NCBI GenBank assembly: GCA_009691855.1
Contig: SIAI01000001.1
Coordinates: 62,001-126,000, forward strand
Source of the DNA: Planctomycetota bacterium
Lineage (GTDB): Bacteria > Planctomycetota > UBA1135 > GCA-002686595
Length of the DNA stretch: 64,000 nucleotides
Direction of reading: 5' to 3'
The first letter of the stretch is position 1. Each line of letters begins with the position of its first letter. The notes under the pieces are model-generated. The model was given only the letters and a program-made list of their open reading frames with translations, had not been told where the DNA came from and searched no databases. Both the position numbers and the translations under genes were made by a program. Shown here one piece after another: positions 1-64,000 of the stretch.

Positions 1-188
1 AGCGCGTCTTCGATCGCCTGGCGGAACTCGGCCGCCGCGAGCGGGCCGCCGGCGGGTTCCAGGCGATACGAGATCGAGCGCTCGCCGGGCCAGCGGCCGC
101 GCACGGCGAAGCGCGCCTGGAACGGCTCGGTCGGGGCGCAGGCCACGCTCAGGGACAGGCACAGCAGGCTCGCGCGCGAGGCTCGCAC
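1..188 (-). CDS. N-terminal part of a putative secreted lipoprotein (runs off the window)
   Basis: Only the first 62 or so codons are present. From a GTG start the product has a short hydrophobic leader ending in a lipobox-like SVAC, so a lipoprotein is likely. The following stretch (RFAVRGRWPGERSISYRLEP) resembles the entry strand of matrixin-type metallopeptidases, but the HExxH region lies outside the window, so this is a guess. The gene follows the CRTAC1-like gene on the same strand after about 53 bases and may share its operon. The GTG start is chosen because the leader begins there; no strong ribosome binding site is visible. Confidence 0.45.
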   Translation of the reverse strand, partial: MRASRASLLCLSLSVACAPTEPFQARFAVRGRWPGERSISYRLEPAGGPLAAAEFRQAIEDA

Positions 189-241
189 CGCATCGGTATA
201 CCCGCCGTGGGCCGCGGAAGCCCGCGCCCTCGGCCAGCGAA

Positions 242-1927
242 CTACCGCGTCGGCTCGAGCACGTGCAGGCGCTGGTTCGCATTCACCAGGCCGAGGTCCT
301 GTCCAATGCCGCTCGGCCAGCGCAGGCTGAGCTGAGCGAAGGTCTCGTCTCCCAGGCCGAAGAAAGCCGCGCGCTCGTCGCCGCCGCCGTGGCTGGGGCC
401 GCTGGTGATCTCACGGATCTGCGTGGAGTGCAGAGTGCGTAGCGTGATGCGCGTGCCGATGCCGTCGCGGTTGCTGAGCGTGCCCTCGACCGTGACGACG
501 AGCCAGTGTTGGGTGCTGTGACGAGCTCCCGAGAGGTTGTGATAGAGGTACGGTTGCTGGCCCAGGTTGCCCACGAAGAGATCGACGTAACCGTCGCGGT
601 CCAGGTCGCACAGGCTCGTGTTGCGTCCCTTGCGCTCGCCGGCGAGGCCACACTCGAGTGACACGTCCTGGAAGGTCAGGTCGCCGTTGTTGCGCAGCAG
701 CGTGTCGGGTTCGGGCAGGCCGCCCCAGATCGACCCGTTGGCGAAGAAGAGGTCGAGCCAGCCGTCGCTGTCGGCGTCGAGGAACACCGTGCCCCAGCCG
801 GTGGAGAGCCGCGTGGCGTCGAAGATGCCGCAGGTGTAGGTGATGTCCTCGTAGCTGCCGTCCTCGCGGTTGCGCAGCACGTGCGATTCTTCGATGTTGC
901 TGAAGGCGAGGTCGAGCCAGCCGTCGTTGTCCAGGTCGCCGACGCCGAGGCCCATGCCGTTCAGGCGCGTGTTCGTGCCCAGCGCGGCCGAGACCTCGGG
1001 CAGCAGCCAGCCGCCCAGGCCGTCCGGCCCGTCGTTGCGCCAGTGTCGGTTCGGACCGCCGCCGTGCGTGGCGTCGTTGACCAGGTACAGGTCCGCGTCG
1101 CCGTCGTTGTCGTGGTCCAGGAACGCGGCGGCGAAGCCCAGCCCGTTGACGTTGTCGCACGTGCGCGTGCCGTCGGAACACAGCAATCGCGTCCAGTCTT
1201 CGAAGCTGCCGTCGCCGCGCGCGTGGAACAGGCGCTGGCCCGGACGGGGAGCCGGATCCGTCAGGCACTTGGCATGCTTGGCCAGGTAGAAGTCGAGGAA
1301 TCCGTCGCGGTCGATGTCGCCCCAGGCGCTCGTGACCGCGCGCCCATCGTCGGCCACGCCGGCGAAGCTCGTGGCGTCCACGAAGGACAGCGCTCCATCT
1401 TCCATGCGCCGGCTCTTCCACAGCGTGTTGCCGACGCGCAGGTTGGTGACGTACAGGTCCTGGTCGCCGTCGTTGTCGTAGTCCACGAACACCGCCGCGT
1501 GGCTGAACTTGTCGGCCTGCTGGATCCCGAGCGTGCCGGCGATGTCGACGAAGTCGGGCAAGCGGTCCCCGTCCTGGTCGCCGCGGTTCTCGTACAGGAA
1601 GTTCGGACCGCCATGGTTGGTTGCGAAGAGATCGCAGTCGCCGTCGAGGTCCACGTCGCCCCAGGCCGAGCCCGAGCCGAGGAAGGTGGGGCAGTTCTCC
1701 TCGCCCTTGTGCTGCTCACCCACGAGTCCCACGCGCTCGGCCACCTCCTCGAAGGCGAGCACGCGGCGCTCGGGCACGCCGACGGAGGCGGAAGAGGCGG
1801 TATCCTCGCCGCCCACCAAGGGCGGCAGCGGCGGCAGCGGCGTCCCCGCGCTGCCCTTTCCTCCCGAGTCGCAGCCGAGGACGCAGCTCGCGGCCAACAA
1901 CCACCCGGCCTTCTCCAGCACGGTCAT
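242..1927 (-). CDS. CRTAC1-like FG-GAP/ASPIC lipoprotein
   Basis: The 561-residue product is a predicted surface or periplasmic lipoprotein. It starts with a hydrophobic leader and lipobox VLGC (Cys19). From about residue 75 it carries repeated Asp-rich VCBS/FG-GAP blades (for example GDVDLDGDCDLF, GDLDNDGWLDLAF, LDADSDGWLDLFF), which bind calcium and form a beta-propeller. The last ~70 residues match the ASPIC/UnbV domain (GIGTRITLR, then SGPSHGGGDERAAFFGLG). The ATG start has a good upstream AGGAG; the frame stays open further upstream, but that stretch lies over the preceding gene. It is the last complete gene of a run with four di-heme oxidoreductases. Exact role unknown; adhesion or extracellular binding is typical for the family. 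Confidence 0.88.
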   Translation of the reverse strand: MTVLEKAGWLLAASCVLGCDSGGKGSAGTPLPPLPPLVGGEDTASSASVGVPERRVLAFEEVAERVGLVGEQHKGEENCPTFLGSGSAWGDVDLDGDCDLFATNHGGPNFLYENRGDQDGDRLPDFVDIAGTLGIQQADKFSHAAVFVDYDNDGDQDLYVTNLRVGNTLWKSRRMEDGALSFVDATSFAGVADDGRAVTSAWGDIDRDGFLDFYLAKHAKCLTDPAPRPGQRLFHARGDGSFEDWTRLLCSDGTRTCDNVNGLGFAAAFLDHDNDGDADLYLVNDATHGGGPNRHWRNDGPDGLGGWLLPEVSAALGTNTRLNGMGLGVGDLDNDGWLDLAFSNIEESHVLRNREDGSYEDITYTCGIFDATRLSTGWGTVFLDADSDGWLDLFFANGSIWGGLPEPDTLLRNNGDLTFQDVSLECGLAGERKGRNTSLCDLDRDGYVDLFVGNLGQQPYLYHNLSGARHSTQHWLVVTVEGTLSNRDGIGTRITLRTLHSTQIREITSGPSHGGGDERAAFFGLGDETFAQLSLRWPSGIGQDLGLVNANQRLHVLEPTR

Positions 1928-2004
1928 CAGACTCTCCTGGTCGGGACATGCAGCGAGGGCTCGCGGAGGGTCGTCCCGGGGCCCGCCTGCGAGTCGCCGG
2001 CCGG

Positions 2005-3153
2005 TCAGAGGTCGTTCAGGAAGGCGATCAGCGCGTCCTGGTCGATGGGCGCGAGCGCCTGGAAAGCCGTCTTCGCCGAGGCGGCCTCGTTGAAGTGGGC
2101 CGAGATCGCGCCGCGCAGGTCCTCGCCGCGGCCGTCGTGCATGTAGGGCACGGTCGTGCGTATGCCCCACAGCGGCGGAGTGCGGAAGACCCCGGCTTCG
2201 GCACCCGGCTCCTCCATGCCGCGATAGGCCGTGGGCATGACGTCGTGCAGCAAGAGGTCGGTGTAGGCATGCACCGGACCGCTCGGACCTTGGAGCTCCG
2301 GTAGGTGGCACAGCGCGCAGCCGATCTGCTCGAACAGGAGCTCGCCCGCCGTCACCTGCGGATCGAGCGAACCTGTGCGCTGCGGCGCGGCCAGGTTGAG
2401 CATGAAGAACGCGACCTCGTCGATCTGGGTCTGGCTGAGCTCGGGATCGGCGACCGCATCGACGTCCGCCCGCATGCCGAAGTCGCGCCCGTCGTTCGGA
2501 GTGGTGATGCCGAGCTCGCCGGCCATCGCATCGCGCACGAAGTCGGCCAGGCGCGGGACCTGGGCCTTCCAGCCGAAGCGGCCGATCTCGGGCTGCCCAT
2601 TCACGGTCAGGCGCCGCGCGACGCCCTTGATACCGTCGGGCACGATGAGGTCGTCGGGGTCCTCGTGTGCCAGGATCTCGGCTTCGGGGATCGCGTCGAG
2701 CAAGCCCAGCCCGAGGATCGAGGGCGTCTGGCGCTGCTCGAAGACGTCGGCCTGGAGCGGGTCGTATTCCTCGCGCCCAGTCACGTACGGTGGACGGAGC
2801 TTCGACAGCCCCTGTCCGCCGGGCAGGTTATGGAACGGGCCGAGGCCCAGGTTGTCGCGCCCGAAGCGCGAGACGTTCAGCTCCAGCCCGCCCGCGCCGC
2901 CCACGGCGGGATCCTGGTGGCAGCCGCGGCAGCTGTCGGCGTTGAGCTCGTTCGCGCCCAGGCCTTGGCTGCGGTGGAAGTCGTGGTCGAAGAGCGCGCG
3001 CCCGCGCAACCACATGGCGAGCTCGGCGGGCGGGAGATCCGTGGCCGGGCCGCCGGGCTCGCCCACGCCGGGGATGTTGCCGTCGCCGGGAGAGCCCTGC
3101 GCGAAGACGAGGCTCGAGAGCGCGAGCGGGAGCAAGAATCGATAGGGCTTCAT
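2005..3153 (-). CDS. di-heme oxidoreductase, DHOR/DUF1111 family (copy B)
   Basis: A 382-residue c-type cytochrome with a cleavable signal peptide (LLPLALSSLVFAQG). Two heme-binding CxxCH motifs are visible: CRGCH at residues 75-79 and CALCH at 279-283. C-terminal motifs such as FRTPPLWGIRTTVPYMHDGR are characteristic of the DHOR ('thiol oxidoreductase') family, related to MauG-like di-heme enzymes. It should act in the periplasm as an electron-transfer oxidoreductase; the substrate is unknown. The start codon overlaps the upstream paralogue's stop by one base (TGATG), implying coupled translation and probably a heterodimer. It is closely related to the gene at 4584-5747. Confidence 0.9.
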   Translation of the reverse strand: MKPYRFLLPLALSSLVFAQGSPGDGNIPGVGEPGGPATDLPPAELAMWLRGRALFDHDFHRSQGLGANELNADSCRGCHQDPAVGGAGGLELNVSRFGRDNLGLGPFHNLPGGQGLSKLRPPYVTGREEYDPLQADVFEQRQTPSILGLGLLDAIPEAEILAHEDPDDLIVPDGIKGVARRLTVNGQPEIGRFGWKAQVPRLADFVRDAMAGELGITTPNDGRDFGMRADVDAVADPELSQTQIDEVAFFMLNLAAPQRTGSLDPQVTAGELLFEQIGCALCHLPELQGPSGPVHAYTDLLLHDVMPTAYRGMEEPGAEAGVFRTPPLWGIRTTVPYMHDGRGEDLRGAISAHFNEAASAKTAFQALAPIDQDALIAFLNDL

Positions 3154-4421
3154 CAGAGGGACTCCAGGAACGCGATCACGTCGTCTTGCTCGACCACGGA
3201 CAGGGCCACGAAGGCGTCGCGAATCGCCTGCGCCTCGCCGCCGTGCAACTCGATGGCCTCACGCAAGGTCTCGGCCCGTCCGTCGTGCAGGAAGGGCTTC
3301 GAGAGTGACAGGCCCCACAGCGGCTGGGTGCGGAACTCCTGCGAGCTGTTCGGCGCGGAGAGCGTCGACGCCTGCGGGCGGCCGAAGCCCAGTCCGTCGG
3401 CGAGCTGCGCGCCCATCTCGTGCAGCAGGAGGTCGGTGAAGGCCCGCGCCGGCCCGAAGCGCGAGGTCGGGAGCTCGGGCACGTGGCACTTCGTGCAGCC
3501 GATCTGGTCGAAGGACGCCGCACCGCGTTGGGCCGCCGCACTGGCGGGCTGGATCGGCTGCGGCGGCGCCAGGAAGCGTGTGAAGGCGATCAGGTCGCCG
3601 AGGTCGTCGCGCGTGATCTCGGGGTCGGGCACGCTGTCCAGGTCGGTGGTCGGCGCGTTCGGGTCGGTCGACACCTGGCGCGCGAAGGCGTGACTCAGGC
3701 TCACGATCCCGCCCGAGCCCAGGAACGGATCGCTGGTGATGCCCAGCTGGTTCTTCAGCGGCGCGCGCGTGAAGAGCTCCACGTTGTTCGATTGCGCCTT
3801 CACGCCGAAGCGTCCGATCGCGCCGTTGTCGGTGTTGAAGCGCCCGCTGATGCCGTCGCCGTCGAGGTCCTCCGGGTCGGCGTGGGACTGGATCGTCACG
3901 TCGCTCACGAACTCGAACAACCCGGTGCCGAAGAGCGGCAGCGCGTTGCGCTGCGCGACGATGGGCACGGCCGGCGGCGCCGGCGGCACATCCACCACGG
4001 GCGGGATGATCTTGCGCCCGGCGCCGAGCGTGAAGTCGAGGCCGGCACCGAAGGCCTGCACGACCGCGCTCCCGCTGCCCGGCAACGGAAGCTGGTTAGG
4101 TCCGTCCTGCCACATCGCCAGATAGAAGTTGCGGTAGAGCGGCGCCGAGCCTCCGACCGTGGGAGTCGAGTGGCAGCTCTCGCACGAGGTCGCGTTGTAC
4201 GACGGGCCAAAGCCTTCGCTCGGTTTGAAGCGGCGCACGAACACGAGTTTCCCGCGCTCGAAGGCGGCGCGCTCGTCAACCGTGAGCCCGGGCAGCGGAC
4301 CGCCGGGTGGCGTGCGTGTGCCCGGCGCGATCTGACCACCACCTCCTCCGCCGCCACCGCAGGCAGGAATGACGAAGAACAACGCACTCGAGACCGAGTA
4401 CAAGAACCAGCGCAGCCTCAT
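3153..4421 (-). CDS. di-heme oxidoreductase lipoprotein, DHOR family (copy A)
   Basis: A 422-residue DHOR-family protein. The leader ends in lipobox IPAC (Cys21) followed by a run of glycines, so it is probably lipid-anchored, unlike its partner. Heme motifs are CESCH (80-84) and CTKCH (309-313); EFRTQPLWGLSLSKPFLHDGR near the C terminus is the family signature. A GTG two codons upstream would also work, but ATG 4421 follows an AGGTG and gives a typical MRLRW leader. It is coupled to the downstream copy B by TGATG. About 160 bases without a gene separate it from the upstream module, so it may have its own promoter, although no convincing one is visible. Confidence 0.9.
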   Translation of the reverse strand: MRLRWFLYSVSSALFFVIPACGGGGGGGGQIAPGTRTPPGGPLPGLTVDERAAFERGKLVFVRRFKPSEGFGPSYNATSCESCHSTPTVGGSAPLYRNFYLAMWQDGPNQLPLPGSGSAVVQAFGAGLDFTLGAGRKIIPPVVDVPPAPPAVPIVAQRNALPLFGTGLFEFVSDVTIQSHADPEDLDGDGISGRFNTDNGAIGRFGVKAQSNNVELFTRAPLKNQLGITSDPFLGSGGIVSLSHAFARQVSTDPNAPTTDLDSVPDPEITRDDLGDLIAFTRFLAPPQPIQPASAAAQRGAASFDQIGCTKCHVPELPTSRFGPARAFTDLLLHEMGAQLADGLGFGRPQASTLSAPNSSQEFRTQPLWGLSLSKPFLHDGRAETLREAIELHGGEAQAIRDAFVALSVVEQDDVIAFLESL

Positions 4422-4583
4422 GAGCACACCTGGCAGGGGACCAGACGCTCGTCGGTCGGAAGCGAGGTCCGCTACCTCTCTTCCCCGGCTTGCCTGGATT
4501 GTACAGAGGTCCAGCGACAGCGCTACCCAATGCTAGGTACCGCCGGATGGGATTCCGGCAGAAGCACGACCTCGGGCGGGATG

Positions 4584-5747
4584 CTACAGATCGCGCAGAA
4601 AGGCGAGCAGCGCGTCGCGCTCGACCAGGGGCCGTGCCTCGAAGGCCTTGCGCACCGCGTGGGCTTCGCCGGCGTGCAGCGCGATCGCGGCGCGCAGGGT
4701 CGAGGCGCGGCCGTCGTGCAGGTAAGGCGCGCTCGTGCGGATGCCCCACAGGGGCGGCGTGCGGTACGAGCCGGCGGGCGCGCCGGGCTCGCTCATGCCG
4801 CGGAAGTCGGCCGGCAAGACGTCGTGCAGTAGGAGGTCGGAGAAGAGCGGCACCGGGCCGTCGAGGCCGGGCAGCTCGGGCACGTGGCACTTCGCGCAGC
4901 CGACCTCGGCGAAGACGAGCTCGCCCAGCAACACCTCGGGCTCGAGCGAACCGACGCGCTCGGGCGCCGCCAGGTTGGTCAGGAAGTAGGCCATGTCGTC
5001 GGCCTCGGCGGTCTGGATCTCGGGATCGGCATGCGCGTCGGTGTCGCTCGTGAGCGCGAAGCCGCGTGCGTCGGCGGGGCTGGTGAGGCCCAGCTCGCCG
5101 CCCAGCGCGTCGCGCACGAAGTCGGAAAGCGTCGGCACCTGCGCCTTCCAGCCGAAGCGTCCGAGCTCGGTCTTGCCGTCGATCACGAGTCTGCGCGCCA
5201 CGCCGCGGATGCCGTCGCCGTCGGCGTCGAGCGGGTCCTCGTTGGCCAGGATCACGGCCGCGTCGAGTTCCTCGATCAGGCCGTCGCCGAGGATCGAGGG
5301 CGTCTGGCGCTGCTCGAACACGTCGGCCTCGCCCAGCGTGTACTCCTCGCGCCCCGCGACGTACGGCGGGCGCAGCTTGGAGAGTCCCTGGCCGCCGGGC
5401 AGGTTCTGGAACGGTCCGGCGCCGGCGTTGTCGCGCGCGAAGCGCGAGACGTTGAGCTCCAATCCGCCCGCGCCGCCCAGCACGGGATCCTGGTGGCAGC
5501 CGCGACACGAATCTGCGTTCATCTCCGGCGCGCCCAGGCCTGAACTCCGGTGGAAATCGCGCTCGAACAGCGCGCGGCCGCGCTCGAAGCGCGCCTGGTC
5601 GGCGGCGCTTAGCGGGTGCCGCGCGCGCGGGTGACGCCGGTCGGCCAGCTCGGGGCCGGGGCGCGGCGGCTCGCCCGCGCGCCGGTCGAGCTGGGTGGCG
5701 AGGGGCAGGGCGAGGAGCAGCAGCCAGGTCGCGGAGAGGGTTCGCAC
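4584..5747 (-). CDS. di-heme oxidoreductase, DHOR family (copy B')
   Basis: A 387-residue paralogue of the gene at 2005-3153, sharing blocks such as MNADSCRGCHQDP, LNVSRFARDN and DVFEQRQTPSILG. Heme motifs are CRGCH (81-85) and CAKCH (284-288). The start is GTG, because it overlaps the upstream stop as TAGTG exactly as TGATG does in the other pair, and it is followed by a signal peptide (LSATWLLLLALPLATQLD). No lipobox is present, so it is probably soluble in the periplasm. It belongs to the second copy of a duplicated A-B module. Confidence 0.9.
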   Translation of the reverse strand: MRTLSATWLLLLALPLATQLDRRAGEPPRPGPELADRRHPRARHPLSAADQARFERGRALFERDFHRSSGLGAPEMNADSCRGCHQDPVLGGAGGLELNVSRFARDNAGAGPFQNLPGGQGLSKLRPPYVAGREEYTLGEADVFEQRQTPSILGDGLIEELDAAVILANEDPLDADGDGIRGVARRLVIDGKTELGRFGWKAQVPTLSDFVRDALGGELGLTSPADARGFALTSDTDAHADPEIQTAEADDMAYFLTNLAAPERVGSLEPEVLLGELVFAEVGCAKCHVPELPGLDGPVPLFSDLLLHDVLPADFRGMSEPGAPAGSYRTPPLWGIRTSAPYLHDGRASTLRAAIALHAGEAHAVRKAFEARPLVERDALLAFLRDL

Positions 5748-6994
5748 TAGAGGTGCTCCAGGAAGACGATCAGGTCGGCGCGTTCGGGGGTGGGCCGGGC
5801 GAGAAAGGCGTCGCGGATCGCTCTGGCCTCGCCGCCGTGCAGCTCGATCGCCTCGGCGAGCGTCTCGGCGCGGCCGTCGTGCAGGAACGGCGCGGAGAGC
5901 GACACGCCCCACAGCGGCTGAGTGCGGAACTCGGCCGCGGTGTTGGCGGGGGCGAGGCGCGAGGCCTGCGGCAGGCCGAACGGGAGCTCGTCGGCGAGGT
6001 CCGGCCCCATGTCGTGCAGCAGGAGGTCGCTGTAGGCGCGCACCGGGCCGCGCGAGGAGCTGAGCTCGGGCACGTGGCACTTGGCGCAGCCGAGCTCGCC
6101 GAACAGCGCCTTGCCGCGCTGCGCCGACGCGCTCAGCGGCTGGATCTGCTGCGGCGGCGCGAGGAAGCGCGTGAAGGCGATCAGGTCGCCCAGGTCCGTG
6201 CGGCTGATCTCCGGATCGGGCAGATCGTCGAAGTCGGTGGTGGGCGCGTTGGGATCGGTCGAGACCTGCAGCGCGAAGCGGAGCGCGTGCCCCAGACCCA
6301 CCACCGCGCCTGAGCCCATGAACGGATCGCTGGTGATGCCCAGCTGGTTCTTGAGCGGCGCGCGCGTGAAGACCTCGACGTTGTTCGACTGCGCCTTCAC
6401 CCCGAAGCGTCCGAGCGCGCCGGCGTCAGTGTTGAAGCGCCCGCTGATGCCGTCGCCGTCGGCGTCGTCCGGGTCGCAGTGGGAGAGCAGCGTGGCGTCG
6501 CCGATGAACTCGAACAGGCCCACGCCGAACAGGGGCAGCGCGTTGCGCTGCGCGGTGACGATCGCCACTGCGCCGTCCTCGGGGATGATGCGCCGGCCGA
6601 CGTCGAGCATGAAGTCGTTGCCGTCGCCGTAGGCCGGCACGACCGCGCTGGTCAGGCCCGTGAGCGGCGTCTGCGCGCCGGGGACGCCCTGCATCCCCAG
6701 GTAGAAATTGCGGTACAGCGGCGCCGAGCCGCCCACCACCGGCGTCGAGTGGCAGCTCTCGCAGGAGGTCGCGTTGTAGCGCGGCCCCAGACCCTCCTCG
6801 GGCACGAAGCGGCGCTGGAAGACGAGCTTGCCGCGCTCGAAAGCCGCGCGCTCGGCGCGCGAGAGCCCGTCCAGCGGTCCGCCCGGCAGCACGCGCACGC
6901 CCACCTGCGTGGGCGACGAGCCCGTGCAGGCGGCGAAGAGGACGGCGAGCACAACGAGCGGGGACAAGCCCGCGGGGTGGCGAGGCAAGCGCAT
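5747..6994 (-). CDS. di-heme oxidoreductase lipoprotein, DHOR family (copy A')
   Basis: A 415-residue paralogue of the gene at 3153-4421. The lipobox is FAAC (Cys23); CxxCH motifs lie at 78-82 (CESCH) and 303-307 (CAKCH). The block GRFGVKAQSNNVE and the adjoining TRAPLKNQLGITSDPF are nearly identical between the two A copies, indicating recent or strongly constrained duplication. ATG 6994 is chosen because it gives MRLP plus a normal leader; an in-frame ATG at 7003 is possible. It is the first gene of the minus-strand run and faces a divergent sigma-factor gene. Confidence 0.88.
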   Translation of the reverse strand: MRLPRHPAGLSPLVVLAVLFAACTGSSPTQVGVRVLPGGPLDGLSRAERAAFERGKLVFQRRFVPEEGLGPRYNATSCESCHSTPVVGGSAPLYRNFYLGMQGVPGAQTPLTGLTSAVVPAYGDGNDFMLDVGRRIIPEDGAVAIVTAQRNALPLFGVGLFEFIGDATLLSHCDPDDADGDGISGRFNTDAGALGRFGVKAQSNNVEVFTRAPLKNQLGITSDPFMGSGAVVGLGHALRFALQVSTDPNAPTTDFDDLPDPEISRTDLGDLIAFTRFLAPPQQIQPLSASAQRGKALFGELGCAKCHVPELSSSRGPVRAYSDLLLHDMGPDLADELPFGLPQASRLAPANTAAEFRTQPLWGVSLSAPFLHDGRAETLAEAIELHGGEARAIRDAFLARPTPERADLIVFLEHL

Positions 6995-7131
6995 GGCGAC
7001 CATCGACCGGGCGGGCCGGACCACCGCGATGCGGGTGGACTGAGGCCTGCCGATCGAAAGCTACCCCGCGCTGCGCGCGCGAAGTCCCGGAAGAGAATTC
7101 GCCCGCCGCTCCCGCCGTCGGCGGAAGGATG

Positions 7132-7157
7132 GGCCCCCAGAGTGAACCCTGGGGGCC
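7132..7157. promoter_or_regulatory. hairpin in the divergent intergenic region (first of two)
   Basis: GGCCCCCAG pairs perfectly with CTGGGGGCC across an 8-base loop. It lies in the ~300-base gap between the di-heme operon and the sigma-factor gene. No T-tract follows on either strand, so it is not a classical terminator; it could be a leader structure or a protein-binding site. Confidence 0.4.
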
Positions 7158-7211
7158 GAGGGATGCCGCTAGGTCAGTCCCCCCGAAGAGGCACCCGTTG
7201 TACAGGCGCAC

Positions 7212-7232
7212 GGCGTCCGAAAAGCGGACGCC
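7212..7232. promoter_or_regulatory. hairpin upstream of the ECF sigma gene (second of two)
   Basis: GGCGTCCG and CGGACGCC form a perfect 8-bp stem around the loop AAAAG, about 75 bases before the sigma-factor start. Together with 7132-7157 this gives two tandem hairpins in one gap. A role in the leader RNA of the sigma/kinase operon is inferred only. The rest of the 7004-7308 gap shows no gene and no convincing -35/-10 pair. Confidence 0.4.
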
Positions 7233-7308
7233 CTCTCCGATGCTTTTCGCGGGCGAGCGTAGGATGGGGAGACATGGCGGTGACTTTCCCTGGAGGAGCT
7301 CGATCGAC

Positions 7309-7848
7309 GTGGAGCATTCCTTAGTCATGCAAGAGGAGCGATCGCTCGCGGGCTGGTGCGTTCGTCACCATGCTCGGCTCCTGACGCGCATCCGGCGCAT
7401 GATGGGGCCGGAGGTGCGCGAGGCCCTGGAGTCGAGCGACGTGCTGCAGAGCGTGGTCGTGAGCGCGCTGCGGCAGTTCCCGTTCCCGGAGCGCGAGAGC
7501 GCGAACCTGCTGGGCTGGATGACCACCGCAGCCCGGCATCGCATCGTCGATGAGGCCCGGCGGCAGCGCGAGCGACGCATCGGACCCTTGACCTGCGAGC
7601 CGCTTGGGGGCGGTGACTCCTCGATCGCCACGGCCCTTGCGCGCCACGAGGGCCGCGCGGAGCTCGCGTGCGGCCTGGCCGAGCTGGACGCGGATCGCCG
7701 GCGCGTGGTCGAGCTGCGCACCTTCGAGGGCCAATCCTGGGGCGGCATCGCGCTCGAATTCGGGCGCAGCGAAGAAGCCGTGCGCAAGCTGTACCACCGC
7801 GCCCTGCTGCAGCTCGGTTCCCGCTTGACGCGCGGGAGGTCCGGCTAG
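7309..7848 (+). CDS. ECF-type RNA polymerase sigma factor
   Basis: A 179-residue sigma-70-family protein. The region-2-like part spans about residues 35-90 (SDVLQSVVVSALRQFPF...LLGWMTTAARHRIVDEAR). The region-4 helix-turn-helix lies near 125-170 (RRVVELRTFEGQSWGGIALEFGRSEEAVRKLYHRAL). The GTG start is preceded by GGAGGAG at a spacing of 10; an in-frame ATG at 7327 is the alternative. A kinase gene follows after 24 bases. Sigma factors of this type paired with a Ser/Thr kinase are typical of planctomycetes, and the kinase probably controls this factor, though nothing in the sequence proves it. Confidence 0.88.
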   Translation: MEHSLVMQEERSLAGWCVRHHARLLTRIRRMMGPEVREALESSDVLQSVVVSALRQFPFPERESANLLGWMTTAARHRIVDEARRQRERRIGPLTCEPLGGGDSSIATALARHEGRAELACGLAELDADRRRVVELRTFEGQSWGGIALEFGRSEEAVRKLYHRALLQLGSRLTRGRSG

Positions 7849-7872
7849 GCGCGTAGGGGCGCGAGGCGAGCG

Positions 7873-10800
7873 ATGGCCGATTCCGATAGCGCGACGCAAC
7901 TCTTCCTAGGCTGGCTGGAGGAGCACGAGCGCGGCGGGGGCGCGCCCTTCGCCGCGCTGTGCGCCGCGCGTCCTGAGTTCGGTGCACGGATGGAGGAGCT
8001 GCGCGCTGCCCACGCGCGCGCGCAGCGGCTGCTCGCCTCCGGCGCCGAGGCTGGGGCGCTGCCCGCCGAGCCCGCACAACTCGCGGGCACGCGCTACGAG
8101 CTGCGCGGCGAGATCGCGCGCGGCGGGATGGGCGCGATCCTCGAGGCCTATGACCCGAGCCTGCGGCGTACGATCGCGATGAAGGTGGTGCGCCCCGGGC
8201 GCGGCGGACGCGTACGACCTTCGACGCGCGTCGAGCGCGCGCGGCACCACAGCCGGTTGCTGGCCGAGGCGCAGGTGCTGGCCCAGCTCGACCACCCAGG
8301 TGTGGTGGCGATCCACGAGGTCGGCGAGGACGCGCACGGGCGCGCCTTTTTCACCATGAAGCGCGTGCAGGGCCACGACTTCGAGGTCGTGATCCGCGCC
8401 CTCCACGCCGGCGACCAGACCTGGCGTCTGCCACGCGCGGTAGGCGTGTTGATTCGCGTCTGCGACGCGATCGCCTACGCGCACTCGAAGGGCGTGATCC
8501 ACCGCGACCTGAAGCCCGCCAACGTGATGGTCGGGGACTTCGGCGAGGTTTTCGTGATGGACTGGGGCCTGGCGAAGGTCGTGGGCGGCGTTGCCCTGCC
8601 GGCCACGCTCTCCGCGGAGGATGGTCCGCCGCCGGCGCTGCCCGCGCGGGAGGTGCGCACCGATCGCGCGCGGGCCACCCCCGCTGGCGCGCCGCTGGCC
8701 ACGCAGCACGGTACGGTGCTGGGCACGCCCGGCTACTTGTCGCCCGAGCAGGCGCGCGGCGAGATCGAGCAGCTCGACGCGCGCAGCGACGTGTACGCGA
8801 TCGGGGCCATGTTGTACCACCTGCTCGCCGGCCGCCCGCCGTACGCGGACAGCGGCGAGAGCGGGGCCGAGCTGGTGGCCGCCACCTGCGCTGGACCGCC
8901 GCCACCGCTGTCTCGGGTCGCGTCCGACGCGCCCGAGGAGCTGGTGGCGGTCGCCGAGAAGGCCATGGCGCGTCAAACCGTGGCGCGCTACGCGAACGCG
9001 CAGGCGCTGGCCGAGGACCTGCACGCCTGGCGCGAGGGCCGCGTCGTGCGCGCGCACCGCTCGGGGGCCTGGATCGAGCTCGAGAAGTGGGTCGGCCGCA
9101 ACCGCGGCGTCGCGGCGCTCGTCGCCCTGCTGGGGCTCGGCGTGTTGGCGACGGGCTGGATCCAGGCAGTGGGAAAGCGCGCGCTCGAGAGTTCACGCGC
9201 CGAGACCGGGGTGCGCGCCGCCGAGCTACGCCGGGAGGACGCCTACAACCGCATCGCGCTGGCCAGCGCGGCCTTCACCAACGGCGACATCGGCCACGCG
9301 CGCGAGCTCCTGGCCGGCTGTCCGCCCGACCTGCGCGGCTGGGAGTGGCGGCACCTGCTGCGCGAGTCGGACACCAGCGCGCGCGTGCTGCGCGTGGCGA
9401 ACCTGGATCTCAAGAGCGCGTGCGTGCTGGCCGACGGTCGCACGCTGCTCACCGCCGGCAGCGGGGCGCCGACGCGCATCCAGCTATGGGATCTCGAGAG
9501 CGGAACGCCGCAGCGCGCGCTCGAACTGCCCGCCGGCGAGGCCATCAACAACGTGAGCTTCTCGGGCGACGGCGCGCTGCTGGCCGCCTTCACGAGTATC
9601 GGCCACCTGCGTCTGTGGGACACGCACAGCTGGGAGGCCCGGCCGAGCCTGGACTCTCGCCTGCACGGCTGGCACGGCGTGAACTTCGCACCGCACGGCG
9701 CGCGGCTTGCCGCCTACGGGACGGAGGGCGTGCAGCTGTGGGACGTGGAGCAGGGGACCTTGCTCGCGCTGCTCTCCGCGCAGCAGCAGGACATCGCCGA
9801 CGTCGCCTGGTCTGCGGACGGGACGCGCCTCCACGCTGCGTCCTGGGACGGCAGCGTCAGCGTGTGGGCTGCCGATTCGCAGCAGCTGGTGCGCGTGCTG
9901 CACGACTCGTCCGCGCGCATGCAACAGATCGAGTGCAGCCCCGACGGGCGCTGGCTGGCGGGCGGGGACTGGGACTCGCGCTTCTGGATCTGGGATGCGC
10001 GCACGCTGGAGGTCGTGCACCGCTCCGACCGCCTCGGTGGCTACGTCCTGGCCCTGGCCTGGAGCCCCGACTCGAGCTTGCTCGCGGTGGGCGGCAAGGG
10101 CGTGGTCGTGCAGCTCTTCGAAGCCACGGACTGGGAGTGCGTCGGGCGCCTCGTCGGCCACGCCGCGAGCGTGCAGACCCTGGCCTTCACGCCTGACGGG
10201 AGCACGATCGTCAGCGCTTGTGCGCTGGGCTCGGTGCGCCTGTGGGACCTCGCGCGCCTGGACTGGCGCACGCTGTACCGCGCAGACGGCAGCGAACCGG
10301 CGGCGGAGATCGCCTTCTCCGCCGACCCCACGCGCGCGGCGGTGGGCTGGACGCACGGCGAGATCGAGATCTGGAACACCGTGGCGCGCACGCGCGAGCG
10401 GCGTGTGGACAGCGGCGCGCGCATCCGCCACCTGGACTGGTCGCGCGACGGCGCGCTGTTCGCGGTCGCGGACTGGTCGCGCGACCTGCTGCTGCTCGAC
10501 GCGCAGGACGGGAGCCTGCGCCGGCGCATTGCGCTTGCCGAGCCGACCGAGGTGCACATCGATCCCGCCGGCAAGCGCCTCGCGGCCTGCGCCCAGGATG
10601 CGCATCTGCGCGTATGGGCGCTGACCACGGGCGAGCTCCTGTGGGACGTGCCCGTGCCCTGCGTCGAGCGCGGCTGGCCGGGGAACCTTTTCGGCGCCAG
10701 CTGGTCCGCCGACGGACGCGAGCTGGTTTCCAGCACCTTCGACGGTCGCATCCAGGTGCGCGACGCGGCCACCGGCGCGCTGCGCCGCGAGGTGCTCCAT

Positions 10801-11178
10801 CCCGGGCGGATCTTCGCCCACTTCTGCGCCGACGGAGGCCACATCCTGGCCTCCTCGTATTCGGGCAACACAGGGCTGGAGCTGCTCGACGCCGCCAGCC
10901 TTGCACCGCTGTGGAGGAGTCCGCCGACGAATCACGCCTGGCCGGCGCTCGCGCCCGACTGCCAGCGCGTTTTCAGCGCGAACTGGCTGGGGTATCTCGG
11001 CGTGTGGGACGCGCGCACGGGACACCTGGTGACCGAGATCGAGGGCCCACCGCCGGGCAACCCGCGTCTGGGCGTCGCGCCCGACGGTTCGTGCGTCGTG
11101 CTCGCGGTCGGCAAGAACCTGCGCTTCTTCCGCGCCGACGCGCCTGACGGCGAAGCCGCGCCTCAGCACAACAGATAA
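7873..11178 (+). CDS. membrane Ser/Thr protein kinase with C-terminal WD40 propellers
   Basis: An 1101-residue Hanks-type kinase. The P-loop is GEIARGGMGAI (79-89), the ATP-orienting Lys is in IAMKVV (Lys104), and the catalytic loop is HRDLKPAN (210-217). The magnesium loop reads DWG (230-232) instead of DFG, a common bacterial variant. The activation-loop end GTPGYLSPEQARG is clear. A single transmembrane helix (about 412-432) separates the cytoplasmic kinase from a large, presumably extracytoplasmic, WD40 region (about 490-1095; repeated VRLWDL- and IQLWDLE-like blade ends). It is probably co-transcribed with the sigma factor upstream and could sense a ligand through the propeller and phosphorylate that regulator. 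Its end overlaps the convergent DinB-fold gene by 16 bases. Confidence 0.93.
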   Translation: MADSDSATQLFLGWLEEHERGGGAPFAALCAARPEFGARMEELRAAHARAQRLLASGAEAGALPAEPAQLAGTRYELRGEIARGGMGAILEAYDPSLRRTIAMKVVRPGRGGRVRPSTRVERARHHSRLLAEAQVLAQLDHPGVVAIHEVGEDAHGRAFFTMKRVQGHDFEVVIRALHAGDQTWRLPRAVGVLIRVCDAIAYAHSKGVIHRDLKPANVMVGDFGEVFVMDWGLAKVVGGVALPATLSAEDGPPPALPAREVRTDRARATPAGAPLATQHGTVLGTPGYLSPEQARGEIEQLDARSDVYAIGAMLYHLLAGRPPYADSGESGAELVAATCAGPPPPLSRVASDAPEELVAVAEKAMARQTVARYANAQALAEDLHAWREGRVVRAHRSGAWIELEKWVGRNRGVAALVALLGLGVLATGWIQAVGKRALESSRAETGVRAAELRREDAYNRIALASAAFTNGDIGHARELLAGCPPDLRGWEWRHLLRESDTSARVLRVANLDLKSACVLADGRTLLTAGSGAPTRIQLWDLESGTPQRALELPAGEAINNVSFSGDGALLAAFTSIGHLRLWDTHSWEARPSLDSRLHGWHGVNFAPHGARLAAYGTEGVQLWDVEQGTLLALLSAQQQDIADVAWSADGTRLHAASWDGSVSVWAADSQQLVRVLHDSSARMQQIECSPDGRWLAGGDWDSRFWIWDARTLEVVHRSDRLGGYVLALAWSPDSSLLAVGGKGVVVQLFEATDWECVGRLVGHAASVQTLAFTPDGSTIVSACALGSVRLWDLARLDWRTLYRADGSEPAAEIAFSADPTRAAVGWTHGEIEIWNTVARTRERRVDSGARIRHLDWSRDGALFAVADWSRDLLLLDAQDGSLRRRIALAEPTEVHIDPAGKRLAACAQDAHLRVWALTTGELLWDVPVPCVERGWPGNLFGASWSADGRELVSSTFDGRIQVRDAATGALRREVLHPGRIFAHFCADGGHILASSYSGNTGLELLDAASLAPLWRSPPTNHAWPALAPDCQRVFSANWLGYLGVWDARTGHLVTEIEGPPPGNPRLGVAPDGSCVVLAVGKNLRFFRADAPDGEAAPQHNR

Positions 11179-11714
11179 CGCTCGCTCAGCACGCGCCGGT
11201 GGTGGCGCTCGTGTCCGCCCAGGATGTAGGGGAAGGCGCACACCACGAAGGGGTTGTCGGAGGCCGTGCCCGTGCGCTCCCAGGCCGCCGCATCGAGGCC
11301 GCGGAAGAAGCGCAGGCTTGCCGCGCGCAGGTGCGCGAGCTCGTCCACCAGGTCCGCCAGCGTGCGCCGGTCGGAGCCCGAGGCGGCCACGTAGTCGTCC
11401 TGCTCGAAGCCGGCCAGCGGCGTCGGGTCGCCGCGCGCCATGCGCAGCGCGCGATAGGCGAACACGCGTTCGGCGTCGATCAGGTGCCCGACGATCTCCT
11501 TCACGCTCCACTTGCCGCTGGCGTAGCGGTGCGCGCCGCGCGCCTCGCCGAAGCGCGCCAGCAGCGCGCGCGTCTCCTCCAGCCCGCGCTCCAGCACGCC
11601 CAGCGGCTCGTCCTCGGGCACGAGATCGATGTAGGCGAAGTAGTAGGCGCCGACCTCGCCGGGACGCGGATGGCGGACGAGCGGGGAAGCCGGAGCGCTG
11701 GCAGCGGGAGTCAT
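11163..11714 (-). CDS. DinB-superfamily (DinB/YfiT-like) protein
   Basis: The 183-residue product has the four-helix DinB-fold pattern. A metal-ligand His lies in KWSVKEIVGHLIDAERVFAYR and a C-terminal His cluster in GGHERHHRRVLSERYL. Proteins of this fold bind a divalent metal and often act as thiol-dependent transferases or detoxification enzymes; the substrate cannot be read from sequence. ATG 11714 is preferred over an upstream GTG. If this is a thiol transferase, the bacilliredoxin-like gene at 15752 would be a suggestive partner, but that is speculation. Confidence 0.78.
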   Translation of the reverse strand: MTPAASAPASPLVRHPRPGEVGAYYFAYIDLVPEDEPLGVLERGLEETRALLARFGEARGAHRYASGKWSVKEIVGHLIDAERVFAYRALRMARGDPTPLAGFEQDDYVAASGSDRRTLADLVDELAHLRAASLRFFRGLDAAAWERTGTASDNPFVVCAFPYILGGHERHHRRVLSERYLLC

Positions 11715-11765
11715 GGGCTCGATTCTCCGCGCTCTTCCAGGGCCCACAAGGCCCGACTTGTATGG

Positions 11766-11931
11766 CTAGTGGTGTGATTCACGCACAGAGGCCTTTGTCC
11801 CGGGCCGCCTGCGCCCGCCGCGGCGTTGCGCCTTCTCCGAGACTTGCAACGAAGTCGCGTCGGCGGCGCGCCTTGCGGCGAACACAGGCGACCTCGGGAT
11901 AAAGGCCCCTGTGCGTGAATCACACCACTAG
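11766..11931 (+). repeat. long palindromic repeat, copy 1 (~166 bp)
   Basis: The element begins CTAGTGGTGTGATTCACGCA and ends with the reverse complement of the same. The outer 23 bases of both arms are identical and the pairing continues with about 85 % identity for ~65 bases per arm. The core contains GGCGTTGCGCCT and GGCGCGCCTTGC, shared with the copies at 31888 and 63879. Its right-hand CTAG supplies the TAG stop of the rhomboid gene. No protein is encoded. Confidence 0.9.
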
Positions 11932-12752
11932 TGGAGCGCGATCGACCAGCCCAGCGCCAAGAGCAGCACGCAAACGAGCGCGCAGGCGAGCTGGACGCCG
12001 TGGCTCTCGATGCGCGCACGGGGCAAGGAGGCCATGCCCGCCCCCAGGATCAGGCCCCACAGCAACCCGAACACGTGCGCCAGCACGTCGATGTTGTTGA
12101 CCGACTGCACCTCGCCCACGCCCAGGTACAAGAGGAACACGAACGCGCCGCCGAGGGGCGCGAAGCGCCGCGTCTCGTGCTCCTTCAACAGGTGCCGCGT
12201 GCGCGCCTCCGAGCCGCACAACAGGCCCACCGCGCCGAAGACCGCGGTCGAGGCGCCGATCGAAAAGTGTCCCGCCGGCTGGATCCAGGCGTTGGTCAGG
12301 TTGCCGAGCACGCCGGTCAGCAGCATCGCCAGGGCGCCGATGCCGCCGCCCAAGGCGTGAAACCACAGGTAGCCGAACAGCGCGCCGAACAGGAGGTTCG
12401 ACAGGAGGTGCGGCACGTCGGCGTGCAGCGTCAGCGCGGTCAGCGTGCGCGCCAGCTCGCCGCCGCGCACGGCCTCGGAGAGCGAGCCGCCAAGCCGTTG
12501 CCAGCCCAGCCCCCCGGCGTCGCCCCAGGCCAGCAGCGTGAGCGCGCTGACCACCAGCGCGCAGGCCGCCAGGCCGCTGCGCGCGAAGGGCGCCGCCGGC
12601 GGCAGCGCGCGGCGCAGGCGAAAGCCCTTGTTCTCCTCCTCGTAGCGCCGCAGCTGCTCGCGCGCGGCCTCTGCCCAGTGCTCCTCGACCTGCAGGCTGA
12701 ACTCGCCGAGGTCCTCGAGCTCGAAAAACGGGATCGACTGGCTGTTCAGCAC
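11928..12752 (-). CDS. rhomboid-family intramembrane serine protease
   Basis: A 274-residue (as annotated) membrane protein with a soluble N-terminal part (EEHWAEAAREQLRRYEEEN) and about six to seven helices. The catalytic Ser168 is in GASTAVFG and the His226 in DVLAHVFGLLWG; LTLHADVPHLLSN is the usual loop motif. GTG 12752 is the first usable start. However, family-like sequence continues upstream in frame (VFRSRQARASRERAL) to the sodC end, with no ATG, GTG or TTG, so the true start may be a rare codon or be altered. The stop codon lies in the adjacent palindromic repeat. Confidence 0.87.
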   Translation of the reverse strand: MLNSQSIPFFELEDLGEFSLQVEEHWAEAAREQLRRYEEENKGFRLRRALPPAAPFARSGLAACALVVSALTLLAWGDAGGLGWQRLGGSLSEAVRGGELARTLTALTLHADVPHLLSNLLFGALFGYLWFHALGGGIGALAMLLTGVLGNLTNAWIQPAGHFSIGASTAVFGAVGLLCGSEARTRHLLKEHETRRFAPLGGAFVFLLYLGVGEVQSVNNIDVLAHVFGLLWGLILGAGMASLPRARIESHGVQLACALVCVLLLALGWSIALH

Positions 12753-12811
12753 CAGGGCGCGCTCGCGGGAGGCGCGCGCCTGGCGCGAACGGAAGACCTC
12801 GACGAAGGCTC

Positions 12812-13375
12812 CTACTGGATCACCCCGCAGGCGATGCGGCCGCCGGCGTTGCCCGTGGGCTGCGTGACGAGGTCGTCCACGCCGGCATGCACGATCAGCG
12901 CGCGGCCGCGCACCGAGTTCGGGCCGTCGGCCACGGTCAGCTCGGACATGAGCAGCACGTGACGCCCCTCGCCCTGCTCGTCGACCCAGAAGTTGCCGAG
13001 GTCGCCGCAGTGGTGCTCGGGCGCTTGCGGCGAGCCGTGGTTCTTCGCCAAGGGATTGAAGTGCCCGCCGGCCGAGCTCGCGTCGGGGGCCGAGCAGTCG
13101 CCCTTCTCGTGTACGTGTACCGCGTGCCAGCCGGGCGGCGCGTGGTGCACCTCGATCTCGATCAGCACGCCACCCTGCTGCTCTCTGAAGCTGGCCGTGC
13201 CGCTGAGCATCGCGCTGGAACGCGCCTCGAGCGTGGCGTTGGCGCGCGCGCCGCCGGCCGCGTGGGCGTGGGCCTTGGCCTCGGCGGAGTGCGACGAGTC
13301 CGTCGCATGCACGAAGATACAGCCGGTGAAGAACAGCGAAGCGAGCACGGAGCTCGCGAGCAGCGGGTGGCGCAT
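12812..13375 (-). CDS. sodC: copper/zinc superoxide dismutase, lipoprotein
   Basis: A 187-residue periplasmic Cu,Zn superoxide dismutase that dismutates superoxide to peroxide and oxygen. Copper and zinc ligands are visible in WHAVHVHEKGDCS, AGGHFNP, KNHGSPQAPEHHCGDLGN and ALIVHAGVDD, with the C-terminal GNAGGRIACGVIQ. The leader ends in lipobox FTGC, so it is membrane-anchored. MRHP (13375) is preferred over an ATG four codons upstream because it gives the compact lipoprotein leader. The stop lies directly upstream of rhomboid-like coding sequence, suggesting co-transcription. Confidence 0.94.
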   Translation of the reverse strand: MRHPLLASSVLASLFFTGCIFVHATDSSHSAEAKAHAHAAGGARANATLEARSSAMLSGTASFREQQGGVLIEIEVHHAPPGWHAVHVHEKGDCSAPDASSAGGHFNPLAKNHGSPQAPEHHCGDLGNFWVDEQGEGRHVLLMSELTVADGPNSVRGRALIVHAGVDDLVTQPTGNAGGRIACGVIQ

Positions 13376-13496
13376 GGAGGAGGGCATTCGGGGTTCGGTG
13401 CTGGCGTCAGGCGGAGCGCAGTGCGCTCGCGCGAGTCTACCGGCCGCCCGCGGCGCCTTCCAACGCGTCGCGCACTCGCTACGCTGCGGCGCCAGC

Positions 13497-14702
13497 ATGG
13501 CTGCCGAACGTCCCAGCGCCTCGCCCCTCGTCCCGGTGCTGGGCTTCACCGGCCTGTCGAGCTTCGCGGCCGGCACGGCCACGCTGAGCATCTTCTTCGT
13601 CACCGAGAAGCCGCCCTACTCGTTCACGGCGGTGCAGCAGTACGCGCTGGCGCTCGTGGTGGGCGTGACCTACACGCTCGGCGCGCTGGGCGCCGGCCGC
13701 GTGCGGCGCGCGTGCTCGTCGCGCGGTGTTCCGGCGCGCGCGTTCCTGGCGCTGCTGTCGCTGGCCTTGGCCGCGCTGGCTTGCCTGCCGCTCGCGCTGC
13801 GCACGGACGCGGCGGTGTTCGTGTTGTTGGGCGTGTATGCGCCGTTGACCGGGCTCTTCTGGCCGCTGGTCGAGGGCTACGTCTCGGGCGGAAGACGGGG
13901 CGCCGAGCTGCGCTCGGCGATGGGGCGCTTCAACGTCACCTGGAGCGTCACGCTGTTGCCCTCGTTCCTGTGCATCCCGCCGCTCTTGCGCCAGTCCGCG
14001 GGCGCGGTGTTCGCGGCCGTGGCGCTGACGCACCTCGTCAGCCTGGCGTTCCTATTCGCCCTGGGCCGCGAGCCGGGCGCGCACGAGGACGAAGCCCACG
14101 CGGTCCCGCCGCGCTATGGCGAGCTCCTGCGCGTGCACCGCGTGCTGCACGCCATGAGCTACCTGGTGATGTACGCGCTCTCGCCCTTCCTGCCGGCGCT
14201 GCTCGCGCGCCTAGGCCTCGAGGGCGGAGCGGCGAGCCTGTTCGCCGCGCTGTGGCTGGCCGCGCGCGTGCTGGGCTTCTTGCTGCTGGAGCGTTGGCAC
14301 GGCTGGCACGGACGCTGGTCGGTGGCCGTGGTGGGGGCGCTGCTGGTGCTGGGCGGCTTCGGCGCGGTGCTGCTCGCGCCGGGGCTCGGCGCGCACGCGC
14401 TCATCGTCGTGGCCGCGGCGCTGTGCCTGTTCGGCTTCGGCCTCGCCGCGCTGTACACCGCCGCGCTGTACTACGCCTTCGAGGTCGGCGGCAGCGACGG
14501 CGGCGCCGCGCACGAGGCGCTGGTCGGGCTGGGCTACTCGATCGGGCCGAGCTGCGGTCTGGCGGTGTGCGCGCTCGAGCGCGCGGGCACGATCCAGGCA
14601 GAGCAGCGCGACGGCGTGCTGCTGGCGGGGATCACCGTGCTGTGCTGCCTGGGCGCGCTCTACGCCTGGCGCCACCGGCGCGCGCCCTCAGCCGCCGCGT
14701 AG
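13497..14702 (+). CDS. MFS-type transporter
   Basis: A 401-residue polytopic protein with about 11-12 hydrophobic helices, starting ...LGFTGLSSFAAGTATLSIFFVTEK. The central charged loop (ALGREPGAHEDEAHAVPP) divides two six-helix halves, as in the major facilitator superfamily. Charged loops such as RRGAELRSAMGRFN follow helix 4. The substrate is unknown. It is divergent from sodC and its end overlaps the convergent oleD by about 15 bases. Confidence 0.78.
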   Translation: MAAERPSASPLVPVLGFTGLSSFAAGTATLSIFFVTEKPPYSFTAVQQYALALVVGVTYTLGALGAGRVRRACSSRGVPARAFLALLSLALAALACLPLALRTDAAVFVLLGVYAPLTGLFWPLVEGYVSGGRRGAELRSAMGRFNVTWSVTLLPSFLCIPPLLRQSAGAVFAAVALTHLVSLAFLFALGREPGAHEDEAHAVPPRYGELLRVHRVLHAMSYLVMYALSPFLPALLARLGLEGGAASLFAALWLAARVLGFLLLERWHGWHGRWSVAVVGALLVLGGFGAVLLAPGLGAHALIVVAAALCLFGFGLAALYTAALYYAFEVGGSDGGAAHEALVGLGYSIGPSCGLAVCALERAGTIQAEQRDGVLLAGITVLCCLGALYAWRHRRAPSAAA

Positions 14703-15677
14703 CAGCGCCACCAGCCGCGCCGTCGCCTCGGCGGTCGAGACGCGCTCGCGGTAGCCGAGCTCGCGCTCGAGGGCGGCGATCGAGTAGGAGTGGTCGCAGG
14801 CCAGCTGCAGAGCGAGGAAGCGCGTCATCGGCGGCTCGCCCGCGCGGCGCGCGAGCTTCCAGGCGAGCTCGCACGCGGCGCCGAGGGCGTAGGCGCTGGC
14901 GCGCGAGATGCGCTTCGTCGGCGCGGGGATGCCGGCCTGCGTGAACAGCTCGGCCAGCCACGGCCACAGCTCGACCGGCTCCTTTTGCGCCACGAAGTAC
15001 GCGCGTCCGGCGCAGCTCGCGCCGGGCTCCAGGCGTTCGAGCGCGTCGGCGTGGGCCACGGCCGCGTTCTCGATCCAGGTGAAGCTGATCTGGTTGTGGC
15101 CGCCGCCGACGATCGCGAGCTCGCCCGCGCGCGCGCGCGCCACCAGGCGCGGCAGGACCTGCGCGTCGCCGGGACCGAGGATCAGGTGCGGACGCAGCGC
15201 CAGCGTCGCCAGGCGCGGGCCGTTCGCCGCCAGGACCTCGCGCTCGGCAAGGGCCTTGGTCTCGGGATACGCGGCGAGGTAGCGGCGCGGGTAGGGCAGC
15301 GACTCGTCCGCGCCGCGGTGGTTCCTGCCGTCGAAGACCACGCTCGGGCTGCTGGTGTGCACCAGGCGCGCGACGCCGTGCGTCTTGCACGCGGCCACGA
15401 CCGCGCGCGTGCCCTCGACGTTGGTGCGCACGAAGTCGCCGCGCGCACCGGATAGCCGCGTGAGCGCGGCGCTGTGCACGACCGCGTCCTGGCCCTGCAC
15501 GGCGCGCTCGACGTGCTCGGCGTTGCGCAGGTCGCAGGTCAGCGTGCGCACGCCGAGCGCGTCGAGCTCGGGCGAGGGCCGGCGGCTGGCCGAGCGCACC
15601 GTGTGCCCGCGCGCCAGGAGCTCGGCCACGACCGCGCGCCCGAGGAAGCCGTTGCCGCCGGTGACGAGGACCTTCAC
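14688..15677 (-). CDS. oleD: OleD-like NAD(P)-dependent 2-alkyl-3-ketoacid reductase
   Basis: A 329-residue extended short-chain dehydrogenase. The nucleotide-binding GGNGFLG is at residues 7-13 and the catalytic YPETK at 137-141. The overall pattern (HTSSPSVVFDGRNHRGADESLPYP, LRPHLILGPGD) is that of 3-beta-HSD-type reductases, the family of OleD. In olefin biosynthesis OleD reduces the beta-keto acid made by OleA to a beta-hydroxy acid. The assignment rests on this family plus the nearby oleB and oleC. It is separated from oleC by a plus-strand ytxJ-like gene and two gene remnants. Alternative: an unrelated NAD-dependent epimerase. Confidence 0.8.
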   Translation of the reverse strand: MKVLVTGGNGFLGRAVVAELLARGHTVRSASRRPSPELDALGVRTLTCDLRNAEHVERAVQGQDAVVHSAALTRLSGARGDFVRTNVEGTRAVVAACKTHGVARLVHTSSPSVVFDGRNHRGADESLPYPRRYLAAYPETKALAEREVLAANGPRLATLALRPHLILGPGDAQVLPRLVARARAGELAIVGGGHNQISFTWIENAAVAHADALERLEPGASCAGRAYFVAQKEPVELWPWLAELFTQAGIPAPTKRISRASAYALGAACELAWKLARRAGEPPMTRFLALQLACDHSYSIAALERELGYRERVSTAEATARLVALLRGG

Positions 15678-15751
15678 GCGCGGCGGATTCTATCCGCCGC
15701 GCGAAGGTCACCTCTCCATCAGGAGTCGGCTGCCGTCGCTACACTCAGCCC

Positions 15752-16090
15752 ATGCCCGCGCGCCTCCGCACCGAAGCCGAACTCGTCGCCGCCTTCGCCG
15801 CCGACAGCTACCTGGTCCTCAAGCACTCCACGCGCTGCCCGATCTCCGCCGCCGCCTTCGCGCGCTACGAGCGCTGGTGTGCGGCCCATCCGGCCGTGGC
15901 CACCGGCTGGATCGACGTGCTCGAGGAGCGCGCGCTCGCGCAAGCCGTGGCCGTGCGCACCGGCATCCAGCACGAATCACCACAGGCGCTCCTGCTCGCC
16001 AAAGGCGTCGCACGCTGGTACGCCGCGCACGAGGCGATCCACGGCGCGAGCCTGGACGCGGCCTGCCTCACGGCAACTGCGCCAGGCTGA
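15752..16090 (+). CDS. ytxJ: YtxJ/BrxC-like monothiol bacilliredoxin
   Basis: A 112-residue thioredoxin-fold protein. The motif KHSTRCPIS (Cys29) corresponds to the TCPIS active site of YtxJ, and QHESPQALLL to the HESPQ segment that supplies the cis-proline. In Firmicutes such proteins reduce bacillithiolated proteins. The length matches the family. The gene is divergent from oleD (75 bases apart), and its end overlaps the VOC remnant on the other strand. It is the only visible hint that the organism may use bacillithiol or a similar thiol. Confidence 0.82.
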   Translation: MPARLRTEAELVAAFAADSYLVLKHSTRCPISAAAFARYERWCAAHPAVATGWIDVLEERALAQAVAVRTGIQHESPQALLLAKGVARWYAAHEAIHGASLDAACLTATAPG

Positions 16091-16256
16091 GCACGTTCCC
16101 GTCGGGGTCCTTGAACCACGCCACGCGCGCGCCGTCGGCGCAGGTCATGATCCCGCGCTCGTCCTGGCCGGGAAAGCCGAAGCGCTCGCAGCGCACGCCC
16201 GCCGTCGCCAGGCGCGTGAGCGCGGCCTCGATGTCGGCGACGTTCCAGCCCAGCAC
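16068..16256 (-). pseudogene. VOC/glyoxalase-fold gene remnant (C-terminal half)
   Basis: About 62 codons match the second half of a vicinal-oxygen-chelate protein: VLGWNVADIEAALTRL, then FGFPGQDERGIMTCADG and RVAWFKDPDGNVLSL. The N-terminal beta-alpha-beta unit is missing. Similarity stops abruptly at about 16257, where AraC-like coding sequence begins on the opposite strand. It could still be transcribed but cannot form a complete VOC module. Confidence 0.75.
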
Positions 16257-16258
16257 GG

Positions 16259-16378
16259 CGCAAGCGCTCGGTGACCGAGGTCGCGCTGGCGCTCGGCTAC
16301 GCGAGCACGAGCGCCTTCATCCACGCATTTCGCCGGCACATGGGGAAGACGCCGGCCCGCTACTTCACGGAGCGCTGA
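16259..16378 (+). pseudogene. AraC-family regulator remnant (last HTH helix)
   Basis: The plus frame reads RKRSVTEVALALGYASTSAF followed by IHAFRRHMGKTPARYF and a stop, the C-terminal end of an AraC/XylS DNA-binding domain. Everything N-terminal to the second helix-turn-helix is missing; the break coincides with the break of the VOC remnant. No start codon or ribosome binding site precedes it. Confidence 0.75.
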
Positions 16379-16400
16379 GCGCGCGCGGCTCCTGGCCGGC

Positions 16401-18020
16401 TCAACTCAGCTCGTCCTCGGCCCATTTTTTCAGCTCCTCACGGCGGATCTTCGCGTTGTGGCGCACGTCCACCGGAAAGCGCGGATGGAACAGGAAGCGC
16501 TCGATGCGCGCGGCGCCGGGCGTGTTGGCGAGCTCGCCCGAGCGCTGGCGCAGGCGCGGCATGAGCGTGCGCTCGCTCTCGCGGCTCTCGACCACCATCA
16601 CCGGGCGCTCGGAGCCGCGCGGGCCGACGCCGACGAGTGCGGTGCGCACGACACCGCGCGTGACCGCGAAGGCGTTCTCGAGCGGCACGGGATAGAGCAC
16701 GCCGTGCGCGGTCTCGAGGCGCTGGGACTTGCGCCCGAGGAACCACAGCCGTCCGTCGGCGTCGAAGCGGCCGACGTCGCCCATGCGGTGCCAGACCTCG
16801 GCTCCGTCGGCGATCTTCGCGCGCGCGTCGGCGGCGGGATCGTCGAGGTAGGCGCGCGTGACCACCGCGCCCTTGACGCACACCTCGCCGGCCTCGCCGT
16901 GAGGCACGCACAGCGATTCATCCCAGCGGGCGAGCGGCTCGTCGCTGACGCGCACGAGCGCGAGCTCCACGCCCGCCAGCGGACGGCCGACACAACTACC
17001 CGCGCCGCGCTCGATCGACGGGCGCAGCGCGGCCAGCTCGGCGCCGGCGATGTCGCTGACCGGCAGCGCCTCTGTCGCGCCGTAGGGCGTGTGCACCTCG
17101 CCGCCGGCGGGCAGGAGCGCGCGCAGCGCGTGCACCAGCGCCGGCGCGACCGGCGCGCCGGCGAGCGTCACGCGGCGCAGCTGCGTGAAGCGCTTGCGGC
17201 GCGCGCTCATCCACGGCACGACGCGCGCCCACACCGCCGGCGAGGCGAACGAGAACGTCGCCGCGCTCTGTTCCAGCGCGCGCAGGACCGCGGCGGGCTT
17301 GCAGCTCGCCGGACGCGACGGGTCGAGGGCCGGGAACACGCTGGTCAGGCCCAGCGCGTTGTCGAACAGCGCGAACAGTGGGAAGCAGGCGCCGTCGACC
17401 CCGCCCGGCTCGAGGCCGAAGTGCGTGCGCAGCGCGGCGAGCTGCGCGCCGAAGTTGGCGTGCGTGTACACCACGCCCTTGGCCGGGCCGGTGCTGCCGG
17501 AGGTGAACAGCACGGCCGCGGGCGCGCCGTCGAGCGGCGTCACGAGCGGGAACGGCGTGCGCGGCGCGGCGGCGGCGCGGCGTTCGAGCGCGTGCGCGCC
17601 GAGCGCGGGCGCGGGGCCGATGGCGACCGCCAGGCGCACGCTGGCGAAGCTGCGCGGGAAGAGCTTGCGCGCGAGGTGCACCTTGGCCACGCCGATCAGC
17701 GTGCTCGGCGCCGCGCGTTCGAGGCACGCCAGCAGCGCCGCGCGCCCCATGCCCGGATCGATCAGGACCGGCAAAGCGCCGAGGCGCAGCAGCGCATGGA
17801 ACAAGGCCACGAAATCGGGGCCGGGCGGCACGAACAGCGCGGCGCGCTCGCCGCGCGCGAGGCCGAGCTCGGCCAGGGCATGCGCGCAGGCATCCACGCG
17901 GCGCTCGAGCTGCTCGAAGGTCAGCTTGCGCTCCCACAGGCCGAAGGCGTGGACCGCGAGGCGCCCCGGAGCCTCGGCCGCTCGCCGGCGCAGCTCGAGC
18001 GAGACGTTGGCGGCGCTCAT
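16401..18020 (-). CDS. oleC: OleC-like beta-lactone synthetase (AMP-forming ligase family)
   Basis: A 539-residue member of the ANL adenylating family. The phosphate-binding loop is FTSGSTGPAKG (172-182). Later motifs are PYGATEALPVSD, the adenine/ribose region WHRMGDVGRFDADGRLWFLG and a final Lys region (DVRHNAKIRREELKKWAE). OleC enzymes convert beta-hydroxy acids to beta-lactones with ATP. The order oleB-oleC with an ATGA overlap is the classical ole arrangement and is the main reason for choosing OleC over a fatty acyl-CoA ligase. It is the last gene of the overlapped operon; rearranged sequence follows. Confidence 0.87.
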   Translation of the reverse strand: MSAANVSLELRRRAAEAPGRLAVHAFGLWERKLTFEQLERRVDACAHALAELGLARGERAALFVPPGPDFVALFHALLRLGALPVLIDPGMGRAALLACLERAAPSTLIGVAKVHLARKLFPRSFASVRLAVAIGPAPALGAHALERRAAAAPRTPFPLVTPLDGAPAAVLFTSGSTGPAKGVVYTHANFGAQLAALRTHFGLEPGGVDGACFPLFALFDNALGLTSVFPALDPSRPASCKPAAVLRALEQSAATFSFASPAVWARVVPWMSARRKRFTQLRRVTLAGAPVAPALVHALRALLPAGGEVHTPYGATEALPVSDIAGAELAALRPSIERGAGSCVGRPLAGVELALVRVSDEPLARWDESLCVPHGEAGEVCVKGAVVTRAYLDDPAADARAKIADGAEVWHRMGDVGRFDADGRLWFLGRKSQRLETAHGVLYPVPLENAFAVTRGVVRTALVGVGPRGSERPVMVVESRESERTLMPRLRQRSGELANTPGAARIERFLFHPRFPVDVRHNAKIRREELKKWAEDELS

Positions 18021-18979
18021 GGCGCGACGAAACGCGCGAGCTCGGCCACGTAGTCCGCGGCGCGATCCTCGAACAGGTAGTGGCCCGCGTCCTCGAAGGT
18101 CGTCGCGCTCGCGCGCGGAAAACGCCGTTGCCACTCGTCGCGGAAGCTCGTGGTGAAGACCCAATCGCGCGCGCCCCACAGGAGGTGCACCGCTCGCTCG
18201 GCGAAGAGCGGCAGCGCCTGTGCGATCGCCTGCAGCTCCGCCCACGAGGGGTGGCTCGGCGCGAGCGGGATGTCGAGCACGAAGCGGTGCGTGGCCACGC
18301 GGTTCGCCCACGAGTCGTAGGGCAACAGGTACCCACGCTTCACCAGCGGCGCGAGCGGGCGCTCGACGGCCATCCAGGTGGCGGCGCGCGCGAAGCCGTT
18401 CAACCCGCGCACGGCCAGCGCCCCGAAGCCCGGCCAGCGACACGCCGCGAGGCGCAGCGGCAGCGCGTCGCCCAGCGGGAAGGCCGCGGTGTTGGAGAGG
18501 AACAGGCGCTGGATGCGCTCGGGCTGGCGGCGCGCGAAGCCCAGGCCGATCGGGCCGCCCCAGTCGTGCAGCACCAGCGTGACACGCTCGAGGCCGAGCG
18601 CGAGCACGAGGCGTTCGAGGTTCTCGACGTGGGCCTCGAGCTGGTAGGGGAAGTCCGCGGGCTTGTCGGAGAGGCCGCAGCCCAGGTGATCGACGGCCAC
18701 GCAGCGCTGCGTGCCGCGCAGCGCGGCGATGGCGCGCCGGAAGGCGAACGACCAGGTCGGGTTGCCGTGCACGAAGAGCAGCGCGTGCTTCGCGCGCGGG
18801 CCCTCGTCGAGGTAGTGCTGCAGCGCGCCGGCGGCGCGCGTGCCGGGCGGGTGCTCGAAGAAGCGCGGGCTGAACGGGTACTCGGCCGCCAGCGGCGCCA
18901 GGCGCGCGCGCGTCTCGGTTTCGCGGTCGGCGAGGCGTTCCGAGCGCACGACGCCGCCGCGATCCAGCGCGCGGCTCAC
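18017..18979 (-). CDS. oleB: OleB-like beta-lactone decarboxylase (alpha/beta hydrolase)
   Basis: A 320-residue alpha/beta hydrolase of the haloalkane dehalogenase subgroup. It has HGNPTWSFAFR (oxyanion region), the nucleophile Asp139 in LVLHDWGGPIG, and the catalytic His300 in FEDAGHYLFED. An Asp nucleophile with HGNPTW is diagnostic of dehalogenase-like enzymes; the subgroup-III members are OleB, which decarboxylate beta-lactones to cis-alkenes. The GTG start overlaps the upstream stop (GTGA) and has AGGAG in front. The stop overlaps oleC by ATGA. It should act in the cytoplasm with OleC and OleD. Confidence 0.88.
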   Translation of the reverse strand: MSRALDRGGVVRSERLADRETETRARLAPLAAEYPFSPRFFEHPPGTRAAGALQHYLDEGPRAKHALLFVHGNPTWSFAFRRAIAALRGTQRCVAVDHLGCGLSDKPADFPYQLEAHVENLERLVLALGLERVTLVLHDWGGPIGLGFARRQPERIQRLFLSNTAAFPLGDALPLRLAACRWPGFGALAVRGLNGFARAATWMAVERPLAPLVKRGYLLPYDSWANRVATHRFVLDIPLAPSHPSWAELQAIAQALPLFAERAVHLLWGARDWVFTTSFRDEWQRRFPRASATTFEDAGHYLFEDRAADYVAELARFVAP

Positions 18980-19560
18980 GGGCTCTCCTGCAACTCGTGC
19001 AGCGCGAGCTCGAGCGGTTCCGCGCTGGCCACGGCGAGAAAATGCGCCTCGAGCGCGTGCACGGCGACCTCGTGCTCGCGCCCCGCGTAGGCGAAGGTGA
19101 AGCGCTCGCCCGTGCGGCCGAGCAGCATCACGCGCGCGAGATCGGCCAGGCCCACGCGCGCGAGCTTGAGCAGCGCCTCCTTGGCGCTCCACAGCGCGAG
19201 CACGTCGTCTTGGCTCTCGCTGGCGAGCACGCCGAGCTCGCCCGACTCGCGGAAGCGCTCGCGCGCGGCCTCCCAGCGCGGTCGCGCGCGGGCCTCGACG
19301 TCCAGCGCCAGCGCAAACGGCGCCACGACCGCGACCGCCAGGCCGACCGTGTCGCTGAAGCTCGCGTGCCAGCCGCCGAGGAGCGCGGGCGCGCCGCTCG
19401 CCTCGCGCGGCCAGGCCTCGTACGGCAGCGCGCGCGGCGCCAGGGCCAGCTCGCCGCTCGCGCGCAGGGCGGCGGCGAGGTCCGCGTGCGCGGCGGCGTA
19501 GCGCTGGCGCCGCGCCAGGCGCAGCGACTGGCGCGCCAGGACCACGTGCGCGCGCCTCAT
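18976..19560 (-). CDS. 4'-phosphopantetheinyl transferase
   Basis: A 194-residue Sfp-superfamily protein. The magnesium motif LALDVEA has Asp87 and Glu89, and [15 protein letters not shown] (from Trp124) is the family's second signature. It would transfer the phosphopantetheine arm of CoA to Ser40 of the ACP encoded in the same operon. The gene overlaps both neighbours by 4 bases (ATGA before, GTGA after). A PPTase inside the operon suggests that the ACP is not served by the housekeeping AcpS. Confidence 0.88.
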
Positions 19561-20366
19561 CCGCCCTCCGCGCGCGTGGCGCGCTCGATGACGGTGCGCT
19601 CGAAGGCGTTCACGCCCATGCCGGCGTCCACCACCAGGCCCTGCGCATTGATGCCCGAGGAGCGCGGCGAGAGCAGGAACAGCGCGGAGTCGGCGACCTC
19701 GCGCGTCTCCAGCGCGCGCTTGCGCAGGGTGAGCTGCTCGGCGAACAGGTAGCTCTCGACGTAGCCGGGGATCCCGGCCGAGGCCGAGGTCTTGAGCGGC
19801 CCGGCGCACACCGCGTTCACGCGCACCTGGCTGAAGGCGCTGAAGCTCTTGGCCAGGAACACCACCGCCGAATCGAGCGCGGCCTTGACCGGCGCCATGT
19901 AGCCGTAGTTCTCGGCCGCCGTGCGCGTGCTGGAGATCGAGACCGTCACCAGCGAGGCGTCGGTGGCGAGCCGCGCGCGCAGCGCGTTGGCCAGGGCCAC
20001 GAAGGAGAAGGCCGAGGCATCGATCGCGGCCAGGAACGCCGCGCGCGGCGTCTCGTGGAACGGCTTCCAGCCGCCGCTGTAGTCGGCGTGCGCGATCGAG
20101 TGCAGCGCGCCGGCCAGCGGGGCGTGCTCGGCGAGCTCGTCGGCGAGACGCGCGAGGTCCTCGTCTTTCGTCATGTCGCACACGAACACCCGGCCCTTCA
20201 GGCGCGGCGCGAGTTCGCCGCGGCGGGCCTCGGTGTGCACGGCCCACAGCACGTTGGCCCCGGCTTCTTCGAGGCGCGCGCCCACGTGCCAGGCGACGCT
20301 CTTCCGGTTGGCCACGCCGCACACGAGCACGGACTTTCCGGCCAGGCCCAGCCAGTCGGTGCTCAT
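19557..20366 (-). CDS. FabI-like enoyl-ACP reductase
   Basis: A 269-residue short-chain dehydrogenase. N-terminal [20 protein letters not shown] is the FabI-type dinucleotide-binding loop. The catalytic pair is Tyr154 and Lys161 in YGYMAPVK (Y-x6-K), the FabI spacing rather than the Y-x3-K of ketoreductases. C-terminal [17 protein letters not shown] is typical of the family. It should reduce enoyl-ACP with NAD(P)H. It overlaps the FabZ-like and PPTase genes by ATGA. No FabG-type ketoreductase is present in the operon, so that step must come from elsewhere. Confidence 0.87.
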
Positions 20367-20833
20367 GCGCGCGCGCCCTCCACGCGCGTCAGCACGCAGC
20401 GCAGCTCGAGCGCGAGCACGCCGTCGACCCGTGCGCGCGCCTCGAGGTAGAAGGCCGGCCCGATGGTGTCCACGAGCTGAACGGCGGTGATGAGCGTCTC
20501 GCCCGGCCGCACCATGCGCTTGAATTTGGCCTTCTCGATGCGCGCCAGCACCGGCACGCCGCTCTGGGCGCCGAAGCTCGCGCCGTGCTCGGTCAGCAGC
20601 ACGGCCGCGGCCTGGAAGGTGTGCTCGCACAGGATCACGCCGGGCGTGAGCGGGTTGCCGGGGTAGTGGCCGCGGAAGAAGTCGGACGACTCGGGCACGC
20701 GCCATTCGGCGCTCAGCGTGGCGCACGGCGCCTCCGTGCCCAGCGCCAGGATGCGATCCAGGAACAGGAACGGCTCGCGGTGCGGCAGCCGGGCCTCGAT
20801 CGCGGCGCGGTCGAGCAGCGTGCCGGAGCTCAC
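20363..20833 (-). CDS. FabZ-like 3-hydroxyacyl-ACP dehydratase (hotdog fold)
   Basis: A 156-residue single-hotdog protein. [13 protein letters not shown] has the catalytic His18 and [19 protein letters not shown] the second active-site block ending in Glu70, matching FabZ. It dehydrates 3-hydroxyacyl-ACP. The start is GTG overlapping the upstream stop as GTGA, which fixes it. The position between the oxidoreductases and the enoyl reductase fits an elongation cycle on the operon's own ACP. Confidence 0.88.
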
Positions 20834-22326
20834 CGCGCGACTCCCGCGGCCGCGCGGCGCGCGCACAGGAACGCGTCCACCTTGTTGGCCTGGATCGCGC
20901 CGTAGTTCGCTGCGCCCAGCCAGCCCGACATGATGATCCCGACCGAGCCGGCGTGGAACAGGCCCGCGACCTGCTTGGAGAGTTCCAGCGAGACCTGTAG
21001 GCCCTCGAACTTGGTGCCGAAGGAGGTGCCCAGCGGGTGCTGGGTGTAGAAGGCGAAGGTGCGCGGCGTGGCCGCCTCGCGGTGCTCGATGGCTGCGCTC
21101 ACCCCGGGAAGGTAGCGCTCCAGGCACGCCAGCGTGTCGGCGATCAGCCGTTCCTTCTCGCGCTCGTAGGCGGTTTCGTCGAGCGCGGCCCAGTCGGCCC
21201 AGCGCGCGTTGGTCGAGCTGACGATGGCGCAGCGCTCGCTGCCGGGACGCGTCTTGGGGTAGTAGATCGAGAAGGTGCGGCTCTGGCCGTGAAAGTCGCA
21301 CAAGGCATCCGAGTCGAAGGTCGGGCGCTCGGAGTGGAACAGCAGGTCGCCGATGAACGGGATCGTGGTGCCCTTGCAGAGCCCCAGGAACACCTGGCAC
21401 GAGGAGCTCGACAGGCGCACCGCGCGCGCCGCGGCGAGGTAGGCGGGGGCGACGCAGGCGGGGCCGAGCAGCTTCTCGATCGTGGTCAACACGTTGGCGT
21501 TGGAGAGCACCGTCGGCGCCTCCAGGAACCGGCCGCGGACGAGCACGCCGCGCGTGGCGCCGTCGGCGACGACGATGCGCTCGACCTCGGCGTGGTTGAA
21601 GAGCTCGACCTTGTTCTTGGCCAGCTCGGCGCGCATCGCCGCCAGCAGGTTGTCGGTGCCACCGCGGAAGGTGTACACGCCCTCGCTCATGAAGTTCGAG
21701 AACACGATCCCGTAGCTCTTGGCCGGATCGTCGAGGCCCGAGCCGTTGGCGTAGGAGATCGGCTCCATCAGCAGGCGGTGCACGTCGTTGCGGCCCGGGA
21801 AGAAGCGCTCGAAGAGCTCGCCCGTCGTCTCGTTCGACGCGTCGTAGAACTCCAGCGCGCGCAGGTGGTCGAAGAAGGCCTCGACGCGCTCGCGCGCCAG
21901 GCCGAAGACGTCGACGAGCTTCGCGGTGAAGTCGAGGCGCGTGAACGTCGTCTCGAAGGCGAACTGCGGGTTGGCGAAGCGGATCCCGTCCAGGCGCTCG
22001 ATGCGTCCGGCGATCTCGGCGTTCCAGTACTTGCGGCAGGTCTTCTTCATGCCCACCGGGAAACCGTGCAGCGAGATGTCGAACAGGTGCCCGCCCGGGC
22101 GCTTGAACCAGGTCGCGAGCCCGCCGTAGTTGTAGTGCTGCTCGAGCACGCACACCGAGTGCCCCGCGCGCCCGAGGATGTTGGCCGCGGTCAGGCCGGC
22201 CAGGCCCGAGCCGATCACGATCACGTCGTAGCGCGCGCGCGCTCTTGCCAACGGATCGCTGGTGAGCGGGCGCTTGCCGTCGCGCGAGCCCTTGAAGTAC
22301 TTCTTGCGCGGGATGATCTCGCTCAC
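20830..22326 (-). CDS. CrtI-type FAD-dependent oxidoreductase (first of two paralogues)
   Basis: A 498-residue protein of the phytoene desaturase/retinol saturase group (COG1233-like). The FAD-binding motif is [18 protein letters not shown] (GSGLAG at 39-44), followed by [11 protein letters not shown] at about 59-69. C-terminal [20 protein letters not shown] resembles the family's last FAD-contact region. These enzymes desaturate, saturate or isomerise long conjugated or alkyl chains. It has a ~33-residue basic N-terminal extension. The GTG start overlaps the upstream stop (GTGA). The substrate is unknown; an acyl chain on the neighbouring ACP is the context-based guess. Confidence 0.85.
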
Positions 22327-23735
22327 CCGGAGAGCGCCTCCCGCGCCGCGTGCGCCGCCAGGCCGTGGCGATTGGCCATGGCGACGCCAGAGAGCATCGC
22401 GCCGACCACGCCCAGGTAGCCCTGGTCGGTGCCGATCAGCACCAGGCCGTCGAGGCCGGTCGCACCGTCGAGTTGCTTGGTCGGCGAGCCGTAGACCGCG
22501 CCGCCGCGGTGGCCGGTGAAGCGCTCGATCGTGGCCGGCGTGAACACGTCGCGGAACACGCGCCGCGCGCGGAAGTCGGCGGTCACGCCGGCCTCCACGA
22601 CCGCGGCCGCGACCTCGTCCGCGCAGCGCTCCTTGGCCGCGGCGTAGGCCTCGGGCGTCAGCGCGCGCCAGGCGGGATGGCTGGCCGGCACGGTGAGGCG
22701 TAGCTCGCCCTCGGGCCCGCGCGCGGCGCCGAAGTTGTCGCCCGAGGACAGCACGCCCGTGCGCGCGTCGATCAGGCCCGCAGGGCGGCGGTAGATGCAG
22801 CGTTCCTCGAGCGAATAGAAGCTCGTCGCCGCGCGGTGGCCGAGCGCGTGCGCGGGCCGGTCGAGGATCCAGATCGACTCCAGGAACGAGAGGCGCCCCT
22901 CGTCCGCGGGCGCGCTCGGGCGTCCGGCCAGCGCCAGCGTCTCGACGCGGCCGGCGCAGGACAGCACCAGCGGCGCGGCGAGCTCCTCAGCGCTCTCCAG
23001 CACGACTCCGCGCACGCGTCCGTCCGCAACCAGCACGCGTTGCACGCCAGCCGACAGGCGCAGCTCGACGCCGGCCTGCTTCAGGCGCCGGATCAACAGG
23101 TTGAGGATCGTGCGGATGCCGCCCGCCGGCCGCGACAGGCCCTCCAGGAACAGCGCGCGGAACAGGATCGCGAAGGTCTGCTCGTCGGTGTCGTCCTCGC
23201 GCGCGCTGCCGTACAGCAGCACGGGCAAGAGCAGCATCTCGCGTAGCAGCGGCTCGGAGAGGTGGCGCTCGAGCAGCGCGCGCGCGCTGGGCGGCGGCGG
23301 GCGCTCCTCGTTCAGCTGGTAGGCGCGCATGAGCTGCGTCAGCCGCGCGAAGCCGTCGCGCTGGGACGGGAACAGGCGCGCGACCTCGCTCTCCAGCAGC
23401 GCGAAGTCGTTGGCGAAGGCCAGGCGCGCGCCGGGGAAGACGATTTCGGAGACGTCCTGCTCGATCAGGCGCAGCTCCTCGTGGCGGATGCGCAGCGCGC
23501 GCAGGAGGCGCATGAGCGGCGCGCCCTTGGCCTGCGGCGTGCCGGGGCGCACGAAGTTCGTCAGCGCGTGCAAGCCGACATCGAAGGGGCGTCCGCGCAG
23601 CGTGTAGAACGAATTCAGCCCGCCCCACAGCTCGTGCTTCTCCAGCACGAGCACGCGTTTCTCGTGCAGCGCCAGGCGCAGCGCGGCCGCGAGACCGCTC
23701 ATGCCCGCGCCGATCACGATCGCGTCGTAGACCAC
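22323..23735 (-). CDS. CrtI-type FAD-dependent oxidoreductase (second paralogue)
   Basis: A 470-residue phytoene-desaturase-like protein, distinct from its neighbour. The FAD motif is DAIVIGAGMSGLAAALRLAL (from residue 4) with VLVLEKHELWGGLNSFY. The middle has SRPAGGIRTILNLLIRRL, the site of oligomer or substrate contacts in the family. The C terminus ends GLVLIGTDQGYLGVVGAMLSG, the conserved FAD-pyrophosphate loop. GTG start; 18 bases separate it from the ACP stop, the only true gap in the operon. No transmembrane helix is obvious, but the family is often membrane-associated. Confidence 0.85.
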   Translation of the reverse strand: MVYDAIVIGAGMSGLAAALRLALHEKRVLVLEKHELWGGLNSFYTLRGRPFDVGLHALTNFVRPGTPQAKGAPLMRLLRALRIRHEELRLIEQDVSEIVFPGARLAFANDFALLESEVARLFPSQRDGFARLTQLMRAYQLNEERPPPPSARALLERHLSEPLLREMLLLPVLLYGSAREDDTDEQTFAILFRALFLEGLSRPAGGIRTILNLLIRRLKQAGVELRLSAGVQRVLVADGRVRGVVLESAEELAAPLVLSCAGRVETLALAGRPSAPADEGRLSFLESIWILDRPAHALGHRAATSFYSLEERCIYRRPAGLIDARTGVLSSGDNFGAARGPEGELRLTVPASHPAWRALTPEAYAAAKERCADEVAAAVVEAGVTADFRARRVFRDVFTPATIERFTGHRGGAVYGSPTKQLDGATGLDGLVLIGTDQGYLGVVGAMLSGVAMANRHGLAAHAAREALSG

Positions 23736-23753
23736 GGGCGTCCGCGCCGTCGC

Positions 23754-24029
23754 CTACGCGCTGGTCGCGCAGTGCAGCGACTTCCCGGCCAGCTTCGGGT
23801 GCAGGTAGCGCACGCAGCCGCCCAGCGTGGCCAGCTCCTTGTAGTCCTCCTCGGGCACCTGCACGCCGTAGAGCTTGCGCAGCTCCATGACGATGTCGAG
23901 GAAGTCCATCGAGTCGAGGTCGATCTGCTCGCGCAGACGCAGCGCGGGATCCAGGTTGGACACATCCTCGTCGGGGGCGACGGTCTGGATGATGTCCTTG
24001 ACGGCCAGGGCGACTTCTTCTTCGGTCAT
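23754..24029 (-). CDS. acyl carrier protein
   Basis: A 91-residue ACP. IDLDSMDFLDIVMELRKLYG contains Ser40 (DSM), the attachment site for phosphopantetheine. The acidic helix 1 region (TEEEVALAVKDIIQTV) is typical. The tail beyond residue 70 (CVRYLHPKLAGKSLHCATSA) is longer than in FabB-system ACPs and has two cysteines. ATG 24029 is chosen; a TTG at 24068 would overlap the KS stop (TTGA) and add 13 residues. It lies between the KS and CrtI-type genes and presumably carries their substrate. Confidence 0.9.
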   Translation of the reverse strand: MTEEEVALAVKDIIQTVAPDEDVSNLDPALRLREQIDLDSMDFLDIVMELRKLYGVQVPEEDYKELATLGGCVRYLHPKLAGKSLHCATSA

Positions 24030-24064
24030 CGGAGTGAGAGAAGGAAGCAGAGGGTGGGGTGAAC

Positions 24065-25303
24065 TCAAGTGCGGCAGCGGCCGACGACGACGGCCGAGTT
24101 GATGCCGAGCATGCCGAAGGACATGTTCAGGATCGTGTCGACGCGGCCGACGTCGCGCGGCGCGTTAGCCACGAGATTGCGGACCTCGCACTGCGGGTCG
24201 AGGTCGTCGAGGTTGAGGGTCGGGTGCACCACGCCGTCGTCGAGCGAGGGCAGGTTGCCGGCCAGCTCCAGCGCGCCCGCGGCGCCCATGGCGTGGCCGA
24301 TGAAGCTCTTGGTGTTGTTGACGTAGGTCTTGGGCCCGTCGCCGAAGACCTCGCGCACGACGCGCGCCTCGATCACGTCGCCCGAGGGCGTCGAGGTCGC
24401 GTGCGTCGAGACCAGGTCGATCTCCCGCGGCTCGAGCCTGGCGCTCTTCAGCGCGCCGCGGATGCAGGCGTTCTGGCCGGCCGCGTCGGGCAGGACGAAG
24501 TCGGTGCCGTCGGAGTTGACGCAGTGGCCCAGCAGCTCGGCGTAGATCTTGGCGCCGCGCTTCAGCGCGTCTTCCAGGCGCTCGAGCACGAACAGGCACC
24601 CGCCCTCGGCCACGACGATGCCGTTGCGCGCCTTGTCGAAGGGCCGCGAGGCCTTGCTCGGGTCGGCGTGCTTCGCCAGCGCGCCCTCGGCCGCGAACGA
24701 GGCGAAGATGCCGAAGGTGCGGATCGACTCCGACACCCCGCCGCCGATGGCCACGTCGAGCTCGCCCAGGCGCAGCAGCTGCGCGCCGTGGATCAGCCCC
24801 AGGTTGCCGGCCGCGCAGGCGCCACCCAGGCAATAGGCCGGCCCCTTCAGGCCGAGGTTGAGCGTCACCTCGCCGGCCGGGTTGTTGGCCACCGTGCGCG
24901 GGTTGTGGTGGTGCGACCAGTAGGACAGGTCGAAGCCGTACTTGGCGACCTCGTGGATCTCGTTCTCGGTCTCGACGTTGCCGTGCTCGGTGACGCCCGG
25001 GAACACGCCTACGCGCAGCGGGTCGTAGCGCGCGAGGTCGAGGCCCGCGTCGCTCAACGCCTCGCTGGCGCAGTACACCGCGATCGAGCCGGCGCGCGTG
25101 CCGCGGCGCAGCTCCTTCTTCGACTGGTGGCGCAGCGCGTCGAACGAGCACACCCCGGCCAACGTCTTGCCCACGTGGCGGATCTCCCAGGGCTGCACGC
25201 CCGAGCGCCCGGCCAGCAGGTTCGCGCGGAACTCCGGCAAGGAGTTGCCGTTCGGCGCCGTCAGGCCGATGCCGGTGATGACGATGCGCGCGAGCTCAGG
25301 CAT
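24065..25303 (-). CDS. beta-ketoacyl-ACP synthase (FabF/KS-II type)
   Basis: A 412-residue condensing enzyme. The catalytic triad is Cys163 (GGACAAGNLGL), His301 (THATSTPSGD) and His337 (NNTKSFIGHAMGAAG), with Lys332 in place, so it should condense acyl and malonyl-ACP. In the second motif HGT, usual in FabF, is replaced by HAT. The active-site block CLGGACAAG differs from housekeeping FabF, consistent with a special substrate. The start overlaps the regulator gene by 8 bases. It is the only condensing enzyme in the operon; no chain-length-factor partner is present. Confidence 0.92.
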   Translation of the reverse strand: MPELARIVITGIGLTAPNGNSLPEFRANLLAGRSGVQPWEIRHVGKTLAGVCSFDALRHQSKKELRRGTRAGSIAVYCASEALSDAGLDLARYDPLRVGVFPGVTEHGNVETENEIHEVAKYGFDLSYWSHHHNPRTVANNPAGEVTLNLGLKGPAYCLGGACAAGNLGLIHGAQLLRLGELDVAIGGGVSESIRTFGIFASFAAEGALAKHADPSKASRPFDKARNGIVVAEGGCLFVLERLEDALKRGAKIYAELLGHCVNSDGTDFVLPDAAGQNACIRGALKSARLEPREIDLVSTHATSTPSGDVIEARVVREVFGDGPKTYVNNTKSFIGHAMGAAGALELAGNLPSLDDGVVHPTLNLDDLDPQCEVRNLVANAPRDVGRVDTILNMSFGMLGINSAVVVGRCRT

Positions 25304-26027
25304 CGACGCGCGGGCTCGAGCGGGGTTGGGGCGTCAGCACGTCGCTCGGCCGCGACACATCTCCGGCGGGCTCGCCGAGTCTGGCCGGATCGGTCGCCGC
25401 CATGAAGTCGCTCGCCCCGCCGAACAGCCAGCGCGCGGGCTTGCCCACGCCGACCTTGAGCGCGGTGTGCACGGCGCGCGAGAGCACGCTCTCCGAGTCG
25501 CTCATCGCGTGCTGCACGGCGCCGAAGACGAGCTGCATCATCGCTTCGCCGATGGCGCAGGTGGCGATGATCGAGCGCAGGGTCAAGACGCGCGGGTCGC
25601 GCTCGCCGTACTTCTTGCGCACGAAGGCCAGCGCGCGCTCGGCGGTCAGCTTGAACTGCTGGAACACGACCTGCTCGCGCCGGCGGAACACGGTGGCCAC
25701 GATCGAGAGCGCGTTGCCGATCGGCGAGTGCACGTGGCAGCGGCGCGCGCTGTCGAAGGTCGTGCGGATCGCGCCCCACTCGCCGAGCTCGTTCAACGCG
25801 CCCGAGGTCGCCGCCTGCGACAGCGACAACAGCTGCGAGATGTCCTTGCTCGCCATGGGCTCGCTGGCGAGCACGAGCGAGCCCCAGATGCGCCCGTGAA
25901 CGCGCTTGAAGCCGAAGGTCTTGAAGAACAGCTCGAAGGTCGGCAGCTCGGCCAGCAGCTCCGCATCGACCGCCGGTGCGTCCAGCGCCGCCGACTGGGG
26001 CTCGGGAACCTGCTCGTGGAGGGTCAT
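25296..26027 (-). CDS. GbsR/MarR-like winged-helix regulator
   Basis: A 243-residue protein whose residues ~35-110 match GbsR/MarR-type winged helices: RIWGSLVLASEPMASKDISQ, then LLSLSQAATSGALNELGEWG and AIRTTFDSARRCHVH for the wing. The C-terminal half (FRRREQVVFQQFKLTAERAL and beyond) is helical and probably serves dimerisation or ligand sensing. It is the first gene of the lipid operon and overlaps the KS gene by 8 bases. A perfect palindrome 28 bases upstream suggests autoregulation of the whole operon, perhaps in response to an acyl product. Confidence 0.82.
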   Translation of the reverse strand: MTLHEQVPEPQSAALDAPAVDAELLAELPTFELFFKTFGFKRVHGRIWGSLVLASEPMASKDISQLLSLSQAATSGALNELGEWGAIRTTFDSARRCHVHSPIGNALSIVATVFRRREQVVFQQFKLTAERALAFVRKKYGERDPRVLTLRSIIATCAIGEAMMQLVFGAVQHAMSDSESVLSRAVHTALKVGVGKPARWLFGGASDFMAATDPARLGEPAGDVSRPSDVLTPQPRSSPRVDA

Positions 26028-26054
26028 GGCGGGGGTGGGCAGCCCGGCTCACCC

Positions 26055-26074
26055 TTATCAGGAATTCCTGATAA
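26055..26074. promoter_or_regulatory. perfect 20-bp palindromic operator of the lipid/ole operon
   Basis: TTATCAGGAATTCCTGATAA is a perfect inverted repeat of 10-base arms without spacer, 70 % A+T in surroundings of about 70 % G+C. It lies 28 bases upstream of the GbsR-like regulator's start. Its size and symmetry fit a site for a dimeric winged-helix protein. It is probably the autoregulatory operator; a -10-like TGATAA overlaps it. The rest of the gap up to 26241 shows nothing else clear. Confidence 0.75.
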
Positions 26075-26241
26075 CTCTGAGCGGGGCCATGTTGTGCCAC
26101 AGCCGGGGCCCTGGTTCCAGCGCGGAGGCGGGTTCCTGGCAGCCGCTCACGCCTGGCGAACCGTCAACGTCCGCCGTCGCCGCGGCTCGATCGACCCCGG
26201 CCCTCGGTCGCGGGGAGCAATCGATCCGCCAGGGCCGAGTC

Positions 26242-27651
26242 TCAGGGGGCCGACAGGAACCAGGTCGTGGTGGAGAAGCTGCTGAAGAAGGCCGTATTGC
26301 CGGCCAGGACCCGGACCCGTCCTTGGTCGAGCGTGCCGCCATCGAACGACGGCTCACCCACGAGCAGATCTTCGAACCCGTCGCCGTCCACATCGCCGGC
26401 CGCCAGCGCGGCTCCGAACTCGGCGTCGAGCTGGGAGCCGGTGCGCGTGACGCCCTGCACGAACACCCCGAGCGCCAGCCGACGAACCCCGCGAACGGCT
26501 CCGATCCCAGTCGGGCCGCCCCCTACGCACTCTGGCTGGCCGTCGCCGTTCAGGTCGCTCCGCGGGCAGACGGCGTGGCCGTACTCCCAGGGCGTGAAGG
26601 GCGCGTCCTCGGCGAAGAAGGTCCCGATCGGAGTCGGCCCGCTCAGGGAGCCCGAGAAGACTTCCAGATATCCGGCGCGCTCGGTGAACGAATGCGAACC
26701 CAGGAACCTGCCCAGCGGATCGCCGACGACCACCTCGTCGAGTCCATCCAGCGTCAGATCCCCGGTGATCGTGAGCGCGGCCCCGAAGTCGCCCTCCGAA
26801 CCGCCGATGCCGGCGAGGGACCAGGATGGAGCGGCGCTCAGTCCCGTCGCCGAGCCCCGATAGACGAAGGCCGCGCCGCGCTCGAGCGAACCCTCGTCAG
26901 GAGCACCCACGAGGACGTCGTCGAAGCCGTCGCCATCGATGTCGCCGCCTCCGCCCACCGCGAACCCGAAGCGAACCTCCGCAGTGGCGCCGAACACGAT
27001 CGAGGACGGGAAGGCTCCGGGAGCGCTCGTCGAACCCAGGAACACGAAGGCCGCGCCGCGCTTCGCGTCGGTTCCGGTGGCGCCTACCACCACGTCCGCG
27101 AAGCCGTTGGCGTCGATGTCCCCCGCGCTCGCGATCGAGATACCCAGGTGCTCCGCATGCTCCACGCCCGGGCGGAAGCGGACCGGCGTGCTGGCGAGTC
27201 CGGACGGTGATCCCAGGAAGAAGGCGACCGCGCCGGCATCCGCCAGCACGCGCGTCGCGGCCGCGGCGCCCGCGCCCGCAAGGTGCTCGCGCCGCAGGAC
27301 ATCGAAGTCCGGCGCGCCCACGACGACGTCCTCGTACCCGTCCCCGTTCATGTCGCCCACGCCGGCGAGCGCGGCCCCGAAGTGCGCGTGCTGCTGGAAG
27401 CCGACCTGCGTCCACGAAGGCGAGCTCTCGGGCCCCGCGGCCGAGCCGAGGTAGACGAGCACGCGCCCCTCTCCCTCGCGGCCGCCGCTGAAGCCGGGCT
27501 CCCCAACCACGATGTCGGCGAACCCGTCTCCGTTCACGTCGGCCGCGGCCACGGACCGGCCGAAGCCCGGCGGGGTCGCCTGAGCGGCCAGCGGGGGCAC
27601 GAAAGCGAGAAAGAGGACGCCGACGAGGCGAGGTCGGACTCTGCTGGGCAT
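26242..27651 (-). CDS. secreted FG-GAP (integrin-alpha-like) repeat protein
   Basis: A 469-residue exported protein: signal peptide (RLVGVLFLAFVPPLAAQA), then about seven FG-GAP blades with the pattern DVNGDGFADIVVGEP...GRVLVYLGS. Each blade has a DxDxDGxxD calcium loop followed by a VxLGS strand, as in integrin-alpha beta-propellers. No C-terminal sorting motif is obvious. It lies upstream of the lipid operon on the same strand, separated by about 210 bases that hold the operator. Role unknown; surface binding is likely for the family. Confidence 0.85.
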   Translation of the reverse strand: MPSRVRPRLVGVLFLAFVPPLAAQATPPGFGRSVAAADVNGDGFADIVVGEPGFSGGREGEGRVLVYLGSAAGPESSPSWTQVGFQQHAHFGAALAGVGDMNGDGYEDVVVGAPDFDVLRREHLAGAGAAAATRVLADAGAVAFFLGSPSGLASTPVRFRPGVEHAEHLGISIASAGDIDANGFADVVVGATGTDAKRGAAFVFLGSTSAPGAFPSSIVFGATAEVRFGFAVGGGGDIDGDGFDDVLVGAPDEGSLERGAAFVYRGSATGLSAAPSWSLAGIGGSEGDFGAALTITGDLTLDGLDEVVVGDPLGRFLGSHSFTERAGYLEVFSGSLSGPTPIGTFFAEDAPFTPWEYGHAVCPRSDLNGDGQPECVGGGPTGIGAVRGVRRLALGVFVQGVTRTGSQLDAEFGAALAAGDVDGDGFEDLLVGEPSFDGGTLDQGRVRVLAGNTAFFSSFSTTTWFLSAP

Positions 27652-27737
27652 GACGAGCCTGCTTTCAGTTCGAGCACGATACACCGAGTCGATGCATGAG
27701 CGGGAACCGGCGTTGGCCCCGCGGCGCCTCTTCCGCC

Positions 27738-28778
27738 CTATCGGTCGAGGCGGGTGGCCGCGGCCGTTCCAGGGCGAGCGAGGGCCAATAGCCGCTGGAT
27801 CAAGGCCGGATAGGCGAGCCCCGCCGCGCGCGCCGCGTCGGAAAAGTCCTCGCCGCGCGCGAGTTCGGGGTTGGGGTTGGCCTCGAGCACGGCGAGACGC
27901 CCCGCCGGCGTGAGGCGCAGGTCGATGCGCGCGTAGCCGGAGAGGCCGAGCGCGCTCCAGGTGGTGCGCGCAATGTGCGCGACGCGGCGTTCGAGCGCGG
28001 CGGGGAGGCGCGCGGCGCGGTTCGTCACGCCGAGGCGCCGCTGCACGGCGGGCGAGAACTTCACCGCGCGCGTGGCGATGCGCGCGGCGTGCCTGGGGAG
28101 CTTGGTGAACACGAGCTCCCACGTCGGCAGCACGCGTGGACGCGCGCCGCCGAGCACGGCGGAGTAGAGCTCGCGTCCGTCGAGGTACTCCTCGGCGATC
28201 GCGTCGGTGTCGAGCGCCTCGTGCATGAAGGCCACGCGCCGCGCGAGGGCGCGCTCGTTCGTCACCAGCGAGGCGCGCGCGAGGCCCAGCGAGGCCTCCT
28301 CGGTGCGCGATTTGACGATCAAGGGGTACGCCAGCCCGCGCGCGCGGCGGAAGCGCGCGCCGCGCTCGAAGACCGCGAAGCGCGGCACGTCCACGTCGTG
28401 CGCGGCCAGGATCTGCTTCGAGAGCGCCTTGTCGCGCGCCAGCGTCAGGCCGCGCGGATTGCAGCCGGTGTAGGGGAGCTGCAGCAGCTCGAGCAGGGAA
28501 GCGACGTGCTGGTCGTAGCTCGGCGTCGAGTGGAACTCGACCAAGAGGTTGAACACCACGTCGGGCGCGTGCGCGCGCACGGCGGACAGGAGCTCTGTCA
28601 CGTCGTGCTGCGCGCCGGCGACGGTCACGCGGTGTCCGAGCGCGCGCAGCGCGCGCGTCACGTCGAACTCCGTGCGCCACTCCGGCGGCTTCCTGCGGTC
28701 GTAGGAACGCACGCCGCTCGGCGGCACGAGCGCTTCGTGGCACAGCACGAGCACCGCGAGCGAGCGGCGTGCGCTCAT
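27738..28778 (-). CDS. ATP-grasp ligase, D-Ala-D-Ala ligase-like
   Basis: A 346-residue ATP-grasp protein. N-terminal LAVLVLCHEALVPPSG precedes a Ddl-like domain with PDVVFNLLVEF and LLQLPYTGCNPRGLTLARDKAL (the GS..A..KD-like region). The ATP-grasp core has LIVKSRTEEASLG, AEEYLDGRELYSAVLGG and the metal-binding LEANPNPELARGEDF. It joins a carboxylate to an amine or hydroxyl using ATP; the substrate is unknown and a peptide ligase role is possible. It starts 13 bases after oleA's stop and is probably co-transcribed with it. Confidence 0.82.
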   Translation of the reverse strand: MSARRSLAVLVLCHEALVPPSGVRSYDRRKPPEWRTEFDVTRALRALGHRVTVAGAQHDVTELLSAVRAHAPDVVFNLLVEFHSTPSYDQHVASLLELLQLPYTGCNPRGLTLARDKALSKQILAAHDVDVPRFAVFERGARFRRARGLAYPLIVKSRTEEASLGLARASLVTNERALARRVAFMHEALDTDAIAEEYLDGRELYSAVLGGARPRVLPTWELVFTKLPRHAARIATRAVKFSPAVQRRLGVTNRAARLPAALERRVAHIARTTWSALGLSGYARIDLRLTPAGRLAVLEANPNPELARGEDFSDAARAAGLAYPALIQRLLALARPGTAAATRLDR

Positions 28779-28791
28779 GGCCGCGCGCCGC

Positions 28792-29838
28792 TCACCATTC
28801 GGCGCCCAGCATCAAGCAATGGAGCCCGCTGCCGATGCCCAGCAGCGCCACGCGATTTCCCGCGCGGATCGCGCCGACCTCGAGCGCCAGCGAGAGCGCC
28901 GTGGGCAGCGCGGCGGAGCCGGTGTTGCCGAGCGACGCGAAGGTCGAGAAGTCGCGCGCGACGTCGAGCTCCAGACGCTCGAACAGGAGCCGCCGGTGCG
29001 CCGCGCCGACCTGGTGCGTGACCACGCGCTCGATCTGGCTCCGTTCCCAGCCGAGCTCGATCAGGAAACGCGCGAAGGTGCGCTGCGCGAGCTCCACGCC
29101 GGCCACGAGCAGCGCCTCCGAGTCCGTGCTCATCGTCGGCCCCGCGCCGGCGGTGTCGCGGTCGCCCTGGCACAGCTCGACGTGCTGCGTGGCGGCCTCG
29201 ACCGTCGCGCCCACGAGCCGCGGACGATCGTCGGCGCTCGTCGCGCGCGCGAGCAGCACCGCGCACGCGCCCGAGCCGATGGTGAGCGAGGCGAAGGCCT
29301 GCTTGAGCTCGTCGCGCAGCGCGCGCTCGGCGCTCGTGCTCGCCAGCAGCGTCGCGATCGTCTCCTCGACCAGCCCGCGCCCGTCCTCGCCCGACACGAC
29401 GAGCCCGGCCTCGATCTCGCCGCGCTCGAGCATGCCCGCGACGACGACCATGCCGTTCAGGACGCCCAGGCACGCGTTGGAGAGATCGAACACCTGGCAA
29501 TGCGGCGCGAGCCCGAGCTTCGCGTGCACCACGCTCGCCGTCGAGGGCTCGAGGAAGTCGCGCGAGACCGCGCCGTGCACGAGACAACCGATGCGCTCGC
29601 GCGCGACGCCGCTCTTCGCAAGCGCGAGCTCGCCCGCGCGCGCCGCCGCGCCGCTCGGACGCAAACCGCGCGGCCAGAAGCGGCGCTCCTGGATACCGCT
29701 CATCAATTCCAGCCGACCGACGCGCAGCTTCAGCCGCTCGTACAGCGGCGCCAAGCGCTCCTCGAGCTCGTCGGAGCGCACGCGCTCCTCGGGCAACGCG
29801 TGGGCGACGGCCGCGATCTTCACGTGCTCGAAGCGCAT
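28792..29838 (-). CDS. oleA: OleA-like acyl-CoA condensing enzyme (thiolase superfamily)
   Basis: A 348-residue FabH-like protein with OleA hallmarks. The nucleophile Cys123 is in FDLSNACLGVLNGM, His275 in VVTHQVGAAHR and the Asn in LGNTGSAALP. The OleA-specific Glu (Glu97) lies in SRDFLEPSTASVV, corresponding to the base that activates the second acyl chain. N-terminal RFEHVKIAAVAHALPEE, with RLAPLYERL close behind, also fits OleA. It condenses two fatty acyl thioesters head-to-head to a 2-alkyl-3-keto acid, the first step of olefin synthesis. It lies about 3 kb upstream of the lipid operon and about 10 kb from oleB. Confidence 0.88.
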   Translation of the reverse strand: MRFEHVKIAAVAHALPEERVRSDELEERLAPLYERLKLRVGRLELMSGIQERRFWPRGLRPSGAAARAGELALAKSGVARERIGCLVHGAVSRDFLEPSTASVVHAKLGLAPHCQVFDLSNACLGVLNGMVVVAGMLERGEIEAGLVVSGEDGRGLVEETIATLLASTSAERALRDELKQAFASLTIGSGACAVLLARATSADDRPRLVGATVEAATQHVELCQGDRDTAGAGPTMSTDSEALLVAGVELAQRTFARFLIELGWERSQIERVVTHQVGAAHRRLLFERLELDVARDFSTFASLGNTGSAALPTALSLALEVGAIRAGNRVALLGIGSGLHCLMLGAEW

Positions 29839-29918
29839 TCGGGGCCGAGAGCCTACGCGCGTCGCTGCAACCGAGCCAGCTGGCTACCGGGGACCGGCCG
29901 CTCCGACTAGACTGCTGA

Positions 29919-30494
29919 GGGCCTAGCAACGGCTCGCGCTGGTCAGCCCTGGGCAGCGGGATGAAAGCCGTTGTCTTTGCCTTGTCTGTCTTCGACGACG
30001 GCGGCCGGTCGGAGCTTTACGCGGGAGGCTATTTCAAGGCCGCGGGCGGGGTGGCGGCGAACAGAATCGCCAAGTGGAGCGGCTCGAGCTGGTCGGCCCT
30101 GGGCAGCGGGATGAACGACTATGTCCTCGCCTTGTCGGTCTTCGACGACGGCGGCAGCGCGGCGCTCTACGCGGGAGGGAACTTCGATGTCGCCTACGAC
30201 TCCGGCGACAGGTTCCTCGCCAAGTGGGGCTGCGACACGACTTTGCCCGTGCTGTCCTGTCCCTCTGTCGTGTTCGCGAGAGACCTCGGCAGCCTGGGCG
30301 AGGTCGTGACCTTCTCGGTCACGGACACCGATTGCATCGACCCGTCTCCCACCGTCGTGTGCGTGCCGCCCTCGGGGAGCTTCTTCCCCCACGGCAGCAC
30401 GCTCGTGACCTGTACGGCCACGGACGCCTCGGGGAATCAGGCGACCTGCGAGTTCCCGGTCGTCGTCCAGGTCCGGCCCGTGCGGCCGCGCTAG
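29919..30494 (+). pseudogene. 5'-truncated repeat protein with HYR domain
   Basis: The frame opens right after a TGA and immediately reads GPSNGSRWSALGSGM, the middle of a repeat. A second unit follows (SGSSWSALGSGMN, LALSVFDDGGSAALYAGG), then a C-terminal HYR domain with cysteines (DTTLPVLSCPSVVF ... HGSTLVTCTATDASGNQATC). There is no signal peptide and no start before the repeats; ATG 29961 lies inside a repeat. This looks like the 3' end of a longer secreted protein gene cut off close to oleA's upstream region. Confidence 0.7.
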
Positions 30495-30533
30495 CGAGCG
30501 CGCGAACTTCCAGCGGAGGCGATGCTCGCTCGC

Positions 30534-31841
30534 CTACCGCCCGCTCGCGACCTCGATGTCCGACCAGCAGCCGCCCGCGCTCGCCTGCGCGCCCAGCCCC
30601 CAGGTTCCGAGCGGGCTGTCGCCGTGCAGCGGCACGCGCAGCACCGACTTCCCCGCGAGCCACACCTCGAGCTCGTCCGCGTCGGCCTCGATCTGGAAGG
30701 TGAACTCGCGCTCGGTGACGAGCTCGAGCGCCGGCGCCGAGCCCTTGAGCGACCAGCGCTCGGCGCCGCAGTCGTAACGCCACACCGTGACGCCCACGCC
30801 GGCCGTGAAGGCGACCTCGAGGAACGACTCGCGCGTGTGCCCGAGCACGACGTGCAGCTGGGTGTTCGTGCCCGGCAGGATCGAGAGCGCCCCGCTCAGG
30901 CGCACGGGCAGCGTCGCGAGCGTCGTCGTGCTCAGCGCCAAGGCGTCGCCACTCGCATCGGCCAGCGAAAGGTAGCCCTGCGCGCGGCCCTCGAGCAGCC
31001 CGGCGCACGGCCGCCAGCGCGGGTGGAACTCCGCCAGCCACGCGCGCAAGCGCGCGTCGAGCGCCTCGCGCTCCGCCGCGCTCCACAGCGGCTCCAGCGC
31101 CGCGCGCACGCGCCGCGGCGCGCCCGTGCGGCCGTCGTCGTAGGCCGCGGCGAAGAGTTGCGCGCAGGCCCCGGGCTGCTCGGCGCGCAGGAACTCGTAG
31201 GCGAGCCAGCGCAGCGGATAGCGCTCCAGGTAGGCGTAGTCCCCCAGGCGATCGTTCACCAGCGCGTCGAAGCTCGGCAGACGTCCCGTGCGCGCGAACT
31301 CCTGCACCCAGGCGATGCGGCTGGCGGTGGCGGGATCGACCTCGAGCGCGTCGGCGAGCCCGAGCTGTACGAGCGCCTCCTGCGCCGCCGAATCCGCCAG
31401 GCCCTCGACCATCCAGGCCGGCAGCTCGTCCATGTCGCGCAACAGGTCGTAGCACACGAGATGCGCCGCCTCGTGCGCGACGAGGCGCCGCGTCGCGCGC
31501 GGCAGGCCGAGCGCGTGCAGCGCGTCGTTCCACGGCTCCGCGGCGACGTGCGAGGTGCGGCTGTCGCGGTGCGTGAAGCCCAGCACCTCGGGTGCGTTCG
31601 GATTGAACTCGGCCGTGCGCGCGCGAAAGGTCGCGTAGCCGCGGTACAGGCGGATCGTCTCGAGCGAGCGCGGCGTCCACCCGCCGCGCCCGAGGCGCGC
31701 GAGCACGACCGGCACCACTGCCTCCGCCGCCTGGCTTGCCTCGGCCGCGCGCTCGGGCTCGGCGAAGTCGCTCACGATCCGAAAGTGCGCGCGCGGCGTC
31801 GCGAGCTGGGCGAGCAACGACAACGCGGCGACGACGAGCAC
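30534..31841 (-). CDS. HExxH metallopeptidase-like secreted protein (peptidase MA-like)
   Basis: A 435-residue exported protein. A short hydrophobic leader (VVAALSLLAQLATP) is followed by a gluzincin-type catalytic region: HEAAH at residues 123-127 and WMVEGLADSAAQE about 20 residues later, giving two His and one Glu zinc ligands. The arrangement resembles the peptidase MA family. The C-terminal third is beta-rich (LPVRLSGALSILPGTNTQL...) and may be a lectin-like domain. GTG start. It is isolated between a gene remnant and a palindromic repeat; substrate unknown. Confidence 0.75.
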   Translation of the reverse strand: MLVVAALSLLAQLATPRAHFRIVSDFAEPERAAEASQAAEAVVPVVLARLGRGGWTPRSLETIRLYRGYATFRARTAEFNPNAPEVLGFTHRDSRTSHVAAEPWNDALHALGLPRATRRLVAHEAAHLVCYDLLRDMDELPAWMVEGLADSAAQEALVQLGLADALEVDPATASRIAWVQEFARTGRLPSFDALVNDRLGDYAYLERYPLRWLAYEFLRAEQPGACAQLFAAAYDDGRTGAPRRVRAALEPLWSAAEREALDARLRAWLAEFHPRWRPCAGLLEGRAQGYLSLADASGDALALSTTTLATLPVRLSGALSILPGTNTQLHVVLGHTRESFLEVAFTAGVGVTVWRYDCGAERWSLKGSAPALELVTEREFTFQIEADADELEVWLAGKSVLRVPLHGDSPLGTWGLGAQASAGGCWSDIEVASGR

Positions 31842-31887
31842 TGCCGGAGGATAGCGCCGCGTCGCGCGCGTGGTCCGCGCTCGCGCG

Positions 31888-32050
31888 CTAAGGGCCCGTA
31901 ACGAGACAAACTGTCCGTTTCGCCGGCCCTCGCCGCTCGTGGCGGCGTTGCGCCTCCTCGGAGACCATGCAGGTCGCCTGCGTCGGCGCGCCTTGCCACG
32001 AGCGACGATGGCTCGGCGAAACGGACAGTTTGTTTCGCTAGGAGCCCTAA
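31888..32050 (+). repeat. long palindromic repeat, copy 2 (~163 bp)
   Basis: Both arms share a perfect 20-base block ACAAACTGTCCGTTTCGCCG and continue with high identity (CTCGTGGC) to a core with GGCGTTGCGCCT and GGCGCGCCTTGC, the core of copies 1 and 3. The arms themselves differ from those copies, so only the core is conserved in the family. Its right end supplies the TAG stop of the downstream-strand pseudouridine synthase gene. Confidence 0.88.
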
Positions 32051-32910
32051 AGCAGCGTCAGGAAGGCGCGCGGCGGCGGCGCCTCGAAGCGCAGCGCGTG
32101 CCCGTCGAGGGGATGGGGGAGCTCCAGGCGGTGCGCGTGCAGCCCCAGGCGCGGTCCGGCGCTGCCGTAGCGCTCGTCGCCGACCAGCGGATGCCCGAGC
32201 CAGGCGAGGTGCGCGCGGATCTGGTGCTTGCGCCCCGTGTCGAGCTCGACCTCCAGCAGCGCGCGCCCCGTGGCCGTGCGGCGCGTGGCGTAGCGCGTCC
32301 GCGCCGCCTTCGCCTCGGGACGCGCGCCCACGCGCACGAACAGATTCTCGTCCTCGAACAGCGGCTGCTCGATCACGCCGCTCGAAGGCTCCGGCGCGCC
32401 CTCGACCACGGCGAGGTAGAGCTTGGTCACCTCGCTCCAGTGCTCTTGCAGCGTCTCGCGCGCCGCCTGCGTGCGCGCGAAGAGCAACACGCCCGAGGTC
32501 TCGCGGTCCAGGCGATGCACCGGCCACAGCGGCAGCTCGCGCCGCGTCCCGGCCAGCGCCGCGCGCACGAGCACCAGCGCCGTGCGCTCCGTCTCGCGCT
32601 CGGTGGACACGGACAGGAGCCCGGCGGGCTTGTCGATCGCGACGAGGTGCTCGTCCGCGTACAGGATCGTGATCCCCGCCGGTGCGCGCGGCGGTCCGGC
32701 GGCGTCGCTCTCGCCCTGGCCCGGGGCCACCACCTCGACCTCGTCGCCCGCCGCGACGAGCGCGTTGGGCTTCGTCACCGTGTGCCCGTTCACGCGCACG
32801 CAGCCGGCCTTGAGGCGCTGCTCGAGGGTGGTGCGCTTCCAGGTGGCCAAACTCTGGCGCAGGAAGGCGCGCAGCTGCGCCGGTTCGGTGACACGGAGGT
32901 GTTCGCTCAC
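32047..32910 (-). CDS. RluA-family pseudouridine synthase
   Basis: A 287-residue enzyme with an N-terminal S4 RNA-binding domain (LEQRLKAGCVRVNGHTVTKPNALVAAGDEVEV) and a catalytic domain containing HRLDRETSGVLLFA; Asp135 is the nucleophile. Other family blocks are VAIDKPAGLLSV, RKHQIRAHLAWLGHPLVGDERYG and LHAHRLELPHP. It converts uridines in rRNA or tRNA to pseudouridine; the target cannot be told. GTG start. The TAG stop lies within the palindromic repeat. Confidence 0.9.
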   Translation of the reverse strand: MSEHLRVTEPAQLRAFLRQSLATWKRTTLEQRLKAGCVRVNGHTVTKPNALVAAGDEVEVVAPGQGESDAAGPPRAPAGITILYADEHLVAIDKPAGLLSVSTERETERTALVLVRAALAGTRRELPLWPVHRLDRETSGVLLFARTQAARETLQEHWSEVTKLYLAVVEGAPEPSSGVIEQPLFEDENLFVRVGARPEAKAARTRYATRRTATGRALLEVELDTGRKHQIRAHLAWLGHPLVGDERYGSAGPRLGLHAHRLELPHPLDGHALRFEAPPPRAFLTLL

Positions 32911-33103
32911 CCGCGGAGCCTAACCGAACGGGGCGCAGCCCAGCGCGTGCTGCGGAGGGACTCACGCGGCGAGTCCGGCAGAGCCATGGCCTCGCCCTGG
33001 CAGCGCGTGGGCTTGCTATCTTTGGAGCCCGGACCGGGTCCGTTTTTCACAGGTTTCCTCACCCGCGCCGGCGCCGGCGGTGTCGAGCGGGCGGAGAACA
33101 GCG

Positions 33104-35170
33104 ATGCCGACCGAACCCTTGCCGATCCAACCCACGCCGTTTCAACCCGTGGGCGAGCCCGACGCGTTCCTGGCCAACCAGACCTTCCTGCGGCGCCTCG
33201 CGCGCGGGTTGATCGAGGACGCGGCGCAGGCCGAGGACCTGTTGCAGGAGACCTGGCTCGCCTGGCGCGAGCGGCGGCCGGCGGGGCTCGGCGAGCCGCG
33301 CGCGTGGTTGACGCGCGTGCTGCAGAACCGGGCGCGCAACGCGCGGCGCGAGGAGCGCGCTCGCCTGGGGCGCGAGCAGGCGGCGGCGCGCAGCGAGGCG
33401 GTGGGAGACGAGCTCGCGCGCGAGACGCTGGAGGTGCAGGCCGAGGTCGTGGAGCTGCTGCGCGGGCTCGATGAGCCCGTGCAGAGCGCGCTCGTGCTGC
33501 GCTACTTCCACGGCCTGGCGCCGGGCGAGATCGCGGAACGCAGCGGGGTCTCGGTGAACACGGTCAAGTCGCGCCTCACGCGCGGCCTGGCGCGGCTGCG
33601 CGAGGAGCTCGATCGCCGCCACGCGCGCGACCGGCGCGCGTGGAGCGCGTGTCTGCTGCCGCTGGCGCTGACCGAGGGCAGCATGGGCAACGCGCGGCCC
33701 GCGAGCGCGTTCGACGGCGCGGTGTCCGCGCGCTCGCCCTGGCTGGCCTTCGTCGGCGGGGTCTGCGCGCTCGCGGTCGTGGCCGTGCTCTTCGCGTTCG
33801 TCTGGCCGCAGCGGCGCGCGACGGCGGGCTCCGTAGCGCTGTTCGCGCCCCGCACGGTCGAGCCGGTCGCGGCGGCGGAGCTCGAGCTCGCGGCGCCGCC
33901 GTCCCTCGAGCCCGAGGCCCAGCGCGCCGCGCTCCAGCCCACCGCTGTCGCGCCCCAACGCATCGCGGTCGAGTGGCCGCAGTTCGCGCGCAACGCCGCT
34001 CACGACGGCTTCGACCCGCAGCTCGACGACAAGCTCCGCACGCCCGCGATCCTGTGGCACGTCGCGGACACCTTCGGCCAGCCGACGCTCAGCGGCGGCG
34101 ATCTGTACAGCGGCGGGCGCGGGTTGTTCCGCATCGACGCGACGAGCGGGGTCGTGCTGGCGCGCGTGCTCGGGCCGGACGCGGACAAGACGACGGCGAA
34201 GCCGGACGACGTGCCGCTGACCGTGGCCGCGGCGCCGGCGCTCACCAGCGAGCTCGTGCTCGCGCGGCGCTTCAAGGACGGCGGCGTGACGGCCTTCGAC
34301 CGTGCGCTCGCGCGCGAGCTGTGGAGCTGGACGCCGGAGTCGGCGTGCGTGGGCCAGTTCCCCGGGTGCCTCGCGGGCGGGCTGTACGTGTGCGCCGCGA
34401 ACGAGCGCGTCGTCGCGCTGCGCGTGGCCGACGGCAAGGAGGCGTGGCACGTAGACACGGGCGACGGCGCCGTGAGCATGGTCCCGGCCGCGGCGGAGGG
34501 GCGCGTGTACTTCGGCGCCGAGGGTGGCACGTTTTTTTGCGTGAAGCTCGCCGGCGGCAGCGAGATCTGGCGCGTCGACACTGGCGGGGAGCTCGGCTGG
34601 ACGAGCCCGGTGGTGGTCAAGGATCGCGTCGTGTTCGCCGATCGCGGCGGCGCGGCCGCGCGCGCTGGAGCCGCGCGGGACGACAACGACGGGGACACCG
34701 GCGGCAGCCGCCGCGGCGAGCTGCGCGCGTACGCCACCAAGGACGGCACGGAGCTGTGGCACACGACCTTCGGCGCGACCGGCTTCTCGACGCCCGGCGT
34801 CGGTCCTGGCTACGTACTGGGCGGCTTCGGGCGCTCGGTCGCGCGCTTCGATCTCGCCAAGGGCCGCATCGACGAGGGCCACAGCGTCCGCACCGGCCAG
34901 AACGCCTTCGGCTCGCCGACGGTGGTGGGGGACTCGCTCGTCTTCGGCAACCTGGACGGCAACCTCTACGTGCACGACCTCGAGCGCGGCAAGCTCGCGT
35001 GGCGCTTCCACCTGCCGCCCGAGAAGCAAGCGAGCGACTTCGTGCACGCGGGTGAGCGGATCTTCCTGGCCACGACCGAGGGGCTTTACTGTCTTGGCGA
35101 CAGCGGCTCGAATCGGCGCCTGCCGCCGGAGTTCGTGCTGGAGTCCACGGCGCCGCCGCTGGTGCGCTGA
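33104..35170 (+). CDS. ECF sigma factor fused via a membrane helix to a PQQ-like beta-propeller
   Basis: A 688-residue fusion. Residues ~25-95 are sigma region 2 (ARGLIEDAAQAEDLLQETWL, RAWLTRVLQNRARNARREE). Residues ~120-175 are region 4 (ALVLRYFHGLAPGEIAERSG, VSVNTVKSRLTRGLARLREE). A hydrophobic helix at ~212-232 (LAFVGGVCALAVVAVLFAFV) follows, then a long segment of PQQ-type blades to the C terminus (FDRALARELWSW, LRVADGKEAWHVDTG, YATKDGTELWHTTFG, GNLYVHDLERGKLAWRF). The ATG start has GGAG at a spacing of 8. The reading frame is continuous, with no sign of a frameshift. The propeller is presumably periplasmic and may gate the cytoplasmic sigma factor. Confidence 0.9.
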   Translation: MPTEPLPIQPTPFQPVGEPDAFLANQTFLRRLARGLIEDAAQAEDLLQETWLAWRERRPAGLGEPRAWLTRVLQNRARNARREERARLGREQAAARSEAVGDELARETLEVQAEVVELLRGLDEPVQSALVLRYFHGLAPGEIAERSGVSVNTVKSRLTRGLARLREELDRRHARDRRAWSACLLPLALTEGSMGNARPASAFDGAVSARSPWLAFVGGVCALAVVAVLFAFVWPQRRATAGSVALFAPRTVEPVAAAELELAAPPSLEPEAQRAALQPTAVAPQRIAVEWPQFARNAAHDGFDPQLDDKLRTPAILWHVADTFGQPTLSGGDLYSGGRGLFRIDATSGVVLARVLGPDADKTTAKPDDVPLTVAAAPALTSELVLARRFKDGGVTAFDRALARELWSWTPESACVGQFPGCLAGGLYVCAANERVVALRVADGKEAWHVDTGDGAVSMVPAAAEGRVYFGAEGGTFFCVKLAGGSEIWRVDTGGELGWTSPVVVKDRVVFADRGGAAARAGAARDDNDGDTGGSRRGELRAYATKDGTELWHTTFGATGFSTPGVGPGYVLGGFGRSVARFDLAKGRIDEGHSVRTGQNAFGSPTVVGDSLVFGNLDGNLYVHDLERGKLAWRFHLPPEKQASDFVHAGERIFLATTEGLYCLGDSGSNRRLPPEFVLESTAPPLVR

Positions 35171-35181
35171 GCGCTTCCCCC

Positions 35182-35259
35182 CTGGGACCGCCGGGCTCCA
35201 GCCCGGGTCTTCTTCCGGGTGCCAGAAAACGGAGCCGGGCTGGAGCCCGGCGGTCCCAG
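35182..35259. repeat. 25-bp perfect inverted repeat between convergent genes
   Basis: CTGGGACCGCCGGGCTCCAG continues to CCCGG at 35206, and the exact 25-base complement lies at 35235-35259, with a 28-base loop. It lies between the sigma/propeller gene and the convergent gene ending at 35268, where a bidirectional terminator would be expected. There is no T-tract. The motif resembles GC-rich dispersed palindromes seen in many bacteria. Confidence 0.85.
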
Positions 35260-35267
35260 GGATCGCT

Positions 35268-37016
35268 TCACTCGTCGAGCGCGTAGCGCGCGAGGCTGCG
35301 CTCGTCGGGCTCGAGCGCCCACAGCTCGCGGCCGTCCGGCGCGAGGCCGAGCCAGGGACGCGAACCCGCGTCGCGCACGTCGAAGGCGACGGGCCGCAGG
35401 CTGCCGTCGGTCGTCTCGAGCAGCAGCGCTTCCCAGCCCTGCGCGCTCAGGATCCGTCCGCCTTGGTAGGCGAGCACGTCGGCGCGCAGGCCGTCGGGGA
35501 GCGCGCGGCCGCCGCGCGGCTTGCCGCCGGGGTCGTACCAGGAGAGAAACGGGGCCTGGAGGTGCTTGCCACCCTCGAAGCGGATGTCTGCGCAATCGAG
35601 CTCGGCCAGCGCGCCGTCGCTCGCCGCGGTGAAGGCCTGGATGCTCCGCAGCCAGGTGCCGTCGGCGCGCTTGTCGATGCGTAGGCCGGGGAAGCAGGTG
35701 AGAGCGGCTGGGCTCGCCAGCCAGTAGCGCGCGGGCCAAGGCGGGAAGGCGAGCTGGCTGGCGAGTTCGACCACGCCCTCGGGCTCGCCGCTCGGCGAGA
35801 AGCGCGCGTAGCCGGCCTCGTGGCCGACGTAGATGCGCCCGTCGGGGCCGGTGTGGAGCGACTCGCCCGGCTCCCAGGCCGCGCGCAGGTCGCGCGCGGC
35901 GGCGAGCTGCTCCGGCGCGGGCCGACACACGGCGAGGCGGCGACCGCCAGCGTCGAAGACGCGCACGACGAGCGTGTCCTCGTCCTGCAGCAGGAGGCGA
36001 GCGAAGGTCGAGTCGATGCGCGCGCGCCACGGCGGCGCGGGCGGAGCCTCGTCGTCCACCAGCCGCACGCGCGCGACGAGATGCGCCCGCAATGCTGGGC
36101 CGAGCTCGACCTCGGCTTCGACCGGCTCGACGTACGCAGCGCGCCGGAGCTCGCTCACCTTCCAGGCGTCGTCGCTGTGTTCGAGCGCGAAGCTGACGCG
36201 CAGCTTCTCGGCCACGAACCACAGCTCGAAGCTCGCCTGCGCCGTGGCGAGGATCGAGGACTTGGCCAAGAAGCGCAGGGATGCGTTGGGATCGTCTCCT
36301 GCCTGGTAGTCGTGAGCGATGGAATGCTCCCAGAGCACGCGCCAGCGCTCGTCCACGAGCTGGAAGCGCGCGTCGCGCCCGATGGGCTGCGTGTCGAAGT
36401 CGAGCTCCATCCAGCACAGCAAGGCGAGCGAGGTCCCGGGGATCGCGCGCACGTCCACGAGGTGCTCATGGGGCTCGCGCTCGGGGCGGCTGCACAGGCG
36501 CTGCGTGGACAGGCGTGCGCCGCTCGTCAGGTCGTAGCCGAGGCACGACGAGACGAACCGGTTGTTGCCGTCCGCCTGGCGATCCTCGAGCCACACGACG
36601 AAGCGTCCGAGCTCGGGCTGCAGGAAGACGCCACGCGCGCGCGGCACGGCCTCGGTGTGCGCGATGCGGCTCGAGCGCCGCGCCTGACTCTCTCGCGCGC
36701 GCACCGCGCCGGTCGGCGCGAGTAGCACGACCTCCAGCGTGCGCGGGTCGGGCTGCGCCGCGCTGCCGCCCGAGTACGCGACGCCGGCCACGCGTCCGTC
36801 CTCGCCCACCGCCGCGCGGCGCAGGGCGAACGGACGCGACCCGTGCCAGACGAGCGCGTCGCCGTCGCGCAGCACGTACTCCGCGCCTTGCGTGCCGCTG
36901 CGCTCATGCGGTTCGACAGCGAGGCTCCAGCGTCCCGAGGGCGAGCGCTGGACGGCCGGCTGCACGAGCTCGCGAGGCAGCTGCGCAAGAGTGAAGAGTG
37001 CGGTGAACGCGAGCAC
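35268..37016 (-). CDS. secreted protein of unknown function, probable beta-propeller
   Basis: A 582-residue exported protein with a short leader (AFTALFTLAQL) from a GTG start. Most of it consists of beta-strand-rich segments with GPDGRIYVGHEAGYARFSP- and GLAPDGRELWALEPDERS-like loops, recalling NHL or six-bladed propeller repeats. No catalytic motif was recognised. It converges on the sigma/propeller gene; the shared 97-base gap holds the inverted repeat. Function unknown. Confidence 0.6.
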   Translation of the reverse strand: MLAFTALFTLAQLPRELVQPAVQRSPSGRWSLAVEPHERSGTQGAEYVLRDGDALVWHGSRPFALRRAAVGEDGRVAGVAYSGGSAAQPDPRTLEVVLLAPTGAVRARESQARRSSRIAHTEAVPRARGVFLQPELGRFVVWLEDRQADGNNRFVSSCLGYDLTSGARLSTQRLCSRPEREPHEHLVDVRAIPGTSLALLCWMELDFDTQPIGRDARFQLVDERWRVLWEHSIAHDYQAGDDPNASLRFLAKSSILATAQASFELWFVAEKLRVSFALEHSDDAWKVSELRRAAYVEPVEAEVELGPALRAHLVARVRLVDDEAPPAPPWRARIDSTFARLLLQDEDTLVVRVFDAGGRRLAVCRPAPEQLAAARDLRAAWEPGESLHTGPDGRIYVGHEAGYARFSPSGEPEGVVELASQLAFPPWPARYWLASPAALTCFPGLRIDKRADGTWLRSIQAFTAASDGALAELDCADIRFEGGKHLQAPFLSWYDPGGKPRGGRALPDGLRADVLAYQGGRILSAQGWEALLLETTDGSLRPVAFDVRDAGSRPWLGLAPDGRELWALEPDERSLARYALDE

Positions 37017-37167
37017 GGGAGGCAGGCACGAGGCGCCCGCCCGCCGAGTCTACCCGCGCCGTCCGCGCGGGTTTCTGCCCTCGCCAAACGCCCGCGCGGG
37101 GCCGTGGTGCGCGGTTCACCGGGCCACGGGTTGACGGAATCTCGCCGCTCCGTTCAGCTAGTCGCGC

Positions 37168-38448
37168 TTGTCGGGTCCCAAGCCGTCCATCCTGCACGTC
37201 GACATGGACGCGTTCTACGCGTCGGTCGAGCTGCGCGACCGTCCGGAGCTCGCGGGGAAACCCGTGGCGGTGGGGGGGCGTGCCGACAAGCGCGGCGTGA
37301 TCGCGGCGGCGAGCTACAAGGCGCGCGAGTTCGGCGTGTTCTCGGCCATGCCGACGGCGCAGGCGCTGCGCCTGTGCCCCGAGCTGGTGCTTTTGCCGGC
37401 GGACTTCGACAAGTACACGACGGCGAGCCAGCAGATCATGTCGATCTTCCAGCGCTACACGCCGCTGGTGGAGCCGCTGTCGCTGGACGAGGCCTTCCTG
37501 GACGTCGAGGGCTCGCAGCGTCTGTTCGGCGACGCCGAGGCGATCGGGCACAAGATCAAGAGCGACATCCTCAAGGAGACCGGCCTGGTCGCCTCGATCG
37601 GCATCGCCTCCTCCAAGTTCCTGGCCAAGCTGGCGAGCGGGCTCGACAAGCCCGACGGCTTCCGCGTGATCCAGCCGGACGAGGTGCGTGGCGTGCTCGA
37701 CCCGCTGCCGGTCTCGAAGATCTTCGGCGTGGGCGAGCGCACGGCGAAGCGCCTCGAGTCGCTGGGCGTCACGACCGTCTCGCAGCTCGCCTCCAGGACT
37801 CGTGAGGAGGTCATGCGCGAGTTCGGCGCGAGTGGAGCCTGGATCCACGACCTCGCGCACGGCATCGACCCGCGGCGCGTGAACCCGCGGCGCGAGGAAA
37901 AGTCGCACGGCCTCGAGCGCACCTTCGAGAAGGACATCACTGACCACGAGGAGCTGCGCCTGCTGCTCTACGAGTTCTGCGAGGAAGTCAGCCACGAGCT
38001 GCGCCACCGCGGCCTGCGCGGACGCACGATCACGCTCAAGGCGCGCTACTGGAACTTCAAGACGCTGACGCGCTCGAAGAGCGTGGATCTGCCGGTGAAC
38101 CTCGGCAAGCGCATCTACGCGGTGGCGCGCGAGCTTTTTGACAAGCTGCCCGTCGGGCCCCTGCGTCTGATCGGGGTGCAGCTCTCGAACCTCTCCGACG
38201 TGCGCGAGCCGGCCCAGGCGAGCCTGTTCGGCGGGCTCGAGCCGGCGACGGGCGAGGTGGCCGAGCAGAAGCTCGAGAAGGCGACCGTCGCGCTCGACAA
38301 GCTGCGCGCGCGCTTCGGCGCGAACGCGGTCGTGCCGGCGAGTTTGCTCTCGCGCGCCAGCCTGCGCGTGCGCGAGCGCGAGGGCGAGAGACTCGCATCG
38401 CCGGACGCGGTTGCGGACGAGAGCGGCGACAAGAACGCAGCCGAGTAG
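37168..38448 (+). CDS. dinB: DNA polymerase IV (Y family)
   Basis: A 426-residue translesion polymerase. The first metal motif is LHVDMDAFYASVE (9-21) and the second is PLSLDEAFLDV (~103-113). It continues with KFLAKLASGLDKPDGF and the helix-hairpin-helix IFGVGERTAKRLESLG. The little-finger domain and a beta-clamp-binding QASLFG (~350) follow. The start is TTG. There is an ~50-residue charged tail beyond the clamp motif. No LexA-type box was identified upstream. Confidence 0.94.
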   Translation: MSGPKPSILHVDMDAFYASVELRDRPELAGKPVAVGGRADKRGVIAAASYKAREFGVFSAMPTAQALRLCPELVLLPADFDKYTTASQQIMSIFQRYTPLVEPLSLDEAFLDVEGSQRLFGDAEAIGHKIKSDILKETGLVASIGIASSKFLAKLASGLDKPDGFRVIQPDEVRGVLDPLPVSKIFGVGERTAKRLESLGVTTVSQLASRTREEVMREFGASGAWIHDLAHGIDPRRVNPRREEKSHGLERTFEKDITDHEELRLLLYEFCEEVSHELRHRGLRGRTITLKARYWNFKTLTRSKSVDLPVNLGKRIYAVARELFDKLPVGPLRLIGVQLSNLSDVREPAQASLFGGLEPATGEVAEQKLEKATVALDKLRARFGANAVVPASLLSRASLRVREREGERLASPDAVADESGDKNAAE

Positions 38449-38461
38449 CCGCGGAGCGCGC

Positions 38462-38971
38462 TCAGCGCACGTGCCAGGAGGCGAGGTGCAGGCGCTTCTT
38501 GGCCCACAGGAGAACCCCGCCCACGAGCACCGCGAAGCCCAGGATCCAGGGCCACTTGGAGGGCGTGGCCTCCGCGGCGGCTTGCGGCTCGGCGCGCGCG
38601 CGCGCCGGCTCGGCCGGGGAGGGTTCCGGGGTCACGGAGCCGCGCAGGCGGGGCGGCGGCGAGGTGAAGTTCGCGCCGTCCTCGTAGAGCGCCAGCGCGC
38701 GCGCGTGCGCGGCTTCCGGGTCCGGCAACGCAGCCACGCGGTTGCTGCGCGCCAGCGCCGGCGTGGACTTGCGCAGGTCGTTGTCGCCCTGCTCCAGACC
38801 CACGATCGTCAGCGCTTCGCCGTGGTGGAGCGCGGTGCGGTTGCGCCCGTGCAGCACGCCCTCGGTGCGCTTGAGCTGCGCGCTGCCGGGCGCCAGCGGA
38901 TCCGACTCCTGGGCCGCGCTCGCACCGGCCAGAAGGCACAGACTCAGGACGGGTAGCGCGCGCAGCGTCAC
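38462..38971 (-). CDS. small exported protein with C-terminal membrane helix
   Basis: A 169-residue protein: signal peptide (LRALPVLSLCLLAGASAAQ), a central soluble part with ALHHGEALTIVGLEQGDNDL, a Pro/Ala-rich linker (PSPAEPARARAEPQAAAEA) and a C-terminal helix (WPWILGFAVLVGGVLLWAKK). The GTG start overlaps the prepilin-like gene's stop (GTGA), so it is the third gene of that operon. Not recognised; topology suggests a membrane-anchored partner of the pilus-like proteins. Confidence 0.65.
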   Translation of the reverse strand: MTLRALPVLSLCLLAGASAAQESDPLAPGSAQLKRTEGVLHGRNRTALHHGEALTIVGLEQGDNDLRKSTPALARSNRVAALPDPEAAHARALALYEDGANFTSPPPRLRGSVTPEPSPAEPARARAEPQAAAEATPSKWPWILGFAVLVGGVLLWAKKRLHLASWHVR

Positions 38972-40437
38972 GGCGCCTCGGCGCAGTGGTTCGGGTCGCT
39001 GTCGAGGATCACCGTGCGCAGCACCTCGACCGGCTGCAGCGCCAGCGGCAGGTAGGCCGAGGCCCGCCCCGAGGCTCCGCCCAGCAGGCGGGAGTCGTGG
39101 TTGATCGTGATCGAGGGCGTGCCGTAGATGATGTTCTCGTTGCGGCTGACCAGCGCGCCGTTGATGTTGGCCGGCGAGCCGCCCAGCACGAGGTAGCAGA
39201 ACGAGTGGTTGGTGTAGAAGATCGCGTCGAGGGTGTTCGCGTACAGGCTGGCGATGGAGCTGTAGCTGGCGATGCCGCCGAGGGGCATGTTGCCGCCCCA
39301 TGTGGCGGTGTCGAGCGGTTTGGTCAGGACCACGTCGGCCAGGTTGGCGCCGTCGTCGTACGCGCCGTCGCCGTCGATGTCCTCGCCCGAGCCGGCGAGC
39401 GGGTCGCCCACGCTCATGCCTTCCGGGATGAGGCCGAGGTCCTCGTCTTCCGCGCTGTAGTGCTCGATGGTGAAGAGCCCGTCGCCCTCCAGCAGGTCGT
39501 CGTCGGAGGTACCCAGGATCCCGTCGCGCCCGGCCTTGGTGTTGGGGATGCCGTCCGCACCCGCGTCCTCGAGCGAGGAGTTGAGCGCGTCGCTCATCCA
39601 CCAGTTCTCGTAGTACTGCCACAGCCAGTTCGTGCAGTCGCCCACGACCACGTTCTCACGCGCGAACAGGCCCAGCAGGTCCTTGTTCCAGTTGCTCGTG
39701 AGCCAGGCCTCGGTGGCGGCCTGGGTGTTGTCCGCCGGCCGCGCGCTGGTGGGCGGATTGGCGTAGGTGATGGAGTTCGGGCAGTAGACGTTGCGGCCCG
39801 AGTAGATCGCGCCCTGACCGGTCACCACGCCGCTGACGATCACGTCGCCGCGGATGACCACCGGGCCGCTGATCACGATCGGCTTGGCCGCGGTGCCGAC
39901 CAGAAACAGGTTCGGCAGCTCGCCGGGCTCGTCGCCGTACACGGCGTCGCTGACCTCGACTCCGTCGATGGTGATCGAGCCGTTCTCCTGGGTGGCGCTG
40001 CTCTCGTACAGCGACAAGTCGGAGAGGTTCGGCATCGGCACCTTGTCCTGGAAGTCGTGCTGGTTCGAGGCCTGCCCACCGAGGCCTTGGACGTTCTGTG
40101 CGGCGACGATGTCCCAGCCCGAGAAGGTGCCGCCGTCGTTGCCGTCTTTCAGGCCGTCGCCGTTGTCGTCCACGTAGCCGGTGAGCGTGGCGGCCACGCC
40201 GTTCCAGCTCACTTCGTCGTAGTGCGGCTGACCCGTGATCGTCGGCGAGTAGCCGGCCGCGTCGAACTGGCCGTTGCTGCGCACGCTGCCCTTGGCGTAG
40301 ATCGTCTTGCCGTAGAACCAGCCCCAGTTGTTGATGAAGTAGGCGTAGTCGAAGACCTCGCTGGGCGCCACGCAGGTCTCGAGCAGCGTGAAGCCGGCGC
40401 GCGCGCGGCGCGGGTGCGGCACGGTCAGCAGCCTCAT
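38968..40437 (-). CDS. prepilin-like protein with missing hydrophobic helix (probable fusion)
   Basis: A 489-residue protein. RARAGFTLLE near residue 15 is a type IV prepilin cleavage and methylation motif. The hydrophobic helix that should follow is absent: after GFTLLETCVA the sequence goes straight into PSEVFDYAYFINNWGWFYGK, the interior of a PilX-like secreted protein. The body is Asp/Asn-rich (YVDDNGDGLKDGNDGG, GEDIDGDGAYDDGA) with a right-handed repeat-like centre. This looks like an in-frame deletion joining two neighbouring genes. It overlaps its neighbour's start by GTGA. Confidence 0.7.
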   Translation of the reverse strand: MRLLTVPHPRRARAGFTLLETCVAPSEVFDYAYFINNWGWFYGKTIYAKGSVRSNGQFDAAGYSPTITGQPHYDEVSWNGVAATLTGYVDDNGDGLKDGNDGGTFSGWDIVAAQNVQGLGGQASNQHDFQDKVPMPNLSDLSLYESSATQENGSITIDGVEVSDAVYGDEPGELPNLFLVGTAAKPIVISGPVVIRGDVIVSGVVTGQGAIYSGRNVYCPNSITYANPPTSARPADNTQAATEAWLTSNWNKDLLGLFARENVVVGDCTNWLWQYYENWWMSDALNSSLEDAGADGIPNTKAGRDGILGTSDDDLLEGDGLFTIEHYSAEDEDLGLIPEGMSVGDPLAGSGEDIDGDGAYDDGANLADVVLTKPLDTATWGGNMPLGGIASYSSIASLYANTLDAIFYTNHSFCYLVLGGSPANINGALVSRNENIIYGTPSITINHDSRLLGGASGRASAYLPLALQPVEVLRTVILDSDPNHCAEAP

Positions 40438-40447
40438 CGGCGTGACC

Positions 40448-40780
40448 TCAGCGTCGTGAGCTTGCCGAACTCGCGGCCGCTGCCTGGAACACGCTGAGCT
40501 GCACGCGGAAGTTGGAGCGCTCGACCGTGTCCTGATCGTGGAAGCTGTTGCCGTCGAAGGTCAGCAGGCTGTCGTAGGGCTGGGCCGACAGGTCCTGCAT
40601 CACCGTATCGAGGTACAGCGCCGCGGCGCTGGTGCGCTGCGCGCTGCGCACGGCCGAGAGGTTGGTCAAGAAACGGCCGCCCGCCACGGCCACGGTCGAG
40701 CACAGGATCGCCAGCGCGATCGTGACCTCGATGACCGTGAAGCCGGCCCTGGAACGGCGCCGACGCTGGCGAATCCTCAT
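40448..40780 (-). CDS. PilV-like prepilin, apparently truncated
   Basis: A 110-residue prepilin. RSRAGFTVIEVTIALAILCS is a canonical cleavage motif with hydrophobic helix. GGAGG 10 bases before ATG 40780 supports the start over an ATG three codons upstream. After FRVQLSVFQA the protein ends in the low-complexity AAASSASSRR. A different frame reads REFGKLTTLRSRR and ends with a TGA that overlaps the next gene's ATG (ATGA). The natural end therefore seems to be in that other frame, pointing to a frameshifting deletion. Confidence 0.7.
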   Translation of the reverse strand: MRIRQRRRRSRAGFTVIEVTIALAILCSTVAVAGGRFLTNLSAVRSAQRTSAAALYLDTVMQDLSAQPYDSLLTFDGNSFHDQDTVERSNFRVQLSVFQAAAASSASSRR

Positions 40781-40941
40781 CGAACTCATGCCTCCCCGAA
40801 CCCCTGCGACCGGAGTGGCCGCGTGCTTTCCCCTCGGCGGCACGCGCGCGCCCGATCAAGGCAATGTCGAATCCTAGGCGCATGGCGTCCGAGCTCGCGG
40901 CGGCGGATCGAGCGGACGCCCGCTCCTGCCCCCCGCGGCGC

Positions 40942-42033
40942 TCACTCGCGCGGCTGGTGCACGACCTGCTGCGGGTAGGGGATCTCGATCCCCTCGCGCT
41001 CGTAGCGCGCCTTCAGGCGCTTGACGAACTCGTGCACCAGCACGGCCCGGTCGGGCAGCTGGCGCACGCGCAGCACGGTCACGAGGTCCACCGCGGACGG
41101 CCCGAAGGCCTGGAAGCGCACGGCCGGCTGGAACCCGCGCACGGCCACGGAAGAGCTTTCCTGGAGCTCGCGCGCGACCTCCAGCGTCACGGCCTCGACG
41201 CGCTCCAGATCGCAGGCATAGCTCACCCCGACCGGGACCGTGACGTTCTGCGGCGCCTCGGGCAGCGAGTAGTTGCGCGAGATCATCTCCACCAGGCGCG
41301 CGTTGGGCACGGTCACCTGGTTGTTGGCGCCCTCGCGCAGCTTGGTGGCGCGCCAGCCGATGTCGATCACGGAGCCCTGGATGCCGTTCTCGAGCTCGAC
41401 GAAGTCGCCGATGCGCACGGTCTTGGCCAGCGTGATGTGCAGCCCGGCGAACAGGTTCGAGAGCGTGGGCTGCAGCGCGAGCGCCACGGCCAACGAACCG
41501 ACGCCCAGCGCGGTGAGCAGCGGCTCGATCTTCACGCCCATGCTGCTCAGCACCATCAACCCGCCGACGATCAGGATCACGCCGCGCAGCACGTTGCGCG
41601 TCAGGCTGGTGGAGATGAACGTTGCCCCGGCGCGTTGGGTGGCGCGCTCGGTGATGCCCGTCAGGAGGTTCGCGGCCACGAACGACAGCGACAGGATCAG
41701 CAGCACCTTGGCGCTCTGGTCCACGGCCTCGTGGTGCTGCGGATCGAGCGGTGACCCGCGCACCGCCAGCACCAGGCCGCCGAGCAGGAACCAGAAGGGG
41801 ATGTGGCGCTTGACCGCCTCGACTATCAGGTCGTCCAGGTCCGTCTTCGTGCGCGCCGAGAACTGCGCCATCTTGCGCAGGAACACGCTCTTGAACAGGA
41901 ACCCGAGGACGACGGCGGCCGCGAGCACGACCGCCGGCTGCAGCCATGCGCGCAGGGAGAAGTCATGGAGCGCGGGCGCCGCTGCTTCCGTCGGGAGGGT
42001 CTGCGTCGCTTGGAACAGGAACTCGAGCATCAT
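40942..42033 (-). CDS. MscS-family mechanosensitive channel
   Basis: A 363-residue membrane protein. Three to four N-terminal helices (AVVLAAAVVLGFLFKSVF and following) precede the pore helix LLTALGVGSLAVALALQPTLSNLFAGL, characteristic of MscS. The beta domain (VRIGDFVELENGIQGSVIDIG and WRATKLREGANNQVTVPNA) and C-terminal alpha/beta domain (VNLVTVLRV-like; GIEIPYPQQVVH) follow. It releases osmolytes on hypo-osmotic shock. ATG 42033 or the next codon is the likely start. Confidence 0.92.
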   Translation of the reverse strand: MMLEFLFQATQTLPTEAAAPALHDFSLRAWLQPAVVLAAAVVLGFLFKSVFLRKMAQFSARTKTDLDDLIVEAVKRHIPFWFLLGGLVLAVRGSPLDPQHHEAVDQSAKVLLILSLSFVAANLLTGITERATQRAGATFISTSLTRNVLRGVILIVGGLMVLSSMGVKIEPLLTALGVGSLAVALALQPTLSNLFAGLHITLAKTVRIGDFVELENGIQGSVIDIGWRATKLREGANNQVTVPNARLVEMISRNYSLPEAPQNVTVPVGVSYACDLERVEAVTLEVARELQESSSVAVRGFQPAVRFQAFGPSAVDLVTVLRVRQLPDRAVLVHEFVKRLKARYEREGIEIPYPQQVVHQPRE

Positions 42034-42135
42034 CGCGGGGCCTCGGCCGCGCACACGGCACCGGCGGAGGGGGCGCAGACCATAGGCTCGGCCTGCGGCG
42101 CCGACAAGCGCGGGCGATCGGGGCCGCCGTGTAAG

Positions 42136-42200
42136 GGAAGAAATTCTTCCGAGTTGAGCGTAGCGCGCGCGCGGCCGCGCTCGTAAGAACTTCCGAGTTG
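42136..42200. promoter_or_regulatory. candidate BlaI-type operators
   Basis: GGAAGAAATTCTTCC (42136-42150) is a perfect 7-1-7 palindrome. It is followed by GAGTTG, and CTTCCGAGTTG recurs at 42146-42156 and 42190-42200; both copies are preceded by GTAAG. These lie 24-88 bases before the BlaI-type repressor gene. Such symmetric AT-rich sites fit dimer binding by BlaI/MecI proteins, which usually repress their own operon. Confidence 0.6.
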
Positions 42201-42223
42201 GCCCAGAGTCCAGCCGCAGCCCG

Positions 42224-42610
42224 ATGAAGAAGTCCGTCCTCTACCTCAGCAAGCGCGAGCGCCAGATCCTCGACGTCCTCTACCGTCTGGGCGAGGCCAG
42301 TGCGAGCGAGGTGGTGGCGAGCTTTCCCGACGAAGCCGGGGACGCCTCGATCCGCAAGCTCATGCGCGTGCTGGAGGAGAAGGGCTACCTCGCCCACGCG
42401 CGCCGCGGGCACGAGTACGTCTACCGGCCGACCGTTGCGCACAAGGACGCCAGCCGCTCGGCCCTGCGCCACGTGGTCGAGACCTTCTTCGGCGGCTCGG
42501 CGCACAAGGCGGTCTCGGCCCTGATCGACCCGAGCCAGCGCCGGCTTACGGACGAGGAGCGCGCGCAGCTCGAGAAGCTGATCGGCAAGGCCGCCGGGGA
42601 GGGGCGCTGA
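42224..42610 (+). CDS. BlaI/MecI/CopY-family transcriptional repressor
   Basis: A 128-residue winged-helix protein: LSKRERQILDVLYRLGEASASEVV, then DASIRKLMRVLEEKGYLAHARRG and EYVYRPTVAHKDASRSALRHV, with the C-terminal dimerisation helix LTDEERAQLEKLIG. Members repress target genes and are cleaved or displaced when the partner M56 protease receives a signal. The M56 gene starts 2 bases after its stop. Candidate operators lie directly upstream. Confidence 0.93.
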   Translation: MKKSVLYLSKRERQILDVLYRLGEASASEVVASFPDEAGDASIRKLMRVLEEKGYLAHARRGHEYVYRPTVAHKDASRSALRHVVETFFGGSAHKAVSALIDPSQRRLTDEERAQLEKLIGKAAGEGR

Positions 42611-42612
42611 GC

Positions 42613-44310
42613 ATGGGCGCGAGCTCCGCGATCGCCGCGCTGCTGTTGCGCGGCGCGGCGTGGCTAGCGCTGTGCGCGCTCATCGCCGTGCTCGCGCGGC
42701 GGCGCTCGGCCGGGCTGCGCTACGCGCTGTCGAACGCGGCCCTGCTTGCGCTGCTGGCACTGCCGTTCGTGCGCCTGTGCGTGCCGGCGCTGGAATTCAC
42801 CGCGCCCGAGCTGGCGCTCGGCGCCGCGCAGCGAGTCGCGGGCGAGCAGGCCGCGAGCGAGCCGTCCCCGCTGGTCGTCGCGCGCGTGCCGCCCCCGCTG
42901 GTCGAGGGTCCTGCGGCGATGGACGCGGGGCGCGGACTGCTCTTCGTCTGGCTCGCGGGCGCGCTCGCGCTGCTCGGCCTGCACCTCGTGCGCCGGCTGG
43001 CGCTCGCGCGTCTCGTGCGCCGGGCCACGCCGCTCGCCGGAGCACCGTGGAGCGCGGCACTCGTCCGCGCCACGGCCGCAGTCGGGCTGCGCCGGCCGGT
43101 GCGGCTCGTGGAGAGCGAGACGGTGAGCGTCCCTCTCGCGCTCGGCTGGTGGCGGCCCGTGGTCATGCTGCCGCGCGCGGCGCGCGCCTGGGACGAGGCG
43201 CAGCTCGACTCGGTGCTGCGCCACGAGCTCGTGCACCTGCGCCGCGGCGACGAGGCCTGGCACGCGCTTGCCGTGCTGGCGCGCGCGCTGCACTGGCCGG
43301 ACCCGCTGGTGTGGTTCGCCGCACGGCGTCTGGTGCGCGACCGCGAGCACAGCTGCGACGAATGCGTGCTGGATTCGGGCGTGCCGGCCTCGCGGTATGC
43401 GCGGCACCTCCTGGCGGTGACGAGCGAGCTCGCGCCGCGGCGCACGCACCGCTACGGCGCGCCGGCCATGGCCACCGCGACCGAGGTCGGCGAACGCGTG
43501 CGCGCGCTACTCGAATCCCGACGTTCGGGGCCGGTCCCGGCTTCGGCGCGCGTCGGGCTCGCGTTGGCGGCGGCCCTTGTGGCCGTGCCCCTCGGCGCGC
43601 TGCAGGCGCGCGCGGACGAGCTCGAAGCCCTGGCGCGCGTGCGCGCGCTGATCGCGCTGCGCGAGGTACCCCTTGACGAAGGCGCCCGGGTCGAGCTCCG
43701 GGATGCGCTGGGGGACGATCGCCGCGTGGAGCCGCGCGCGGTACCGCTGCGGGTCGGTGGACCGCGGCAGGGCGACCTGCCGGAGACGACTCCGGGCAAG
43801 GAGGCGGCGCGCGTGTGGATCCAGCACGGGAGCGCGTCCATCCCGGCGCTTCTCGCCGCGCTCGATGATGCGCGCGCCGCGGCGCGCGAGAAGGCGAGCT
43901 GGGCCCTGGGCTGCCTGAACGCGCGCTCGAGCGCGCCGGGGCTCTGCACGCTCCTCGCACGGGACGAGAGCGCGAACGTGCGCCGCATCGCGGCCTGGGC
44001 CCTGGGGGAGATGGAGGCGCGCTCTGCGCGCGGCGCGCTCGAAGAGGCGCTGACCGACCGCGAGGCCGGCGTGCGCGCCCAGGCAGCGCATGCGCTGGGC
44101 GACGTGCGCGACGCGCGCGCCGTACCCGCGCTGCTCACCGTCCTCGGGGACGCCGAGCCAGCCGTGCGCGAGCGAGTGGCGCACGCGCTCGGCGACATCG
44201 CCGTAGCGAGCTCGCTCCCGGACCTGCGCGTGGCGCGGGAGCGCGAGCACGACGCGCAGGTGCGCGACATGCTGGACTGGGCGCTGCGCGAGTGCGAGGA
44301 GCGACCATGA
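42613..44310 (+). CDS. BlaR1/MecR1-like M56 peptidase with C-terminal HEAT repeats
   Basis: A 565-residue membrane protein. About three helices come first (LLLRGAAWLALCALIAVLA...), then a cytoplasmic zinc protease domain with HELVH at residues 204-208 and RDREHSCDECVLDSG downstream, and a fourth helix (VGLALAAALVAVPLGAL, ~317-335). The extracytoplasmic part is not a penicillin-binding domain but about five HEAT/PBS-lyase-type repeats (~405-560; ALLAALDDARAAAREKASWALG and similar). It probably senses a protein or ligand through these repeats and inactivates the BlaI-type repressor. It overlaps the GMC gene by ATGA. Confidence 0.88.
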   Translation: MGASSAIAALLLRGAAWLALCALIAVLARRRSAGLRYALSNAALLALLALPFVRLCVPALEFTAPELALGAAQRVAGEQAASEPSPLVVARVPPPLVEGPAAMDAGRGLLFVWLAGALALLGLHLVRRLALARLVRRATPLAGAPWSAALVRATAAVGLRRPVRLVESETVSVPLALGWWRPVVMLPRAARAWDEAQLDSVLRHELVHLRRGDEAWHALAVLARALHWPDPLVWFAARRLVRDREHSCDECVLDSGVPASRYARHLLAVTSELAPRRTHRYGAPAMATATEVGERVRALLESRRSGPVPASARVGLALAAALVAVPLGALQARADELEALARVRALIALREVPLDEGARVELRDALGDDRRVEPRAVPLRVGGPRQGDLPETTPGKEAARVWIQHGSASIPALLAALDDARAAAREKASWALGCLNARSSAPGLCTLLARDESANVRRIAAWALGEMEARSARGALEEALTDREAGVRAQAAHALGDVRDARAVPALLTVLGDAEPAVRERVAHALGDIAVASSLPDLRVAREREHDAQVRDMLDWALRECEERP

Positions 44311-45824
44311 TCACGGATGCGAGCGAGATCCCGGCCGAGAGCACGCTCGAGGCCGACGTGTGCATCGTGGGCGGCGGCCTGGCCGGGCTGGCCCTGGCGC
44401 GCACGCTGCGCGCGCCGCGCGTGCTGCTGCTGGAGGGCGGCGGCGAGGACCACGAGGCGGACACCCAGGCGCTGTACCGGGGCCAGGCCGTGCTCGCGGA
44501 CGGCGTGGGCGGCACGCAGGACCTGGGCCCGTTCCTGGCCGAGTCGCGCATGCGCTGTCTGGGCGGCTCGGGCAACATCTGGGGTGCGAAGTGCGCGCGC
44601 CTGGACGAGTCCGACTTCGAGGCGCGCGCGTGGATGCCCGGCAGCGGCTGGCCCTTCGCGCGCGCGGAACTGCAGCCCTTCTACGACCGCGCCTGCGAGC
44701 TCCTGCGCGTGCCGCCCTTCGACTACGACCCCGCGACGCCCTTCGACCTGGAGCGGCCGCCGCTCGCGGTGGGCGCGGGCGACCGCATGACCACGGCCAC
44801 GCGCCACCTGAGTCCGGTGCGCGGCGGGCCGGGCTCGGCCCTGGCGGAGTACAAGCAAGCCGCGACCGGCGCCGCGAACGTCGAGGTGCTGCTGCACGCG
44901 AACGTGCTCGAGCTCGTGCCCGACGCGGCCGCGACGCGCGTCGAGCGCGTGCGCGTCGGCACGCTGGGCGGCAACCGCTTCGCGGTGCGCGCGCGCCTGT
45001 TCGTGCTGTGCGCGGGCGGGGTCGAGAACGCGCGCCTGCTGCTGGTCTCGCGTTCCGGCGGAGCTCCGCAAGGCCTGGGCAACGCGCACGACCTGGTCGG
45101 AAGGCACTTCTCGAACCACGCCACCTTCGGCCCCGGGGTGGCGCTGGCCTTCACGCGCGCGACGGAGTCGCTCGACCTCTACACCACCCGCGATCCGGAC
45201 AAGATCTGGGGCGTGCTGGCGCTCTCGAAGGCGGCCCAGGCGCGCGAGCAGCGCCCGAACTTCACGGTGACGATGGGCCCGAGCGAGGGCCCGCCGAGCG
45301 CCGAGGACAAGGACGTCGTGGCCGCGGCGTGTCTCGCGGACGGCGGCTACGGCGGCGAGGAGTGCGCCACGCGCGAGCCGGTGCCGGCCTACTTCATGCT
45401 CGAGCAGCGCCTGAACCCCGAGAGCCGCCTGACGCTGTCGGAGGAGCGCGACGCGCTCGGCCTGCCGCGCGTGCGCCTCGAGTGGCGTTTCACGCCCGAG
45501 GACGCCGACGCCCTGCGCGGGGCGGTGCGCGCTTTCGCGTGCGAGCTGGGCGCCGCGGCGCAGGCGCGCGTGCGCTGCGAGTGGCCCGCGGCGAGCCCGT
45601 TCCAGGAGTACAGCCCGAGCCGCCACCACATCGGCACCACGCGCATGCACGCGGATCCAGCGCACGGCGTGGTCGACGCCGACGCGCGCGTGCACGGCCT
45701 GGCGAACCTGTTCGTGGTCGGCAGCTCGATCTTCCCCACGCCGGGCATCGCCAATCCGACCTTGACCGTGATCGCGCTCACCCTGCGTCTGGCCGAGCAC
45801 CTGACGGCGGAGCTCGCGCGATGA
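44307..45824 (+). CDS. GMC-family FAD-dependent oxidoreductase
   Basis: A 505-residue flavoenzyme. The FAD motif is ADVCIVGGGLAGLALARTL (from residue 16); RCLGGSGNIWGAKCARL is the second GMC region. The C terminus has SRHHIGTTRMHADPAHGVVD with the active-site His pair near 440, and NLFVVGSSIFPTPGIANPTLTVIAL. It oxidises an alcohol or sugar group; the substrate is unknown. ATG 44307 overlaps the M56 stop (ATGA), placing it under BlaI/M56 control. The next gene encodes its likely small subunit. Confidence 0.88.
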   Translation: MITDASEIPAESTLEADVCIVGGGLAGLALARTLRAPRVLLLEGGGEDHEADTQALYRGQAVLADGVGGTQDLGPFLAESRMRCLGGSGNIWGAKCARLDESDFEARAWMPGSGWPFARAELQPFYDRACELLRVPPFDYDPATPFDLERPPLAVGAGDRMTTATRHLSPVRGGPGSALAEYKQAATGAANVEVLLHANVLELVPDAAATRVERVRVGTLGGNRFAVRARLFVLCAGGVENARLLLVSRSGGAPQGLGNAHDLVGRHFSNHATFGPGVALAFTRATESLDLYTTRDPDKIWGVLALSKAAQAREQRPNFTVTMGPSEGPPSAEDKDVVAAACLADGGYGGEECATREPVPAYFMLEQRLNPESRLTLSEERDALGLPRVRLEWRFTPEDADALRGAVRAFACELGAAAQARVRCEWPAASPFQEYSPSRHHIGTTRMHADPAHGVVDADARVHGLANLFVVGSSIFPTPGIANPTLTVIALTLRLAEHLTAELAR

Positions 45825-46159
45825 GCGCACTCGAACGCCGCGATCTGTTGCGCGCCCTCCTGGCGCTCGGCTGCTCGCCGCTCGCGCGCGCCGGGAGCTC
45901 GCCCGAACAGGACGCGCTGGCTGCCCTGGTGCCCGCCGAGCTGGAGGAGTCCGCGCGCCGCGTGGGCGAGCGCTGTCGTGCGGCGGGCGTGCCGGCCGAC
46001 GAGAGTGCGCTGCTGGCCGGCTACGCGGGCACGACTCCGGCCGACATGGCGGCGTTCCTGGCGGCCAGGGTGCGCGCGGACTTCGCCGCTGACCGGCTGC
46101 TCTCGATCGGCCCGTGGTGGCTGGCGGAGAGCGAGTGTCGCGTGCTGGCGTTGCTGTAG
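45821..46159 (+). CDS. Tat-exported small partner of the GMC oxidoreductase
   Basis: A 112-residue protein with a twin-arginine leader (ERRDLLRALLALGCS). The small helical remainder (AALVPAELEESARRVGERC, FLAARVRADFAADRLLS) is what is seen in gamma subunits of gluconate-2-dehydrogenase-type complexes (subunit 3-like). The ATGA overlap with the GMC gene and the Tat signal suggest it carries the folded flavoprotein, which has no signal of its own, to the periplasm. The assignment rests on context more than on sequence. Confidence 0.68.
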   Translation: MSALERRDLLRALLALGCSPLARAGSSPEQDALAALVPAELEESARRVGERCRAAGVPADESALLAGYAGTTPADMAAFLAARVRADFAADRLLSIGPWWLAESECRVLALL

Positions 46160-46196
46160 AGCGCGGGCGCGGAGCGGCCCGGCACGGGCCTGCAGC

Positions 46197-46232
46197 AAAA
46201 GAGCCCCGCGGACCTCTCGGTCAGCGGGGCTC
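46197..46232 (-). terminator. Rho-independent terminator of the polyferredoxin gene
   Basis: On the minus strand GAGCCCCGC pairs perfectly with GCGGGGCTC (9 bp, 14-base loop) and is followed directly by TTTT. It lies about 50 bases after the polyferredoxin stop. On the plus strand it lacks a T-tract. Confidence 0.8.
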
Positions 46233-46280
46233 GTGCTCGATCCCTCGTCGCCGTGGCGCGCTCTGCGCGCCCGGAACGGC

Positions 46281-47447
46281 TCAGTGGTTGTCGGTGACGT
46301 AGTGCATGAAGCTCATGCCTATGTCCTCGAACTGGTGCTGGCGCGGGACCTCGATCGCGTCCTTGATGCACACCTGCTCGCACAGCTTGCAGGACACGCA
46401 GTTCTTCTCGATCACGTAGGCGATCTTGGAGGTCTGCGGCAGGTGCAGCTGGCGCGTGTCGGCGCCCGCCACCGGGCGCATCTCCAGCGCCTCGAAGGGG
46501 CACACGTCCACGCAGAACTCGCAGCCGGTGCAGGTCTCCTCGTGCACCACGGCCTTGGGGATCTGCTTGGCCTTGATGCGCGCCACGGTCACGTCACGGC
46601 TGTCGTCGATCGCGTCGAACGGGCAGTAGACCCCGCACACCGAGCAGTTGATGCACAGCTCGGGATCGATGTAGAAGATCTCACCGCTGGTGATCGCGTT
46701 GGTGGGGCACACGCGCTCGCAGATCGTGCAGGCGGTGCACTTGTCGGTGATCAGGTGGGACTTCCACTGCCACGTCTCCATCACCACCGGATCGGTGAAC
46801 AGCACCACCTCGAGCCGCGCGCGCGCGTCGTAGCGCGTGGCCATGCCGATGATGTCCTGGGTGAAGTCCAGCGTGTTGATGAACTGCGCGGGGAAGGACT
46901 TCGAGGTGTGGCACAGGCTGCGCACCTTGGGCTCGGTGAGCCAGCCGGCGACGAGCAGCGTCTTGCCGGTCAGCTGCACGTGGCTGCGGTACAGCGGCAT
47001 GGTCTCGCCGAGGCCAAACTTGAAGCGGTTCTGCACCGCCGGGATCCTGGTCGGGAAGTTGTAGGCCACCAGGACGTGGCCCGCGCGCTCCTCGATCGAG
47101 AAGTCGCGTCCATAGCGCCGGTCGCGCTCGAGCACGTCCTCCTCGACCCCGCGCCAGTTCGACCACTCGAGCTCCCAGCCCGGGACTTCCTCGAGCTTGC
47201 CGGCTTCCTCGGCCGGCGGCAGCTCGCCCGAGAACTTGATCGCCGCGGTCGGGCACACGTCCACGACCGTGCGCGCGTTGTACAGGTCCCACTGGTGCTG
47301 CTCGTGGGCGTGCGCCTTCTGGTCGCCGCCCATGTAGAAGACCTCCGGGAAGTCCTGGCAGCAGGCATCGCAGGCGATGCACAGCTCGGGGATGACCCAG
47401 AACTTCTCCGCGGTCTTGACGGTCTCCTGGATCGCGCTGTCGGCCAT
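46281..47447 (-). CDS. multi-cluster 4Fe-4S ferredoxin (polyferredoxin)
   Basis: A 388-residue iron-sulfur protein. An N-terminal cluster region (CIACDACCQDFPEVFYM ... VDVCPTAAIKF) is separated by ~150 residues from a C-terminal set: CTACTICERVCPTNAI, CINCSVCGVYCPFDAI, CTGCEFCVDVCPFEAL and CVSCKLCEQVCIKDAI. This predicts about five [4Fe-4S] clusters. The middle part (GHVLVAYNFPTRIPAVQNRF and following) has no recognised family. There is no signal peptide, so it is cytoplasmic. It likely passes electrons between redox enzymes; the partner is not adjacent. A clear terminator follows. Confidence 0.88.
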   Translation of the reverse strand: MADSAIQETVKTAEKFWVIPELCIACDACCQDFPEVFYMGGDQKAHAHEQHQWDLYNARTVVDVCPTAAIKFSGELPPAEEAGKLEEVPGWELEWSNWRGVEEDVLERDRRYGRDFSIEERAGHVLVAYNFPTRIPAVQNRFKFGLGETMPLYRSHVQLTGKTLLVAGWLTEPKVRSLCHTSKSFPAQFINTLDFTQDIIGMATRYDARARLEVVLFTDPVVMETWQWKSHLITDKCTACTICERVCPTNAITSGEIFYIDPELCINCSVCGVYCPFDAIDDSRDVTVARIKAKQIPKAVVHEETCTGCEFCVDVCPFEALEMRPVAGADTRQLHLPQTSKIAYVIEKNCVSCKLCEQVCIKDAIEVPRQHQFEDIGMSFMHYVTDNH

Positions 47448-47714
47448 GGGGGGTGGGGCTGGAACTAGCAGAGGCTCGAAGGTGACGTGCGGGAGAGATT
47501 CGACCGTCGAAGGATACCGGCCGGAGCCGGGCCTTCAACGGAGCTCCGCGGGGGGTGCCTGAGCCCAGACATGATAAGGGAGCAGCGGAGCGTCACAAGG
47601 CGCTCCGTGCGGAAGGCCCTTCCGCCCTCGGGTGGGCTCGGCGCGTCGCTCGTGCTCGATTCGGGTGAAAGGCGGGAGCGATCCGCGCCGTGGTGCATGC
47701 TGGTTGCTCGGAGC

Positions 47715-50087
47715 ATGAACGCAAACGACGCTGGTTTCGGAGACGCACCCGACGAGATCGCCTGGGTGCGCGCGCTCGCCCGGCGCCTGGTGGCGGCGCC
47801 AGAGGACGCCGAGGACCTCGAGCAGGAGGCCTGGCTTGCCGTGCTGCGCCTCCGGCCCCGGGCGCACGCGGGCCTGCGGCCGTGGCTTGCCACGGTGCTG
47901 CGGAACGGAGCCCGCCGCGCGGCCCGCACGCAGCGCCACCGCCAGGGGCACGAAGCGCGCAGCGCTCGCGCGGAGGCCCTGCCCTCGGCCCAGGAGCTCG
48001 CCCAGCGCGCCGAGCTCGCACGCGCGCTCGTGGCCCACATCCTGAGGCTCGACGAACCTTTTCGCTCGACGGTGCTCCTCTGCTTCCAGGAGGGGCTCGC
48101 GCCCCGCGAGGTCGCGCGCCGCCAGGGCATCCCCGCGGCCACCGTGCGCTCGCGCCTCGCGCGCGGCCTGGCCGAGCTGCGCGTGCGCCTCGACGTCGAG
48201 CGCGGCCGTGAGCGCTGGCTCGCGGTGCTGTTCGCGCTCGACGGTGCTGCGGCGGAGGCGGTCGTGCCGCGCGCGCTCGCGGCCGCCGGGCTCGGCATGC
48301 TGGCGCTGGTCGGCGCGCTGGCGTTCGTGACGTGGGCACGCGCCCAGCGCGACGAGAGCCTGAGCGTCGCGGCGGCGGCATTGCCCGCGACGGAAGCGAG
48401 CGCGCCGAGCGCGCCCGCGTCTCCGCCAGGACCCCCCGCGCGACGCGAGTCACTCCCGTCGCCGGCCAGCGAGCTCTCGTGCCGCGTGCGTCTCCTCGAC
48501 GCGCTCACCGGCGAACCGCTGCCCGACTACCGCGTGGCGCCGCGCACCGGCGCGCCCCAGACGGAGCTCGTCAGCGACACGCAGGGAGAGCTCGACCTCG
48601 CCCTCGCACCCGGCGCGCGCCTGGCCTTCGACCTGCCCGAGAACGTGGGCCCGGCGAGCGAGGCCGGAGACATCCGCCCGCGCGACTGCGCGCTCGAACG
48701 AAGCGAGGGCGCACCGCAGCCGCTCGAGCTGCGCGTGCCCGCGGGACCGACGTATCGGCTCGTGCTCGTGCGGCCGCCCGGCTACGCGCTTGCGGACCTG
48801 CGCGCGACGCTCGCCGTGCGCGGGAACGCGCCGCCGCGCGAGGAGCTCGTGGCGGACGTGCGCGCCGGCGCAGTGCCATGGGTGCGCTTCTCGCCGGCCG
48901 CGCTGAGGCTGCCAGCGGCCGAGGCGTGGACCCTGCGTGTGACGACCGCCGACGGGCTGTGGGCGGGCGAGGCCGAGGTCGCCGAGCGCGAGGGGCGGGT
49001 GAGCACGCCGGTCGCGATCGAGTTTGCGGCGCGCGCGCGGCTGCGCGTGCGCGATCCGAGCGGCGCGCCGCTCCCGCAGGCGAGCCTGCGCGGGGAGGCG
49101 CTCGCAGGCGCTTCCGCCCCGACGCGCGCGACCTTCGCGCGCAGCGGCGCCGAGTTGGTCGCCTCCGCTCTCGTACCCGGCGCCTGGGAACTCGTGGCGC
49201 GTGCCGCGGGCCACGTCGAGGCGCGCGAGCGCGTGGAGCTCGCCGCGCTGGAGGAGCGGCGCATCGATCTCGTGCTTTTGCCCGCTCCCGCCGTGCCACG
49301 CGCGCGGCTCGCGGGTCGGCTGGAGAGCGCGAGCGGCCGCTATCGCGACTCCGCCTACCCGCGCCTGACTCCGCTCGACGGCAGCGGCGCGCGCGGGGCC
49401 CCGCTCGAGTGGCGCGAAGAGCATGGGCGCGTCGTCGGTCTCTTCGCGGGCGATGTACCCGCTCCCGGCCGCTACCGCGTCGAGGTGGACGTGCCCGGCT
49501 TCCTGGCGGTCGAGCCACCCTTCGTCGAGCTCGAGGCCGGCGACCCGCCGGCGCGCTTCCTCCTGCGCGACGACGTGACGCTCAGCGCGCTCGAGCTGCG
49601 TGCGCGCGACGACGAGGGCCCGCTCGCCTTCCGCGTGCGCCTGACGGTGGAGACGGCGAACGGCCCGCGCCGGAGCGACTCCGGCGAGCCGCGCGCGGAG
49701 GTGCGTTTCGAGGGCGTGCCGCGGGGCGCGCGCTGTCGCACGCTGGTCTTCGCCGCCGGACACTGCCCGGCGGAGGGCGAGCTGCTCGTGGAGGACCTCG
49801 CGCGTCCGCTCGAGGTGCACCTCGAGCGCGGCTTCGGCTTCGTGCTGGTCGCGTGCGACGGGGCGGGGCGGCCCCTCGCCGGCGCACGCATCGAGGGCGA
49901 CGGCGCCGCGCTCGCCGAAACCGACGCAGCGGGTCGTGCCCTGGTGGCGCTCGCGCGCGCCCCACGCACGCTGCGCATCACCTACCGCGACTGGCGCCCG
50001 CGCGCGAGCGCCCGGCTCGCGCCCGACGGCGCGCTGGCGGTGGGGGCGGACCCCGAGCTCGAGGTCGTGCTGGAGCCGGTGCGCTGA
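47715..50087 (+). CDS. ECF sigma factor fused via a membrane helix to carboxypeptidase-regulatory-like domains
   Basis: A 790-residue fusion. Sigma region 2 is ARRLVAAPEDAEDLEQEAWL with RPWLATVLRNGARRAAR. Region 4 is FRSTVLLCFQEGLAPREVAR followed by RQGIPAATVRSRLARGLAEL. A hydrophobic helix at ~192-208 (GLGMLALVGALAFVTWA) leads to a Pro/Ala linker and several beta-sandwich units of the CarboxypepD_reg type (VRLLDALTGEPLPDYRV, LRVRDPSGAPLPQASLRG, VACDGAGRPLAGARIEGDG). An ATG at 47697 is an alternative start; neither has a good ribosome binding site. The 47448-47714 gap is a divergent promoter region with no gene. It is the second sigma-membrane-sensor fusion in this window. Confidence 0.87.
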   Translation: MNANDAGFGDAPDEIAWVRALARRLVAAPEDAEDLEQEAWLAVLRLRPRAHAGLRPWLATVLRNGARRAARTQRHRQGHEARSARAEALPSAQELAQRAELARALVAHILRLDEPFRSTVLLCFQEGLAPREVARRQGIPAATVRSRLARGLAELRVRLDVERGRERWLAVLFALDGAAAEAVVPRALAAAGLGMLALVGALAFVTWARAQRDESLSVAAAALPATEASAPSAPASPPGPPARRESLPSPASELSCRVRLLDALTGEPLPDYRVAPRTGAPQTELVSDTQGELDLALAPGARLAFDLPENVGPASEAGDIRPRDCALERSEGAPQPLELRVPAGPTYRLVLVRPPGYALADLRATLAVRGNAPPREELVADVRAGAVPWVRFSPAALRLPAAEAWTLRVTTADGLWAGEAEVAEREGRVSTPVAIEFAARARLRVRDPSGAPLPQASLRGEALAGASAPTRATFARSGAELVASALVPGAWELVARAAGHVEARERVELAALEERRIDLVLLPAPAVPRARLAGRLESASGRYRDSAYPRLTPLDGSGARGAPLEWREEHGRVVGLFAGDVPAPGRYRVEVDVPGFLAVEPPFVELEAGDPPARFLLRDDVTLSALELRARDDEGPLAFRVRLTVETANGPRRSDSGEPRAEVRFEGVPRGARCRTLVFAAGHCPAEGELLVEDLARPLEVHLERGFGFVLVACDGAGRPLAGARIEGDGAALAETDAAGRALVALARAPRTLRITYRDWRPRASARLAPDGALAVGADPELEVVLEPVR

Positions 50088-50162
50088 GCCGACGCGATGT
50101 TCCGCAAACGTGGCGCGCGCCGCTCGCCACGAGCGCGAGCCCCGGCGACGCCCGCACGCGCC

Positions 50163-50537
50163 TCACACCCGCCCCAGCTCGCGCACCGTGCGCTCGTTGA
50201 CCAGGTCGCCCGTGTTGAGCGTCGTCTTCGGCTCCAGGAGCAGCACCCAGCACTCCGTCTCCGCCTTCGGGCAGTGCTCCATGCCGTGCGGCACGATCAA
50301 GAACTCGCCCGGCTCGAGCACGACGTCGCCGCTGCGCAGCTGCATCGTCAGGCGCCCCTTCACGACCAGGAAGAGCTCGTCCTCGACCTCGTGCGTGTGC
50401 CACACGAACTCGCCGTCGAGCTTGGCGAGCTTCACGTGACAATCGTTCACCTCGCCGGCGATCTTCGGGCTCCAGCACTCGCTGAAGCGCGCGAAGGCCT
50501 GGGCGAGGTTCACCTTGGCGAGCGGCTGGGTTCCCAT
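50163..50537 (-). CDS. cupin-domain protein
   Basis: A 124-residue single-domain cupin. The metal-binding motif is GEFVWHTHEVEDELFLVVKG (motif 1, HxH...E) and GEFLIVPHGMEHCPKAETE (motif 2, H). It probably binds Fe, Mn or Ni; function unknown, possibly a small isomerase or dioxygenase. ATG 50537 is preferred over a GTG two codons upstream. It is divergent from a methyltransferase gene. Confidence 0.88.
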   Translation of the reverse strand: MGTQPLAKVNLAQAFARFSECWSPKIAGEVNDCHVKLAKLDGEFVWHTHEVEDELFLVVKGRLTMQLRSGDVVLEPGEFLIVPHGMEHCPKAETECWVLLLEPKTTLNTGDLVNERTVRELGRV

Positions 50538-50602
50538 GTGCACGAGGATAGCGCGCTTCCCGGCGGTTGACGGGGACGCGTGAGGCAGACGAGCATGGTC
50601 GC

Positions 50603-51253
50603 GTGGCCGGCCCCGACAAACGCAACGCCTGGCGCGACGCGAAGGTGGCGGCGGAGTACGAGGCGCGGCGCTTCGGATCTCCGCTGCAGCGCCTGAAGCA
50701 TCGCCACGACGAGGCGCTGGTGCTGACCTTGCTCGGGCGCGCCGGCACGATCGAGCGCGTGCTCGACCTGCCCTGCGGAACCGGGCGCCTGTTTCCGGCG
50801 CTCGCCGCGGCCGGCCATCGCGTCACCGGCGCCGACGTGGCGCTGGAGATGATGCGCGCGGGTCGTGCGGCACGCCCCGAGCCGCGCGTGGCGCTGGTGC
50901 AGGCCGACGCGACGCGCCTGCCCTTCCAGGACGACGCCTTCGACGCGGTCGTCTCGCAGCGCTTCCTGTTCCACCTCGAGCGCCCGATCCGCCTGGCGGT
51001 GCTGCGCGAGCTCGCGCGCGTCGCGCGCGTGGCGGTGATCGGCCAGGTGCGCGTGCGCGGCACGGCCAAGCACCTCGGGCGCTACCTGCGCAGCCGCGTG
51101 GGCCTCGCCGCGCGCTACCGGCCGTCGCACGGACGGAGCGAGCTCGTCGCCGAGCTGGCCGAGGCCGGGCTCGAGCTCGTCGAGCTGCGCCCCGTGTCGC
51201 TGCTCTTCTCCGACAAGGCCTTGTTCCTCGCGCGCCCGCGGTCCAAGGGCTGA
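50603..51253 (+). CDS. class I SAM-dependent methyltransferase
   Basis: A 216-residue enzyme with the SAM-binding motif ERVLDLPCGTGRLFPALAAA (Asp55), the acidic motif GADVALEMM and DAFDAVVSQRFLFHLERP (motif IV region). The substrate is unknown. The GTG at 50603 is chosen as start because the family-like region begins soon after; a TTG at 50567 would add 12 residues. Confidence 0.8.
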   Translation: MAGPDKRNAWRDAKVAAEYEARRFGSPLQRLKHRHDEALVLTLLGRAGTIERVLDLPCGTGRLFPALAAAGHRVTGADVALEMMRAGRAARPEPRVALVQADATRLPFQDDAFDAVVSQRFLFHLERPIRLAVLRELARVARVAVIGQVRVRGTAKHLGRYLRSRVGLAARYRPSHGRSELVAELAEAGLELVELRPVSLLFSDKALFLARPRSKG

Positions 51254-51496
51254 CGCCATGCCGCCCACGAGACAGCGCCTCGCCACGAACGCGCCGGGCG
51301 ACTTCTTCTCTGCGCGCGCCTCGACAACGTGCCGCTGCGCTGCGCGGCGCGGAGCCCGCCGACGAACGGGCGCTGGGCGCCGACGATCAGGTCGCGCTCC
51401 ACTGCAAGTCTTGCTGGCAGCAGCACCACGCGAAGCTGCAGCCCGTGCCTGGTGTGGAGCAGCTGAGCTTCAGCGCGGGCGACGCCCGCAACCCAA

Positions 51497-51640
51497 GCGC
51501 AGCGCGGAGAGCGCGGGGCGGCGCGGAGGAAAACGGGGAGAGGCGCGGAGGACCTGCGCAGCGTCGGATTCCCGCAGACTGAACCCCGGAGGTCCATGTT
51601 CCTTCCTCCTCCGCGAGTTTCCGCGCTCTCCGCGGTGCGC
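51497..51640. repeat. 33-bp imperfect inverted repeat in a gene-poor stretch
   Basis: GCGCAGCGCGGAGAGCGCGG at 51497-51516 and the complement around 51621-51640 pair with one mismatch in this stretch, and the pairing continues to GCGGAGG / CCTCCGC (51529 and 51608). The loop is ~78 bases. The whole gap 51254-51694 has no clear gene. One plus frame just left of the repeat reads LHCKSCWQQHHAKLQPV, which could be a gene remnant, but it has no start and no recognised family. Confidence 0.75.
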
Positions 51641-51694
51641 TTTCCTCCGCTCCAGGAGTCTTGCTCGCCGTGCAAGGGGCCGGCGAATAGAAGA

Positions 51695-52483
51695 TCAGCG
51701 CACCGCCAACCCGCGCGCCAGATGGCGGCGGATGTGTTTCTCGCTCCAGCTGCGCGTGCGCGTGAGCAACGGTTCGAGCTCGACGCGCTCGGGCGCGCGG
51801 CCGAGGGCGTGCTCGAGGTAGCGCGTCACGAGCGCCGGCCAGTGGCCCGCGCGCACGCCGACGGCGCGCGCCTCGGCCGAGGCGAAGCTGGCGCACAGAC
51901 GCGCGAGGTCGCGCGCGCGCACGCGCGGCTCGACCGTGCCGCACGCGGCCAGGCCGTCGAGGTCGGTCCAGAAGAGCTCGGGAGAATCGAGCGCGCCCGC
52001 CAGCAAGAGGTTCGGGGCCTTCAGGTCGCGGTGCCGGAAACCCGCGGCGTGCAGGCGCGCGAGCTCGCGCGCCAGGCACTCGAGCAACGTTGCGAGCGCG
52101 CCGCCGGCGTCCACGAAGGCCCACGGCCCGCGGCCCTCGACGTAGCGCGTGACCAGCACCGGCTGCGCGCGTCCGCCCAGCACCGCCAGCGGCTCGGGCG
52201 TGAGCAGACCGCGGGCGCGCAGGGCCTCGGCCCGGTGGAAGGCCAGCACCGCGCGCGCGGGCCTCGCACCGAGCGCGCTCAGCGTGCGTTTCCAGGGGCT
52301 GCGGCGCGCGCGCTTCGCGACCACGGGGCCGAGCGGCGTCGCCACCAGCGCGAGCTCGTTGCGCGTCGGCGCGCTCGGCAACGGCACGCGGCCGGCGCCG
52401 AACCAGTTCGGCCAGGTCTCGGCCCAGACGGAGAGTAGCGCGCGGTCGACGGCTCCAGCGCAGCGGATCGTGCCCTTGCTCAT
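51695..52483 (-). CDS. WaaP/Kdo-kinase-like protein
   Basis: A 262-residue kinase-fold protein. The catalytic loop reads HRDLKAPNLLL (His151-Asp153), followed by LFWTDLDGLAACG, with the metal-binding Asp in the TDLD motif used by lipopolysaccharide heptose/Kdo kinases. VLVTRYVEGRGPWAF is the hinge region. It probably phosphorylates a sugar of the outer-membrane lipid core. No other LPS genes are nearby. Confidence 0.82.
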   Translation of the reverse strand: MSKGTIRCAGAVDRALLSVWAETWPNWFGAGRVPLPSAPTRNELALVATPLGPVVAKRARRSPWKRTLSALGARPARAVLAFHRAEALRARGLLTPEPLAVLGGRAQPVLVTRYVEGRGPWAFVDAGGALATLLECLARELARLHAAGFRHRDLKAPNLLLAGALDSPELFWTDLDGLAACGTVEPRVRARDLARLCASFASAEARAVGVRAGHWPALVTRYLEHALGRAPERVELEPLLTRTRSWSEKHIRRHLARGLAVR

Positions 52484-52608
52484 CGGCCGCCAGTCTGGGG
52501 ATTCGGCGCGCGGGATTCGAGGGGGCGCGAGTGGACTCGCCTCCTCTGGACCTCGCGCCCGCGACCAGGAACGGCGCAGGAACGGCGGCGCTCATGGTCC
52601 GCGGGCGT

Positions 52609-53880
52609 TCAGCTGCCGAGCAGCGGATGGTGCGCGTCCAGCAGGGCCTCGAGCAGCGCGCTCGCCTCGGGATGGCCGAGCTGCTGCAGCGTCGGCTCCA
52701 GATCATGGAGCACGCGCCGCGCTTCGTCGATCGAGGCCCCGCGCGCGAGGACCTTGGCCAGCTCGGCGACGCGGAACACGCTGTGCTCGCCCTCCAGCGC
52801 CAGCGCGGCGAGGCCGACCTCCGGCGCGCGCACCGACAGGCTCTGCAGGAAGCCGCGCAGCAGCGGGCGCGCGTAGAGCCGCATGCCATTCTGCCGTCCG
52901 CGCAGGTGCGCGAGTTGCTTGCGGCTGTGGGCGACCAGCGTGCGCACGTCCTGCTCGTGGGCGTGGCCGAGCACGCCGGCTGGCAGCGGCGGGCCGTGGC
53001 GCGGCGCGCGCGGCGGCGGCGCGGGCTCGTCCTCGAAGGGCGAGCGCACGGTGATCAGCGATTTCGAGACGTCGATGGCCAGCGACTCGGGGGTCGAGCG
53101 CAGCGAGTGCCCATGCTCGATCTCCGCCAACCCCTCGTGGAAGCGCAGGTGGTGTACGCCGACGGGGATGCAGTTGTCTGGCCCGCGGCGGTTGACGACC
53201 GCCAGCGCGACCAGCAAGACGTGCGTGGGCGTGGTGGGTGGCTCGCGCAGGAGGTCCACGATGGCCGACTCGGACTGCAGCACGGCGTGCACGATCGCCG
53301 CGCGCACCATCGCGTAGGGACTCGTGTCCGCGCGCAGCGTGCCGAGGCGCTCGGGGCCGAAGAAGGCCGTCAGCTGGTCGTACCACGGGAAGCGCACCGC
53401 CGCGGCGCTCTGCGGCGCGTCGAGCAAGAGCCGCAGCGCGCCGCAGCAGGGCGAGCTCGTGCCGAAGCGATCCAGCTCGCCCCAGCGCGTGCCGGCCGTC
53501 GTCTCGCGCCGTCCGACGTGGCTGGCGATCTCGATCAGCAAGAGCTTCTCGCCGGCCTGGGCCGAGCGCGCCGTGAAGTGCAGGTTGGCCAGCGCGATCG
53601 CGCCCGGCTCGATGCGCCCGCCCAGGTTCGCGAGCGAGAACACGCGCCGCGTGCCGGGCACGTCGGGCGCGGTCAGCATGCGCGCCACGTCGCGCTCGAA
53701 GGCGGCGCGGATCTCGCCGTTGAACTCGTCCGAGCAGGCCGCCAGCACCGCGCCCGACTCGACCACCGGGCGCAGGGTGTGCGCCGCGCGCAGTACGGCC
53801 GAGTGGAACGAGGTCAGCGACTCCTCGCGCCCGATGCGCGCCGAGAGCTCGCGCAGTCCGAGGGAGGCGTGGCCGAGCAT
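52609..53880 (-). CDS. conserved-looking protein of unknown function (423 aa)
   Basis: No family was recognised. The protein has no signal peptide or membrane helix. It is mainly alpha-helical at the ends with a central part containing GTRWGELDRFGTSSPCCGAL, FPWYDQLTAFFGPERLG and PDNCIPVGVHHLRFHEGLAEI. The paired Cys in SSPCCGAL and the His-rich VGVHHLRFHEG might bind a metal. Codon usage is as in the neighbours. The start MLGHASLGLRELSARIG is the first ATG; no operon partner is evident. Confidence 0.6.
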   Translation of the reverse strand: MLGHASLGLRELSARIGREESLTSFHSAVLRAAHTLRPVVESGAVLAACSDEFNGEIRAAFERDVARMLTAPDVPGTRRVFSLANLGGRIEPGAIALANLHFTARSAQAGEKLLLIEIASHVGRRETTAGTRWGELDRFGTSSPCCGALRLLLDAPQSAAAVRFPWYDQLTAFFGPERLGTLRADTSPYAMVRAAIVHAVLQSESAIVDLLREPPTTPTHVLLVALAVVNRRGPDNCIPVGVHHLRFHEGLAEIEHGHSLRSTPESLAIDVSKSLITVRSPFEDEPAPPPRAPRHGPPLPAGVLGHAHEQDVRTLVAHSRKQLAHLRGRQNGMRLYARPLLRGFLQSLSVRAPEVGLAALALEGEHSVFRVAELAKVLARGASIDEARRVLHDLEPTLQQLGHPEASALLEALLDAHHPLLGS

Positions 53881-53995
53881 CGCGGGGCAGCCTAGCGGCG
53901 CGGGCGCAGCCGGCAAGCCCGAGCCGCGACTTCCTTTGGTCCTCCGGATCGGTTCGACTACGCCGATGCGCCGTTGCGCGCCGATCCAGAGCCCG

Positions 53996-56446
53996 ATGCA
54001 GCGCCCGCGAATCCGCGCCACGGTGTACTTCCTCGCCGTGTTCGGCCTGGGGAGCTGCGGGCAGGAGAGCGCGCCTCTACCCGTGCTGCGCCTGCGCCTC
54101 GACGAGTGTCGCGGAACCCTGCACGGCCCGCCGACTCCCGCCCCCGGCACGCCCCTCGTGCGCGAGGAGTTCGACGCCGAGCCGCAGGGCTGGACGGTGA
54201 TCACCGATCCGCTGAATCCCGCCGCCGTGGATCCGGGTGCGCTGCAGCAGGCCCTGGGCGTCGAGGGCGAGCGACGTTTCCTGACGCTCAGCGGGCGCCG
54301 CGGCGCGCTGTATCGGACCGTTCCCTTGGCGGCGGGCGAGTGCGTGTTGCTGGAGGGCACGCTGCGCGCGCGCGACGTGAAGCGCGACGTCGAGCCCTGG
54401 TTCGGCGCGACCTTTTGGCTGGGCGAGATCGGCTCTGGCGGCGCGATCGGCAAGCGCCGTACGCTGTCCAGCGCGGCCCAGCAGGACGGTTGGCAGACGC
54501 GCCGCAGCTCCTTCCGCGCCGGCGCCGCCACGCAGAACCTGTTCCTCGGCTGCGTCTTCGACATGAACCCGAAGGCCGCCGACGGCAAGTTCCACGAGTC
54601 GCCCGGCGCCGCGGTGGACTTCGAGCGCGTCGAGCTCACGCGCATCTCCGAGCGCGAGCTGTGGGAGCTGCAGGCCGCCGAGGCCGTCGCCTACGCGCAC
54701 CGCGGCGACGTCCTGCCCGACGACTGGCGCGCGCGCCGGCGCGTGGGCGCGATGTTCGCAGCCGAACAGCGCGCCGCGATCCTGTGCCTGCCGGGCGAGC
54801 GCCTCGAGTTCGAACTCGACGTGCCGCACGAGCAACCTGCGTTCGAGGCCGGCCTCGCGCCGTGGGCCCCGGACTACCGCGAGCGTGCGGGCGAACTCGT
54901 CTTCCGGCTGCGCGTGAATGGTCGCGAGCTGCTGGCGCGCACGCTGAAGCTGGGTGCGCCGCTCGCCGACATGGGCTGGGACGACGTCAGCTGTGCGCTC
55001 GAGGAATTCGCCGGCCAGCACGTGACGCTCGAACTCGGCGTCGAGGGCCCGCTGCCGGGCCTGTTCGGCGCGCCGCAGGTCCACGCGCGCGGGGCCGTAG
55101 CGCCGGGCTGGAACGTGGTGCTCGTCTCGATCGATACCTTGCGCGCGGATCGCGTCGGCGCCTACGGTTCGACGAGCGGCGCCACGCCGCACCTCGACGC
55201 GCTGGCGCTGGAGTCGCTCGTCTTCGAGGACATGACCGCCAACGCGCCCTACACGCTGCCGGCGCACGCCTCGCTCTTCAGCGGGCAGTTCCCGAGCGTC
55301 CACGGCGTCGAGACGCAGGAGCGCTTGCTGGCGCCGAAGCGCTCCCCTGTGCTCGCGCGGATCCTGGCCCAGCACGGCTACCGCACGCAGGCCTTTGCCT
55401 CGGCCGGCTTCCTCATCCCCGACTTCGGCTTCCACACGGGCTTCGACGGCTTCTCGATCGTCGATCCGCTGCGCCATCCGGGCTCGGACTACTTCCGCGA
55501 GGTGCGCGAGACCTATCCGACGCAGTGCTTCTCCGGCTTCGACAGAACGCCCGGCGTCGAGCGCGTGCAGCGCTGGATCGAGGACCACGCCGCCGAGCCG
55601 TTCTTCCTGTTCGTGCACACCTACGAGGTCCACGACTACGACCCGCCGCCGGGTCCGCTCGACTGTGTTGCCAAGGGCTGCACCTCGACGCTCACCGACG
55701 AGAGCTCGCTGCTGCTGAGCCGCAAGCGCCGACCGCAACCGTTCCCCGGCACACCCGCGGACCGCGCGCACGTGGGGCACCTGTACGACGCGGCGTTGAA
55801 GCACGTGGACGCCGAGGTGGGCGCGCTGCTCGACACGCTCGCGCGCGCCGGCCTCGCCGAGCGCACCGTCGTGATCGTCACCTCCGACCACGGCGAGGAG
55901 CTGTTCGAGCGCGGCTACCTGCAACACGGCAAGACCATGCAGCGCGAGGTGCTGCGCATCCCGCTCCTCGTGAAGCTTCCCGGCCGCGCGAGCACGCGCC
56001 TCGTCACGCCCGCGATGCAGGTCGATGTCGCGCCCACGCTGCTGGCCGCGCTCGGCTTCGCGTCCGACGCGCGCTTCCAGGGCCACGACCTGCTCGGCGC
56101 GAAGCTCGCGCCGCGCCCGCTCTGGTCCGAGGTGAACGACGGCAACGCGCAGCTCGAGGCGCTGCGCGACGGCGGCTGGAAGCTGATCCACGGCTCGCCG
56201 CAAGCCAAGGTGAACTTCCCCAGCCCGAAGGAGTGGCGCCTGTTCGACCTGGCGCACGATCCCGACGAGCTGCACGACCTCGCCGCGAGCGCTCCCGAGC
56301 GCCTGGGCAAGCTGCGCCGCGAGTTCGAGGCCTACCGCAGCCTGCTGGCCGAACAGCGCGCGGCTTTGGGCGCGATCGAGTCGAGCGAGATGGACGAGGC
56401 CACGCGCCAGCTGCTCCTCGCGCTGGGCTACGGCGGCGATCACTGA
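53996..56446 (+). CDS. sulfatase-fold lipoprotein (alkaline phosphatase superfamily)
   Basis: An 816-residue lipoprotein (lipobox GLGSC). The first ~370 residues form an unassigned beta-rich region with jelly-roll-like segments. The C-terminal half is a sulfatase/phosphodiesterase domain: VVLVSIDTLRADRVGAYGS (metal ligands), PYTLPAHASLFSGQFPSVHG at the nucleophile position, and VIVTSDHGEELFERGYLQHG. At the active site Thr-Leu-Pro-Ala-His replaces the C/S-x-P-x-R of formylglycine sulfatases, so it may instead be a Thr-nucleophile phosphotransferase or hydrolase. ATG 53996 gives a better leader than ATG 53966. Confidence 0.85.
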   Translation: MQRPRIRATVYFLAVFGLGSCGQESAPLPVLRLRLDECRGTLHGPPTPAPGTPLVREEFDAEPQGWTVITDPLNPAAVDPGALQQALGVEGERRFLTLSGRRGALYRTVPLAAGECVLLEGTLRARDVKRDVEPWFGATFWLGEIGSGGAIGKRRTLSSAAQQDGWQTRRSSFRAGAATQNLFLGCVFDMNPKAADGKFHESPGAAVDFERVELTRISERELWELQAAEAVAYAHRGDVLPDDWRARRRVGAMFAAEQRAAILCLPGERLEFELDVPHEQPAFEAGLAPWAPDYRERAGELVFRLRVNGRELLARTLKLGAPLADMGWDDVSCALEEFAGQHVTLELGVEGPLPGLFGAPQVHARGAVAPGWNVVLVSIDTLRADRVGAYGSTSGATPHLDALALESLVFEDMTANAPYTLPAHASLFSGQFPSVHGVETQERLLAPKRSPVLARILAQHGYRTQAFASAGFLIPDFGFHTGFDGFSIVDPLRHPGSDYFREVRETYPTQCFSGFDRTPGVERVQRWIEDHAAEPFFLFVHTYEVHDYDPPPGPLDCVAKGCTSTLTDESSLLLSRKRRPQPFPGTPADRAHVGHLYDAALKHVDAEVGALLDTLARAGLAERTVVIVTSDHGEELFERGYLQHGKTMQREVLRIPLLVKLPGRASTRLVTPAMQVDVAPTLLAALGFASDARFQGHDLLGAKLAPRPLWSEVNDGNAQLEALRDGGWKLIHGSPQAKVNFPSPKEWRLFDLAHDPDELHDLAASAPERLGKLRREFEAYRSLLAEQRAALGAIESSEMDEATRQLLLALGYGGDH

Positions 56447-56560
56447 GCGAGCTCTCGTGCTTGCAGGGCGGGGAGCGCGTGGAGAGCCGCCGACCGACAT
56501 GCACGAGCATGGACCTCAGGAAATCTTGCGCCACGGAAAACCATTCCGCGCCTCGCGCTC

Positions 56561-57688
56561 ATGTCGTCCGCCCCGGGACCGATACCACCAGGCGTGGAAC
56601 CCATCGCCTCCTCCGGCGCCGGCGCGGTCTTTCGACCTGCGGGCGGCGCGCCCTCGAGCGAGCTCAGCGCGCTCTTGCGCGACGGACGCGTGCTCAACGC
56701 CGAGGTCCTGACGGGTTCGACCGAGGGCACGATGATCCTGGCCATCGGGCGGCATTCGGTGCCGGCCGAGAGCGAGCTCGACCTCGATCCGGGCGCGCGC
56801 TTCCAGGTGCTCGTCGAGCAGAACGCGGATGGGATCGTGCTGCGCATCCTGGCGCCGCCGGAGGGCGAGGACGCGATCCTCTTGCGCGCGCTGCGCGGGG
56901 TGGTGGGCGATGAGCGGCCGCTGGGCGAGTTGCTGGGCGAGCTACTCGCGCGCCTGCGCGGCCCCGGCGAGGCTCTGCCCGAGCTCGCGCCGCTGCTGCG
57001 TGCGCTCGAGGGCCAGGCGGCCACGCCGCAGGGCGATCCGAGCGCCTTGCGCACGCTGCTGGGCTCGCTCGGACTCGGCCACGAAGCCGCGCTGGCGTTG
57101 CTCGTCGGTGTGCGTCCCAGCCACGAGGGCTTCGCGCGGCTGCGCAACGATCTCAAGGCGCTGCTCTTGCGCGCGCAGGGCGCGCTGGAGGCAGCCGGCG
57201 GTCCGCCCGAGCTGCACGAAGCCGTGACGCGCGCTCTGTCGGGTCTGGAAGCGGAGCAGCTGCTCAACGCGGCGCGCGAGAAGGCCGGCGAACCGCTGAT
57301 CCTCTCCTTCCCGTTTCCCGACGGCGAGCGCTGGGCCACCGCGCGCCTGGCTGTTCCGTCACGGCGCGAGCGAAACTCCGGCGGCGCCGACGAGCGCGAG
57401 GAGCCCTTCCGCCTCACGCTGGGCCTCGAGCTCTCGCAGCTCGGGCCGGTGCGCGCCGACCTGGCCCTCGCGCCGGGAATGCTCTCGGTGCGCATCCTGG
57501 TGACGAGTCCCGAGCTCGTGCGGCGCATCGAGCCCGAGCTCGCCAACCTGCGGAAGCGCCTGGGCGACGGCCGGCGCGCCGTCGAGCTCGCGGTGCGTCT
57601 CGGAACCGGGCGCGAGGCTACGCAAGGCCTTGAGGCGTTCGACATTGCCTTTCTGCGCGACCACCACATCATGAACGTGGCCGGATGA
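56561..57688 (+). CDS. FliK-like (flagellar hook-length control) C-terminal-domain protein
   Basis: A 375-residue protein with an Ala/Leu/Gly-rich N-terminal two-thirds. The C-terminal ~100 residues resemble the Flg_hook domain of FliK (FRLTLGLELSQLGPVRADLA, then LSVRILVTSPELVRRIEPELANLRKRL). FliK controls substrate switching of the flagellar export gate. The stop overlaps the next gene by ATGA. No other flagellar gene is in the window, so this may be an orphan pair or have another role. Confidence 0.68.
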   Translation: MSSAPGPIPPGVEPIASSGAGAVFRPAGGAPSSELSALLRDGRVLNAEVLTGSTEGTMILAIGRHSVPAESELDLDPGARFQVLVEQNADGIVLRILAPPEGEDAILLRALRGVVGDERPLGELLGELLARLRGPGEALPELAPLLRALEGQAATPQGDPSALRTLLGSLGLGHEAALALLVGVRPSHEGFARLRNDLKALLLRAQGALEAAGGPPELHEAVTRALSGLEAEQLLNAAREKAGEPLILSFPFPDGERWATARLAVPSRRERNSGGADEREEPFRLTLGLELSQLGPVRADLALAPGMLSVRILVTSPELVRRIEPELANLRKRLGDGRRAVELAVRLGTGREATQGLEAFDIAFLRDHHIMNVAG

Positions 57689-57954
57689 GCGCACAGCGCA
57701 AAGACCTCACGCGGCCGCTGGCCGTCGCGCTGCGCCACGAGCGTGGCACGGGCGCGCCGCGCGTCACGGCCAAGGGCACGGGCGAGGTCGCGCGGCGCAT
57801 CACCGAGCTGGCCGAGAAGCACGGCGTGCCGGTGGAGCGCGACGCCGACCTGTTGCAGCTCCTCGCGGCCTGCGAACTCGGCGAGGAGATCCCCGAGGAG
57901 CTGTACCGCACGGTGGCCGAGCTGCTGGCGTTCCTGTACCGGCTGAATGCGTGA
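57685..57954 (+). CDS. FlhB C-terminal-domain-like protein (FhlB type)
   Basis: An 89-residue protein matching the cytoplasmic domain of FlhB/YscU: PLAVALRHERGTGAPRVTAK, then ITELAEKHGVPVERDADLLQ and LLAACELGEEIPEELYRTVA. The NPTH autocleavage site is not present; the segment starts after it. Stand-alone FlhB C-domains (FhlB) are known next to FliK genes, and the ATGA overlap with the FliK-like gene fits that pairing. Confidence 0.78.
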   Translation: MSAQRKDLTRPLAVALRHERGTGAPRVTAKGTGEVARRITELAEKHGVPVERDADLLQLLAACELGEEIPEELYRTVAELLAFLYRLNA

Positions 57955-58019
57955 GCTGCGGCCGCCGCCAAGCGCGGCGACTTCCCCGGGGGCCGCTCGC
58001 GGCCTACGCTCGACGGAGG

Positions 58020-58943
58020 ATGCCTCCCGCGACTGATCGGCGCCGATTCGTGACGGCCACGCTGGCTCTGGCCGGCGCGGCCTGCGCGAACGAGCGTCGC
58101 TCCGAACCGGAGACTGCGATGCCGAGTTCGACTTCCGCCTCTTCCGCGCCGCAAGCGGTGCTGTTCGTCGGCCACGGCTCGCCCATGAACGCGATCGAGG
58201 ACAACCCCTGGAGTCGCGCCTTCCGCGCGCTCGGGCGCGAGCTCGCGCGACCGAAGGCGATCCTGTCGATCTCGGCGCATTGGTTCGTGCGCGGCAGCTT
58301 CGTCACCGCGCAGGAGCGGCCGGAGACGATCCACGACTTCGGCGGCTTCCCGCAGGCGCTGTTCGACCTGCAGTATCCGGCGCCCGGTGCGCCCGAGCTG
58401 GCGCGACGCGTGGCGGAGCTCAGTGGCGGGGAGGTGCTGCGCGCGAGCGACGACTGGGGGCTCGATCACGGGACGTGGAGCGTGTTGCAGCCTCTGTTTC
58501 CGGCCGCGGACGTGCCTGTGGTGCAGCTCAGTCTCGACGCGCAGCTCTCGCCGGCCGAGCACTTGCTGCTCGCGCAGCGTCTCGCGCCGCTCTCCGCCGA
58601 GGGCGTGCTCGTGCTCGGCTCGGGCAACCTCGTGCACAACCTGCGCGACGCCTTCGGTCGCATGGGCACCGGCGACACGAGCGTCCCGCAGTGGGCTGCG
58701 GCCTTCGCTCGGGACCTGGCCAAGGCGTGCGCGCAGCACGACCTCGAGTTCGTGACGCGCGCGCTCGACAGTGCCGATGGACGCGCGTCGCATCCGACGC
58801 CGGAGCATTATCTGCCGGTGGTGTATGCGCTGGGCGCGGCGCGGAAGGGGGCGGAGGTGTTCGTTGTCGATGCGGACGGTGCGGTTCGGGTAGAGGGGGC
58901 GAGGGAGAACGGGGACGTGCGTGAGGGCGTGTTCCCTGGTTGA
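58020..58943 (+). CDS. LigB-type extradiol dioxygenase (DODA/YgiD-like), Tat lipoprotein
   Basis: A 307-residue enzyme. A twin-arginine leader with lipobox (DRRRFVTATLALAGAAC) is unusual for this family, which is normally cytoplasmic. Metal ligands are His52 (FVGHGSPMN) and His87 (SISAHWFVRG), with VLGSGNLVHNL and SHPTPEHYLPV later. Family members cleave DOPA or similar catechols. The start has GGAGG almost touching ATG, so a downstream ATG at 58120 cannot be excluded. The last ~10 codons lie inside the RAYT-associated repeat. Confidence 0.82.
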   Translation: MPPATDRRRFVTATLALAGAACANERRSEPETAMPSSTSASSAPQAVLFVGHGSPMNAIEDNPWSRAFRALGRELARPKAILSISAHWFVRGSFVTAQERPETIHDFGGFPQALFDLQYPAPGAPELARRVAELSGGEVLRASDDWGLDHGTWSVLQPLFPAADVPVVQLSLDAQLSPAEHLLLAQRLAPLSAEGVLVLGSGNLVHNLRDAFGRMGTGDTSVPQWAAAFARDLAKACAQHDLEFVTRALDSADGRASHPTPEHYLPVVYALGAARKGAEVFVVDADGAVRVEGARENGDVREGVFPG

Positions 58944-59057
58944 GAGGGGGTGCCGGCGAGGCGGGTTTGCCGGACTCGGGCCGAAGGCCCGGGCTTCCAG
59001 GGGAAGGGGGAGAGCGAAGGCGGGGGGCGTGCGGGTTCCCTGGGATCAGGCGCTTCG
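58912..59057 (+). repeat. RAYT-associated repeat, copy A (~146 bp)
   Basis: The repeat runs from GGGACGTGCG through GTGTTCCCTG, GGCGAGGCGGGTTTGCCGGA, CGGGCTTC and a second GTTCCCTG to GGCGCTTCG. The same ordered blocks occur at 60098-60238 and, inverted, at 60368-60511. Its left end overlaps the dioxygenase gene's C-terminal codons. The remaining 59058-59403 stretch holds no gene. Confidence 0.85.
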
Positions 59058-59403
59058 GGGGGGATCGGGGGCGACGGCGTGGGGGGCATGGAGCGGCGCG
59101 CATTCTGAGCGCCGAGTGGGAGGTGCGAGGATCGGCGCGACGAGACTCGGGTCGAGGTCGTGTGGGGGCGCGGACGAACACGATGACGAACGGGCGCCGC
59201 GTCGGTGTCGGTGAGTCTGGGGAGAACACGCCGCCAAGCTCGTCCTGGGGAACCTCGCTCATTCAGTTCATCGAAGGCGACCGCGGCCGCTCGCGGCACG
59301 CGGCGACGAGCAGCGTCGCCCGCGAAACCTCGCGCTATCAGAATGCGGCGAGGAAATTTGGGTTTCTCGCGAACCGTTCGCGCGCTCGACAGCCCTCGTG
59401 TTC

Positions 59404-60081
59404 ATGAGGAAGAAGAGACTCGAGCAGCGCGAGTTCGGGTTCGTGAACTGGGGCGGCAAGCGCCGCGGGGCAGGACGCAAGCCGAAGGGCGAGCACGCGG
59501 GGGTGTCGCATCGACGTCGGCCGAGGCTTGCGGCGCGTCATGCAGTGCTCGTGACGATGCGCGTCGCCGCGGGACTGCCGAGTCTGCGCACGGACGCGAC
59601 GCACGAGATCGTGCGCGGCGCGATCGCGGAGGTGTCGGAGCGCGGCGACTTCCGGGTGATCGTGTACAGCGTGCAGACGAATCACATCCACCTCGTCGTC
59701 GAGGCGCGGAGCTCGGACACGCTCGCGCGCGGCATGAACGCGCCGGGCGCGAGGGTTGCCAAGCGCTTGAACAAGTTCTGGCGGCGCCGCGGGCAGGTGT
59801 TCCCGGATCGGTTCCACTCGCGGGCGCTGAAGACGCCGCGCGAGTGTCGGAACGCGCTCGTGTACGTGCTGCAGAACGGACGCAAGCACGGGGCGTGGAG
59901 CGCGCGGAGGCCGGACGTCTATTCGTCGGGGCCGGTGTTCGATGGGTGGACGAAGGAGGTGGACAACCGCGCTCGATCGAGACCGTCGTACGTCGGCAGG
60001 CCACGGACCTGGTTGTTGACGCTCGGGTGGAGAAGACACGGGCTCATCGAGCCGAGGGAGGCGCCGGCGAGGGCGGCGTGA
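59404..60081 (+). mobile_element. REP-associated tyrosine transposase (RAYT, Y1_Tnp family)
   Basis: A 225-residue IS200-like protein with the HUH motif NHIHLVVEA (His94, His96) and the catalytic Tyr154 in ALVYVLQNGRKHG; GQVFPDRFHSRALKTPREC is typical of RAYTs. A basic GGKRRGAGRKPKG segment lies at the N terminus. RAYTs are domesticated or low-copy transposases that act on REP palindromes. It is flanked by copies A and B of the repeat. ATG 59404 is preferred over a GTG two codons upstream. Confidence 0.87.
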
Positions 60082-60097
60082 AGGGCGTGCTCGAAGT

Positions 60098-60238
60098 GGA
60101 CGTGCGCGGGGAGGTGTTCCCTGATTGGGCGGCGATTGCGGCGAGGCGGGTTTGCCGGACGTCGGGGCGAAGGCTCGGGCTTCTAGGGAAGGAAGGGCGA
60201 AGGTGGTTTGGGCGGGTTCCCTGAGTTTCGGCGCTTCG
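60098..60238 (+). repeat. RAYT-associated repeat, copy B (~141 bp)
   Basis: It begins 16 bases after the RAYT stop and contains the same blocks as copy A in the same order and orientation: GGTGTTCCCTG, GGCGAGGCGGGTTTGCCGGA, CGGGCTTC and GGTTCCCTG, ending at GGCGCTTCG. With copy A it brackets the transposase. Confidence 0.85.
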
Positions 60239-60367
60239 ATCGGCGAGGGCGGAGGTCACGCGGACGCGACAGTCTCCACGCGCTGGCGGGGGTCGCCACG
60301 GCCGCCACGCACCCGTCGGTTCCGGGCCACGAAGGCCCAGCTCGCTTCTCGCCTCTGGACCGACCCT

Positions 60368-60511
60368 CGAGCGCCAGAAGCCAGGGAAGACGTCCGACAA
60401 CGCCCTCGCACTCCTTCCCCCTAGAAGCCCGGGCCTGCGCTCCGGTGTCCGGCAAACCCGCCTTGCCGGCAAACCTCCCCACTCAGGGAACACCTTCTCA
60501 CGGACGTCCCC
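60368..60511 (-). repeat. RAYT-associated repeat, copy C (inverted, ~144 bp)
   Basis: Read on the minus strand from 60511 it gives GGGACGTCCG, GGTGTTCCCTG, GGCGGGTTTGCCGGA, CGGGCTTCTAG and CTTCCCTGG, ending GGCGCTCG. It faces copy B with about 130 bases between them, an arrangement like a REPIN (two REPs in inverted order). It lies 58 bases before pdxA. Confidence 0.82.
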
Positions 60512-60568
60512 GCTTCCGCGCTCGACAACGCACTCTCCTTCTCGTTTCCTATCTTCGCTCCCTGCGCC

Positions 60569-61555
60569 ATGCCCACCCGCCCGCTCATCGCTCTCACCGC
60601 CGGCGATCCGGCCGGCATCGGGCCCGAGATCGTCGCGCGCGCGCTCGCCGATACGCGCTTGCCCTCCAAGGTGCGCATCCTCGCCATCGGACCGGGCGTG
60701 TGTCGGCCGCCGCGCGTGCCGGTCTTCGATCCGAACAAAGACACGGTCACGATCGCCGATCGCGCGTGGTTGATCACGGGTGGCGAGCGCGACTGGGAGT
60801 TCGGCTCGGCGCAGGCGAGCGCGGGCCGCGCGGCCCTGATCGCGCTGCGCGCAGGGCACGAGCTTGCCCTGGCGCGCTACGTGGACGGGATGGTGTGCGC
60901 GCCGGTCTCGAAGGAAGCGCTGGCGCTGGCGGGCGAGCGCGTCGAAGGGCAGACCGAGCTGCTCGGCCGCTGGGCGAACGCGCCCGGGGTGCAGATGCTC
61001 GGCCTGGCGCGCGACTTGCGCGTGCTGCTGCTCTCGCGCCACCTGCCGCTCAAGCAAGCGCTCGAACTCGTCACGCCGCAGCGCGTGCTCGAGCACCTGG
61101 TGATGCTCGACGAGGGCTTGCAGCGCCTCGGCTTCCCGCGCCCGCGGCTGGCGCTCGCCGGTCTCAACCCACACGCCGGTGAGAACGGCATCCTGGGCAA
61201 CGAGGAACACGAGCTCCTGCAGCCCGCACTCGCGCTGGCGCAGCGCGCCGGCGTGCGCGTGGTCGGACCGCTCTCGCCCGACACGGTCTTCCTGCGTGCG
61301 GCGCAGGGCGAGTTCGACGGCGTTCTCGCGCTGTACCACGACCAGGCCTTCATCCCGCTCAAGCTGCACGCGCCGGGCGAGGGCCTGACCGTGCTGTTGC
61401 GCTTCCCGTACCTGCGCGTCTCGCCCGCGCACGGCACGGCCTTCGACATCGCCGGACAGAACAAGGCCGATCCGCGCAACCTGATCGTGGCCCTGCAAGC
61501 GGCGGCGCGCTTCGCGCCCAGCTACTCGGCGGCGGCCAGCGCGCCGCGCAGCTGA
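60569..61555 (+). CDS. pdxA: 4-hydroxythreonine-4-phosphate dehydrogenase
   Basis: A 328-residue PdxA of the DXP-dependent vitamin B6 pathway. Signatures are LIALTAGDPAGIGPEI at the N terminus, VEGQTELLGRWAN, LAGLNPHAGENGILGNEE (metal His), FDGVLALYHDQAFIPLK and the C-terminal SPAHGTAFDIAGQNKADPRN. It oxidises 4-phosphohydroxythreonine with NAD. The last 34 bases overlap the convergent gene at 61522. Confidence 0.95.
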   Translation: MPTRPLIALTAGDPAGIGPEIVARALADTRLPSKVRILAIGPGVCRPPRVPVFDPNKDTVTIADRAWLITGGERDWEFGSAQASAGRAALIALRAGHELALARYVDGMVCAPVSKEALALAGERVEGQTELLGRWANAPGVQMLGLARDLRVLLLSRHLPLKQALELVTPQRVLEHLVMLDEGLQRLGFPRPRLALAGLNPHAGENGILGNEEHELLQPALALAQRAGVRVVGPLSPDTVFLRAAQGEFDGVLALYHDQAFIPLKLHAPGEGLTVLLRFPYLRVSPAHGTAFDIAGQNKADPRNLIVALQAAARFAPSYSAAASAPRS

Positions 61556-62082
61556 GGCACGAGCTCGGCGGCCTGCGCGTGGCCCAGCGCGGCGGCGCGT
61601 TCGCAGGTGGTCAGCGCCTCGCGCAGCAGGCCCACGGCCCCTTCGGGGTGCACCTCGGCGTCGCTCTGGGCCTTGCCTAGCAGCACGAGGGCGCGGAAAA
61701 ACTCGAGCTCCTGCGCGTGCGCGCTCTGCTCGGCGCCGCGCCGCAGGATCGCCAGGCCCGCCTGGAAGTACGCGCGGCGCCGCGCAAGGTCGGGCTCGCG
61801 CTCCTTCGAGGCCAGGTCGAAGACGAGGTGTGCGCCCAGCGTCTGCCAGCCCGCGCCCTCGGTGGGGGCGAGCTCGAGCGCGCTCTCGGCCAGCTGCAGC
61901 GCGCGCGTCTCGTCGCCCGCCAGGCTGGCGGCGTGGAAGCGCAGCCACTGCACCTCGGCCGCCAGCTCGGCGAACGGTCCGAGCAGCAGGAAGGGTGTGC
62001 GCGTCGCTCGCTGCTCGTCGGGGAAGCACAGCGCGCTCACGCCGAGCGCGAGCACCAGAGCCCACAGCAGCGCGCGCTTCAC
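61522..62082 (-). CDS. small exported TPR-like protein
   Basis: A 186-residue protein with an N-terminal leader or anchor (ALLWALVLALGVSALCF) and helical repeats (ALQLAESALELAPTEGAGWQ, AYFQAGLAILRRGAEQSAHA, LREALTTCERAAALGHAQAA) resembling tetratricopeptide units. The GTG start overlaps the upstream permease-like gene (GTGA), making it the third gene of an ABC operon. Probably an accessory factor; function not recognised. Confidence 0.68.
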   Translation of the reverse strand: MKRALLWALVLALGVSALCFPDEQRATRTPFLLLGPFAELAAEVQWLRFHAASLAGDETRALQLAESALELAPTEGAGWQTLGAHLVFDLASKEREPDLARRRAYFQAGLAILRRGAEQSAHAQELEFFRALVLLGKAQSDAEVHPEGAVGLLREALTTCERAAALGHAQAAELVPQLRGALAAAE

Positions 62083-63101
62083 CGCCGCACTCCAGCCGTG
62101 CCGCGCGCGTGCAGGCTCACGCCCAGCGCGCACAGGCCCAGCGCGCCGAGGATCTCGAGCGCGGGAGCCGCAGCCGGCACGAGTCCGCCGGTCACGTCGC
62201 TCCAGGTCGCGCTCAGGCTCGCGCCGGGCAGGAGCGCGAACGCGTGCGCGCGCGTGCACACGACCAGCGCCAGGGCAAGCACGAGGCCGGCGGCCAGCGC
62301 GGGCCGCAGCGCGCGCGCCAGCCCCAGAGAAAGCGCGCAGCCGGCCGCGAGCACGAGCCAGGCGTGACCCGCGAGGGCCAGCGAGGCCAGGCGCTCGCTG
62401 CGCGCGGGCGCGAGGACTTCGGCGCCCGCGAACAGCACCAGCAGCGCTCCCGGACCGACGCGCTCGAGCTCGAGTTCGAGCGCCCCGGAGCCCGGATCGA
62501 GCTCCAGCGCCGTGCGCCCGGCGACGCGCGCCTCGACCGTGCTCGTGCCCGCGGCCGAGCGCGCCCAGAGGCGTGCGCTGATCGCCGGACCGGAGCCGGG
62601 CGCGACCGTGGTCCACACGCGCAGGCGTTCGCCGTCGGCGAGCTCGGGCGCGCTCCAGGCGACGCGCGGCGCCTCGTCCAGCAGCACCGCGCCGCGGTTG
62701 TCGAGCACGCGCGCGCGGCGCCAGGCTGCGGGAGCACTCGCAGTATTGAGCTCGGTCACGACGCCTGCCAGCGTCACCACCAGCGCCGCGGCGAGGGCCG
62801 CACCCGCGAACAGACCCAGCGAACGCAGCGCGGGCGGCGCGCCGGTGGGGGCCAGCCAGCGACCCGCCGCTTGGGTGCCGAGCTCGGCCACGCGCAGCCA
62901 CAAGAGCGGCGCGAAGGCGAATAGCAGGCTCCAGGCATTGGCGCGCTCCAGGGCGCGCTGCAGCGCGCTGGCGTGCGCGTCGAGCTCGAGCAGCGGCGTC
63001 GCGCCCGCCGCACGCGCCGCCAGGAACAGCAGGAACACCAGCGCGGCCACGAGCCACGGCGGCAGCGCGTGGCGCAGCGCGAAGGCGGCCAGGCCCTTCA
63101 T
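62079..63101 (-). CDS. membrane protein, likely permease of an ABC transporter
   Basis: A 340-residue protein with about six hydrophobic helices (WLVAALVFLLFLAARAAGA, LFAGAALAAALVVTLAGVV, ALAAGLVLALALVVCT and others) and a ~130-residue soluble beta-rich loop in the middle. It overlaps the ATPase gene by ATGA and the TPR-like gene by GTGA. The arrangement suggests an ABC-2/gliding-type transporter, but the sequence itself was not recognised as a known permease family. Confidence 0.7.
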   Translation of the reverse strand: MKGLAAFALRHALPPWLVAALVFLLFLAARAAGATPLLELDAHASALQRALERANAWSLLFAFAPLLWLRVAELGTQAAGRWLAPTGAPPALRSLGLFAGAALAAALVVTLAGVVTELNTASAPAAWRRARVLDNRGAVLLDEAPRVAWSAPELADGERLRVWTTVAPGSGPAISARLWARSAAGTSTVEARVAGRTALELDPGSGALELELERVGPGALLVLFAGAEVLAPARSERLASLALAGHAWLVLAAGCALSLGLARALRPALAAGLVLALALVVCTRAHAFALLPGASLSATWSDVTGGLVPAAAPALEILGALGLCALGVSLHARGTAGVRR

Positions 63102-63838
63102 CGCGCTCCGGCGAGCTCGCGGTACAACGCCAGCACCCTTTCAGGCGAGTCCAGGAGCTGCGCGGTCACGCCCTCGGCGGCGAGGCGCCCGCGGAACAGG
63201 ACGCCCACGCGCGGACAGTGCGCCTGCACGTCGCCCAGCACGTGCGTGGCCAAGAGCAGCGTCACGCCACGCGCGCGCGCCTCGCGCAGCAGCTCGTCCA
63301 GCACCACGTAGCCCTCGGCGTCGAGTCCGGCCGTGGGCTCGTCGAACAGCAACAGGTCTGGGCCGTGCAGCAGCGCCTGGGCCAGCGCGAAGCGGCGCTT
63401 CATGCCCAGGCTGAAGGCCGAGAGCGGCGTGCGCGCCTCGGCCGCGAGCCCGACGCGCTCGAGCTGCGCCGCGGCCTCGCGCCGGCGCGCCGCGCGTTCC
63501 AGGCCGTGCAAGGAAGCGAGCAACTCCAGCACCGCGCGCGGCGTGAGCTCGAGCGGGAAGGGGAAGCCGTCGGGCAGATAGCCGATGCGCGCGCGCGCCG
63601 CGCGGCGCTCGAGGCTCTCACCGAACACGCGCACCGCGCCGGCCGAAGCACGCTCGACGCCGGCCAGCAGGCGCAGCAGCGTGCTCTTGCCCGAGCCGTT
63701 TGGGCCCAGGAGTCCCACGCGCTCGCCCGGTTCGAGGGTCAGGGTCAACTCGGCCAGAGCCGTGCGCTGGGCCCCGCGCCAGCCCGTGCGATAGCGGCGA
63801 CACAGGCCGACGACCTCGAGCGCGTGCGGGCTGCCCAT
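63098..63838 (-). CDS. ABC transporter ATP-binding protein
   Basis: A 246-residue ATPase with Walker [10 protein letters not shown] (45-53), the signature region [20 protein letters not shown] (SLGMK in place of LSGGQ, as in ABC-2 export ATPases), Walker [13 protein letters not shown] and the switch His in [10 protein letters not shown]. It powers the permease encoded immediately downstream. ATG 63838 is chosen; the open frame continues upstream into the palindromic repeat but without a better start. Confidence 0.93.
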
Positions 63839-63878
63839 CGCCGGCAGAGTATTGCCGAGTGCGCCCCCCGGGTCCACG

Positions 63879-64000
63879 CTAGTGGTGTGAGTCACGCACA
63901 GAGGTCTTTGCCCCGGGCCGTCTTCGCCCGCCGCGGCGTTGCGCCTCCTCCGAGACTTGCAGCGAAGTCGCGTCGTCGGCGCGCCTTGCGGCGAACGCAG
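63879..64000 (+). repeat. long palindromic repeat, copy 3 (cut by the window end)
   Basis: It starts CTAGTGGTGTGAGTCACGCA like copy 1 and continues with nearly the same sequence through GGCGTTGCGCCT to GGCGCGCCTTGC; about 120 of the expected ~166 bases are present. It lies 5' of the ABC ATPase gene, as copies 1 and 2 lie 5' of minus-strand genes. Confidence 0.88.

Follow-up and report, generated by a model that had tools for sequence, protein, structure and literature searches.

An ECF sigma factor joined through a transmembrane helix to a BamB-like propeller in a sensor-swapping family of Planctomycetota with predicted internal translation starts

In the window, by which the whole stretch of 64,000 nucleotides analysed is meant, positions 33104-35170 of the plus strand form one uninterrupted reading frame of 688 codons, running from ATG 33104 to the stop at 35170, that encodes an ECF sigma factor, a transmembrane (TM) segment and a propeller domain. 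Judged by its sequence, this gene is a member of a large Planctomycetota family of ECF-TM-sensor genes in which the sensors are swapped. We propose that its product is receptor and sigma factor in one polypeptide, which would be tethered to the membrane and then released by proteolysis, a model that we regard as reasonably probable. With somewhat better than an even chance, such receptor-sigma genes are two-product genes, in which a ribosome-binding site at the TM edge would allow a sigma-less receptor to be made from the same mRNA, giving separate doses of sensor and sigma.

Architecture and neighbourhood of the gene

The original prediction of one continuous frame for a sigma factor, a membrane helix and a propeller is borne out by the 688 codons, the Pfam matches, the one TM segment and a paralogue with the same order of domains. 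The features to which the text refers are the following.

33104..35170, plus strand: whole gene, ECF sigma factor - TM - propeller, 688 aa (frame, Pfam)
33093..33096, plus strand: Shine-Dalgarno-like GGAG, 7 nt 5' of the full-length ATG (sequence)
33161..33619, plus strand: ECF sigma domain (regions 2 and 4), residues 20-172 (Pfam PF04542, PF08281; AlphaFold2)
33632..33682, plus strand: post-sigma4 helix, residues 177-193 (AlphaFold2; family pattern DR.AW..LLPLA)
33674..33685, plus strand: possible internal start GAGG, 5 nt, ATG (Met194, 33683), matched by 96% of synonymous shuffles
33746..33802, plus strand: transmembrane segment, residues 215-233, modelled helix 212-238 (hydropathy, AlphaFold2)
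33818..34030, plus strand: Ala/Pro/Glu-rich disordered linker, residues 239-309 (AlphaFold2)
34040..35143, plus strand: eight-bladed BamB-like (PQQ_2) propeller, residues 313-680 (Pfam, AlphaFold2, Foldseek)
47715..50087, plus strand: second family member in the window, ECF sigma - TM - CarboxypepD_reg sensor, 790 aa

The 688-aa protein matched Sigma70_r2 (E-value 1.8e-10; sigma-70 region 2, PF04542, residues 23-85), Sigma70_r4_2 (1.6e-12; region 4, PF08281, residues 114-165) and PQQ_2 (1.6e-21), all above the curated cut-offs, and TIGR02937 was also matched above its cut-off. Regions 2 and 4 are present and region 3 is absent, the composition characteristic of an ECF sigma factor, and because of these E-values the occurrence of two Pfam families in one frame is not a matter of chance. 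The antisense strand of the gene is likewise open for about 660 codons, which is accounted for by the fact that such openness is common at this G+C, and protein-family matches were obtained with the plus frame only and not with the antisense frame. A single hydrophobic segment was detected in the protein, with a Kyte-Doolittle mean of 2.73 over 19 aa (residues 215-233). In the AlphaFold2 model (22 sequences; mean pLDDT 74, pTM 0.55) a sigma fold at residues 20-172 is followed by a helix (177-193), disorder (194-211), a second helix (212-238) and disorder to about residue 309, and residues 313-680 form about 32 strands, corresponding to eight blades. The gene product shows the one-piece layout of sigma domain, single TM segment and predicted extracytoplasmic domain that is known from IutY.

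Upstream of the gene lie a peptidase-like gene and a gene for an RluA-type pseudouridine synthase, both on the minus strand, and downstream a gene for a 582-aa protein on the minus strand is followed by the gene for DNA polymerase IV on the plus strand. The 582-aa protein encoded directly downstream (35268-37016) has no Pfam or NCBIfam matches. None of the flanking genes encodes an anti-sigma factor by Pfam, as had been predicted for the vicinity of this gene; the flanks are unrelated and the gene stands alone. Between sigma4 and the TM segment Pfam gave no zinc-finger match, and into these roughly 40 residues, consisting of one helix plus disorder (173-211), no zinc-finger or other anti-sigma domain fits. 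No anti-sigma domain before the TM segment would account for an off-state of the sigma factor, and tethering alone may not be inhibitory.

The propeller and the ECF-TM-sensor family

When the propeller was compared with the PDB by Foldseek, the nearest folds were those of BamB, tetrathionate hydrolase and YxaL, all of which are extracytoplasmic proteins. The propeller resembles them in its eight-bladed PQQ_2-type fold and in its predicted place outside the cytoplasm, but its identity to them is about 14-18% and none of them is joined to a sigma factor. The description of the propeller as PQQ-like is therefore retained as a label for the fold but not for quinone chemistry, none of which is indicated: unlike what would be found for a PQQ-dependent dehydrogenase, the best fold matches are not dehydrogenases.

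A second ECF-TM-propeller gene (L021) is present in the same genome, has an equal domain order and is 41% identical over the whole length. Searches of 61 relatives and of 392 genomes from the phylum, and a query with the propeller only in 294 genomes, yielded no further propeller fusion, leaving just the two copies in the genome of origin; in the same genus, a fragment of the propeller was found that is truncated at a contig end. Two stand-alone propellers with signal peptides were also recovered, which are 38% and, over part of the length, 40% identical to the propeller of the 688-aa protein. One of them is encoded 0.6 kb downstream of a gene of the ECF-TM-CarboxypepD_reg type and in the same orientation, an arrangement that supports a putative working link between such sensors and propellers.

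About 20 proteins of the same genome have a sigma domain, one TM segment and a large C-terminal part, and in blastp the 688-aa protein is 40-52% identical to its paralogues. The C-terminal sensors of ten members scanned in this genome comprise CarboxypepD_reg (eight members), DUF4097 (one) and the propeller (one, L021). A profile (A2) made from the sigma and juxtamembrane region of 20 paralogues, the 688-aa protein included, found 21-43 matches in four relatives at 1e-15 and, at 1e-25, 4-45 matches in seven genomes of other families (4 in one genome); in most of the other genomes searched there were about 13-45 family matches. Most of the genes matched by A2 are open frames of 700-1400 aa. Part of this family may already be a named ECF group.

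Several loci were recorded in addition. Three ECF-TM-sensor genes lie on one strand within 12 kb of the same genome (L027:3670-15530), forming a local cluster of paralogues. The gene at L177:10629-13421 (minus strand) encodes a CarboxypepD_reg-like sensor that has a TM segment at its N-terminus and lacks a sigma domain; its neighbours are a gene for a secreted propeller and one of the ECF-TM-sensor genes. Split relatives, with separate genes for sigma and sensor, were not found; the two loci considered, L034 and L036, look frameshifted and prove nothing. Both belong to the same genome and have their frameshifts inside or after sigma4 (L036:2875-4947 and L034:3264-3992), and the sensor part of L036 is read on in a different frame, beginning with an ATG at the TM edge. 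These frameshifts may represent sequencing error, decay or a split gene.

Upstream of the family genes, GATTC or GAATC within -110..-25 was present in 25/76 and 17/34 genes of two sets, compared with 5.1 and 2.7 in shuffles and 0/33 kinases. Whichever of the two sets was used for training, the model converged on GATTCCTG(C/A)A.CG - N11 - GCGGCATC, an element also written GATTCCTGcAaCG-N11-GCGGCATC, and each model finds the other set, with 32-38% of the genes above the 95% shuffle level versus 3-12% of kinases, an agreement that is less than fully independent because the same seed words, picked on pooled data, were employed. The element, shared by about a third of the family, has the appearance of an ECF promoter, which would point to auto- or cross-regulation. 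Relative to the start codon it is positioned at about -74 in L027 (ORF at 9877), at -48 in L071 and at about -42 in L165. For 33104-35170 the best upstream site is below threshold, and an autoregulatory promoter was rejected for this gene.

Probable translation starts at the transmembrane edge

An internal start that makes the propeller a separate protein had been put forward in the original prediction as the observation that would speak against a fusion; such starts are predicted with strong evidence for many of the 127 family members analysed but are unsupported for 33104-35170 itself. In a first set, comprising 86 members of the family in five genomes, the frequency of Met has its maximum exactly at the N-terminal edge of the TM segment (39 Met in positions -5..+4 versus about 5 expected), and 45 of the 86 have an ATG near this edge. 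Shine-Dalgarno (SD)-type 5-mers precede 14 of these 45 ATGs, whereas synonymous shuffles, in which codons were permuted within each gene, gave 2.4 ± 1.4 (maximum 8 in 200 shuffles), and control windows elsewhere in the same genes showed nothing similar. Glycine codons just upstream are GGA in 34/50 cases as compared with 13% overall, whereas GGA accounts for a share of 0.16-0.18 at this place, near background, in the 41 members that lack the ATG; a few ATG-less members have GTG at the TM edge with GGA four codons earlier. The spacing between SD and start in the family is centred on 7-8 nt. In the window, the second family member (47715-50087, plus strand) has a TM-edge ATG without SD.

An independent set of 41 members, mostly from seven other genomes, gave SD matches of at least 4 in 17/27 (shuffles 4.8 ± 1.6, maximum 9 in 300) and GGA in 26/38 (17% overall). 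When all 127 members were pooled, 70 had an in-frame ATG at -12..+8 of the TM edge versus about 21 expected, and an SD site preceded 38 of these 70 ATGs versus 10.2 ± 2.4 in synonymous shuffles; among the remaining 57 members, 14 had GTG or TTG with SD (shuffles 5.2 ± 2.0). Upstream glycine codons in the pool are GGA in 48/72 compared with 1377/9922 (14%; P = 3e-24), and the AT content at fourfold sites rises from about 0.15 elsewhere to 0.27 immediately upstream and 0.22 immediately downstream of the ATG, an enrichment that is absent in members without ATG. Median identity of members to their nearest relative is at most about 52%, and after collapsing members at 55% identity the GGA bias amounts to 44/62.

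As a control, 31 Ser/Thr kinases of the same genomes with a TM segment after the kinase domain had 5 ATGs versus 9.9 expected, one weak SD site and no GGA bias. The idea that the SD-like sites are chiefly ribosome pauses for membrane insertion was rejected: neither the members lacking ATG or GTG nor the 31 kinases show the GGA bias, and the spacing is centred on 7-8 nt. The TM-edge site is probably a real translation start, from which about half of the family members would produce a signal-anchored sensor devoid of the sigma domain.

With regard to 33104-35170, it is unlikely that the propeller is made chiefly as a separate signal-anchored protein from Met194 and that the full-length fusion is a minor product. 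Such a division would be in line with the strong family-level evidence for ribosome-binding sites at the TM edge and with the in-frame ATG at 33683, which has GAGG at a distance of 5 nt, but this arrangement is expected from the protein sequence alone, as 96% of synonymous shuffles yield such a site, and is not beyond chance. Also, Met194 is located about 20 residues before the TM segment instead of at its edge, the GGA codon is not used there, and the propeller paralogue L021 has no internal start with SD.

Candidate mechanism, known systems and meaning

In the preferred model of a tethered receptor-sigma protein, the ECF sigma domain would be cytoplasmic and fastened to the inner membrane by a single helix, and the flexible linker would present the BamB/YxaL-like eight-bladed propeller in the periplasm, where it would sense the state of the envelope through a ligand or a protein partner. 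The outer part would be trimmed by a periplasmic protease and the helix then cut by a site-2 protease of the RseP type, both as in IutY, and the sigma domain would be freed. In many family genes the second ribosome-binding site before the helix would provide a sigma-less sensor that might buffer the receptor-sigma protein or multimerise with it. The architecture, the family and the lack of an anti-sigma gene and of a zinc-finger anti-sigma domain are read from the sequences, and the external location is strongly supported; tethering as the off-state, proteolytic release and a gating ligand are what we infer. RseP-like M50 proteases are encoded in the same genome, and because they were found in 14/14 control genomes as well, their presence is weak support for release.

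Signalling by conformation without proteolysis, in which the sigma factor would work while bound to the membrane and the propeller would signal through the helix or by oligomerisation, is considered improbable. ECF41 and ECF42 factors with C-terminal extensions act uncleaved (PMC8999054), and a single helix with a flexible linker permits oligomer changes, but cleavage takes place in IutY (PMC5411451), the sole one-piece TM factor with experimental proof, and rigid transmission is unlikely because the 70-residue linker between helix and propeller is disordered in the AlphaFold2 model.

For the receptor-sigma model, as in the original prediction, the propeller is very probably outside the cytoplasm, since a sigma factor has to be cytoplasmic and the protein has a single TM segment, and this location is further supported by the signal peptides of the stand-alone relatives and by the extracytoplasmic nature of the nearest folds. 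Mean net charges before and after the TM segment are +0.58/-0.45 in the 86 members and +1.15/-1.10 in the 41 others, a positive-before, negative-after pattern as expected for a predicted N-in, C-out orientation. Against this trend of the family, the 688-aa protein has RR on the C-terminal side of the helix and lacks the positive-inside pattern, and its orientation therefore rests on the sigma factor being inside and on the relatives. That the propeller is a cytoplasmic, WD40-like protein-binding platform of the ECF57 type, with the helix uninserted or only peripheral, is very improbable: WD40-bearing ECF factors are known from Gemmataceae and were recovered in detergent-soluble fractions (PMC8567305), and the RR after the helix would fit, but the hydropathy of 2.73 is typical of a true TM segment, stand-alone propellers carry signal peptides and extracytoplasmic-type CarboxypepD_reg repeats occupy the place of the propeller in sister proteins.

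Of the known systems, IutY (ECF243) from Pseudomonas putida is likewise a single polypeptide in which a sigma domain is joined through one TM segment to a periplasmic domain; this domain is trimmed by Prc, the protein is cleaved at the TM segment by RseP, and the sigma domain is thereby liberated (PMC5411451, PMC8999054). In IutY, however, the periplasmic part is an anti-sigma domain of the FecR type, which has a TonB receptor as its partner, whereas the 688-aa protein has a propeller and no adjoining receptor gene, and Pfam found only PQQ_2-type matches and no FecR-type domain in its C-terminal part. ECF52 (SCO4117) and ECF48/ECF53, reported to be exclusive to Actinobacteria, share the order of ECF domain, TM segment, disordered (Pro-rich) linker and extracytoplasmic sensor, which is carbohydrate-binding in SCO4117 (PMC5826349, PMC8999054), but they possess a zinc-finger anti-sigma domain before the TM segment and the 688-aa protein does not. 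ECF57 and other WD40 ECF factors from Gemmata and Tuwongella are similar in being ECF sigma factors of Planctomycetota with a C-terminal propeller (PMC8567305, PMC8999054), and some Tuwongella ECF factors were found in detergent-soluble fractions (PMC8567305). Their propellers consist of WD40 repeats, in contrast to the BamB/PQQ_2 propeller of the 688-aa protein, and the mark of ECF57, two conserved Cys in sigma2 and sigma4, is missing from its sigma domain, the first Cys being residue 183, C-terminal to sigma4. ECF factors tethered to the membrane in one piece are already known, as are ECF factors that carry propellers; what is new is the combination of a BamB-type propeller with a TM-tethered sigma factor lacking an anti-sigma domain, together with the size and the sensor-swapping of the planctomycete ECF-TM-sensor family and the predicted internal starts.

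ECF factors normally require a separate anti-sigma factor for sensing the outside. The planctomycete group seems to replace the pair of sigma and anti-sigma factor by receptor-sigma proteins, present in tens of copies and with exchangeable sensors. If the internal starts in many of these genes make a sigma-less receptor, one gene would contain both a sensor and a decoy or partner for it, a built-in design for sigma factors of which no description was found in the open-licence literature. The dose of sensor and the dose of sigma factor would then be set separately, which would lead to buffering, a threshold or mixed oligomers.
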